From positions 1 through 25,758 of the IMG/VR virus record IMGVR_UViG_3300024344_000112: a stretch of 25,758 nucleotides of DNA, one strand, 5' to 3'. A model generated the notes under the pieces. It did not search any database. It saw nothing but the letters and a program-made list of their open reading frames with translations, and had not been told where the DNA came from. Positions 1-25,758 of this stretch are shown here, piece by piece (the first letter of the stretch is position 1; each line of letters starts with the position of its first letter). Source of the stretch: a virus. Position numbers and translations under genes: made by a program.

Positions 1-13
1 TCAGAAAAAAAGG

Positions 14-220
14 GTGGCCTCAACACAAGGAGCAGCTGCTCCAGGTACAACTGCAGCATCAGGCGTAAAGCCGAATGCAGCAACATCAATCGGCGGCAGC
101 AAAGACAGCTCCCCAACACGCACCCGTACAGCTGCGGGCGGTCAATCTACCATCTTAACTTCGCCTTATGGCGATCTTAGCCAGGCACCAACCGCTAAAA
201 AAATGTTGTTAGGGGCGTAA
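14..220 (+). CDS. Small pre-portal structural protein (5' end uncertain)
   Basis: Short protein of about 68 residues, rich in Ala, Ser, Thr and Gly. Its C-terminus (STILTSP, then PTAKKMLLG) resembles the small hypothetical proteins often found directly upstream of the portal gene in T7-like podoviruses of proteobacteria. The stop codon lies one base before the portal start, so the two are probably translationally coupled. A GTG at 14 is the first possible start, but the frame is open to the left edge of the window with no stop, so the true start may lie outside. No domain, membrane segment or catalytic motif is visible. A virion-assembly role is inferred only from position and the resembling C-terminus. 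Confidence 0.6.
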   Translation: MASTQGAAAPGTTAASGVKPNAATSIGGSKDSSPTRTRTAAGGQSTILTSPYGDLSQAPTAKKMLLGA

Positions 221-221
221 T

Positions 222-1904
222 ATGGCACAAGCAGACAATCAGGCAGTCGTTTTACTTAGAAGGCTTCGCGATCTCGAAGAGCAACGCTCGAATTGGGAAA
301 CACACTGGCAGGAAGTCGCAGATTATATGCGGCCTCGAAAAGCCGACATTACAAAAAGCAGAACGCCTGGTCAAAAGCGTACTGAGCTGATTTTTGATGG
401 TACAGCTATTCATGCAGCTGAGATGTTAAGTGCATCCCTACATGGAATGCTGACCAATATGAGCACCCCGTGGTTTACTCTGCGCTACACTGAACCTAGT
501 CTTGAAGACGATGACATCGCCAAAGAATGGCTAGAGCTGGCAGAGCAAACTATGTACCAAGCCTTTCAACGCTCTAACTTTCAAGAGCAGGTGCATGAAA
601 TGTATGACGATCTTGTGTGCTTCGGAACGGCCATAATGTTTGTCGAAAAAGACGAAACTACCAGTTACCGATTTTCAACCAGGCACATTGCAGAGTGCTT
701 TGTGGCTGAAGATGAGAACGGGCGGGTCAATACAGTTTATAGAAAGTTTAAAATGTCAGCGCGGGCTGCCATGAACCAATTTGGCGATAATGTCAGTGAT
801 CGAATTAAGAACGCTGATAAAAAAGATCCGCATGGCATGGTTGAGCTCGTTCATGTGGTATTGCCGCGTGATGATCGTGATATCACAAAGAAAACAGCAC
901 AGAATAAACCCTGGGCATCGATGTACCTGGATAGTGAAGAAAAAACCATCCTGGGCGAAAGCGGCTACGATGAAATGCCTTATGTGGTGCCTCGATGGTT
1001 AAAGGCATCAACAGAAAATAATGGTTTTGGACACAGCCCTGCGATGAGCTGCCTGGCTGATACCAAGATGCTTAACAAAATGTCTGAGATTACAATCAGG
1101 GCAGCACAAAAGCAGATCGATCCACCATTGATGGTGCCAGACGATGGCTTCATGCTGCCGATACGAACTGTTCCAGGCGGCCTCAACTTTTTTCGGTCAG
1201 GCACAAGGGATAGGATTGAGCCCCTCAACATTGGAGCCAATCAGCCCCTGGGCCTTCAGATGGAAGAGCAGCGCAGACAGGCGATACGCTCTGCCTTTTA
1301 TGTGGATCAATTAATCCTGGCACAAAACCAGACAATGACAGCGACTGAGGTTATACAACGTACAGAAGAGAAAATGAGATTGTTGGGCCCAGTGCTAGGT
1401 CGGCTCCAGGCTGAGTTCCTGCAGCCCCTCATCGAGCGATGCTTTAACATCCTGAGCCGTGACAAGGGATTACCGCCGCCGCCAGAATTTATGGCAGGAC
1501 TTAACATTGAAATTGAGTATGTATCGCCCATTGCCAAAGCGCAGCGCAGCGGAGATGTTCAATCCATTGTCCGAATGCTTGAGATGCTTGGGCCTCTCCA
1601 GGGTATGGGGCCAGAGATTATCGATTGGATCGACATGGACGGCCTGGCCAAACACGCAATCAAGGTGCTGGGCATTCCAGCTGCTGTGGTACGGGGCATG
1701 GATGAAGTCGAGCAAATAAGAATGGAACGCCAGCAGCAACAGCAAATGGAACAGGAAAAGGCTGAGGCAGTCCAAATGGCTGAATCGGCAGGTAAAGCTG
1801 CACCAGCTGTTACCGCATTGAATGAAGTGGATATGCAAGCCCAGGCAATGCAAGAACAAGCTGCAGCAGCTGAAGGTGTTATACCGATTGAAGAGGTCGC
1901 ATGA
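222..1904 (+). CDS. Portal protein (head-tail connector)
   Basis: Protein of 560 residues, the usual size for the T7 gp8-type portal (Head-tail connector family). It would form the dodecameric ring at one capsid vertex through which DNA is packaged and ejected and to which the tail attaches. Typical features are the N-terminal RRLRDLEEQRSNWETHW segment, the early YMRP, the SASLHGMLTNMSTPWF block, PRWLKASTENNGFGHSPAM, and the TMTATEVIQRTEEKM helix near residue 370. The C-terminus is Gln/Glu/Ala-rich (RQQQQQMEQ), probably a flexible tail or coiled coil. It is the first large gene of the head operon, starts two bases after the upstream stop, and overlaps the next gene by ATGA. The family call is firm. 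Confidence 0.93.
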   Translation: MAQADNQAVVLLRRLRDLEEQRSNWETHWQEVADYMRPRKADITKSRTPGQKRTELIFDGTAIHAAEMLSASLHGMLTNMSTPWFTLRYTEPSLEDDDIAKEWLELAEQTMYQAFQRSNFQEQVHEMYDDLVCFGTAIMFVEKDETTSYRFSTRHIAECFVAEDENGRVNTVYRKFKMSARAAMNQFGDNVSDRIKNADKKDPHGMVELVHVVLPRDDRDITKKTAQNKPWASMYLDSEEKTILGESGYDEMPYVVPRWLKASTENNGFGHSPAMSCLADTKMLNKMSEITIRAAQKQIDPPLMVPDDGFMLPIRTVPGGLNFFRSGTRDRIEPLNIGANQPLGLQMEEQRRQAIRSAFYVDQLILAQNQTMTATEVIQRTEEKMRLLGPVLGRLQAEFLQPLIERCFNILSRDKGLPPPPEFMAGLNIEIEYVSPIAKAQRSGDVQSIVRMLEMLGPLQGMGPEIIDWIDMDGLAKHAIKVLGIPAAVVRGMDEVEQIRMERQQQQQMEQEKAEAVQMAESAGKAAPAVTALNEVDMQAQAMQEQAAAAEGVIPIEEVA

Positions 1905-2119
1905 ACATAGAAGATTTACGTGCTGCCCATAAACTGATTTTTAACACTGATGATGGTGTAGAAATTATGAAAGACCTGGAGTTGCGCTTTCATGTGCGAT
2001 CCCCCGTATTTTCGAGTGACCCATACGAGACTGCATTTCGCGATGGCCAACGAAGTGTAATTCTGTTTTTGCAGAATATGGTTAATGAACGGCCAATCAT
2101 GGATATTGAAGAGGAGTAA
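1901..2119 (+). CDS. Bbp19-like small phage protein
   Basis: Protein of 72 residues whose ATG overlaps the portal TGA (ATGA), indicating translational coupling. The sequence DLELRFHVRSPVF followed by ETAFRDGQRSVILFL matches the pattern of the Bbp19-like family, small proteins encoded between portal and scaffold in BPP-1-like and many marine podoviruses. Its molecular function is not established; position suggests a role in head assembly or the head-tail joint. There is no signal peptide or membrane segment. The end of the gene carries the GAGGAG ribosome-binding site of the scaffold gene. Confidence 0.7.
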   Translation: MNIEDLRAAHKLIFNTDDGVEIMKDLELRFHVRSPVFSSDPYETAFRDGQRSVILFLQNMVNERPIMDIEEE

Positions 2120-2123
2120 AATT

Positions 2124-2984
2124 GTGGCTGATGAACAGGTAGCGGATGTCTCAGGTGAAGCTGAGGTAGCACCGTCTGGCGTATTAAGTGCAACAGACAA
2201 TGCAGTAGCAGATAGCGGTAACTGGAGAGACAGTTTACCCGATGATATTAAAGATCACCAATCATTGCAGAATATTGCAGACGTTGGTGCCCTGGCTAAA
2301 ACAATGATCCATGCTCAAAGCATGGTTGGTGCGGAAAAGATCCCTGTACCTGGCAAGTGGGCAACCGATGATGATTGGGAGCAGGTTTACTCCAAACTTG
2401 GCAGACCAGAAGCAGCTGATGGTTATGAGCTGGATCTAGGTGAAGGTGAAGTTAATGAAGAGTTCGCTGGATCGTTTAAAGATGCAGCGCACAAAGCGGG
2501 GCTAACGCCCAGGCAAGCGCAGCAGCTGGCAGGTTGGTACAACGATATGACAGCTGAAGGTCTAGCGGGAGCTGAGGCTGGTAAAGTTGACATCGAGGCA
2601 GCGAAGGCCCAGGCCACAGCTGATCTAAGGCAAGAGTATGGGAATGCATACGATGAACGCCTGACGTTAGGTAACAATTTAATTGGCGAGTTTGGTGAAG
2701 AGGGGCTGATGGATCTGCGCCTCGAAGACGGCACGCCTCTGATTAACAACGCAGCTTTTGTGAAAACAATCATAAACGCAGCGCATTATATTAATTCTAG
2801 CATTAGCGAGGATAAACTGGTTGGCGATAAAGGCAGTGCAATGACACCAGCTGAAGCCGATGAGAAGATCCAAGAGCTGATGCGTGAAGATGGCCCGTAC
2901 TGGGATGGCAAACATCCTATGCATGAGAGCTATGTTCAGCAGGTACTTAAACTCAATGAGGAAAAGTACCCCGAAGAAGAGTAA
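2124..2984 (+). CDS. Capsid scaffolding protein
   Basis: Protein of 286 residues from a GTG start at 2124. GAGGAG at 2111-2116 is well spaced for this start, whereas an in-frame ATG at 2085 lies inside the upstream gene and has no such site. The segment WRDSLPDDIKDHQSLQ, then LAKTMIHAQSMVG, IPVPGKWATDDDWEQVYSKLGRP and ADGYEL, is the conserved N-terminal pattern of podovirus scaffolding proteins, which direct coat assembly and are lost from the mature head. The rest is acidic and helical (Ala/Glu-rich), as expected. It lies directly upstream of the coat gene, separated by a 147-base gap that holds a terminator hairpin, which could set the scaffold-to-coat expression ratio. Confidence 0.85.
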   Translation: MADEQVADVSGEAEVAPSGVLSATDNAVADSGNWRDSLPDDIKDHQSLQNIADVGALAKTMIHAQSMVGAEKIPVPGKWATDDDWEQVYSKLGRPEAADGYELDLGEGEVNEEFAGSFKDAAHKAGLTPRQAQQLAGWYNDMTAEGLAGAEAGKVDIEAAKAQATADLRQEYGNAYDERLTLGNNLIGEFGEEGLMDLRLEDGTPLINNAAFVKTIINAAHYINSSISEDKLVGDKGSAMTPAEADEKIQELMREDGPYWDGKHPMHESYVQQVLKLNEEKYPEEE

Positions 2985-3081
2985 TTCACGCTAACCGCCT
3001 GATAAGCCAGCTGGCCCAGGCAACGTGTTGGTAGAATAAATACAGGATAAGCGTTTGCCCCTGTAACACTAAACCCAGGGT

Positions 3082-3108
3082 CCGCATTGTGCGGGTAGCT
3101 TTTTTTTT
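3082..3108 (+). terminator. Rho-independent terminator between scaffold and capsid genes
   Basis: Stem CCGCA / TGCGG with a TTG loop (3082-3094), extendable by two G.U pairs, followed after five bases by nine T residues (3100-3108). The rest of the scaffold-capsid gap (2985-3081) holds the perfect palindrome GCCAGCTGGC at 3006-3015 but no convincing sigma70 promoter. If the hairpin works, capsid expression needs readthrough or a promoter type I cannot recognise. Confidence 0.6.
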
Positions 3109-3131
3109 AACTTAGACTATAGGAGGGTACA

Positions 3132-4186
3132 TTGAGCACCCAAATTACGACAGCCTTTAGTCAGCAGTTCAGTACCAATATCCAGATGCTGTCACAGCAG
3201 AAGGGTAGCTTGTTGCGGAATGCCGTTAGTGAAGAAAGTGTCACTGGCGAGAAAGCATTCTTTGACCAGGTAGATTAATTCCTGCCTAGTTGGGTGGTGA
3301 CATCCAGCTGAAAACTTGTCAAATTCGGGGAAGGCTTAACTGCTAATCCCGAGCGAAGCCCGAAAGGGAACGTGTAGAGACTTGACGGCAAGCATCTCTA
3401 GTAGATGAAGAGAAAGTCCAGCGCACAAAGCCGTAAAAGGTGGCAACGAAAGTTGTAGTGTGATGAGGTTCAGCAACTGCTGTTAAAAGGACTAGTAGAC
3501 ACGCCGATACACCATTATCGGATACACCCCATTCTCGTAGAATGGTAACAATGGAATCATACGAATACGCAGATTTAATTGACGATCCCGACAAAGTGTC
3601 GATGTTAATTTCGCCTCAAAATTCGTATGCAAACGCCGCGGCCTATGCCATAGGAAGGTCGATTGATGATGCCATTATTACTGCTGCGCTGGGAACAGCA
3701 AGCACTGGTAAATCTGGCTCAACATCTACGAGTAACGCTAACACGGTAGCTGTGGGATCTCCCGCAGCTGGATTAACAGTTGCAAAATTGATTTCCTGTA
3801 AAAAGGTTTTCGATAATAATTCTGTCGATCCATCAATACCACGCTACATTGCGTGTGGACCTGAGCAGATCGAAGACCTGCTTAATACCACGCAAGTTAC
3901 AAGTTCTGATTACAATTCAGTCAAGGCACTTGTACAGGGTGATGTTGATACCTTTATGGGATTTAAGTTTATAACCTCAACTCGTTTGAATGTTGACGGC
4001 TCTTCCTATCGCAAAGTATTTGCGTGGGCTGAGGACGGCATCAAACTTGCGATGGGTCGTGACTTGATGACTAAAATTGAACCACGCGCAGATAAATCGT
4101 ATTCCACGCAAGTCTATGTGTGTGCCACCTTTGGTGCCACTCGCATGGAGGAAGCTAAGGTTTGCGAAATCTTGTGCAGCGAATAG
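3132..4186 (+). CDS. Major capsid protein, split by a group I intron: join(3132..3271,3466..4186)
   Basis: Coat protein of 286 residues encoded in two exons. Translation starts at TTG 3132 behind a very strong site (AGGAGGG, 3121-3127). Exon 1 encodes 46 codons plus two bases, ending in FFDQV. Unspliced, the frame reads Asp and stops at TAA 3276-3278. Exon 2 resumes at 3466 and gives GSATAVKRTSRHADTPLSDT, then PHSRRMVTMESYEYADLIDD, exactly the run expected after FDQ-I/V in this podovirus coat family. The family supplies HK97-fold coat subunits; here it follows the scaffold gene and precedes a small structural gene. The in-frame ATG at 3542 is internal, so an annotation starting there would lose the N-terminus. 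Exon phase (140 + 721 bases) is consistent only with the proposed junction. Confidence 0.9.
3272..3465 (+). ncRNA. Compact group I self-splicing intron (about 194 nt, no ORF)
   Basis: All core elements are present in order. P1: exon end gaccaggU (3264-3271) pairs with the guide gcctagtt (3284-3291), with U.G at the splice site and one C/A mismatch. P2: 3291-3296/3301-3306 with a GTGA loop. P3: cttgtc 3315-3320 with ggcaag 3387-3392. P4: ttcggg 3324-3329 with cccgag 3348-3353. P5: short, near 3333/3344. P6: CCC-GAAA-GGG 3359-3368. P7: gact 3379-3382 with agtc 3415-3418. P8: catct 3393-3397 with agatg 3403-3407. P9 region: cgcac 3422-3426 with gtgtg 3458-3462, enclosing CAAC-GAAA-GTTG. Terminal G is 3465. 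P10: CCU 3281-3283 with the first 3' exon bases AGG. The core strings (AAATTCGG, GTGTAGAGACT, GACGGCA, AGTCCA) resemble the Azoarcus-type tRNA introns (IC3). Confidence 0.92.
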
Positions 4187-4199
4187 GGGGTATTGAAAA

Positions 4200-4658
4200 A
4201 TGGGTACAGTCTATTCTGATCAAAAAACTAAATGGGATCAAAACGATCCTGTTGAAATGGTTAAGCCAAACGAATACTCAGGTCGAGTGCGCGTGGCTTA
4301 TGGTAGTTACACTGCTTCGGCAGAGCAATCCGACATCCATATGTTTAATTTACCAAATGGAGCTCGTATTCTCTCAGGAACACTAACGCACGCTGCGTTA
4401 GGTAGTTCAACGACAGCCAGTGTGGGGCACGCCATCTACAATAACGCAGCTGGGACATCTGTCGCAGCTGATGTAGATGAGTATAAAGCTGCGGCAGCAT
4501 CAACCAGTATCACTACTGTTGATATTGCAGTAACTAATGCCCTTGGTCGCAATTCAGTTGTCGATGCAGACGCAACGGGTATACCAGTAACGGTATCCAT
4601 TGCGGGTGCTAACGGCACGGGACTCGTAGAGCTGCAAATGCTCTATGTTCTCGATTAA
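4200..4658 (+). CDS. Small virion structural protein (possible head decoration protein)
   Basis: Protein of 152 residues starting at ATG 4200 behind a GGGGG-containing site, 13 bases after the capsid stop. The first part (residues 1-60) includes YSGRVRVAYGSYTASAEQSD followed by HMFNLPNGARILSGTL. The second part is a Thr/Ala/Ser-rich beta-type sequence ending in GTGLVELQMLYVLD. Similar short proteins follow the coat gene in HMO-2011-like and pelagiphage genomes and are usually annotated only as structural. A capsid-decoration or head-stabilising role is inferred from position and composition. There is no membrane segment. The stop TAA (4656-4658) is in frame with the following oxygenase reading frame. 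Confidence 0.6.
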   Translation: MGTVYSDQKTKWDQNDPVEMVKPNEYSGRVRVAYGSYTASAEQSDIHMFNLPNGARILSGTLTHAALGSSTTASVGHAIYNNAAGTSVAADVDEYKAAAASTSITTVDIAVTNALGRNSVVDADATGIPVTVSIAGANGTGLVELQMLYVLD

Positions 4659-4679
4659 CTGAGACAGGTAATTTCGGGA

Positions 4680-5078
4680 GTGCTGACGGCACTCGAAGCT
4701 GAGACACTATCATCCCAAATTGGGAAGAGAAGTTTTAGTGAGCCGTTAGTCTCCCGAATTACTAATTTAATATTAGAAAATACCGATGCTGCAATTACAG
4801 ATCAAAGCTATTGCTGTGTCGAAAGAAATGCAGCTGGTCATCCCTGGCATTACGATACAGGTGATATGGATCATATGCTGTGGTGTTGCTGGTCAGCCAG
4901 CGTTTTATTAAGCCCGCCAGAGAATTTTACAGGCGGTGTATTTGAATTTCGAGATGCGAGTTACCAGAACTACCTGGACGCATTGATATTTAGTTCCGAT
5001 GAGGAACATCGTGTCACCCCGCATGAGGGTGTAAGAAAAGTTTTACTCATATTTCTAGGAGCCGCAAATGGCAAGTGA
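4680..5078 (+). CDS. 2-oxoglutarate/Fe(II)-dependent oxygenase (prolyl-hydroxylase-like)
   Basis: Protein of about 132 residues carrying the complete signature of the double-stranded beta-helix oxygenases: HxD iron ligands (HYD, His57 and Asp59), the distal iron-binding His in EEHRVTPHEGVRK (His110), and the 2-oxoglutarate-binding Arg119. FTGGVFEFRD (residues 83-92) is also typical. These enzymes couple decarboxylation of 2-oxoglutarate to hydroxylation of protein, nucleic acid or small-molecule substrates; the substrate here is unknown. The gene sits between head and tail genes and overlaps tail tube A by 11 bases, so it is expressed with virion genes. The start is uncertain: GTG 4680 is the best candidate, but a GGAG-like site overlaps it and the frame is open back to the previous stop. 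Confidence 0.8.
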   Translation: MLTALEAETLSSQIGKRSFSEPLVSRITNLILENTDAAITDQSYCCVERNAAGHPWHYDTGDMDHMLWCCWSASVLLSPPENFTGGVFEFRDASYQNYLDALIFSSDEEHRVTPHEGVRKVLLIFLGAANGK

Positions 5079-5658
5079 AGTGGAGACAATTAATTCCGCA
5101 TTAAATATGCTGGGTGCAACCAATATTATATCTCGTGGTGAGGACAGTAAATCAGCGCGTGTCACAAATCAAAGATTTGATGCGGTGCGTGATGCCGTGT
5201 TTCGGGCTCATCCCTGGAACTGCCTGGTAACAAGAGTTGCCCTGGCAGCTGATAGTGATACGCCAGCTTTTGATTGGTCATATCAATTTACGCTGCCAAC
5301 AGATCCTTATTGCCTTCGGGTGATGCAACTCGATTATCTGGATATTGATTTTCAGGTTGAAGGCCGAAAAATACTAACTGATGAATCTACCATCAATCTG
5401 ATTTACCTAGCGCGTGTTGAAGATCCTAATGAATGGGATTCGCTACTTAATGAAACTATTGCAGCACGATTAGCAGCCGACATAAGTTTTGCAATGGTGC
5501 AGTCAACGTCTCTGACCGCAAATTTGTATGCGCTCTATGAAAGCAAACTATCAGAGGCTCGATTTACTGATGCGACTGAGGGAACACCAGGCTCAATGAC
5601 AGGGGTAACGACTTCGGGTGCGCTACAGTCGGATGTACTAATTAACTCAAGGTTGTAA
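5068..5658 (+). CDS. Tail tube protein A (T7 gp11-like)
   Basis: Protein of 196 residues, the normal length for T7 gp11-type tail tube (adaptor) proteins that form the ring joining portal to nozzle. Diagnostic segments are the N-terminal INSALNMLGATNI, DAVRDAVFRAHPWNCLVTRV and WSYQFTLPTDPYCLRVMQL, and the C-terminal helical part MVQSTSLTANLYALYESKLSEA. ATG 5068 lies behind AGGAG and overlaps the oxygenase gene by 11 bases. The next gene starts three bases after its stop. The family call is firm. Confidence 0.88.
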   Translation: MASEVETINSALNMLGATNIISRGEDSKSARVTNQRFDAVRDAVFRAHPWNCLVTRVALAADSDTPAFDWSYQFTLPTDPYCLRVMQLDYLDIDFQVEGRKILTDESTINLIYLARVEDPNEWDSLLNETIAARLAADISFAMVQSTSLTANLYALYESKLSEARFTDATEGTPGSMTGVTTSGALQSDVLINSRL

Positions 5659-5661
5659 AAC

Positions 5662-8262
5662 GTGGCAAAAGTAAACTTTGCATTTAGTAATTTTACAGCT
5701 GGTGAGCTGTCTCCACGATTGGGCGGCAGAACAGATCTGTCTAAATATTACAATGGATGCAATGTTTTGGAAAACTTCCTGGTACACCCGCATGGTGGTG
5801 CATCGAGAAGGCCAGGCACGCGATACGTTGCAGACTGCAAAAGTCATACAGCGCAATCGAGATTGGTTGCGTTTCAATTTAACGTAACCCAGGCATACGT
5901 CCTGGAGTTTTTTAATAACGGTTTTCGGATCTATAAAGATGGTGGTCAAGTTGTGGGGGGATCGCCCTCAGCTGCTATTGAGGTCACAACCACATATACA
6001 ACAGCCCAGCTCGATGCTCTCAAGTTCGCGCAGTCAGCTGATGTAATGTATGTGGTGCATCCAGATCACCCTGTACGCAAGATACAACGTACATCGCATA
6101 CTGCCTGGACGTTAACAGAAGTAAGCCTGGCGCGTGGCCCTTTCCTGGATGCCAACACTGGCACCACAACGATGACGGCCAATGGCCCAACGGGTTCAAG
6201 CATCACGATTACAGCGAGTTCAGTCTCAGGCGTAAATAACGGTGCTGGATTTACATCAGCTGTTGATGTTGGAAGATTGATCAAACTGCATCATGGCTAT
6301 GCCAAGATTACAGCTGTGACGAACACAACAGTATGTACGGCAACGGCCCAGGAAAACGATAATTTTATTGCAGAGCTGGAGCCAGCCTATACAGCTGCAA
6401 CGATAGCTTTTGTTGAGGGAGATCCCAGCTCGACAGGTTTAGAGCATAATGATCGGGTTACCGATAGTGCCAAGAAATTTGTTGAAGAAGGTTTCCAGGT
6501 GGGAATGACTGTTACGACTACGGGCGCATCCACATCAGCGAATAATGCGGATCGACTTTTAGTGGCAGTAACTGAAGATACAATGCTATTCGCGCCATCA
6601 GATGATGTTGTGACTGAGGCAGCGAGTGCAACGGTTACTATTGTTGGTAAACTTGTTGCTGACACCAATTGGAGATTGGGTGCATTTTACCCTGGTAATT
6701 ATCCAAGTGCAGTTGCCTTCTACGAGCAGCGATTTGTTTTGGCAGCGACAAATGGACAGCCGCAAACATTGTACTTTAGTGTTGGTGGCGATTTTGAGAA
6801 TTTTACAGGCGGTACACTCGCAGATAGTTCGCTGACATATACCATTGGATCTAACCAGGTAAATGTAATCCGATATTTAAGTAGTTCGAGATCGTTGCTG
6901 GTGGGAACCAGTGGTGGTGAATTTGCGGTCAGAGCATCTGGAACTGATGAGCCTTTGACACCTACAAACGCGCAGATCAAACAGCAATCTGCCTATGGCA
7001 GCGCAAATGTGCAGCCTGTCCAGGTAGGCAATGCAGTTTTGTTTTTGCATCGAGCTGCCAGAAAAGTTCGAGAGCTCACCTATAATTACGATAGTGATAG
7101 TTATGTTGCCCCAGATCTGACAATCCTCTCAGAGCATATTACTGAGGAAGGCATCTCAGAGATGGCCTATCAACAGGAACCAGACAATATCGTATGGTGC
7201 GTGCGAACTGATGGTGTTTTGATCGGCATGACCTATCGTAGAGAAGAGCAGGTCATAGCCTGGCACAAACATAAGATTGGCGGTGTATCGGGTAATTGCA
7301 CTGTAACAGTAACCGACTATGCAAATATTGTTGCTGGTACAAAATTAGTTCTAACAAAGTCGGATGGTACAGAAGTTATTTTTACATCGACTACGGGTAC
7401 ACCTGATACACTCGAATTTAAAACAGAAACAAATAACAATACAACGGCTGACAATATATACACGCAAATAAATGCCCATGCTGATTTTACTGTAGCGAAT
7501 CCCGCCGCTAACGTGGTGACAATTTACGAGACAACGCGAGCAGGTACAGGATTTCTATCAATCACAAGTACCGATGATATTCGCCTAGCTGTAACAAGTG
7601 AGAGCCATGCCTTGGTTGAATCGGTTGCATCGATACCAGGCACCAATGAAGATGAGGTTTGGCTAGTCGTTCAAAGGACGATCAACGGCGCGACAAAACG
7701 CTATATTGAATATATGAAGTCCTGGGAATTTGGTACTGATATTGAGGAAAGTTTTTTTGTTGATAGTGGCCTAACTTATTCGGGATCAGCTGCCACAAGT
7801 CTTAGTGGGCTGGCTCACCTAGAAACAGAGAATGTTAGTATATTAACAAATGGTGCTACCCATAATTCTAAGGTGGTTGCATCAGCTGCTGTGGCACTTG
7901 ATGTTTCGGCAACTAAAGCCCAGGTAGGATTGCCGTACAATTCTACGCTGCAAACCATGCGCCTCGAAGCTGGAGCAACAGATGGCACGGCCCAGGGAAA
8001 GGTCAAACGAATTGATGAAGCCACTGTGCGATTATTCAGAACAGTCAATGCAATGGTTGGCGGTGACTTAACAACATTAGATCGCATTAGTTTCAGATCA
8101 GCTGCTGATTCAATGGATGAGCCTGTGCCATTGTTTACTGGTGACAAATCTATTGAGATGCCAAGTGGTTTTGATCAGGATGGATACGTTGTGGTACAGC
8201 AGGATCTGCCGTTGCCGATGACGCTAATTTCGGTCATAGCCAGAGCTCAGACGTTTGATTAG
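5662..8262 (+). CDS. Tail tube protein B / nozzle protein (T7 gp12-like, enlarged)
   Basis: Protein of 866 residues from GTG 5662. The N-terminus (FTAGELSPRLGGRTDLSKYY, then NFLVHPHGGASRRPGTRYV) is the standard start of podovirus nozzle or tail-tube-B proteins, which form the distal tail channel. Conserved blocks continue (YPSAVAFYEQRFVLAAT, SRSLLVGTSGGEFAV, NAVLFLHRAARKVREL, GVLIGMTYRREEQVIAWHKH, ERTINGATKRYIEYM-like VVQRTINGATKRYIEYM). Between WHKHKIGG and ALVESVAS a separate beta-rich module of roughly 105 residues (about 544-650) interrupts this region. It has Thr-rich, TADNIYTQINAHADFTVA-type sequence also seen in other marine phage structural proteins. The last eight bases overlap the next gene. 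Confidence 0.85.
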   Translation: MAKVNFAFSNFTAGELSPRLGGRTDLSKYYNGCNVLENFLVHPHGGASRRPGTRYVADCKSHTAQSRLVAFQFNVTQAYVLEFFNNGFRIYKDGGQVVGGSPSAAIEVTTTYTTAQLDALKFAQSADVMYVVHPDHPVRKIQRTSHTAWTLTEVSLARGPFLDANTGTTTMTANGPTGSSITITASSVSGVNNGAGFTSAVDVGRLIKLHHGYAKITAVTNTTVCTATAQENDNFIAELEPAYTAATIAFVEGDPSSTGLEHNDRVTDSAKKFVEEGFQVGMTVTTTGASTSANNADRLLVAVTEDTMLFAPSDDVVTEAASATVTIVGKLVADTNWRLGAFYPGNYPSAVAFYEQRFVLAATNGQPQTLYFSVGGDFENFTGGTLADSSLTYTIGSNQVNVIRYLSSSRSLLVGTSGGEFAVRASGTDEPLTPTNAQIKQQSAYGSANVQPVQVGNAVLFLHRAARKVRELTYNYDSDSYVAPDLTILSEHITEEGISEMAYQQEPDNIVWCVRTDGVLIGMTYRREEQVIAWHKHKIGGVSGNCTVTVTDYANIVAGTKLVLTKSDGTEVIFTSTTGTPDTLEFKTETNNNTTADNIYTQINAHADFTVANPAANVVTIYETTRAGTGFLSITSTDDIRLAVTSESHALVESVASIPGTNEDEVWLVVQRTINGATKRYIEYMKSWEFGTDIEESFFVDSGLTYSGSAATSLSGLAHLETENVSILTNGATHNSKVVASAAVALDVSATKAQVGLPYNSTLQTMRLEAGATDGTAQGKVKRIDEATVRLFRTVNAMVGGDLTTLDRISFRSAADSMDEPVPLFTGDKSIEMPSGFDQDGYVVVQQDLPLPMTLISVIARAQTFD

Positions 8263-8695
8263 GTTGATTGATTTCAAGGCAGATCATGCTGAGGAACTTT
8301 TTACCAAGAATACCACCCTGGCAACCGCTGATGCCAAGTATACTTTGCGGCATTGGTTGGATCGTATGGAAAAGAAGGATCGTGCCTTCACGCTTATCGA
8401 CAATGGACATCTAGTTGTAGCGGGTGGAATATTCCCGATTTGGAATGGGATGGGCGAAGCCTGGCTAATCCCAAGCGACAATATACCGAAATATAAATTA
8501 AAGATTATTAGAACACTTAAAAATCACATAGACAAAATTACAGCGGAAGACGATCTGCACCGCCTCCAGGCAACGGTGCGGGATGATTTTGATATCGCTA
8601 AAAGGTTTATCGAATTTTTGGGTTTTGAGCGTGAGGGCACATTGAAAAATTACGGGCCCGATAAAACAGATCACATAATGTATTCGAGGACATAG
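8255..8695 (+). CDS. gp13-like protein with GNAT acetyltransferase fold
   Basis: Protein of 146 residues placed where T7-like phages encode gp13, between nozzle and gp14-like genes. The pattern, with an N-terminal region RLIDFKADHAEEL, central beta strands AFTLIDNGHLVVAGGIFPI, a helix (KLKIIRTLKNHIDKI) and C-terminal AKRFIEFLGFEREGTLKNYG, is that of the GNAT-like gp13 proteins of podoviruses. The GFEREGTLKNYG element is the usual last strand and helix of GNAT proteins. Whether it is catalytically active is unknown; in T7 gp13 is needed for virion morphogenesis. The start is TTG 8255, overlapping the previous gene by eight bases; TTG 8264 is an alternative start that removes the overlap. Confidence 0.7.
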   Translation: MIRLIDFKADHAEELFTKNTTLATADAKYTLRHWLDRMEKKDRAFTLIDNGHLVVAGGIFPIWNGMGEAWLIPSDNIPKYKLKIIRTLKNHIDKITAEDDLHRLQATVRDDFDIAKRFIEFLGFEREGTLKNYGPDKTDHIMYSRT

Positions 8696-8696
8696 A

Positions 8697-9152
8697 ATGA
8701 GCTCTTTACTAGGAATGGACGCGGCAAAAGGTGAAGCTGATGCCTATCGATTTAACGCTGCTGTTAAAAAACGTAACGCTGAAGGTTTTGAACGCGAGAA
8801 AGAATGGCAGCAGATTATTGCGGGGATCGAAAAACAAGATTTCTTCAATGACGCGCGTAAATTCAATGCCCAGGTTGGTGCAGTCCAACGTGCGAATGGC
8901 TGGGTTAATTCTGGGACGGCACTCGATGTCTATTTGGAATCCATTAAAGAACAGGAATTAAGCGCATCAAGAATGGATACCGCGTCTATTGCAAAAGAAA
9001 GACAACTTAATGAGCAAAGTATCAATGCCAGGATGGGTGCAGAGCTCGATCAGATCTATGCAAGGAATGCAATAACAGCTGGTAAATATCGCGCGGGCAC
9101 AACAATGGCGAACTGGGGATTTAAAGTCGGTTCCTTGATGATGGGTGCATAA
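8697..9152 (+). CDS. Internal virion protein (T7 gp14-like)
   Basis: Protein of 151 residues starting at ATG 8697, one base after the previous stop. It is largely helical and charged (AYRFNAAVKKRNAEGFEREK, then ARKFNAQVGAVQRANGWVN), contains SGTALDVYLESIKEQELSA and ends in a hydrophobic MANWGFKVGSLMMGA. This organisation, with an N-terminal helical rod, a 'V.SGTA..V' block and a small apolar C-terminus, matches the gp14-type core proteins that leave the virion first and form the outer-membrane channel during DNA entry. The order gp13-like, gp14-like, gp15-like supports the call. The next gene starts directly at its stop codon. Confidence 0.75.
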   Translation: MSSLLGMDAAKGEADAYRFNAAVKKRNAEGFEREKEWQQIIAGIEKQDFFNDARKFNAQVGAVQRANGWVNSGTALDVYLESIKEQELSASRMDTASIAKERQLNEQSINARMGAELDQIYARNAITAGKYRAGTTMANWGFKVGSLMMGA

Positions 9153-11165
9153 ATGAAAGTTCCGATTTATCAAAACCAAGTATCGTTGCCAAAGACCAGT
9201 GGTGTGGGGCAACTATCGGTGCAAGCCAATCCACAGGCAATGAGTGCGGGCTCTCGCGCCCAGGCAAAATTTGGGCAGACGTTAGTTGCAGGTGGCATTA
9301 ACTGGTTTGAAGATTTTGTAAAACTTGATCAAGCACAAGATCAAGCAACTGAAACAAGTAAATTTGATAAATTTATCAGTCAGGCAACAACAGCTAATTT
9401 ACAAACACATCCTAGCGATTGGAAAAATAAAAAGAAACTTGACGCAAAGGGGAACCCTACACGTTATAATTATTTTGAATGGAGCGAAGTAATTAGAAAA
9501 AGTTTGGAGCTAAACGCAAAAGCGGCTTTAAGCAAGATCAAAAGTAAAGCTGTGCGAACCAGAATGGCACCTGTTTTTGCACAACGAATAAATAGCGCAC
9601 TCGTTACTATAAATGCAACGAACCGTGGGAAGTATGTAGATTTCTCAAAGAATGTCCTCAAGACAACTATGGGCGAAGAGCAAAAACGAATCGCAGAAAT
9701 GGCACCAGGCCCAGATAAAGAACAGGCCATCACTGATGCGCTTGGTACTTTTCGTCTTTTTAAATCAAAAAGGCCATTGATGGGGGATGCTTATTTTGGA
9801 GGCCAAGAACGTGATTTTTTAAGCACCATCGGCGCGTTGGGAATATCCTCAATGATGGATGGCATTGAAACGGCAGCTGACACAAAAATGTTAATAAGAA
9901 AACTTGATCAACCTAAAAAGGGCGATGATACTTTTGCCGATGTACAGCGTATTGACGCGGAAACAAAGCAAAAGTTTATTGATCGGTTGTCACGCCTAAG
10001 AACGTCATTAACAAATAAAGAAGCTAAAGAAACTGTTACTAAAATCCAACGTGATAAGGTTATAAAAACGAAATTGCGTGATGACACTGCTGATAGTTAC
10101 ACACAAAAAATCACCGCTATTCGAGACGCAGTTGCAAATAATCTTACTAAAGATAGCCCTGGTTGGCCTAAAGGAACAGACAATCGGCCATTGGTGATGC
10201 CGACTGTAAGTGAGATTGCTAGGAATAGAAATTTAGATCCAGAAGATAGTAAAAGAATCATAGAAGAAATAAATGGCGAAGATCAAATATTTAATCCAGC
10301 TGAGTTTCGATATTTACAGGATGAGATTGAGGAATCGGTTACCGATGACGATCTAAATAGAATTGAAGCAGATATCAAATCTAAGAAACGAAAAGGGTAT
10401 ATTGGGGGGAAGGCTTACGATCTTTTAAGAAGAGATATTACAGCTGCTAGGACAAAGAACCCAGAATTTTTAGATCGAAAACGGTATCGCACTTTACTTG
10501 CGGAAGCGATGAATAAAGCTAATGTAGATACATCCTCAAAAAATCCAAATGTAGGGATTGTAAATCGAAAAGGGCAACAAACTGTTAAAGCAAAATTTGG
10601 TGTTTTTGGCGTTGGGGCAATGAATTTTTTTGATGAGCAAATTGCTGAAGGCAAACAACCATCTGAAGCGTTTTGGACAACAGTTACAAAATTCCATCAA
10701 GATAAATTAACAATGATCAAAAGTACACTTACATCGATGGATAGTGTGTTTGCAAAAAGTGTTATTGAAGATCCTCAACAATTTTTAACTCCAGAAAATA
10801 TTAAATGGGCTAAAAAGTCCTTGCGTAACGCTCTTCTCAATAGTGGGGTTTTGACAAAAATTGAAGTAGATGCAGATCCAGATGAGCCGTTACCATCGCC
10901 AAGGGTAATGTCTGAAATGCAAAAAGATCGTGGCAGAGATAAATTACCATTGGCACAACGAATGACAATTCGCCGTTTATTTGATGAAGAACAAAAAATA
11001 AAGTTCTTAGAAGATTACGCAAACATACCTTTAGATGAACGTGGCTTACCCAATCAGATTCCAAAAGGTTCGATGAACACTTCTGCTGATAACACTAGTC
11101 TATTGGATGCGGCTACGGCTTGGGTAAAAGGAGTTTATAAAGCTGCAACGGAGGGGCCACAATGA
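9153..11165 (+). CDS. Internal virion protein (T7 gp15-like ejection protein)
   Basis: Protein of 670 residues beginning MKVPIYQNQVSLPKTSGVGQ, a common opening for gp15-type internal core proteins of marine podoviruses. It is rich in Lys, Asp and Asn, mostly helical and without membrane segments, as expected of a periplasm-spanning ejection-tube component. The early segment AGGINWFEDFVKLDQAQDQA is typical of the family; the rest (for example KFGVFGVGAMNFFDEQIAEG) gives no further domain that I recognise. Base composition is visibly more A-rich than in the head genes. It starts immediately after the gp14-like stop and overlaps the next gene by four bases (ATGA). Function follows mainly from order and start. 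Confidence 0.7.
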   Translation: MKVPIYQNQVSLPKTSGVGQLSVQANPQAMSAGSRAQAKFGQTLVAGGINWFEDFVKLDQAQDQATETSKFDKFISQATTANLQTHPSDWKNKKKLDAKGNPTRYNYFEWSEVIRKSLELNAKAALSKIKSKAVRTRMAPVFAQRINSALVTINATNRGKYVDFSKNVLKTTMGEEQKRIAEMAPGPDKEQAITDALGTFRLFKSKRPLMGDAYFGGQERDFLSTIGALGISSMMDGIETAADTKMLIRKLDQPKKGDDTFADVQRIDAETKQKFIDRLSRLRTSLTNKEAKETVTKIQRDKVIKTKLRDDTADSYTQKITAIRDAVANNLTKDSPGWPKGTDNRPLVMPTVSEIARNRNLDPEDSKRIIEEINGEDQIFNPAEFRYLQDEIEESVTDDDLNRIEADIKSKKRKGYIGGKAYDLLRRDITAARTKNPEFLDRKRYRTLLAEAMNKANVDTSSKNPNVGIVNRKGQQTVKAKFGVFGVGAMNFFDEQIAEGKQPSEAFWTTVTKFHQDKLTMIKSTLTSMDSVFAKSVIEDPQQFLTPENIKWAKKSLRNALLNSGVLTKIEVDADPDEPLPSPRVMSEMQKDRGRDKLPLAQRMTIRRLFDEEQKIKFLEDYANIPLDERGLPNQIPKGSMNTSADNTSLLDAATAWVKGVYKAATEGPQ

Positions 11166-14100
11166 CTGACCCGCTAACTCGATTAGCCGACAACCCTCTT
11201 GAATTTGCTGTAACAAAAGAACGCCATGCTGGTTACAAAAACTCAGAAGTTTATAAAGGTTTGGAAGAACAGGGTATCGATCCTATTTACGCCTGGTATC
11301 AAGATAAAGTACCAGCTGGTGAACATGACGATATAGATGCATTTGATGCATGGGCACCGCCGCCTGGCAGAAATCCAAATGCTCAAACACAAGAGAAAGG
11401 CACAATACCAGAAAGTGATCTGGTAAACCCAGAAACGTCATATGGTAAAGATATGCGGCAAGCTGGTGCGATAATGGTAAATTATCTTCGCAATAAAACG
11501 CCACAAAGACCTGTCGGGTTTGTGGGAAATTCTCCAACACCAGGCCAAGTTGCTAACATTGTTGATAGTGTGTCTACAACATCAGGTATTCCAACATCAG
11601 CATTGTCTAGTCTTGATAAGATGAGTGACAAAGATCATGGACAATTCATGCTCGAATTTTTAGGGCAGAATGAACACAACATGAGTTTTGGTGCTGGCGT
11701 GTGGCTCGATACAGATAATATGCCGCCAGAAGTTCTAGCCGCGCTTGCGGGCAGTATAGAACTTTATGATCAATTACCAACATTTAGCTGGAGCGGTTCG
11801 GGGCGTTTGGTCAAAGGTGTGTTGGGTGATCTTTCAACGTATGTAGGCTTATCAAGTTTAGCTTTTGTAAAAAATCTGTTGGCAGGTGGATCAAAGCAAA
11901 TCGGTAAAGGGTTCCTGCGTGACCGAATTTTGAAGAAGCTATATGGATCTGCTTTTGTTGGCGTTGAAGGTTCTGGCTACGCAGCCATGATGGATCTGTT
12001 TAAGCAAAAAGCTGAAGCTGGAAACAAGCCTTTTGTCTATAATAAAGAACGCGGTGCACTAGCTGCGGGGATGGGTTTTGCAGCTGGTGGAGCTCTCACA
12101 GCTGCTATGGTTAATCCTGATTTGATTGCCAAAGGTGTGAAGCTAGTAGGTAAGAAGGCTATTAATATTGCTGATAGTTTTATTGGTAATGGCACTGCCC
12201 TCAGAATGTTTGCTGGCCCAATGTCTGAAACAGCTGACAAGGCAATGTTAAGCCAGGCAAAAAAAATGGAGGGTGCTGGATCAGATCGTAATGCTATTTG
12301 GGAAGAGACAGGCTGGTTTAGAGATAAGGATAAAAAATGGAAATACGAAATCTCTGATAGAGATGCTGAGTTTGATTTTCAAGAATTAAAAGGCACACAA
12401 AATGTTGAGCTCAATAAAGCTCTAAATCACAAAGAGCTATTTAAGGCTTACCCTTGGTTGGAAAATACGCCAATTGGAAAAAAGTTTATGGGTAGTACAT
12501 TAGGAACTTTTAATCGTGATAATAAAAATATTTCTGTTTCTCCTGTTTCAGATGATCCGCTGTCTACAGTCCTTCACGAAATTCAACACGCAATACAAGA
12601 GCATGAAGGATTTGCTAAAGGGGCAAGTCCAACGAAGTTTTATTTAAGTGATTCAGCAAGAGAACTTACAGAAGACGAATTAGATATTATGAAAGCTTGG
12701 CGTTCCTGGGCAGAGTTAAAAAATGGCAACCCCAGCGCATCGTATGAAAAATGGGAAATGGATTACAAAGAAAGTGGCGGCTCAGTTCCTTTTGACCTTT
12801 CCAAACTTCCTACCCATCAAGAGCAAATAGATGATCTAATTGAGGGAGAACGTGTTTATTCGGGTGTTTTAGAAAGAGCAGACTATCCTGATATAGCTTA
12901 CCATTTAACGCCAGGTGAAGTTGAGGCTAGGAATGTTCAAGCACGCAAAAATATGAAGCCTCTATCAAGGGCTGAAGTGCCGCCCTGGGAAACAATCGAT
13001 GTTAATGAGAGCGATATTTTACCAACTAAAACTGACTCCTGGGCTACAATTAACACTCCTCTATCTACTGGGCCAAGAGTGGAACACGCAATACCAACTG
13101 AGGCTGATAATCCAAACAGCATTATTAATATGGTTTATAATACTGATGATAGTGTTCCAATGGCCCCTATCAATGCGCCTCGAAAAAGATGGACAAAAGC
13201 TGTTTTGGGTAAGGTTATGGATCAACAGGCACGGCAAGCTGGTCGCGTTGTAAAAGAATACAATGATAAAAGCCTTGAGACTATTTCTAATACTATCGCT
13301 AATGAAGCAATCGCTGCTTTAAATCGAGAAGGCAATGCTAGTAATTGGTATAATTCAAAAATAAAAGAAATGAACGAGGTGCTGCAAGAAATACACCCTG
13401 AGCTTGTTCCTGGTTCGACTGATGAAGGTGCATTCAAAATAGCCTTGGCAATTACGAGTAACGGCTCAACTGTTGATAGTAATATGAGGGCAGCAGAACA
13501 CATATATCGGGTCTTCAAAAAGACAGGAAAATTCCCAACAGACCTAAAAAGCTTAACTAAAGATGTTGGAGGATTTGGAAAAGAGAGCCAAACACTTGTT
13601 TTGCAGATGCAACGTGCAAACAATATTATTGATGAAATGGGGCCAGACAAATTTATTGAATTTTTAAATACTAAATTTACAACTAAAGATCTTAACAAGA
13701 TGGGGTATAAACTTAGTGGCGAAGGTGCAAACTACGAGACTTTTGGGTCTGCTATCTTTGGGCCAAAAATTGGTGGTGGGTTTTATCAAAACCTAAGAGG
13801 TAACTTTGACCCCGTTACTTTTGATCGATGGTGGATGGCCAGCTGGGGAAGATGGACAGGTAATTCTTTAATTAAGACCCCGAAGGAAACACAGGCAAAA
13901 CGAATAGCGAAATTTAGAGAATTGTCTGGGTCAAAATCAAAGACAGACAAAGCATTAATTAATCAGGCCAACAAAATATTCAACGTGTATAAAAAAAATA
14001 ACTTTCAACCACGCACAGAATTAAACAAGGCAGCACAACGAGTGGCCGAAGGTGCACAGGACGTAATGAGAGAGCAACCAAATAACTCAAGTGAGCGTAA

Positions 14101-14302
14101 TTTTATGAGAGCAACAGTTGCAAAAGCACTAGAAAAAATGAGAGCAATGGGTTATGATATTACGCCAGCTGATCTGCAAGCAACCGTGTGGTATCCAGAA
14201 AAAGAATTGCATGGTAAATATAAAATTGGCAGCGGCAGAAGCGCACCAATGGATTATGCAACAGCTGCCTATAAATTGTTGGAGGAAATAAATGCAGAAT
14301 AA
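11162..14302 (+). CDS. Large ejection (polyvalent-type) protein with zincin HEIQH motif
   Basis: Protein of 1046 residues. Residues 1-200 are hydrophilic. About 215-345 contain Gly/Ala-rich apolar stretches (GALAAGMGFAAGGALTAAMV) that could insert in a membrane. About 390-600 form a module with LKGTQNVELNKALNH, then VLHEIQHAIQEHEGFAKG: HEIQH at residues 472-476 fits the HExxH zinc-protease signature and resembles the large polyvalent-protein-associated zincin-like domains. About 690-1046 hold another conserved phage module (ASNWYNSKIKEM, ALAITSNGSTVDSNMRAAE, FDPVTFDRWWMASWGRWTG) that resembles domains found in phage polyvalent proteins. Position after the gp15-like gene suggests the protein is packaged and injected with the DNA. 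Substrate and activity of the zincin part are unknown. Confidence 0.65.
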   Translation: MTDPLTRLADNPLEFAVTKERHAGYKNSEVYKGLEEQGIDPIYAWYQDKVPAGEHDDIDAFDAWAPPPGRNPNAQTQEKGTIPESDLVNPETSYGKDMRQAGAIMVNYLRNKTPQRPVGFVGNSPTPGQVANIVDSVSTTSGIPTSALSSLDKMSDKDHGQFMLEFLGQNEHNMSFGAGVWLDTDNMPPEVLAALAGSIELYDQLPTFSWSGSGRLVKGVLGDLSTYVGLSSLAFVKNLLAGGSKQIGKGFLRDRILKKLYGSAFVGVEGSGYAAMMDLFKQKAEAGNKPFVYNKERGALAAGMGFAAGGALTAAMVNPDLIAKGVKLVGKKAINIADSFIGNGTALRMFAGPMSETADKAMLSQAKKMEGAGSDRNAIWEETGWFRDKDKKWKYEISDRDAEFDFQELKGTQNVELNKALNHKELFKAYPWLENTPIGKKFMGSTLGTFNRDNKNISVSPVSDDPLSTVLHEIQHAIQEHEGFAKGASPTKFYLSDSARELTEDELDIMKAWRSWAELKNGNPSASYEKWEMDYKESGGSVPFDLSKLPTHQEQIDDLIEGERVYSGVLERADYPDIAYHLTPGEVEARNVQARKNMKPLSRAEVPPWETIDVNESDILPTKTDSWATINTPLSTGPRVEHAIPTEADNPNSIINMVYNTDDSVPMAPINAPRKRWTKAVLGKVMDQQARQAGRVVKEYNDKSLETISNTIANEAIAALNREGNASNWYNSKIKEMNEVLQEIHPELVPGSTDEGAFKIALAITSNGSTVDSNMRAAEHIYRVFKKTGKFPTDLKSLTKDVGGFGKESQTLVLQMQRANNIIDEMGPDKFIEFLNTKFTTKDLNKMGYKLSGEGANYETFGSAIFGPKIGGGFYQNLRGNFDPVTFDRWWMASWGRWTGNSLIKTPKETQAKRIAKFRELSGSKSKTDKALINQANKIFNVYKKNNFQPRTELNKAAQRVAEGAQDVMREQPNNSSERNFMRATVAKALEKMRAMGYDITPADLQATVWYPEKELHGKYKIGSGRSAPMDYATAAYKLLEEINAE

Positions 14303-14447
14303 AGAGGAAGATAATAACTTAGATCACATACATGATCCACAAGACCCGCAAGAAATTACACTTGCTGATATGACACCAGAACAAGCAAAAGAGTTCGGTC
14401 GAAAAGCTTTAGCGGTAATGCAAGCGCGAGAGTCTAAACCTGCCTGA
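14292..14447 (+). CDS. Small acidic hypothetical protein (51 residues)
   Basis: Short frame starting at ATG 14292 behind GGAGG (14281-14285), overlapping the end of the large ejection protein by 11 bases. The sequence is acidic and polar (MQNKEEDNNLDHIHDPQDPQ), followed by a helix ADMTPEQAKEFGRKALAVMQ. I do not recognise a family. The good ribosome-binding site, coupling to the upstream gene and a terminator 26 bases after its stop support it as a real last gene of this transcript segment. It might be a chaperone or a minor virion component, but nothing in the sequence decides that. Confidence 0.6.
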   Translation: MQNKEEDNNLDHIHDPQDPQEITLADMTPEQAKEFGRKALAVMQARESKPA

Positions 14448-14472
14448 CCGAAATTTTGAAACTAGTTATTAC

Positions 14473-14496
14473 AACCCGCCAATCGGCGGGTTTTTT
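14473..14496 (+). terminator. Rho-independent terminator in the late operon
   Basis: Perfect 8-bp stem AACCCGCC / GGCGGGTT with loop AATC, ending in six T residues (14491-14496). It follows the 51-residue gene and lies just before the 998-residue protein gene. The 16-base core CCCGCCAATCGGCGGG recurs as its exact reverse complement inside the endolysin gene. Confidence 0.85.
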
Positions 14497-14509
14497 ATTG
14501 GGAAATTAA

Positions 14510-17506
14510 ATGAGTACACCAGATTTATCAGAGCTAGGTAACTTGCACGCAAATACAGCGGAAGAGGAAAACCAGCTAATCATACCAGACGGCACAATGT
14601 TCCCGCCTAGTGACCATCACAATGATGAAGTCCAGGTTGCTGCCCTGGCTGATATAGCCAGGCAAGGTGCTGTTTTTGCAGGGCGTGTATTTTCGGGTGA
14701 TGTGTCAAATAAATTTGGATCAGCCTATTGGGAATTAAACAAACTACGCCTCAAAAAAGAGATGGAGGATGCTAGACTAAGAGGTCTTGATAGTGAAAAA
14801 ATAGCAACAGATGCGCTAAACCCAAATCAGCGAAAAGCAACATCTGTAAATCTTGATGGCGAAGAAGTGCAAATCGATGTTGGAAATTTAAATATTTATG
14901 GTTCTGGTGATGAGATAACCAGTAAAAGTAGTTTGCTTCAATTCGGTGAAATTATACCAGCGCGTATATCAGATGAAGCTAAAGTGAATGAAGCGTATAT
15001 CCCGCATATTACTATCGGTGATGCGGAAGTGGATCGCATTTTAGCTGCCCGATTAGAAAATAGCCCCACGATGAAAGATGGGATGATTGCAGGTATCCGC
15101 GCTGTTGGCAAAGCTGGCGATGATAAGATTCCTGATGAAGGGAATGTTCGAGCGATACTGTCGCAGTTTGGTGAAGAGATTGAAGGCCAGCTGGCGAAAA
15201 AGAGTCCAAAGCAACTTGAAACAATTACGCTGCAGCAAACACGAGACATGGCAGATCTGCTTGGTATCGATGGTGATGCGTTAAAAGCTAATTTTATGGG
15301 AGGGTTGCAGGTTGACCATAGTCAGCCAGGACAATTAGCAGCGCAGTTGGTTGCGGGCAAAAACTTGCTATTAAAAGAAGTAGCCATCCTCGACAAACTT
15401 ACAGATGAGGCAATGGCTACTGGAATGGGCCCAGGCAGAGATGCAGTATATCTTGCCTGGCGGCAACAGGCAGAGCTAGTGGCGCAATTACAGATGGCGT
15501 TCAAAGGCACTCAGACCGACATTGCCAGAGCTCTTTCCGCTCTGCGCGTGTCGAACCAGGTCGATAGATCAGCAATTAATCTGGATGTTGCAAAGCTGCT
15601 GGATAATGTTGGTGGCCCTGAGACTATGGAAAAAGCAATCGAGGCTTATTCAATGGGCGGCGATGTTGTTGATCGTTTAGAGCTGGCAAAGGCGTTGACC
15701 AAAAAATCAACAAAGGCCGATGCAATCTACGAAGTTTGGATCAATGGAATTTTATCGGGGTATTGGAGTCACGTTAAAAATATTGCTGGCGGTGTAGCAA
15801 TGATCCTTGGAGATAATGCTGAGACATTCGGAGCTGCATCGATGCAAGTCCTAACTAAGGGGTTGCGTGGTCAAACACGCGATGTGACGTTTGGCGATGT
15901 CCAGGCTAAAATGTTTGGTCAATTTATGGCAGTGAAAGAGGCCATGATGTCTGCTGGTAAAGCTGCAGTCTATCGTGAAGATCCTAACTTTTTAGGGCTG
16001 TCTTCAAAATTCGATACCAATCAGGCAGGTATGCAAGGCGGGCCAGATGCATTCTCAGCAGCTGGGATGCAATACGAAGGTAACTTTGGCAAGGCTATTG
16101 ATGTTATAGGTTCAGTATTAACTGGTTTTCGTATTCCAATGCGGGCACTCCAGGCTGAAGACGCATTTTTCAAAGTTGTGAGTTATAGGGGTTCACTTTA
16201 CGAAGAAGCTTATCGCATTGCCAGGCAAGAGGGATTAAGCGGCGATCCTCTTTCAACCCGCGTTGCTAATTTAGTGTTTGCACCATCAGAACAGATGGTG
16301 GCTAAAGCTCAAAATTTATCTAAAGATGTTACCTTGCAGACTGAGATGGTTGGTAACTGGAAAAAAGTACAGAACCTGATGCGCGGTAAGGCTCGATGGT
16401 TGGTGCCGTTTTATAAAACACCAACTAACGCTTTGCTTTATGTTGGGGAGCGCAGCCCGTTTGCCTGGAGAACAAATAGATATAAAGCCGCTATGGAAGA
16501 AGGTGGAGCAGCTGCTGCTAAGGCTAATGCTCGATGGGCGATGGGGTCAGCTGCTTTTACGACATTAGCATTTCAATTTGATTCCGATAATATTACAGGT
16601 GGAATATCATCTGACCCACGGGTTCGTGCAGCTTATGAACGCCAGGGCATAAAACCTTATTCTGTAAAAATCGGCAATGAGTGGATCAATTACAATACGT
16701 TTGAGCCTGTAGCAACGATAGTTGGCATTGTCTCTGATGCTATGGAAATTATTAAGCACCCACACACAGATGAAAATACGGCTCTTGAAGTTGTTGCTGG
16801 TGTGACGGGTGCCATTGGCTACAACATGACAAACAAAACTTTCTTGGCTGGGATTTCTAAATTTTTAATGGCCATACAAGACCCACAAAAAAGATCAGTT
16901 TCTCTTATGAAGCAATATCTTGGATCGGCTTTACCAGGGTCAGCTATGTGGAATGAGATTAGAAAACTAAACAATGATCTCAAAAGAGTTAAAAAAGACA
17001 TTCTTGATCCTATGAAAGCAAAGCTGCCAGGGTTTTCTGAGACACTGGGAATTAAAAGGGATCTGTGGGGGCGGCCAATTAGCGAGGTTCGTTTTAGATC
17101 GCCTTACAAACCAAACCCGATGGACAAAGAAATTGCCAGGTTACGATTACCGATAAGTGATCATCCCGATGATTATGATGCTGACATTGAGTTTACAATC
17201 AAAGAGCGTGATTACTTCCATGAGACAGCTGGTAACTTAGCTCAAATATATGTCACTAAAATGATGAAAACCAAAGAATTTAAAACTAACCAAGCAGCTA
17301 GTATTGCTACTGGTAATGCTTTGGCTAGAGAAGAAATAAAAGCTCTATTTAATGACAGTATAAAAGATGCCAGAGAAGATGCTATGGCAATGTTACGAAA
17401 TCATCCAAAACTTGGCCCAGGCTTAAACGCTAGAATAGCTGAGAGGGATGCAGAAATTCAAAAAGAAGTAGATAAATACAACACTATCAAAGCGAGAGGT
17501 TACTGA
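14510..17506 (+). CDS. Second large internal virion / ejection protein (998 residues)
   Basis: Starts at ATG 14510 after a weak GGGA site. Residues 1-250 are polar. About 260-400 are a helical Ala/Leu/Gln-rich region. From about 410 the protein carries a conserved block common in large phage internal proteins: INGILSGYWSHVKNIAGGV, IPMRALQAEDAFFKVVSYRG, RWLVPFYKTPTNALLYVGER, SSDPRVRAAYERQGIKPYSV, IGNEWINYNTFEPVATIVGI. The mix of apolar stretches and basic helices fits the gp16-like inner-membrane component of a podovirus ejection machine. No lytic transglycosylase motif was found by eye. A terminator precedes the gene and no clear promoter does; the tail fibre gene follows after two bases. Confidence 0.68.
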   Translation: MSTPDLSELGNLHANTAEEENQLIIPDGTMFPPSDHHNDEVQVAALADIARQGAVFAGRVFSGDVSNKFGSAYWELNKLRLKKEMEDARLRGLDSEKIATDALNPNQRKATSVNLDGEEVQIDVGNLNIYGSGDEITSKSSLLQFGEIIPARISDEAKVNEAYIPHITIGDAEVDRILAARLENSPTMKDGMIAGIRAVGKAGDDKIPDEGNVRAILSQFGEEIEGQLAKKSPKQLETITLQQTRDMADLLGIDGDALKANFMGGLQVDHSQPGQLAAQLVAGKNLLLKEVAILDKLTDEAMATGMGPGRDAVYLAWRQQAELVAQLQMAFKGTQTDIARALSALRVSNQVDRSAINLDVAKLLDNVGGPETMEKAIEAYSMGGDVVDRLELAKALTKKSTKADAIYEVWINGILSGYWSHVKNIAGGVAMILGDNAETFGAASMQVLTKGLRGQTRDVTFGDVQAKMFGQFMAVKEAMMSAGKAAVYREDPNFLGLSSKFDTNQAGMQGGPDAFSAAGMQYEGNFGKAIDVIGSVLTGFRIPMRALQAEDAFFKVVSYRGSLYEEAYRIARQEGLSGDPLSTRVANLVFAPSEQMVAKAQNLSKDVTLQTEMVGNWKKVQNLMRGKARWLVPFYKTPTNALLYVGERSPFAWRTNRYKAAMEEGGAAAAKANARWAMGSAAFTTLAFQFDSDNITGGISSDPRVRAAYERQGIKPYSVKIGNEWINYNTFEPVATIVGIVSDAMEIIKHPHTDENTALEVVAGVTGAIGYNMTNKTFLAGISKFLMAIQDPQKRSVSLMKQYLGSALPGSAMWNEIRKLNNDLKRVKKDILDPMKAKLPGFSETLGIKRDLWGRPISEVRFRSPYKPNPMDKEIARLRLPISDHPDDYDADIEFTIKERDYFHETAGNLAQIYVTKMMKTKEFKTNQAASIATGNALAREEIKALFNDSIKDAREDAMAMLRNHPKLGPGLNARIAERDAEIQKEVDKYNTIKARGY

Positions 17507-17508
17507 CG

Positions 17509-18189
17509 ATGACAGTTTCTACTACAACGATCAAAAATTCTTATTCGGGCAATGGCAGCACCACCACCTTTGCCTATACCTTTAAGGTTTTTGCAAGTAC
17601 AGAGTTAAAAGTGTACGTCAGAACTACCGCAACGGGTGCTGAGTCGCTTCGCAGTGAAGGAAGTGGCTCTGCCAATTATTCAGTCACAGGTGTGGGCGAA
17701 ACAGGCGGCGGCAACGTTGTTTTTGTTACAGCACCAACCTCAGCTGAAAGTGTGGTTATCCGAAGGCTGAGTGCAAAAACCCAGGCCACAGATTATCAGC
17801 CAGCGGATTCTTTTCCCGCCGCGAGCCATGAGGATGCCCTAGACAAGCTGACAAATATTACTCAGGAGATGCAAGAGGAGCTGGATCGATCTTTTAAGGT
17901 ATCAAAGACTAATAGTATCACCACACCAGAATTTGTTGATGATGCATCAACGAGAGCATCTAAGATTTTAGGATTTACCTCAGATGGCAATACCCTGGAA
18001 GCTACGACAGGGCGCGTCAGCTCTGTTAGCGTTAGTACGGGGTCGGCTGGCTCATCAGCCAGTGCATCATTTACAAGTTCATCGGGTGCGCTTGCACTCA
18101 CAATACCTCGTGGTGACACGGGGGCAACTGGAGCTACGGGCGAGGTATCGACAGCCGATGCCACTGCACTAGCAATCGCTTTAGGTTAA
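17509..18189 (+). CDS. Tail fibre protein with T7 gp17-like N-terminal attachment domain
   Basis: Protein of 226 residues. The first about 135 residues (KNSYSGNGSTTTFAYTFKVF, ELKVYVRTTATG, VVIRRLSAKTQATDYQPAD, SHEDALDKLTNITQEMQEEL) are the classic N-terminal domain that anchors podovirus fibres to the tail. The remainder is Ser/Thr-rich with a short collagen-like GDTGATGATGE run near residue 208. The receptor-binding part is missing from this polypeptide, so the distal fibre is presumably built from the products of the next two genes. ATG 17509 follows a GAGG site. Confidence 0.85.
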   Translation: MTVSTTTIKNSYSGNGSTTTFAYTFKVFASTELKVYVRTTATGAESLRSEGSGSANYSVTGVGETGGGNVVFVTAPTSAESVVIRRLSAKTQATDYQPADSFPAASHEDALDKLTNITQEMQEELDRSFKVSKTNSITTPEFVDDASTRASKILGFTSDGNTLEATTGRVSSVSVSTGSAGSSASASFTSSSGALALTIPRGDTGATGATGEVSTADATALAIALG

Positions 18190-18204
18190 AAAAGGAGAAC
18201 TTCT

Positions 18205-18570
18205 ATGGCGAATACATTTAAAGTTTTGACTATTGCCGATGTCGCTATAGATAGTGGCACTTTTAGTACAATTTACACTGTGGCTGGATCGACAACCTCA
18301 GTAATTTTGGGGTTGGCACTCTGTAATAAAATCAATGCAGCTCGAACTGTAACTGTCAAAATTACGTCAGACACAGCAAACCGAACGGGAAGCGGGAGTA
18401 CCGCGAATGAGAATGTTACCTTACTCAATGAAGTGTCTATCCCTGCAGACACAACGCTCGAAGTCCTCAGCGGTCAAAAATATGTATTGGAGACAACTGA
18501 TGTAATGACAATTGGTGCATCTGCTGGTTCAAGCGTTGATGCTACACTCTCTGTAATGGAGATAACATAA
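18205..18570 (+). CDS. Small tail-appendage / structural protein
   Basis: Protein of 121 residues behind a strong AGGAG site. The sequence (IYTVAGSTTSVILGLALCNK, TVTVKITSD, IPADTTLEVLSGQKYVLETT, VMTIGASAGSSVDATLSVME) is an all-beta, Ser/Thr-rich pattern like the small proteins found beside fibre genes in marine podoviruses and cyanophages, which are usually reported as structural. A role as a fibre or tail-tip subunit is inferred. There is no signal or membrane segment. Its TAA overlaps the next ATG by one base, indicating coupled translation. Confidence 0.6.
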   Translation: MANTFKVLTIADVAIDSGTFSTIYTVAGSTTSVILGLALCNKINAARTVTVKITSDTANRTGSGSTANENVTLLNEVSIPADTTLEVLSGQKYVLETTDVMTIGASAGSSVDATLSVMEIT

Positions 18571-19304
18571 TGCGTATTATCGGACCTCAACCTATCGAGG
18601 GGAAAATTTCAACGGCGGCAGTTGATGATAACGCTATAACATTGGCAAAAATGAGCGGCGGCACAGACGGGCAAATTATTACCTATGATGCGTCAGGCGA
18701 TCCCAGTGCTGTAGGGCCAGGAACAGATGGTCAAGTGCTAACAAGTACGGGTGCTGGTTCACCTCCTGCATTTGAGGCTGTAGGCGGTGCTGGAAAAATT
18801 CTTGAGGTTGTTCCATTGGTTTGTGATGGCTCTGCCGTTACTGTTCCCTCTGGAACTTATACATCCACTGACGTTACTGCCGTACAAAATAGCACTCAAA
18901 CGTATGCAGACATTACAGGTTCTTCGATCAACTACACACCTCCATCTGGAACATCATCTGTCATTTACGAATTTCAATTTCTCACTGGATACGCTGATGC
19001 AACAGCGGCTTTGCACATTAAATTATTTCTAGCTGGAACTGAAGTTACTGATGCGAGGGGAGGATTTTCGACTTATTCCATGATTGAAAATCGGCCATAT
19101 TTTAAGTGGGTTTTCAGAATTGGCGATGGCGATGATGCTGGTGCTGGTAAGGTTTCGAGTTGGAGTAGTGGCAAAATTATAAAACTCCAAGCGAGGGATT
19201 ATTCCACAGCAACAACGGTAAAAATTCACGAAACTGCTTACTGGGATGGCACTGGTGGTTCGCACGTTGGCAAGCCAGTTTTAACCGTGACAGCGATAGA
19301 TTAG
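18570..19304 (+). CDS. Putative distal tail fibre / receptor-binding protein
   Basis: Protein of 244 residues. The N-terminus (IGPQPIEGKISTAAVDDNAI followed by TLAKM) and two related segments, GTDGQIITYDASGDPSAVG and GTDGQVLTSTGAGSPPAFEA (about residues 30-72), are typical of phage fibre shafts. The C-terminal about 150 residues are a compact beta-rich domain (SVIYEFQFLTGYADATAALH, WVFRIGDGDDAGAGKVSSWS) that probably provides host recognition. Coupled start (TAATG) to the preceding gene supports a shared appendage. The exact receptor cannot be inferred. Confidence 0.65.
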   Translation: MRIIGPQPIEGKISTAAVDDNAITLAKMSGGTDGQIITYDASGDPSAVGPGTDGQVLTSTGAGSPPAFEAVGGAGKILEVVPLVCDGSAVTVPSGTYTSTDVTAVQNSTQTYADITGSSINYTPPSGTSSVIYEFQFLTGYADATAALHIKLFLAGTEVTDARGGFSTYSMIENRPYFKWVFRIGDGDDAGAGKVSSWSSGKIIKLQARDYSTATTVKIHETAYWDGTGGSHVGKPVLTVTAID

Positions 19305-19312
19305 GAAAGTTT

Positions 19313-19468
19313 ATGTCAGATTATAAAATAATTAGAAGAGTTGAATATCCTTCGATGCACGATTTCCTTGAAGCATTTCACGATGAGAAAAAAGGCGATG
19401 ACACGAAGATGACAGCTTGGGTTGCCGCGTGCGACAAAGTCAAAACTGATTTTCCAAAGGGAGATTAG
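19313..19468 (+). CDS. Small hypothetical protein (51 residues)
   Basis: ATG 19313 lies behind GGAAAG (19304-19309). The product, MSDYKIIRRVEYPSMHDFLE followed by AFHDEKKGDDTKMTAWVAAC, is charged and lacks a membrane segment. I do not recognise a family. Position directly after fibre genes would suit a fibre-assembly chaperone, but that is only a guess. The frame fills the gap between fibre and lysis genes with normal spacing, which supports it as real. Confidence 0.55.
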   Translation: MSDYKIIRRVEYPSMHDFLEAFHDEKKGDDTKMTAWVAACDKVKTDFPKGD

Positions 19469-19476
19469 TTTTATAA

Positions 19477-19992
19477 ATGGTTGTTGCAGAAACTCTTGCA
19501 GTAATCGAGGGGATTGGCCTCGTCACCAAATCCGTTAGCCAAATAAAATCCGTTCTCCGTAAAAAAGATGCTCAACCAGATGAGCTGGCTGCACATATTG
19601 ATAACTTATTTAAAGCAGAAAATCAGATTGCGTCTAAGTCCCGTAATCCTGTGACCGAAAAATGGAACAAGATGCTTGGCAAAAAGCTAGGGGATAATTC
19701 AGATCCAACCTCGATGCAAGCTGTGGTATCTTACAAGATACAACAACGCCAGGCTGATGAGGCGATAGCTGAAGTAAAAAATTTAATTAATCGGCGGTTC
19801 CCTGGTGCGTGGGATGAGATATTGATAGAGCGTCAAGATCGAATTGAAAAAGCTAAAACTGCGAAAGCGCGTTACCGTGAAAAAGAAAAAGAGAAATGGG
19901 ATAAAATTTTTCAAATCGCTAGAAATATTTTAATCCTTAGTCTTGGGCTAGGCGCAATATTAATTTTTATCATTATGTCGAAGGTTAAGTGA
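19477..19992 (+). CDS. C-terminally membrane-anchored coiled-coil protein
   Basis: Protein of 171 residues. N-terminal amphipathic region AETLAVIEGIGLVTKSVSQI, charged helical centre with QQRQADEAIAEVKNLINRRF, a long Lys/Glu/Arg helix, and a C-terminal membrane segment (about residues 148-168, ILILSLGLGAILIFIIM) followed by SKVK. Proteins of this build are common just before the endolysin in marine podoviruses; their function is not known to me. A role in lysis or membrane association is inferred. The putative Shine-Dalgarno GGGAG lies rather far upstream (about 13 bases). The stop TGA overlaps the next ATG (TGATG). Confidence 0.6.
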   Translation: MVVAETLAVIEGIGLVTKSVSQIKSVLRKKDAQPDELAAHIDNLFKAENQIASKSRNPVTEKWNKMLGKKLGDNSDPTSMQAVVSYKIQQRQADEAIAEVKNLINRRFPGAWDEILIERQDRIEKAKTAKARYREKEKEKWDKIFQIARNILILSLGLGAILIFIIMSKVK

Positions 19993-20336
19993 TGGAATTT
20001 ACGATCCGCGATCTCGCCCAATTTGGTGCCATAGCTGTCTCGCTTGTTGGGGCATTCATCACCGCTCGTATCCAGATCAAGCAGCTGATGGAAAAGATGG
20101 CTGAACACGATAAGATTTTTACCCGTGTAGACCATCGTCTCGATGAAGCCGAATCCGCCAGGGCAGTATTAGATAGTCGTGTCTCTATTTTGTCTGAGAT
20201 CAATTCTGTAAGTGCTTTGGAAAAAAGAAATGTTCAGCTGGCTGAGATAGCCGCTACGCAAAAGATGATGGTATCTGAAATTGATTTGCTGCGTAAATTA
20301 CACAATGGCAGCCATCCTCCTGTGACCGAAAAATGA
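19992..20336 (+). CDS. N-terminally anchored coiled-coil protein (holin- or spanin-like)
   Basis: Protein of 114 residues starting at ATG 19992, which overlaps the upstream TGA. One membrane segment at about residues 8-26 (AQFGAIAVSLVGAFITARI) is followed by a long charged coiled coil (IKQLMEKMAEHDKIFTRVDH and onwards). This is the topology of inner-membrane spanins and also of small class-III-type holins; no Rz-specific motif decides between them. It overlaps the endolysin start by four bases (ATGA), so it belongs to the lysis cassette. Confidence 0.55.
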   Translation: MEFTIRDLAQFGAIAVSLVGAFITARIQIKQLMEKMAEHDKIFTRVDHRLDEAESARAVLDSRVSILSEINSVSALEKRNVQLAEIAATQKMMVSEIDLLRKLHNGSHPPVTEK

Positions 20337-20713
20337 GCACGCTTTATAAACACTACGATGACATCAGCCCCGCCGATTGGCGGGGTAAATATTTTAAGCC
20401 CCATGAGCTGGCGTGCAAAGGGACGGGCGAGCTCCTGGTTAGTGAGAAGCTGCTCGATGCCCTGGATCTTTTACGCAACCGATTAGGCCGCCCATTAAAA
20501 CTGAGCAGCTGCTACAGATCGGCCTATCACAATGCCAGGGTTGGGGGTGCAGTTAAATCATGTCACCGTTTGGGGATCGCAGCAGATCTTCCTCTAGCGG
20601 GTCACAATAAATCAGAGTTGATCGAGCTGGCACGCAGCTGCGGCTTCACAGGTTTTGGAATTAGCTATCGTACATTTGTTCATGTCGATCTAGGACGAAG
20701 GAGATCTTGGTAA
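20333..20713 (+). CDS. Endolysin, M15 (D-Ala-D-Ala carboxypeptidase-type) peptidase
   Basis: Protein of 126 residues, a minimal single-domain Peptidase_M15_3-type enzyme. Signature elements in order are FKPHELACKGTGELLVSEKL, LSSCYRSAYHNARVGGAVKS, then CHRLGIAADL and FVHVDLG. Zinc ligands are expected to be His78, Asp85 and His117, with the S/C-H-x-x-G-x-A-x-D signature intact. Such enzymes cleave peptide bonds in the peptidoglycan stem or cross-link at the end of infection. No signal peptide is present, so export depends on a holin; a holin-like gene follows with overlapping TAATG. The region at codons 12-18 contains a strong GC hairpin. Confidence 0.88.
   Translation: MSTLYKHYDDISPADWRGKYFKPHELACKGTGELLVSEKLLDALDLLRNRLGRPLKLSSCYRSAYHNARVGGAVKSCHRLGIAADLPLAGHNKSELIELARSCGFTGFGISYRTFVHVDLGRRRSW
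20368..20385. repeat. GC-rich hairpin in the endolysin gene, inverted copy of the late terminator core
   Basis: CCCCGCC-GATT-GGCGGGG, a perfect 7-bp stem with a four-base loop, about 35 bases after the endolysin start and followed by an AT-rich stretch (TAAATATTTT). Its inner 16 bases are the exact reverse complement of the core of the terminator at 14475-14490. It could attenuate transcription or translation of the endolysin. Confidence 0.6.
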
Positions 20714-21168
20714 TGCTGGATACAATATTAACAGTTGCGACAGGCGGTGCGTCAGGTTTGCTAGGCAGCGTCATTGGAAAAGCTTTTTCGATCTTTGACA
20801 ATATGCAGCAAGAAAAGAAAAGCCAGAGAGATCACGAACGCACAATGGAGATGCACCGCCTCGATGCGGAGCTCCGCACAGAAGAGCGCGAGAACGAACT
20901 GGCCATTGCTGAGATCTCAGCAGCTGCCGATATGCGTATGGCGGCTTACCAGCATGATGCCTCGATGGGCAAGCCATCCAAATGGTGCACAAATATCCTA
21001 CGCCTTGTCAGACCGATTTTGACATTTGGCCTTATCGTGCTGACGGCAATTATTTATTTCAATGCAACAGATGCAGGTAAGATTGAGATCGAAGTATCGG
21101 TTGTCTTTATGCTAGGTGCCTCAGTCGCATTTTGGTTTGGTGACAGGTCTATGGCTCCCAAAAAGTGA
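20713..21168 (+). CDS. Holin-like membrane protein
   Basis: Protein of 151 residues from ATG 20713 (TAATG overlap with endolysin). It has a Gly/Ala-rich N-terminal amphipathic segment (GGASGLLGSVIGKAF), a charged central helix (residues about 35-80), and two C-terminal membrane segments, ILTFGLIVLTAIIYF and VVFMLGASVAFWFGDRSM. The RPILT...FWFGDR pattern resembles the three-transmembrane holin family described for gene transfer agents and many marine phages. It would permeabilise the inner membrane to release the endolysin. The family call is by pattern only, but the location within the lysis cassette supports it. It overlaps the next gene by one base. Confidence 0.65.
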   Translation: MLDTILTVATGGASGLLGSVIGKAFSIFDNMQQEKKSQRDHERTMEMHRLDAELRTEERENELAIAEISAAADMRMAAYQHDASMGKPSKWCTNILRLVRPILTFGLIVLTAIIYFNATDAGKIEIEVSVVFMLGASVAFWFGDRSMAPKK

Positions 21169-21509
21169 TGGAACTTTTTAAATATGCAGTGGCAATAATC
21201 ATTGTGTGCATTGTCGGGGTATTTTGGTTTGCTTTCAAAGCATCAGGCAATGAAAAACTTGATGGTCGCGTAATGCCGATTATTTGCCTGGAACGATCTT
21301 TTTTTAAAGCTACGATTGGGCGGGATAAAAAGATCTTGCTTTTGGGCACCATGCCAGGCTCTGATCATTTGATCGAAGTATGGCGCGGGAAAAACATGAC
21401 CTGGACGATTCTCTTTCGCAATCCAAAAAATGATGAAATCTGCATCCTCGCCTCTGGCAACCAGCTGATCCCTGTCGATTGGTTTGAAGAAAAAATCCTA
21501 CCTCAGTAA
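21168..21509 (+). CDS. Small membrane-anchored protein after the holin
   Basis: Protein of 113 residues; ATG 21168 overlaps the upstream TGA. The N-terminus is a signal-anchor (YAVAIIIVCIVGVFWFAF), without a clear lipobox. The remainder includes the block TWTILFRNPKNDEICILASG followed by NQLIPVDWFE. A 'TWT...P...C..ASG..W' pattern like this recurs in small exported proteins of alphaproteobacterial and marine phages, but their function is unknown to me. It is the last gene of the late operon and may be periplasmic and lysis-associated. A palindrome overlaps its stop codon. Confidence 0.6.
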   Translation: MELFKYAVAIIIVCIVGVFWFAFKASGNEKLDGRVMPIICLERSFFKATIGRDKKILLLGTMPGSDHLIEVWRGKNMTWTILFRNPKNDEICILASGNQLIPVDWFEEKILPQ

Positions 21510-21520
21510 CTTAAAGTTAC
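21506..21520. repeat. 15-bp palindrome at the end of the late operon
   Basis: GTAACTT-A-AAGTTAC spans the stop codon of the preceding gene. There is no T-run after it (an eight-C run follows at 21529-21536), so it is not a normal terminator. It may be a protein-binding site at the edge of attP, or chance. Confidence 0.5.
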
Positions 21521-21559
21521 GCAACTCACCCCCCCCTAAATCTTTAGTTAAAATCCTCT

Positions 21560-21591
21560 CTGGTCATTTCTCACTGGTCACGCTCTGGTCA
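21560..21591 (+). repeat. Left-arm direct repeats CTGGTCA (three copies), probable integrase arm sites
   Basis: Exact CTGGTCA at 21560-21566, 21574-21580 and 21585-21591, all in the same orientation and spaced 14 and 11 bases apart, about one helical turn. They lie about 125 bases left of the tRNA-like core. Two more copies lie on the other side. This is the layout of arm-type sites bound by the N-terminal domain of tyrosine integrases. Confidence 0.75.
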
Positions 21592-21716
21592 TACGTGTAT
21601 ATAATTTATGTGATACATATAATTTGTGTAGGCGAATCGATTTTAAGAATGGCAGAATACCAACGATGTGTAGCCAGGTATGGAATATAAAGTCTATGTA
21701 TAACGTCTTACTTAGT

Positions 21717-21761
21717 TTTCTAAACCGAATGTCACAGGTTCGAATCCTGTCGGGGTCACCA
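21717..21761 (+). other. attP core: 3' half of a tRNA-Arg(UCU) gene
   Basis: The 45 bases fold as the 3' half of a tRNA. Anticodon loop TTTCTAA (21717-21723, anticodon TCT); 3' strand of the anticodon stem ACCGA; five-base variable loop ATGTC; T arm ACAGG-TTCGAAT-CCTGT (21734-21750); acceptor 3' strand CGGGGTC; A73 and CCA (21758-21761). The matching 5' half is absent: bases before 21717 do not pair with ACCGA. The identity therefore begins at the anticodon loop, a usual crossover place for tyrosine integrases. Integration would rebuild the host tRNA gene with the integrase operon directly downstream. Confidence 0.88.
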
Positions 21762-21807
21762 ACCTTTTCAATAACTTACAGCCTTTTCCTAAAAAATTTA
21801 AAAGCCA

Positions 21808-21826
21808 CTGGTCATTTCTCTGGTCA
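21808..21826 (+). repeat. Right-arm direct repeats CTGGTCA (two copies), probable integrase arm sites
   Basis: Exact CTGGTCA at 21808-21814 and 21820-21826, 12 bases apart, in the same orientation as the three left-arm copies. Even the flank is shared: ACTGGTCATTTCTC here, and CTGGTCATTTCTC at 21560. They lie 46 bases right of the tRNA-like core and 43 bases before the -35 of the integrase-operon promoter. Confidence 0.75.
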
Positions 21827-21868
21827 GTTTTCTTGTGCCTGGCCCTCCATAAACCGTGGGTCAAACCC

Positions 21869-21896
21869 TTGCATATGTAACCAAAATGACTATAAT
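21869..21896 (+). promoter_or_regulatory. Sigma70-type promoter of the lysogeny/integrase operon
   Basis: -35 TTGCAT (21869-21874), 16-base spacer, and consensus -10 TATAAT (21891-21896), giving a predicted start near 21903. It faces the TGT-like, unknown and integrase genes, which have no other visible promoter. It lies to the right of the attP core and so stays attached to the integrase gene after integration. Confidence 0.7.
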
Positions 21897-21902
21897 AGTA
21901 GC

Positions 21903-21919
21903 TGTGAGTTACACTCACA
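21903..21919. promoter_or_regulatory. Palindrome at the transcription start, possible operator
   Basis: TGTGAGT-TAC-ACTCACA, a perfect 7-bp inverted repeat with a three-base centre, begins seven bases after the -10 box and covers the predicted start. A repressor bound here would block initiation. As RNA it would form a small 5' hairpin. I saw no second copy in the window. Confidence 0.5.
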
Positions 21920-21953
21920 CAAAAACAGTTATATATGAAACGGAGAATTAAAA

Positions 21954-22844
21954 ATGAATAACTCAAATGTAGTCCACGGCCTCCCAATCAACGGCAAGCA
22001 CAATGGCCGCCCAGCCATCGAGGCATTAGCGGGTGGATCGTTCTTAGCTTCTTATTGGTATGCCCGTCCAGGCAGCAATAAAATTGGCAAGCAAGTTGAC
22101 CAAGCAATTGAGTTGGTTGGCGAAGATGAGATCTTCTTTTTAGACAACGGTGCATTCACTGCATTCAAAAATGGTATCTCGATTGCAGACGATACCGCTT
22201 ATTTGGATGGCTACTTCGATTGGGCAGCTGATGTTTTAAAACGCTGCCCCCAGGCTGTCGCAATTATCCCTGATGTTATTGATGGCGATACAGCTGACAA
22301 CCGCCGCATGATCTCTGAGGCGATTGGATCTGGCATCGATACAGAGCGATTGGTTCCAGTTTGGCATCTTCACGAAGACTTTGATTATTTGAAAGATCTT
22401 GTTGAAGAATTTAATCACATCGCAATTGGATCATCTGGCGATTACTGGAAAGTAAACTCCACAGATTGGAAATGCCGTATCGCCAAGATGTTTGGTTTCC
22501 TTGACGGCTTGTTTGAGGACGATGAGTTCGCAGCTGCCTACGTTAAGCCTCGCATTCATATGTTACGCGGTATCGCAGTTATGGATGCCTGGGAGTTCGA
22601 TTCAGCAGACTCAGTAAACATCGCAGTAAATCATAATGCACAAAAAAAGCGTGGCGAAGATTTGGATGCTTTTAGAGCTCGCGTTGAGACAAAAGCAAAA
22701 AACGGTCACGGCTATGCAGATCCTAAATTGGGAACGATTGCTGAGATCGCAGAAGAGATCGCAGCTTGGAAATTAAAGCGCATCGCAGAACGCGATGCCG
22801 CCCCAGCTGAAGACAACATCATTAATTTTAAAGCAGCGGCATAA
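21954..22844 (+). CDS. TGT/DpdA-like TIM-barrel protein (7-deazaguanine transglycosylase superfamily)
   Basis: Protein of 296 residues. The motif order is that of the tRNA-guanine transglycosylase / DpdA superfamily: FFLDNGAFTAF (61-71, matching the substrate-pocket 'DSGGFQ' position of TGT), IPDVIDGD (105-112), PVWHLHE (135-141), IAIGSSG (156-162), IHMLRGIA (201-208) and EFDSADSVN (214-222, the place of the catalytic Asp). The Cys/His zinc site of classical TGT is absent. Family members exchange guanine for 7-deazaguanines in tRNA or, for DpdA, in DNA. No preQ0 synthesis gene is present here. It is the first gene after the attP promoter, co-transcribed with the integrase. A more distant TIM-barrel role remains possible. 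Confidence 0.55.
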   Translation: MNNSNVVHGLPINGKHNGRPAIEALAGGSFLASYWYARPGSNKIGKQVDQAIELVGEDEIFFLDNGAFTAFKNGISIADDTAYLDGYFDWAADVLKRCPQAVAIIPDVIDGDTADNRRMISEAIGSGIDTERLVPVWHLHEDFDYLKDLVEEFNHIAIGSSGDYWKVNSTDWKCRIAKMFGFLDGLFEDDEFAAAYVKPRIHMLRGIAVMDAWEFDSADSVNIAVNHNAQKKRGEDLDAFRARVETKAKNGHGYADPKLGTIAEIAEEIAAWKLKRIAERDAAPAEDNIINFKAAA

Positions 22845-22855
22845 GGAGAATTAAA

Positions 22856-23287
22856 ATGAATAACTCAGCTTACATTAACGAAAAGGGCCAGCTTACTATT
22901 AATTTTAATGGTGAGATTTCAATCGTAAGAAAGACTGCAAAAAGCAGTGCAAATTACGCAACAGTATCTGTGACAAGTTTTAGTGATGGGAGTTTTGATG
23001 CAATTCCCAATCGCCCAAATTCATCGGGCATTGGCAAAGCATCTGAAAAGGCGGGCGGCGAAGTTTTGTACAAACGCATGGTCAATAAAATATCTGGAGA
23101 AAAAGTTTATCGAGAATGTCGCACTGAGGAAGATTTGGAAATAGCGAAGCGTCAGGGCGAAGTTAGCGATAACGAAGTCGTTTTAAAAAAACCTGCCCCA
23201 CGTTGGTTTCGCATTGGGGGGCCAGTTTACTACAAGCAACCTAAATTTGAAGTTCATGTTTTACCAATTAACAGAGGGGAGAATTAA
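22856..23287 (+). CDS. Hypothetical protein of the lysogeny operon
   Basis: Protein of 143 residues starting at ATG 22856 with the repeated AAGGAGAATTAAA leader. The N-terminal half is Ser/Asn-rich and beta-like (GQLTINFNGEISIVRKTAKS). The C-terminal half has YKRMVNKISGEKVYRECRTE and APRWFRIGGPVYYKQPKFEV. I do not recognise a family. There is no membrane segment or HTH. It lies between the TGT-like gene and the integrase gene, one base before the integrase ATG, so it is probably translated with both. A regulatory or modification-linked job is possible but unsupported. Confidence 0.65.
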   Translation: MNNSAYINEKGQLTINFNGEISIVRKTAKSSANYATVSVTSFSDGSFDAIPNRPNSSGIGKASEKAGGEVLYKRMVNKISGEKVYRECRTEEDLEIAKRQGEVSDNEVVLKKPAPRWFRIGGPVYYKQPKFEVHVLPINRGEN

Positions 23288-23288
23288 A

Positions 23289-24620
23289 ATGAAAATCAAA
23301 AACGTAGTTCCAAAACAATGTAAATATGCAAAAGCTAAAGGCTGGGCCAGCTGGCTTGTAAATACAAAACCATCTGGCGTTGCGAAGCTTGGTAATAAAG
23401 GCGAGAAGAAATATTTTGAAACTCGCGAAGAGGCCGAAGCATATGCAGCTGAGGTTAACTCAGCGCAGCTGCACAATGGCGGTGCCAGCTCTTCAAAGGG
23501 CGGCACTGTTGGTGACGCAATTAAGAAAGTCGTGACAAGCTACGAGCGCAGAAGAGATGAGGGCAATGTCGGGTTCACAGCTGTGCGCGGTTACATTATA
23601 AATGCCGAATGCTGGAAAGAGCATATCGGGCATATCAAATGTTCGGATCTAAACCATCTCCAAATCCAATCAGTTCTTGATGGCCCTTTTGGACATCTAT
23701 CGCGAACAACGAAAGATCGTAAATTAAAGCAACTTGTAAAAGTGTTAGAGCTTGGCCGTGCAAAAGGTTGGATACCTTTGAATGCCAGGAACGTAGCGGA
23801 GCGCGGTGAGTATTCCGAAACGAGTGTCGTCTTGTTTGAAAATGTCCACAATAAGACTGAGGACGAAATTCGTTTTGGCCCACGCAAAGAGCCGTTTGAT
23901 GCACAGCTGATTAAAGATTTGTGCAATCATATGTTGTGGCAAGATGAACGCGTTAATAAGGAACGTGAGCGCATAGCGCAAAAAAAGCATGGAAAAATCG
24001 GTCACAACCAACCACCAAAACCTATCAAATATCGAAACTTTGGCACGATCCTAAGTTTTGCGTTTCAAACAGGTTTACGTTTTTCTGAACAGGCCGCTCT
24101 GCGCTGGAGCGATATCGATCTTGATGCCAAAGAGATTACAGTTAGCTGTGCCCTTCGCATCATTGGTGAAGGTGACCAGGTTGGCGTTGGCACAACAAAG
24201 GCAAAATTACTTCGCAAAGATACCTCGATTGGATCGGGGATTCGATATGTGCCAATTACGCCAGCTCTTCACAAATTACTGGTAGAGTGGAAATTGAAAT
24301 CGAACTTTTCAAAAGACGAAGATTTGGTTTTCCCTACAAATGTCGGCACCTGGAATAAAACTAGCCACAACTGGCGTAGAAGAATAATGCATGTAGCTTG
24401 TGATGCTGTGGGTATAGATAGAATTAGATGGCACGATGCCAGGCACTTTTTTGCAAGTATGTTATTAAATGCCTATAGCAATAATTGGGGAAAGATTGCA
24501 GATCTACTTGGTCACGATTCTACAGATTTTACCCGCCGCCAGTATGGCCATTGGGTTAAGAAGACTAAGGCTGACAAACAAGCGGATGCTGACCAGCTGG
24601 GTGATGCTATGGGGTTCTAA
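23289..24620 (+). CDS. int: Tyrosine-type phage integrase
   Basis: Protein of 443 residues from ATG 23289, chosen because it has the repeated GGAGAATTAAA leader; an upstream in-frame ATG (23214) lies inside the previous gene. N-terminal arm-binding region about 1-70 (WASWLVNTKPSGVAKLG, KYFETREEAEAYA), core-binding domain about 70-190, catalytic domain about 245-430. Catalytic residues: Arg264 (TGLRFSEQAALRW), His382 and Arg385 (WHDARHFFAS), His409 (LGH) and nucleophile Tyr419 (RRQYGHW). It would recombine attP with a host tRNA-Arg gene. A linker of about 55 residues between domains contains GKIGHNQPPK, a motif seen at the start of small phage proteins. Its stop overlaps that of the convergent early operon. 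Confidence 0.93.
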   Translation: MKIKNVVPKQCKYAKAKGWASWLVNTKPSGVAKLGNKGEKKYFETREEAEAYAAEVNSAQLHNGGASSSKGGTVGDAIKKVVTSYERRRDEGNVGFTAVRGYIINAECWKEHIGHIKCSDLNHLQIQSVLDGPFGHLSRTTKDRKLKQLVKVLELGRAKGWIPLNARNVAERGEYSETSVVLFENVHNKTEDEIRFGPRKEPFDAQLIKDLCNHMLWQDERVNKERERIAQKKHGKIGHNQPPKPIKYRNFGTILSFAFQTGLRFSEQAALRWSDIDLDAKEITVSCALRIIGEGDQVGVGTTKAKLLRKDTSIGSGIRYVPITPALHKLLVEWKLKSNFSKDEDLVFPTNVGTWNKTSHNWRRRIMHVACDAVGIDRIRWHDARHFFASMLLNAYSNNWGKIADLLGHDSTDFTRRQYGHWVKKTKADKQADADQLGDAMGF

Positions 24621-24889
24621 TCACCCTCACCACTCAACGCACCCGCCAAGGCAACATAGCCCAGCGCATCCAGAAAATGATCTGGGTGCGCTGAACCACT
24701 TTGTTCCCTGGAGAACTTGAGCAAAGCCATTAGCACTGCAACTTGAGCGGGAGCGATTGGCATCTGCAAATAGGCTCCCCACAACTCAGCACAATGTTCA
24801 AAATTCTCACGATAGTTGCCGTGCGTTTTATCGCGCTCTTCAACAGTGCGAATGCCTTCTTTTAATAAATCAGTTACCACTTGGGTCAT
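24617..24889 (-). CDS. DUF6378 / MazG-like small phage protein
   Basis: Protein of 90 residues starting at the ATG at 24889 (reverse strand). The pattern RTVEERDKTHGNYRENFEHC, then AELWGAYLQMPIAPAQVAVL, ALLKFSRE and DHFLDALGYVALAG, fits the DUF6378-type family. These are compact all-helical proteins with the 'YG..F...A.LW' and 'K..R......D...D..GY' arrangement, thought to be related to MazG nucleotide pyrophosphohydrolases. A nucleotide-pool role is inferred. It is the last gene of the leftward operon, overlaps the HTH gene by 20 bases, and its TAG overlaps the integrase stop. Confidence 0.65.
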   Translation of the reverse strand: MTQVVTDLLKEGIRTVEERDKTHGNYRENFEHCAELWGAYLQMPIAPAQVAVLMALLKFSREQSGSAHPDHFLDALGYVALAGALSGEGD

Positions 24890-25112
24890 CGAACTGCACC
24901 ACGTTTGTTGGCTGCTGCCGTTTGCATAATTTCTCAACTTGCCAATCGGGAATAAACTTTCGATCACCCACAACTGAGTATTCAATTTGGTTTTTCTTAA
25001 TCATGCGATACAGCCTGTTAACAGCTGTCTCATCATAATTAGCACCAAACAAAACTTCAGCCGTTTGCTTCACCGTCAACAACGCACCGAAATCAGAAAG
25101 CGAGGTCATCAT
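24870..25112 (-). CDS. Small HTH protein, excisionase / recombination-directionality-factor candidate
   Basis: Protein of 80 residues. The ATG at 25112 (reverse strand) is preceded by AAGGGAG and overlaps the end of the upstream gene by 20 bases. LLTVKQTAEVLFG, then AVNRLYRMIKKNQIEYSVVG and DRKFIPDWQVEKL, form the winged-helix pattern (MerR/AlpA/HTH_17 type) typical of phage excisionases: 'T..qaAe.L', a recognition helix, a short wing, then 'W..ek'. It is encoded on the strand opposite the integrase and in the early operon, so it would be made when lytic genes are on, which suits an excision factor or integrase regulator. It could equally be a transcription factor. Confidence 0.65.
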   Translation of the reverse strand: MMTSLSDFGALLTVKQTAEVLFGANYDETAVNRLYRMIKKNQIEYSVVGDRKFIPDWQVEKLCKRQQPTNVVQFDDPSGN

Positions 25113-25398
25113 CTTCACTCCCTTCTGCAACAGGTGGTGGAGGTGCAGCAACAGCTGGTGCATCAGGTAAAGCTGGGCAGCCTTCCATTTCTTTGTCGAT
25201 TTGAATTGTGACTGAAATATTGCCGTCTTCCCATTGCCAAGCACCCACCTTGTAATTGCCTGGGGCAATCGCTGTCGGGACTGTAATTTTAGCATTCCCG
25301 TAGTTCGGCCCCATGCCTTTTAGTGCTGTAGTGCCATCAAACTTATCGTGATTTTTATTCAGATTAAACTTAAAAATATCTACCCATCGATCATTCAT
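25093..25398 (-). CDS. Small protein with SSB-like acidic C-terminal tail
   Basis: Protein of 101 residues from the ATG at 25398 (reverse strand), with AAAGGAG upstream. N-terminal domain (about 1-70): beta-rich, with KFNLNKNHDKFDGTTALKGM, ITVP, YKVGAWQWEDGNISVTIQID. A Pro/Ala linker (ALPDAPAVAAPPPPVAEG) follows, then an acidic tip EDDDLAF. The small basic/aromatic beta domain, flexible linker and acidic tail ending in Phe resemble the build of bacterial SSB (DDDIPF tip) and T7 gp2.5-type proteins. A single-strand DNA-binding role is therefore plausible, but no OB-fold family is recognised with certainty. Its tail coding region overlaps the HTH gene start. Confidence 0.5.
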   Translation of the reverse strand: MNDRWVDIFKFNLNKNHDKFDGTTALKGMGPNYGNAKITVPTAIAPGNYKVGAWQWEDGNISVTIQIDKEMEGCPALPDAPAVAAPPPPVAEGSEDDDLAF

Positions 25399-25401
25399 TT
25401 T

Positions 25402-25755
25402 TTATACTCCTTTATTTGTTAATTGGTGATAGCGTTTTTTAAATGCATCAGCCACCGCCTCATAACGTGGTGGATTGCTTGTTTTTAATTCTCCCATTGT
25501 TTGTTTCGTAACAGTCTTCCATGCCATATGTTCGCCTAGATGCTTGTGTTTATTAAAACCGTCAATCTGCTCTTGAGCCCAATCATCTGTTTTGGTATCC
25601 CGCTTTAAAAACTCAGGGATAACTTCAGCAGCTGGTGCAGGTGGATCGACTTTTTTAGGTGGATCTGGAACCTGGGGTGGCGGCTTCTCTGTCTCAGCAT
25701 CTGGCGGCAGATCTTCGCCCGCATAGATGTAATGGCCCAGGCCATGATAGGCCAT
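25402..25755 (-). CDS. Hypothetical early protein (5' end near or beyond window edge)
   Basis: Protein of 117 residues if it starts at the ATG at 25755. The frame is open to the right edge, so it may be longer. It begins MAYHGLGHYIYAGEDLPPDA, has a Pro/Lys-rich middle (KPPPQVPDPPKKVDPPAPAA), and a helical C-terminus (DWAQEQIDGFNKHKHLGEHM, ERYEAVADAFKKRY-like RYEAVADAFKKRYHQL). I recognise no family. The long proline-rich linker suggests two short segments tethered flexibly. Three bases separate its stop from the ATG of the SSB-like gene, consistent with one leftward operon. Confidence 0.55.
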   Translation of the reverse strand: MAYHGLGHYIYAGEDLPPDAETEKPPPQVPDPPKKVDPPAPAAEVIPEFLKRDTKTDDWAQEQIDGFNKHKHLGEHMAWKTVTKQTMGELKTSNPPRYEAVADAFKKRYHQLTNKGV

Positions 25756-25758
25756 GCA

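What the first reader, a model, noticed from the sequence alone, without database searches (positions are those of the whole stretch)
3272..3465. Exceptionally compact, endonuclease-free group I intron resembling tRNA-type (IC3) introns
About 194 nt is smaller than the Azoarcus tRNA-Ile intron (about 205 nt), usually cited among the smallest natural group I introns. The core strings AAATTCGG, GTGTAGAGACT, GACGGCA and AGTCCA and the GNRA-capped P2, P6 and P9 hairpins resemble that tRNA-intron group rather than the IA introns usual in phage protein genes. There is no homing endonuclease, so how it reached a capsid gene (reverse splicing, loss of an ORF, or a trans-acting endonuclease) is open.
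Basis: partly seen in the sequence, partly recalled or inferred. Interest (0 to 1): 0.75.

Follow-up and report, generated by a model that had tools for sequence, protein, structure and literature searches.

The report
Tiny tRNA-type intron in capsid gene
A 194-letter self-splicing RNA intron of the kind normally found in bacterial tRNA genes interrupts this marine phage's capsid gene; it is one of about 80 such introns found at seven places in the same gene of related ocean phages, and it appears to spread between phages as DNA without carrying the cutting enzyme such introns usually use.

Summary
Confirmed: window 3272-3465 is a 194-nt, ORF-less group I intron inside the major capsid protein (MCP) gene (Rfam RF00028, 56 bits). 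It belongs to the tRNA-type (IC3) group: a covariance model built only from bacterial tRNA introns scores it 132.8 bits, against 15 bits for T4's nrdD intron. It is not a lone oddity and not exceptionally small for its family. I mapped 81 distinct introns (nearly all 188-227 nt) at seven positions of the same gene, some genes holding up to three introns, plus related introns in a second MCP type (including cultured Pelagibacter phage HTVC120P, 197 nt) and in many phage tRNA genes. Splice sites are backed by P10 covariation (78/78). Exonic P1 is essentially GGU. Near-identical filled and empty alleles differ in a ~20-30 nt exon tract around the intron, a co-conversion signature of DNA-level transfer; no endonuclease family tested is consistently present. 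Splicing itself is inferred, not shown. How introns reach new sites remains open; reverse splicing is not excluded. I found no description of this radiation in the papers searched, but subscription journals were not searchable.

The parts
3132..3271 (+). MCP exon 1 (TTG start after AGGAGG; ends AGGU|)
   Evidence: spliced reading frame; phrog_3437 major head protein 5.5e-88
3272..3465 (+). IC3-type group I intron, 194 nt, no endonuclease ORF
3268..3287 (+). P1: exon AGGU (3268-3271) plus AG (3272-3273) with guide CUGCCU (3282-3287); splice-site pair U3271.G3284
   Evidence: GGU/GCC in all aligned introns but one; compensated GAU/GUC in L350
3466..3468 (+). P10 partner in exon 2, AGG, pairing with CCU 3281-3283
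   Evidence: pairs 1-2 formed in 78 of 78 introns, pair 3 in 75 of 78
3288..3309 (+). P2 hairpin, 9 bp, GUGA loop
   Evidence: 8 of 9 pairs with compensatory changes
3315..3392 (+). P3 (3315-3320 with 3387-3392) enclosing P4, P5, P6
   Evidence: P3 100% paired, 5 of 6 pairs compensated
3325..3352 (+). P4 (3325-3329/3348-3352) and P5 (3333-3335/3342-3344)
3353..3373 (+). P6/P6a hairpin with GAAA loop
3377..3419 (+). P7 guanosine-site helix (3377, 3379-3382 with 3415-3419), invariant; J7/3 of 4 nt (no P7.1/P7.2)
3393..3407 (+). P8 hairpin
3424..3460 (+). P9 with GAAA-capped P9b
   Evidence: P9b 4 of 4 pairs compensated; P9 itself only 72% of cells paired
3466..4186 (+). MCP exon 2

Best explanation
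It is a self-splicing group I intron of the bacterial tRNA (IC3) type that removes itself from the late MCP mRNA by guanosine-initiated two-step splicing, joining CAGGU to AGGUUC so that a full capsid protein is made. It belongs to a radiation of ORF-less IC3 introns living in the MCP gene of HTVC010P-type marine podoviruses, probably derived from tRNA introns. Spread of the intron at a fixed site is by DNA-level recombination between co-infecting phages that also replaces about 20-30 nt of flanking exon, without an intron-encoded endonuclease. Shown by computation: intron identity, splice sites, IC3 relationship, many sites, co-conversion pattern. Inferred: splicing activity, origin from tRNA introns, and how new sites are reached.
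For: RF00028 match. Spliced frame intact. IC3-only model 132.8 bits, E 7.5e-46, T4 nrdD 15.1. Compensatory changes in 28 of 50 pairs, covariation 0.399 against 0.132 shuffled and at most 0.088 slid. P10 pairs 1-2 formed 78/78 with A-U, G-U, G-C and C-G types, never reached in 5000 shuffles. 81 distinct MCP introns at 7 sites. Empty allele L006 versus filled L007: five substitutions over about 1.8 kb, four of them at -21, -9, -6 and +1 from the junction, all in a stretch where L007 equals the window. At site S5, filled-empty pairs with distal identity of at least 0.95 are only 0.785 identical within 25 nt of the site, against 0.954 for empty-empty and 0.966 for filled-filled pairs. GIY-YIG 0/39, HNH 0/39, HNH_3 4/39 records, nearly all intron-bearing.
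Against: No splicing experiment or RNA data. The high-identity filled-empty pairs are few (4, 3 and 7 in the top three identity bins) and share some empty alleles. Selection on exon flanks for folding could mimic part of the tract. Other endonuclease families were not searched and the records are mostly fragments. AU tests do not reject a single MCP clade, with or without the pelagiphage introns (p 0.115 and 0.399), so the number of invasions is unsure. Deep support in the tree is moderate.
Confidence: 0.82

Rival explanations
1. Same intron, but fixed-site spread is driven by an endonuclease acting in trans (free-standing gene of the phage or of a co-infecting phage), i.e. collaborative homing.
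For: Short exon co-conversion around the insertion point, longer on the 5' side (21-31 nt) than on the 3' side (1-6 nt) in L007, is what a cut near the site followed by repair would leave.
Against: No GIY-YIG or HNH and only 4 of 39 HNH_3 matches; the one in G045 lies about 1.6 kb upstream of its nearest intron. A nuclease cutting one site does not explain seven sites.
Confidence: 0.35
2. Fixed-site spread is by ordinary short-tract phage recombination, for example through the phage's own single-strand annealing protein, with no cutting enzyme and no drive.
For: The window itself encodes a Sak-type annealing protein match (PF06378). The MCP gene is conserved between the phages and the tract is short.
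Against: Does not by itself explain why differences centre on the intron in several filled-empty pairs or why site S5 is so often occupied.
Confidence: 0.35
3. The introns move between sites of the gene by reverse splicing into the abundant MCP mRNA followed by reverse transcription and recombination.
For: Only GGU (3 bp of P1) is needed in the target; sister introns sit at different sites (S1 and S1b, 100/99 support); 10 site changes for 7 sites.
Against: Reverse splicing into recipient RNA would not carry donor exon sequence, contrary to the L006/L007 case, which however concerns a fixed site. No reverse transcriptase was looked for.
Confidence: 0.3
4. The insert is not spliced: an assembly error, a pseudogene, or a translational bypass element.
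For: No transcript data.
Against: The L007 allele recurs in a second fetched locus (L246), a cultured phage has the same type of intron (HTVC120P), and structure and P10 covary.
Confidence: 0.02
5. It is an IA-type phage intron resembling IC3 by chance.
For: Phage protein-gene introns are usually IA (established knowledge).
Against: R1 score and cross-over with T4 nrdD; J7/3 of 4 nt with no P7.1/P7.2 in all 45.
Confidence: 0.02

Closest known systems
Bacterial tRNA group IC3 introns (cyanobacterial tRNA-Leu, Azoarcus tRNA-Ile, Agrobacterium tRNA-Arg types)
   Same: Core sequence, P2/P6/P9 layout, GNRA loops, no P5abc, no P7.1/P7.2, no ORF; 132.8 bits with a model of 26 cellular tRNA introns
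   Different: Lies in a phage protein gene; shorter than most of the cellular ones found here (190-331 nt apart from one doubtful call); exonic P1 reduced to GGU
Pelagibacter phage HTVC120P capsid-gene intron (MH598807, 19609-19805)
   Same: IC3 type, ORF-less, 197 nt, in an MCP gene of a marine podovirus
   Different: Different MCP type and site (FPV|MGR); annotated in GenBank as two separate capsid genes; groups with phage tRNA introns in the tree, not significantly so by AU test
Phage capsid-gene group I introns of mycobacteriophage LittleE and lactococcal phage Tuc2009
   Same: Group I intron in a capsid gene; splicing shown in LittleE (PMC3706429)
   Different: LittleE insert is 819 bp with an HNH endonuclease; here 188-227 nt and no endonuclease
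Free-standing endonuclease F-CphI and the psbA intron of cyanophages (from memory, not tested)
   Same: Phage intron whose spread is thought to depend on a nuclease outside the intron
   Different: No partner endonuclease identified here
T4 td, nrdB and nrdD introns (group IA)
   Same: Phage group I introns in protein genes
   Different: Other subgroup, with homing endonuclease ORFs

Membership tests
Group I introns (RF00028) | Covariance-model match with P3-P7 core and P7 guanosine site | tested here: met
   56 bits, gathering 50; all 5 P7 pairs invariant in 45 introns
Group I introns (RF00028) | 5' exon ends in U pairing with G in P1; intron ends in G; P10 | tested here: met
   U.G in all 45; P10 pairs 1-2 in 78/78; the splice mapping itself required the T and G ends but not P10
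Group I introns (RF00028) | Self-splicing with guanosine | not testable with these tools
   needs in vitro transcription
Subgroup IC3 (tRNA type) | Sequence and structure match to tRNA introns | tested here: met
   R1 132.8 bits, E 7.5e-46
Subgroup IC3 (tRNA type) | No P7.1/P7.2; no P5abc | tested here: met
   J7/3 of 4 nt; P5 is a short hairpin
Subgroup IC3 (tRNA type) | Placed among tRNA introns in a tree | tested here: met
   nested among cellular and phage tRNA introns, moderate support; no IA rows were in that tree
Subgroup IA | P7.1 or P7.1/P7.2 between P7 and P3 | tested here: not met
   alignment A3
Mobile intron with its own homing endonuclease | Endonuclease ORF in a loop | tested here: not met
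   194 nt with no such ORF
Collaborative homing (F-CphI type) | Free-standing endonuclease cutting the empty site | tested here: inconclusive
   three nuclease families searched in 39 mostly partial records; only HNH_3 found, in 4
Collaborative homing (F-CphI type) | Exon co-conversion | tested here: met
   also expected of plain recombination

The most novel reading that the evidence does not exclude
A lineage of endonuclease-free tRNA-type introns has specialised on one gene, the capsid gene of abundant marine podoviruses: it colonises new GGU sites within that gene by an RNA route (reverse splicing into the most abundant late mRNA), spreads between phages by short-tract DNA conversion, and exchanges with phage tRNA introns.
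Probability: 0.25. Interest if true: 0.88.

Novelty: new variant of a known kind. Interest (0 to 1): 0.7.

Why it matters
Group I introns without endonucleases are usually thought to be trapped and mostly inherited vertically. Here is a natural series of filled and empty alleles at seven positions of one essential gene in ocean phages, with evidence of recent horizontal transfer, which makes endonuclease-free intron mobility testable. It offers 188-200-nt ribozymes with a 3-bp exonic P1 as minimal splicing models. It also shows tRNA-type introns to be common in phage tRNA genes, where a 2014 review (PMC3984707) said all phage introns seen until then were in protein genes. Split capsid annotations hide such introns; cultured HTVC120P is one example.

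Tried and rejected
IA classification: rejected on R1 score and lack of P7.1/P7.2. 3' splice site at 3468 instead of 3465: also in frame, rejected because P10 with AGG fits 3465 and relatives agree. Early idea that pelagiphage introns at two sites share an ATGGGAAGA target: withdrawn after remapping L105 to NHYDV|RS; the L003 junction was not settled by script. Claim of a record-small intron: withdrawn, since siblings are smaller. Claims that pelagiphage MCP introns are certainly a separate invasion and that two phage tRNA introns came from MCP: not secured, AU p 0.115 and 0.399. Searches for 'smallest group I intron' and HTVC120P in the paper library returned nothing; other searches gave no report of this radiation.

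Full report
What is there. The window is a 25.8-kb fragment of a podovirus. An Rfam scan finds one RNA family in it, a group I intron at 3262-3430. The exon frames on either side join exactly if U3271|A3272 and G3465|A3466 are the splice sites, giving a 286-residue major capsid protein (phrog_3437, E 5.5e-88). The insert is 194 nt and holds no endonuclease ORF. The closest cultured relatives of this MCP are HTVC010P-type pelagiphages (HTVC035P, 64% identity); in all 25 records listed the MCP matches as a single uninterrupted piece.

Subgroup. The nearest DNA relatives in the phage collection are introns in the capsid genes of Pelagibacter phage HTVC120P and an uncultured Chosvirus, and a tRNA-Leu(UAA) intron of a 735-kb phage. 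I aligned 26 introns from bacterial tRNA genes, gave them a hand-made nested structure that nearly all rows satisfy in the core, and built model R1. R1 scores the window intron 132.8 bits (E 7.5e-46), the huge-phage tRNA intron 198.8 and HTVC120P 146.3, but T4 nrdD 15.1 and T4 nrdB and td nothing. Rfam's general model ranks T4 nrdD (105.3) over the window (56), so the order crosses over. Between P7 and P3 there are 4 nt in all 45 aligned MCP introns, so the IA hallmark P7.1/P7.2 (recalled from the literature) is absent.

Structure. On 45 diverse MCP introns the proposed structure (P1-P9 with P7 as pseudoknot) has 93.3% of cells paired, 28 of 50 pairs with double-sided changes and a covariation score of 0.399, against 0.132 in shuffles and 0.043-0.088 when slid. 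P9 and P9a as drawn are weaker than the rest. Loops of P2, P6 and P9b are GUGA, GAAA and GAAA in the window.

A radiation, not a singleton. A 17-base core pattern in IMG/VR (capped at 119 stretches) gave, after merging duplicates, 35 introns in MCP genes, 57 in tRNA genes called by ARAGORN, and 13 other entries. By reading their flanks, two of these are pelagiphage MCP introns, one is in a metallophosphoesterase-like gene, and the rest look like tRNA introns or pieces of them, some with an ORF inside. With further scans and splice mapping I obtained 81 distinct MCP introns at seven sites, named S1 (the window's), S1b and S2-S6; S5 (NTV|KALVQGD) holds 56. Lengths are 188-227 nt apart from one doubtful 251. 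Six genes have two mapped introns, one of them, L273, resting on that doubtful mapping. Rfam finds additional introns that score low with R1 in some of the same genes, up to three per gene. In scans of 121 records the group I hits of each carrier lie within about 1.3 kb of each other and, where I mapped them, inside the MCP gene. I did not map every hit. Among the 80 loci found through the MCP C-terminus about 15 carry introns, but this set is ranked by similarity and holds near-duplicates, so it is no prevalence estimate.

Splice sites. The exonic half of P1 is GGU in all aligned introns but one, whose GAU is matched by GUC in the guide. The first two nucleotides of exon 2 pair with the guide in 78 of 78 introns and the third in 75, using A-U, G-U, G-C and C-G pairs; 5000 shuffles never reach this, also on 38 unique combinations. 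Splice mapping required T before and G at the end of the intron, but not P10; a few junctions were re-set by hand to the GGU| register before the count.

Phylogeny. In a tree of 149 introns the HTVC010P-type MCP introns form one group (88/91) among tRNA introns; it also holds two phage tRNA introns and one cellular one. S5 is spread through it and other sites are nested; site labels need 10 changes. The window's S1 is sister to S1b, 4 nt away. The pelagiphage MCP introns fall elsewhere, near phage tRNA introns, but AU tests do not reject one MCP clade (p 0.115 with them, 0.399 without). I therefore claim tRNA-type relationship and repeated site changes, not a count of invasions.

Mobility. L006 (empty) and L007 (filled; same intron allele in L246) differ at five positions over about 1.8 kb; four are at -21, -9, -6 and +1 from the junction, all in a stretch where L007 equals the window, while L007 and the window differ widely elsewhere. 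At S5, differences between filled and empty alleles concentrate within 20 nt of the site (66 of 188, against 23 of 161 between empty pairs and 18 of 209 between filled pairs). For distal identity of at least 0.95, identity within 25 nt is 0.785 for filled-empty, 0.954 for empty-empty and 0.966 for filled-filled pairs. Pairs are not independent and the closest bins are small. L231 and L278 share an intron identical by string comparison and a 96% near flank in backgrounds 73.5% identical. This is the exon co-conversion expected of DNA-level transfer. It argues against reverse splicing as the route of fixed-site spread, but says nothing on how a new site is first entered. GIY-YIG and HNH (PF01844) are absent and HNH_3 rare in 39 records, most of them incomplete. 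The window encodes a Sak-type annealing protein match, so plain recombination is a live alternative.

Literature. Capsid-gene introns are known: LittleE (819 bp, with HNH) and Tuc2009 (PMC3706429). A review states that phage introns were all in protein genes despite many phage tRNA genes (PMC3984707). A survey of Bastillevirinae found 45 intervening sequences (PMC11878797). I found no account of an IC3 radiation in MCP genes, but the library lacks most subscription papers and holds none that names HTVC120P, so priority is not established.

Verdict. The larger finding is a group of endonuclease-free introns concentrated in one gene and showing recent horizontal transfer.

Noticed in passing
L010 343-565; L141 2232-2456 and 1137-1351; L146 1277-1487 and 2363-2607; L181 1467-1679; L219 4367-4579; L313 1238-1448: Further group I introns in the same MCP genes that score low with the IC3 model (17-40 bits), probably other subgroups; some genes carry three introns.
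   Followed up: partly
L480 (MH598807) 19433-20607: HTVC120P capsid gene is annotated as two separate capsid proteins; a 197-nt intron at 19609-19805 explains the split and the spliced product is one continuous protein.
   Followed up: yes
L105 10379-10558: A 180-nt IC3-like intron in another MCP type, joining NHYDV to RSTYSSEMGR, the shortest mapped here; a second group I intron lies downstream (11070-11245).
   Followed up: partly
L004, L093, L118, L127, L133 and others: Tiny tRNA-type introns are common in phage tRNA genes of many isotypes, including a 735-kb phage.
   Followed up: partly
L126, L171: tRNA introns with an HNH-like ORF inside or next to them, possible mobile versions of the same intron group.
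   Followed up: no
L485 (Rhizobium phage RHph_N3_13) and L486 (Vibrio phage VPMCC14): Split ribonucleotide reductase and DNA polymerase annotations coincide with group I intron-like matches to R1 (43 and 57 bits).
   Followed up: no
window 25402-25755 (-): Sak-type single-strand annealing protein match (PF06378), a candidate recombinase for intron transfer.
   Followed up: no
window 21954-22844 and 23214-24620: Queuine tRNA-ribosyltransferase-like protein and an integrase close downstream of it.
   Followed up: no
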